Origin: Candidatus Aerophobetes bacterium Ae_b3b
Lineage (GTDB): Bacteria; Aerophobota; Aerophobia; Aerophobales; AE-B3A
Assembly: GCA_005223085.1 (NCBI GenBank)
Contig: NJBP01000076.1
Coordinates: 1 to 7,551, forward strand
Direction of reading: 5' to 3'
DNA length: 7,551 nt
The translations under genes were made by a program, and so were the position numbers. Shown one piece after another: positions 1 through 7,551 of the stretch (position 1 is the stretch's first letter; the number at the start of each line of letters is the position of its first letter). Below the pieces are notes generated by a model, which was not told the DNA's origin, did no database searches, and was given only the letters and a program-made list of their open reading frames with translations.

Positions 1-1230
1 AACCAGGGAAACATTGGTAGAGCTCGAAGCAACGTTTGGTTTTGAGAGCCTTCTTCCTATCCCCGAAGAGACGTCCCCTGCTTGCAGCGTGTCTTCCCGT
101 CCCAGCACAACGGCTCTCTCAATGACGTTCTCCAGCTCCCTCACATTACCCGGCCACTCATAGTCCACTAGCAATCTCAGGGCATGGGCAGAGATAGTCT
201 TTGTCTTCTTGGTATCTCGACTCTTGTACTTTCGTAGAAAATGGTCCGCCAATAGAGAAATGTCTTCTTTTCTTTCACGCAAAGCAGGAACATAAATCGA
301 GACCACATTTAGACGATAATATAGGTCTTCTCTGAAGGCTTCCTTCCTCATAAGTTCTTCCAAATTCTTGTTGGTAGCAGCAATAAGACGGGTGTTAACC
401 TTTATGGGTTTGGTACCTCCTAATCTCTCGAAGGTGCGATCTTGAACAGCTCTTAGTATCTTAGCTTGCATGGCTAGGCTCATATCGGCAACTTCATCCA
501 GAAAAAGAGTTCCATCGGAGGCTAGTTCAAATTTGCCTGGTTTGCCCTTATTAGCATCGGTAAAAGCTCCCTTTTCGTACCCGAAAAGCTCACTTTCCAG
601 AAGGGCCTCTGGTATTGCAGCACAGTTTAGCGCTACGAAAGGTTTATCGCTTCTAGGACCATTATCGTGAATAGTTGTAGCTACCAGTTCTTTACCGGTA
701 CCGCTCTCTCCACGGATGAGCACAGTGCAGTCGCTATGAGCAACTATTCTGATTATCTCGAAGACGAACTTCATCTTATCACTTTTGCCGATGATATTGT
801 CAAACTGAGATTTTCGGGCTAGCTCTTGGCGCAGACGTCGGTTCTCTCGCTCCAGGCTCCTAATATAGAGGGCTCTTTTGATGACAATCTTCATTTCTTC
901 AAAATCAAACGGTTTGGAGAAGTAATCATAGGCACCATCACTTATAGCTCTCAAGGATGTCTCTTGTTCCCGATCCCCGGTGATAACCACTACCTTAATC
1001 TCCGAATCAGTCTTTCTCATCTCCTCCAGTGTCTTCATTCCTTCCTCAGGGGTATTAACTTCAGGGGGAAGATGCAAATCCAGCAATACTAAGTCCGCTG
1101 GGGTTTTTCTCATTACTTCACACGCTTGAGACCTATCCTCAGCTTGCAAGACCTCGTATGAATCTTTTAAGGTCCGATATATTAGTTCCCTCAGGTCTTT
1201 GTCGTCCTCAACCACCAGGACTTTGTTCAT
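1..1230 (-). CDS. NtrC-family sigma-54-dependent response regulator, 3' end cut off by the window
   Basis: This gene reads without a stop for 410 codons from ATG at 1230 to the window edge. The receiver domain (about 1-120) has the acidic pocket E8/D9/D10, phospho-acceptor D51, T84 and K106. The loop after D51 (DLHLPPEVNTPEEGMK) is longer than the usual D-x-x-MP-x-x-DG form. The sigma-54 AAA+ domain (about 144-375) has Walker A GESGTGKE (174-181), a GAFTGA-loop variant GAFTDA (221-226), Walker B GTLFLDE (240-246), RLIAATN (281-287), the arginine-finger block FREDLYYRLNV (299-309) and sensor II WPGNVRELEN (359-368). The family normally ends in a Fis-type helix-turn-helix at about 450-470 residues, so that part lies outside the window. 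Members use ATP hydrolysis to open sigma-54 promoters once phosphorylated. It is divergent from the hybrid kinase at 1611, a plausible but unproven partner. The family assignment is very secure; the target genes are unknown. Confidence 0.96.
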   Translation of the reverse strand, partial: MNKVLVVEDDKDLRELIYRTLKDSYEVLQAEDRSQACEVMRKTPADLVLLDLHLPPEVNTPEEGMKTLEEMRKTDSEIKVVVITGDREQETSLRAISDGAYDYFSKPFDFEEMKIVIKRALYIRSLERENRRLRQELARKSQFDNIIGKSDKMKFVFEIIRIVAHSDCTVLIRGESGTGKELVATTIHDNGPRSDKPFVALNCAAIPEALLESELFGYEKGAFTDANKGKPGKFELASDGTLFLDEVADMSLAMQAKILRAVQDRTFERLGGTKPIKVNTRLIAATNKNLEELMRKEAFREDLYYRLNVVSIYVPALRERKEDISLLADHFLRKYKSRDTKKTKTISAHALRLLVDYEWPGNVRELENVIERAVVLGREDTLQAGDVSSGIGRRLSKPNVASSSTNVSLV

Positions 1231-1236
1231 TTACAG

Positions 1237-1242
1237 TCCTTA
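1237..1242 (-). promoter_or_regulatory. Ribosome binding site of the response regulator
   Basis: On the minus strand TAAGGA lies 6 nt upstream of the ATG at 1230. This spacing supports that start, which also places the receiver's first beta strand (KVLVVEDD) directly at the N-terminus, as expected for the family. Confidence 0.75.
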
Positions 1243-1260
1243 CAAAGGTTCTAATTCATT

Positions 1261-1319
1261 AGATACGAGATCTCAGGCCAAGTTGTTGTTCAGCTCAGGT
1301 ATCTTGCTCTCCGGCCTGA
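1261..1319 (-). promoter_or_regulatory. Interleaved inverted repeats in the regulator's 5' leader (possible pseudoknot or switch)
   Basis: In the minus-strand leader, TCAGGCC (1319-1313) can pair with GGCCTGA (1279-1273). AGATAC (1304-1299) can pair with GTATCT (1266-1261). The arms are interleaved in the order A, B, A', B'. They could therefore form a pseudoknot or two competing hairpins about 18 nt upstream of the ribosome binding site. The stretch 1267-1274 is also a perfect palindrome (GAGATCTC). The arms are short, so chance is a real alternative. Confidence 0.25.
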
Positions 1320-1362
1320 ATATCCTAATGAGTACTGTTTTTTCTTCCATACGACCACATAT

Positions 1363-1390
1363 ATTATAATACATCACCGCGTAAAGTCAA
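1363..1390 (-). promoter_or_regulatory. Predicted sigma-70 promoter of the response regulator
   Basis: On the minus strand TTGACT (1390-1385) is followed after 16 bp by a perfect TATAAT (1368-1363). Transcription would start near 1356, giving a leader of about 125 nt before the regulator's ATG. The boxes match the housekeeping consensus at 11 of 12 positions. The predicted regulator is thus probably made from a vegetative promoter rather than a sigma-54 one. Confidence 0.65.
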
Positions 1391-1461
1391 CAGGATGCTC
1401 CAAGTACAGACCAAAAAGCAAAAGCGCACTGTGGGAACCGAGTCAATCCTGGGGAGGGGAG

Positions 1462-1489
1462 TTGACACTGGATTAATTTTGTCTATAAT
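1462..1489 (+). promoter_or_regulatory. Predicted sigma-70 promoter of the hybrid kinase
   Basis: TTGACA (1462-1467) and TATAAT (1484-1489) match the housekeeping consensus perfectly and are separated by 16 bp. Transcription would start near 1496, giving a leader of about 115 nt before the kinase ATG. The -35 box faces the divergent promoter's -35 box about 70 bp away, so a regulator bound between them could affect both genes. A GTCAA at 1442-1446 forms an inverted repeat with TTGAC at 1462-1466 (15-nt gap), a possible but weak operator. Confidence 0.7.
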
Positions 1490-1517
1490 AGAGCCAACCC
1501 GATCGAGACCGAGAGGG

Positions 1518-1546
1518 CGGCCAGAACATCTGCGATCATCTGGCTG
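1518..1546 (+). promoter_or_regulatory. Hairpin in the kinase 5' leader
   Basis: CGGCCAGA (1518-1525) pairs with TCTGGCTG (1539-1546), making an 8-bp stem with one G-U pair and a 13-nt loop. Inside the loop ATC (1528-1530) can pair with GAT (1534-1536). The hairpin begins about 20 nt after the predicted transcription start and has no T-run behind it, so it is not a terminator. It could stabilise the mRNA or act as a control element; no riboswitch class is recognised. Confidence 0.35.
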
Positions 1547-1581
1547 AGGCAAAGGAGTTTCTCACGAACGGGGGAGATCAA

Positions 1582-1614
1582 ATGAGCAGTTGGCATAGGA
1601 GTTTGTCAAAATGA
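1582..1614 (+). CDS. Possible 10-residue leader peptide, translationally coupled to the kinase
   Basis: ATG at 1582 opens a ten-codon frame (MSSWHRSLSK) that stops at TGA 1612-1614. It has a strong Shine-Dalgarno (GGGGGAG, 1570-1576) five nucleotides upstream, better placed than the kinase's own TAGGAG (1596-1601, 9-nt spacing), which lies inside this small frame. The stop overlaps the kinase start as ATGA (1611-1614), the classic arrangement for ribosome re-initiation. Nothing in the peptide points to an attenuation mechanism (no runs of one amino acid). The frame is open back to 1492 but has no better start. It may be a real leader peptide or chance; the strong site and exact overlap favour translation. 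Confidence 0.45.
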   Translation: MSSWHRSLSK

Positions 1615-4600
1615 GAGATGAACAGAAGACAAAGATTGAGCTTATTGGTCAACTGAAAGCTCTTCGTCAACGAGTCGCTCAATTGGAAGCATCGGAGGCC
1701 GAACAGAAGAGAATACAGGAGAGACTCAGGGAGAGCAAGAAGAGGATAGAGAACATACTCAATTTTTATCCGGACATCATTGTAGTGACCGACTTAAGTG
1801 GAAAGATAGTTGAGTGCAACCGAGCAGCCCCTCATCTGTTGCGACTCTCCACGACGGGGGAACTGGTTGGCAAAAGTGCTTTTGACTTGATTTCTCCAGA
1901 AGACCGAGAAAAGGTCCGAGCTGAGATGCGGAAGATTCTAAGCCAAGGTTACATAGAGGGCGCAGAATACACCCTTTTATGGCCGGACGGTAGCAAGTTT
2001 CCTGCCGAGGTCTCCGGCACCCTTATTCGAGACTTCCTCGGTAACCCCACATCTTTCATACTGATAATGAAAGACCTTGCTCGACAGAAGAAGGCGGAGC
2101 AAACCCTGCGGAAGAGCATGCATGAGCTTGGCGAGCGGGTCAAGGAGCTCAACTGCCTCTATGGTATTGCGCAGTTGACTGATAGGCACGATGGGCTGGA
2201 GGAGTTACTTGAAGGCACCCTTGAGCTCATCCCTCCTGCCTGGCAGTATCCAGGGATTACCTGTGCAAGAATCACTCTGGAAGATCAGATATTCAAGACG
2301 AGCAACTTCAGAGAAACGGCCTGGAAGCAGAGCTCCGACATTGTAGTGCAAGACAAGAAAGTCGGCACTGTAGAGGTCTTCTACCTGGAAGAAAAACCAA
2401 AGAGTCATGAGGGGCCTTTCCTTAAGGAAGAGAGTAGTCTTCTTGACGCTATTACGGAACGATTGGCAAGAATCGTCGAGCTGAAGGGCACAGAGCGGGC
2501 GCTGAGAGAATCGAGAGAGAAACTGCAAAACGTACTGGCCTCCTCCCCTGATGCTATTACTGTCAGCGATCTAAAGGGAAATATCATTGAATGTAACCAA
2601 GCAACTCTGGACCTACATGGTTTCTCTTCCAAGGACGAAATAATCGGCAAGAATGCTTTTGATTTCATTGCCCCCAAAGATCATAAGAGGGCATTGGAGA
2701 ATATGAAAAAAACCATCAAAGAAGATTCCGTCAAGGATGTAGAATACACCTTCTTGAATAAAGACGGTAGTGAGTTTCCAGCGGAGCTTTCTGCAAGCAT
2801 TATCCGGGACTCAGCTGGTAGACCTACATCCTTCGTCGCTATAACTAAAGACATCACCGAGCGCAGGCGGGCAGAGAAGGTACTGCAGGACAGTGAGAGG
2901 CGGTATCGTCTCCTCGCCGATAACGTAACTGATGTCATCTGGACCACAGATATGAATCTGAATCTCACCTATATCAGTCCGTCGGTTACGCATCTGATGG
3001 GATATAGCCTTGAAGAAGTGATGGCTCTTAGACTGGCAGAGATCTTGGTCCCTGATTCCTTCCTGTCAGTCATGAAGGTCTTTGAAGAAGAACGGTCCGC
3101 AGGAAGTAAGAAAGGAAGGGGTCCTCGTCGGCGACCAACACTGGAGCTTGAAGTCAATTGTAAGGATGGCTCCACAGTGTGGACCGAGACCAAGATGACT
3201 TACCTGCGTGATGCATACGGGAAGACGATGGGAATTTCTGGAGTCACGCGCGATATCACCCTGCGCAAGAAAATGGAAAAAAGACTAGTGGAATATACTA
3301 GGAAACTGACAGCGAGAAACAGACAGCTTAGAGTAGAGACCGGAAGAGCCAGGAGAGCAGAAGAAGCTTCAAAGAGGGAGCAGGAGAAGCTAAGAGAGTC
3401 TCAACAGAGATACAGGGCGTTGTTTGAAGGTGCTGCTGAAGGGATACTTGTCGCAGACATCGAAACAAAGCAGTTCAAATATGCCAATCCAGCCATATGT
3501 CAGATGTTAGGCTATAATGAGGAAGAATTGAAACGCATGGGTATGCGTAATATTCATCCCAAAGAGGATTTGGACTATGTGATTTCTGAGTTCGAGGCCC
3601 AGTCACGAGGAGAAAAAACGTTGTCGCCAAGCATTCCGTGTCTGCGAAAAGACGGGACAACAATATATGCGGATATCAACGCAGCCAAGGTCTCGATGGA
3701 TGGAAGAGAATACAACCTAGGTTTATTTAAAGACATCACCCGGAGGAGGCAAGCAGAGAAAAAAATGGAGGAATACGCCGAAGAGTTGGCGGAAAAAAAC
3801 GAAGAGCTGAAGGTGGAGACCGAAAAGGCCAAGGAGGCCGATCGCCTTAAATCCGAGTTCCTAGCTAGTGTGAGTCATGAGATTAGGACCCCTCTTAGCA
3901 CTATCAAGGGAGCCACTTATCTTTTGAACAAAAGCTCTCTTTCTGAAGAACAGAGAAGGTTCTGTTCCATGATCAGGGACAGCGGAGAACACCTGCTTCG
4001 GATAATCAACGATATTTTAGATCTTGCCCGAATTGAGGCAGGACAGGCAAGACTCGAAGAGAAAGAGTTGCCTCTAAAGGAGCTTGTGGAAAAGACAGTC
4101 TTTGGTTTTGAGCTCCGGGCGAAAAGGAAAGGGTTAGAGCTTAATACCATCTATCCTTCCGATCTTCCTCTAGAAATCCGGGCCGATGAAGGAAAACTCA
4201 GCCAAGTTCTTACCAATCTGGTTGATAATGCTCTAAAGTTCACCCAGCAGGGAAAAGTAGAGGTAAAGCTAGAAAAGCTAGCTGATCTCAATATCCGACT
4301 TCAGGTCAAAGACACCGGGATTGGAATTTCCGAACAAAAACTCTCACGCATTTTTGAAAAGTTCTACCAGGTAGATGGAACCAGTAGAAGGAAATATGAA
4401 GGCACAGGATTAGGACTCACCATAGTCAGAGAGCTAGCCAAACTCATGGCAGGAAAAATAGAGGCGAGGTCCAGATTGGGAAAAGGATCGACTTTTTCCT
4501 TTACCTTCCCTTACAGCGCTGCGAAGCAAAGGATGGTTCAAGCCGAGGACCAGGCTAAGCCTAAAACGAAACAGCAACTCAGAAAAGAGATAAATATCCT

Positions 4601-4985
4601 AATTGCCGAGGACGATGACTCGGGCTACTACATAATGGAGAGTCTTTTAGATGATTATACTACCAGCCGGGCCGTAGACGGAAGAGAGGTCCTAGAGAAG
4701 ATAAGGGAGAAAGATTACGATCTCGTTCTCATGGATATTCAGATGCCAGAAATGGATGGCCTTAAGGCAACGAGAAAGATTAGAGAGAAGGACTCAACTC
4801 TCCCTATTATTGCCCTCACCGCCAAAGCAATGAAAGGTGATAGAGAGAGCTGTCTAGAGGCTGGCTGCAGTGACTACCTGTCCAAACCCATAGAACCAGA
4901 GGAATTAATAGCCAAAGTAAGTCAATATCTCCCCAGAAAAGCTCGTCAGAAGGAAAATAGCCCTCCAGGATCAAATTCCCAATAG
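1611..4985 (+). CDS. Soluble multi-PAS hybrid sensor histidine kinase with C-terminal receiver
   Basis: This 1124-residue protein has no signal peptide or membrane segment, so it should sense in the cytoplasm. It opens with a charged coiled coil (about 1-45), then PAS1 (44-160). Next is a GAF-like segment (about 175-290, with ELNCLYGIAQL and IPPAWQYPGITCARI) common in PAS kinases of anaerobes. PAS2 (303-418), PAS3 (430-552), PAS4 (600-712) and a second coiled coil (712-748) follow. The HisKA dimerisation domain carries phospho-acceptor H756 in SHEIRTP. The ATPase domain has the N box (N873 in NLVDNALKF), DTGIG (901-905) and GTGLGL (931-936). The C-terminal receiver (about 993-1112) has E1000/D1001/D1002, D1042, T1070 and K1092. 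All catalytic residues are present. There is no HPt domain, so onward transfer would need a separate protein, or the receiver may be a regulatory sink. PAS1 and PAS2 look like a tandem duplication. The ligand is unknown; I see no haem or flavin signature. It is divergent from the sigma-54 regulator, a candidate partner. Confidence 0.96.
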   Translation: MRDEQKTKIELIGQLKALRQRVAQLEASEAEQKRIQERLRESKKRIENILNFYPDIIVVTDLSGKIVECNRAAPHLLRLSTTGELVGKSAFDLISPEDREKVRAEMRKILSQGYIEGAEYTLLWPDGSKFPAEVSGTLIRDFLGNPTSFILIMKDLARQKKAEQTLRKSMHELGERVKELNCLYGIAQLTDRHDGLEELLEGTLELIPPAWQYPGITCARITLEDQIFKTSNFRETAWKQSSDIVVQDKKVGTVEVFYLEEKPKSHEGPFLKEESSLLDAITERLARIVELKGTERALRESREKLQNVLASSPDAITVSDLKGNIIECNQATLDLHGFSSKDEIIGKNAFDFIAPKDHKRALENMKKTIKEDSVKDVEYTFLNKDGSEFPAELSASIIRDSAGRPTSFVAITKDITERRRAEKVLQDSERRYRLLADNVTDVIWTTDMNLNLTYISPSVTHLMGYSLEEVMALRLAEILVPDSFLSVMKVFEEERSAGSKKGRGPRRRPTLELEVNCKDGSTVWTETKMTYLRDAYGKTMGISGVTRDITLRKKMEKRLVEYTRKLTARNRQLRVETGRARRAEEASKREQEKLRESQQRYRALFEGAAEGILVADIETKQFKYANPAICQMLGYNEEELKRMGMRNIHPKEDLDYVISEFEAQSRGEKTLSPSIPCLRKDGTTIYADINAAKVSMDGREYNLGLFKDITRRRQAEKKMEEYAEELAEKNEELKVETEKAKEADRLKSEFLASVSHEIRTPLSTIKGATYLLNKSSLSEEQRRFCSMIRDSGEHLLRIINDILDLARIEAGQARLEEKELPLKELVEKTVFGFELRAKRKGLELNTIYPSDLPLEIRADEGKLSQVLTNLVDNALKFTQQGKVEVKLEKLADLNIRLQVKDTGIGISEQKLSRIFEKFYQVDGTSRRKYEGTGLGLTIVRELAKLMAGKIEARSRLGKGSTFSFTFPYSAAKQRMVQAEDQAKPKTKQQLRKEINILIAEDDDSGYYIMESLLDDYTTSRAVDGREVLEKIREKDYDLVLMDIQMPEMDGLKATRKIREKDSTLPIIALTAKAMKGDRESCLEAGCSDYLSKPIEPEELIAKVSQYLPRKARQKENSPPGSNSQ

Positions 4986-5073
4986 CTTTGCTGCGCTGCT
5001 GGCTCCAGGGTGGGGACGTTACGAAGTTAGGACTTTTTTTAGAACACTACACTATAACGGGAGGTAGATCGCG
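4986..5073 (+). other. Short gap between kinase and exported hydrolase, no clear terminator
   Basis: These 88 bp contain a run of seven T (5034-5040), but I find no GC-rich hairpin directly before it. The only stem nearby is a 4-bp CTGG/CCAG. TATAAC at 5053-5058 resembles a -10 box, but it has no -35 partner and would start transcription almost at the ribosome binding site. Read-through from the kinase gene is the simplest reading. Confidence 0.5.
5059..5064 (+). promoter_or_regulatory. Ribosome binding site of the S10-GH16 fusion gene
   Basis: GGGAGG lies 9 nt upstream of the ATG at 5074. That start gives a protein beginning MKK followed by a hydrophobic core, a typical export signal, which supports the choice. 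Confidence 0.75.
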
Positions 5074-7266
5074 ATGAAGAAAGCTATTCTCATCGAATTG
5101 GCCGTTTTGGGATTAGGCATTATGATTGGGGGTCTTTCTCTGTCCGCACTTGCTCGAACAAACCAAACCGACAGTGAGGCGATGGCGACTTATCCCAGGA
5201 CCTCTTCGGTGACCCAACACAAAATGACACTTGATGGCGAGCCTTTGTTTTATAAGGCAACCACTGGCTTCCTACCTTACTACAATAAAAAAGGTAAGAA
5301 GAGAACACAAATCTTCTATACGGCCTATACTAGAGAGCGCATCCCACGGACGTCAACTCGTCCCCTTACCATAGTCTGTGGCGGGGGTCCTGGAGTCTCG
5401 TCTATTTATCTGCACATAGGGGGTTTCGGTCCTAAGGTGGTTCCTTTGGGAAACGGAATTGACCTCCCCAGACCCCCCTATCGAGTCGTCGACAATAAGA
5501 ATACTCTTCTGGGTATGACAGATCTCGTCTTTGTCGACCCTGTCGGTACTGGATTCAGTGAAGTCATTGAGGAGGGTAAGGAAGAGCTCTTCTGGGGGCT
5601 GGAAGAAGATGTTGACTCGATGGCTGAGTTCATCCGCATCTACCTTGCGCGGAATGGGCGTTGGAAATCTCCGCTCTTCATCGCCGGGGGAAGTCATGGT
5701 GGTATCCGGGCGGCTCGGCTCTCCGCACGCCTTCAGGACATGGGAATCCATCTGGTGGGAATCATTCTCATATCCCCGGCACTCCGCTACACCAGTTTGA
5801 TTGATGTTCCCGGAAACGACATCCCCTACATTCATAATCTATCCGCCATGGCCGCGGCAGCCTGGTATCACCAGAAAATAGATGCCCGGTACCGAAAAGT
5901 AAATCTGGACGGTCTCGTGAAAGAGGTTCGTTCCTGGGCTGAACACGAATATGCCGCGGCGCTCTGGCAAGGAAACGCACTTCCCGAAGCAAAGTACACA
6001 GAAGTTGCCCGCCAGCTTGCCGCTTACACCGGTTTATCAGAAGAAGTAATTAGGGCGCATAACCTAAGAGTCCCTATGTATCGGTTCCTGGGAACACTAT
6101 TACAAAAGGAACGACGCTCAATCAGTTTCTATGATGGCCGGGCCACCGCTCACAGCATAGATTTTGATGAATACACTTTTATGGATGACCCTATAGCCGT
6201 AAACACCTTTGGTCCTCTGTATACTGCCTTCAACAGCTACCTTGAGGAGAACTTGCAGTTTAGTACCGATAGAAAGTACATTGCCATAAACCGTGATATT
6301 GAAGATAGCTCCGACGGGGCCTCTGGAATACCGGCAGGGGGTAGGCGATATCCGGAAACCTTCGCCAGCCTCGCTTCGGCCCTCAGAAAAGCGAATTTTC
6401 TCAGGGCATTCGTTGCCATCGGCCTGTTCGATATGGCCTTTGTTCATGATGCTACCGTCTACGAGATTCACCGAATGGACCTTCCCCGAAAAATCCTTGA
6501 CAACATCACTGTTACAACCTATCCCGCAGGTCACATGATATATCTCGATCCCTCCTCTCACCAGAAGCTAAAAGAAAACTTACTCTGGTTCTACCAAGGC
6601 CTCAGGACAACCAGGTTCTCTAACTACAACTGGTTTGTGAAGACCAGTAGACAAAGGAGAACTGGGCCAGAATCAAATTATTTCTCAGATAGTAAGGAAA
6701 ATGTGTGGGTTGATAGTGAGGGACGATTACATTTGAAGATTACCAGAAGAAATGGAAAGTGGTATGGTGCAGAAGTTTTTTCTGAGAAGAGCTTTGGATA
6801 TGGGAAATACATCTTCTACCTAACAAGCAGAGTTGAGGAATTAGACCAGAATGTTGTTCTTGGTTTCTTTACTTGGGACAACCCTCCTGACTATAACCAT
6901 CGTGAGATTGACATTGAGTTTTCGAGGTGGGGCAAACAAAAAGAGAAAAACACACAGTTCGTGATACAACCGTGGACTCATCCTGCAAACATTCACAGGT
7001 TCGATACTCAACTGAAAGAGAATTACTCAACGCACAGTTTTGACTGGAGGAGGGAAAGCATATTCTTCCAAAGCCTTTATGGACATCATCGCACTCCTCC
7101 GAATGAGGGTTACATAATTGAATTGTGGAACTACGCTGGAAGGAGTATCCCCAGGCCTGGCAACGAAAAGACAAGGATTAACCTATGGCTATCCAAGGGC
7201 AATCCCCCTTCTGACAATATGGAAGCTGAAGTTGTTATCGAGAAGTTTGAATTTATTCCCCCGTAA
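5074..7266 (+). CDS. Exported S10 serine-peptidase-like hydrolase fused to a GH16-type glucanase domain
   Basis: The 730-residue product starts with a signal peptide (MKK, hydrophobic 4-26, likely cut after SALA at 27), so it acts outside the cytoplasm. Residues about 45-510 are a bacterial S10 (serine carboxypeptidase-like) alpha/beta hydrolase: GGGPG (103-107), PPYRVVDNKNTLL, LVFVDPVGTGFS (151-162), FWGLEEDV, nucleophile S207 in GGSHGG, D453 in GLFDMAF and H487 in PAGHMIYL. The triad is complete. However, the family's NGGPG Asn is G103 and the Glu of GESYG is G206. Residues about 515-730 form a GH16-like jelly roll with EIDIEF (611-616), where E611 would be the nucleophile and E615 the acid/base, plus FGYGKYIFYL and GNEKTRINLWL. 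GH16 enzymes cut beta-glucans and related polymers. The joint has almost no linker, and GC drops from about 56% in the S10 core to about 39% in the GH16 part. The fusion is clear in the sequence. Substrates are unknown, and an assembly join is not excluded. Confidence 0.9.
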   Translation: MKKAILIELAVLGLGIMIGGLSLSALARTNQTDSEAMATYPRTSSVTQHKMTLDGEPLFYKATTGFLPYYNKKGKKRTQIFYTAYTRERIPRTSTRPLTIVCGGGPGVSSIYLHIGGFGPKVVPLGNGIDLPRPPYRVVDNKNTLLGMTDLVFVDPVGTGFSEVIEEGKEELFWGLEEDVDSMAEFIRIYLARNGRWKSPLFIAGGSHGGIRAARLSARLQDMGIHLVGIILISPALRYTSLIDVPGNDIPYIHNLSAMAAAAWYHQKIDARYRKVNLDGLVKEVRSWAEHEYAAALWQGNALPEAKYTEVARQLAAYTGLSEEVIRAHNLRVPMYRFLGTLLQKERRSISFYDGRATAHSIDFDEYTFMDDPIAVNTFGPLYTAFNSYLEENLQFSTDRKYIAINRDIEDSSDGASGIPAGGRRYPETFASLASALRKANFLRAFVAIGLFDMAFVHDATVYEIHRMDLPRKILDNITVTTYPAGHMIYLDPSSHQKLKENLLWFYQGLRTTRFSNYNWFVKTSRQRRTGPESNYFSDSKENVWVDSEGRLHLKITRRNGKWYGAEVFSEKSFGYGKYIFYLTSRVEELDQNVVLGFFTWDNPPDYNHREIDIEFSRWGKQKEKNTQFVIQPWTHPANIHRFDTQLKENYSTHSFDWRRESIFFQSLYGHHRTPPNEGYIIELWNYAGRSIPRPGNEKTRINLWLSKGNPPSDNMEAEVVIEKFEFIPP

Positions 7267-7287
7267 GTCAGTCTCTTCTGATCCCAT

Positions 7288-7431
7288 TCAGACCACTCCT
7301 TTGGCAAGCCTCGCCCCGACCTGGGCAGTGAGATTGACTGATGAAACTTGCGCCATGCCGATTGGCAGGACAGCCACCAAACCTACCGGTGATTCAATAA
7401 CAATCAACCCTCGGTCCTGATAGACAAATTG
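7288..7431 (-). pseudogene. Relic of a phosphatidylserine-decarboxylase-family gene (C-terminal part)
   Basis: The minus strand reads 47 codons from 7431 to a TGA at 7290-7288. It contains RGLIVIESPVGLVAVLPIG followed by MAQVSSVNLTAQVG and ARLAKG. This matches the block near the C-terminus of phosphatidylserine-decarboxylase-related proteins (pattern ...IES-GLV-V-PIGM-EVSS--TV--G---KG). In whole enzymes that block is followed by the GYF-FGGST motif, where the chain self-cleaves to make the pyruvoyl cofactor; this motif is absent here. The frame is preceded by TAA (7434-7432) and has no start. On the same strand a strong AAGGAGG (7453-7447) and ATG (7439-7437) lie just upstream but two bases out of frame, and that frame stops at 7404. 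It is therefore truncated at both ends and cannot be active. It lies tail to tail with the fusion gene, 21 bp apart. Recognition is from memory of the family pattern. Confidence 0.6.
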
Positions 7432-7551
7432 TTAAGCATTACTAACCCTCCTTATCATTTCGTTCATGTTACTAGTAAGCATTAATAGTCATTTTTCAAG
7501 TGCATTCCAGGAAAACTGATAGATATTGCTGGGATTAAGGTGGATCTCTCA
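7432..7551. other. AT-rich end segment without a supportable gene
   Basis: This stretch holds the orphan Shine-Dalgarno/ATG of the decarboxylase relic. It also has two direct copies of TAAGCATTA (7433-7441 and 7476-7484) and the 10-bp palindrome TTACTAGTAA (7469-7478). On the minus strand a 22-codon frame enters from the right edge and stops at TAA 7484-7482, ending PGMHLKNDY. It could be the tail of a gene beyond the window, but it is too short to recognise. Confidence 0.4.

Follow-up and report, generated by a model that had tools for sequence, protein, structure and literature searches.

An unusual pairing of an S10-type hydrolase and a GH16 domain in one chain of a Candidatus Aerophobetes genome

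Introduction

Peptidase S10 and glycoside hydrolase family 16 (GH16) are enzyme families that normally work apart. One open reading frame of Candidatus Aerophobetes bacterium Ae_b3b places both in a single, apparently exported protein, which raises the question of whether the pairing is genuine, how it came about and whether each half still acts as an enzyme. The stretch of DNA analyzed here, referred to as the window, makes up the whole of contig C3, 7551 bases long, in a metagenome-type assembly (2.04 Mb, 86 contigs, 88.6% complete); the source bacterium is known from metagenome assembly only. The pairing of S10 and GH16 is real and unusual, it occurs in one genome, and both halves belong to known families. 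Its interest lies in a precise, apparently young end-to-end fusion in which the partner with the changed active site, S10, can be compared with an intact relative from a sister genome. The fusion opens no new kind of system; it offers a testable case of a secreted enzyme turned carrier or re-targeted after fusion.

One reading frame spans both halves

The open reading frame runs through 730 codons with no internal stop (Table 1). The original prediction had described an S10-like hydrolase joined to a GH16 glucanase fold in one chain, and the intact frame, together with structural models that support both folds, bears this out. The signal peptide proposed in front can be read in the sequence as a putative leader that begins with MKK and ends in LSLSALA before RT, with a putative cleavage site between SALA and RT; the homolog from a genome of the same family (G002) carries a similar one. 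The triad S207/D453/H487 is found at the residues predicted, and each of the three is invariant in 45 S10 relatives. Likewise, the predicted EIDIEF motif lies at residues 611 to 616, and its E611, D613 and E615 are invariant in 13 GH16 sequences; by homology, E611 would be the nucleophile and E615 the acid/base. An AlphaFold model of the full chain reached a mean pLDDT of 72.3, a confidence at which we left the packing of the domains across the joint uninterpreted.

Table 1 Features of the 7551-base window.
Feature	Position	Strand	Remarks
Sigma-54-type response regulator	1-1230	-	truncated by contig end
PAS-rich hybrid histidine kinase	1611-4985	+	
Fused ORF: export signal, S10-like half, GH16 half	5074-7266	+	730 aa
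Putative N-terminal export signal, residues ~1-27	5074-5154	+	from sequence; leader of G002 homolog similar
S10-type α/β-hydrolase half, residues ~40-508	5191-6597	+	Pfam, model, G002 homolog
G103	5380-5382	+	Asn in all 45 relatives, NGGPG motif
G206-S207-H208	5689-5697	+	GESYG site; nucleophile Ser kept, Glu and Tyr lost
D453	6430-6432	+	triad acid, invariant
H487	6532-6534	+	triad histidine, invariant
Joint, residues 508-514	6595-6615	+	linker absent; placed by ends of stand-alone homologs
GH16 jelly-roll half, residues 510-730	6601-7263	+	
EIDIEF, residues 611-616	6904-6921	+	GH16 catalytic strand, EXDXE type

Active-site losses in the S10-type half

The first half matches Peptidase_S10 (PF00450) at residues 69 to 222 with an E value of 1e-10, above the Pfam cut-off, and its model superimposes on cathepsin A (4cia) with a Z score of 29.7 over 350 aligned residues. 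Pfam and model together place it in the S10 family, with the α/β-hydrolase fold and a relationship to carboxypeptidase Y (CPY) and cathepsin A. It shares this fold (Z 28 to 30) and the Ser-Asp-His triad with cathepsin A, CPY and KEX1, but their Asn and Glu for carboxylate recognition are missing from it, as is the motif Tyr.

These losses stand out when the window copy is compared with the columns that are 95% conserved among the 45 aligned relatives. S207, D453 and H487 are kept, while N103 (Asn in 45 of 45), E206 (Glu in 44 of 45), Y208 (Tyr in 45 of 45) and W413 (Trp in 44 of 45, Ser here) are lost. The motifs NGGPG and GESYG, with their carboxylate-binding Asn and Glu, are therefore absent from the window copy, which reads GGGPG and GGSHG instead (N103G, E206G, Y208H). 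What had been called a full S10 site is thus full in its triad and broken in the motifs around it. The S10 homolog of G002 retains both NGGPG and GESYGG.

In CPY, Asn51 and Glu145 bind the C-terminal carboxylate of the substrate (compare Mortensen, Remington and Breddam 1994, cited in PMC6609556), and we take residues 103 and 206 of the window protein to be the equivalent positions. Since the Asn and the Glu that hold the free carboxylate of the substrate are both Gly here, the S10 half would no longer be a carboxypeptidase. It may instead be catalytically idle, serving as an export and folding module, or it may be altered in substrate.

A general relaxation of the S10 half was considered and rejected, as the relative-rate test between the window and G002 copies (24 vs 20 amino-acid changes) was not significant. 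Given such similar overall rates, the losses concentrate at the active site. The S10 dN/dS between the two copies is 0.33 (dN 0.18, dS 0.55), an average over both branches, compared with 0.13 (dN 0.22, dS 1.68) for the response regulators of this genome pair. The low dS suggests that the S10 gene may have moved between the lineages later than their split. Its G+C content is 50%, a value exceeded by 2.4% of sampled host stretches of 663 bases.

The GH16 half

The second half is more distant from characterized enzymes. A Pfam search of the window copy did not find GH16, and PF00722 gave a weak match in three of the 13 GH16 relatives; the NCBIfam BglS model matched with an E value of 1.2e-7 at 31.5 of 300 bits, below the cut-off of that equivalog. 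A single-sequence phmmer search reached a β-glucanase in the PDB at E 0.001, and with a profile built from the 13 relatives, lichenases of Bacillus were reached in the PDB at E 4e-7. Relatives of this half carry NCBI annotation as GH16. The AlphaFold model of this half (mean pLDDT 72.8) superimposes on lichenases (1u0a) with a Z score of 19.3 over 191 residues, an rmsd of 2.7 and a TM score of 0.72 to 0.75. Both the β-jelly-roll fold and the EXDXE catalytic motif of GH16 are present. With E611, D613 and E615 kept and only 3 of 35 conserved columns deviating, similar to the relatives, the GH16 half looks functional by its sequence.

The EXDXE strand type is that of lichenases and xyloglucan enzymes, and Tyr94 and Trp103 of 1GBG are subsite aromatics of the GH16_21 licheninases (PMC6827312). 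Although the window protein shares the jelly roll and the strand type with GH16_21 licheninases (1GBG, 3O5S; Z 19), it is ~22% identical to them; W601 in place of Tyr94, H609 in place of Trp103 and a score far under the BglS cut-off set it outside GH16_21. The subsite aromatics are partly lost. The half would act as a retaining endo-hydrolase on a β-glucan-like polymer.

The bifunctional enzyme originally proposed accordingly finds backing in the GH16 half, where all catalytic residues are kept, and loses it in the S10 half, where N103, E206 and Y208 are gone. A true two-enzyme protein would require the S10 half to have shifted to another ester or amide substrate, for example the acyl or peptide groups that decorate a glycan, with the backbone being cut by the GH16 half. 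We regard this as unlikely. It would agree with the invariant triad, with the constraint expressed in the pairwise dN/dS, with 508 codons free of stops and frameshifts, and with conserved-column changes that cluster at substrate-recognition positions instead of being scattered; moreover, plant proteins related to S10 serve as acyltransferases (PMC7330524). However, the loss of Asn, Glu and Tyr beside the oxyanion hole and the nucleophile is also to be expected of an inactive enzyme, and none of the 45 S10 relatives carries the same motif changes, so that there is no sign of a functional subfamily. A bolder form of this idea, which we hold to be very unlikely, is that the loss of carboxylate binding rebuilt the S10 half into an esterase, amidase or acyltransferase for glycan decorations, with the GH16 half cutting the backbone of the same glycan. 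If true, the protein would be a two-step glycan enzyme of a new type, and its bacterial S10 domain would be directed at carbohydrate.

The joint between the halves

The ends of stand-alone homologs fall at the joint from both sides. The S10 protein of G002 (L003) has 513 residues and is 71% identical to the first half, and its last residue aligns to residue 512 of the window protein; the DNA is 79% identical over positions 5043 to 6579 of the window, and the identity ends there. On the other side, a stand-alone protein of Priestia filamentosa annotated as GH16 (WP_063592775.1, 227 aa) is 46% identical across the whole second half and shares EIDIEF; its initiator Met aligns to residue 510, giving it the same N-terminal start, but it is unfused and has no S10 half. 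The natural end of S10 thus coincides with the natural start of GH16, which argues for a young gene fusion and not an artefact.

The account that we favor, and think probable with some reserve, is a natural, lineage-specific fusion with a working GH16 half and an S10 half that is no longer a carboxypeptidase. The gene for an exported S10 protein would have lost its stop codon and, through a small deletion or read-through, been fused in frame to the beginning of a GH16 gene, with no linker in between. The S10 leader would now export both halves as a single chain, in which the S10 domain is either idle or acts on a new ester or amide substrate. This proposal is predicted from sequence and models (mean pLDDT 72 to 73) and is built on one genome, one 7.5-kb contig and a single fused example.

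A rival account is an assembly or binning chimera, in which the assembler joined two unrelated genes. The protein comes from a single metagenome-assembled genome of 88.6% completeness, the other 16 genomes of the phylum comparison set (17 with the window's own) lack its GH16 type, and the G+C content drops at the joint from 50% in S10 to 42% in GH16. Against this, the frame is kept across the joint and each natural terminus falls no more than three residues away, which would be rare for a random join, and no repeat was seen at the joint. Moreover, the half that departs in G+C is S10, which has true homology in G002. A foreign composition had been expected of the GH16 half, but its G+C content equals the host mean of 42.4%, and S10 is the odd one. 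On this evidence a chimera is distinctly improbable.

The contig end is relevant here as well. The last 127 bases of the window (7425 to 7551) recur without change as the opening 127 bases of another contig of this genome, C34, and are 82% alike to G007:C106:6266-6394; here the assembly graph probably ended at a repeat or a conserved intergenic element. The exact 127-base overlap with C34 fits a graph with k = 127; in that case the 127-mers crossing the joint would all have come from reads.

It is also conceivable, if quite unlikely, that the S10 half represents a gene in decay, read through by accident into the GH16 gene, giving a fusion without a selected role. The motif losses, the raised dN/dS and the fact that this is the only S10 copy in the assembly would be expected of decay, but neither a frameshift nor a stop is present, the remaining conserved columns are kept, and the leader and about 30 bases upstream of the start still align with G002.

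Distribution of the pairing

The view that this pairing is not an established architecture holds for the collections covered here: no second S10+GH16 chain was found in about 570 genomes, in 72,556 plasmids or in a peptide-pattern scan of a genome collection. The genome-wide scan is not exhaustive and recovered five S10 relatives only. Among 386 sampled genomes, the GH16 type occurs in 14 and a close S10 in 29, the window's own being counted in both, and the window alone has both halves in one chain. Nor was the pair found among the other 16 genomes of the window's own phylum, in 111 genomes from the phylum of G320 or in 80 from that of G041; no plasmid locus covered 80% of the query, and no GH16 relative was found in phage records. 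A literature search turned up no paper on the S10+GH16 pair.

Outside the window, each half occurs in other company. Bacterial stand-alone proteins annotated as peptidase S10, such as the G002 protein and copies on Deinococcus plasmids, share the length, triad and fold of the first half; apart from the G002 protein, their identity to it is about 30 to 40%. They keep NGGPG and GESYG, and their chain ends where the window protein runs on into GH16. The original prediction had counted against a fused protein the case that close homologs always encode the halves as separate genes, and this is so for the single close S10 homolog, that of G002. Five long S10 reading frames (L028, L037, L041, L049 and L038) were without a second, non-hydrolase Pfam domain. 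The GH16 relatives either stand alone or carry CBM-like and type IX sorting modules; those with such tails (L014, L054 and L006) are of the same GH16 type, with up to 57% identity, and are coupled to other modules but never to S10.

Neighboring genes and related proteins

Upstream of the fused gene, the response regulator and the hybrid histidine kinase form a divergent pair (window 1 to 4985). A related regulator and kinase pair is found on contig C35 of G002, but the S10 gene is not adjacent to it there. The stretch that separates the kinase gene from the fused one showed no convincing promoter or terminator, and no tRNA or Rfam family was found in the window.

Several relatives showed arrangements of their own. 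Two S10 genes stand in tandem at locus L037 of genome G142. In three IMG/VR contigs (L055, L059 and L062), GH16-like domains with an intact EIDIEF lie within long proteins, some of which resemble tail or other virion proteins. On an Acidisarcina plasmid, a sensor histidine kinase is listed at the GH16 match. Finally, a Granulicella plasmid (L105) encodes an exported-looking GH16-like protein at 2030 to 3127 in which EMDIH replaces EXDXE, and its gene overlaps a sensor histidine kinase gene at 3102 to 5624; this protein might be an inactive GH16 that serves as a sensor.
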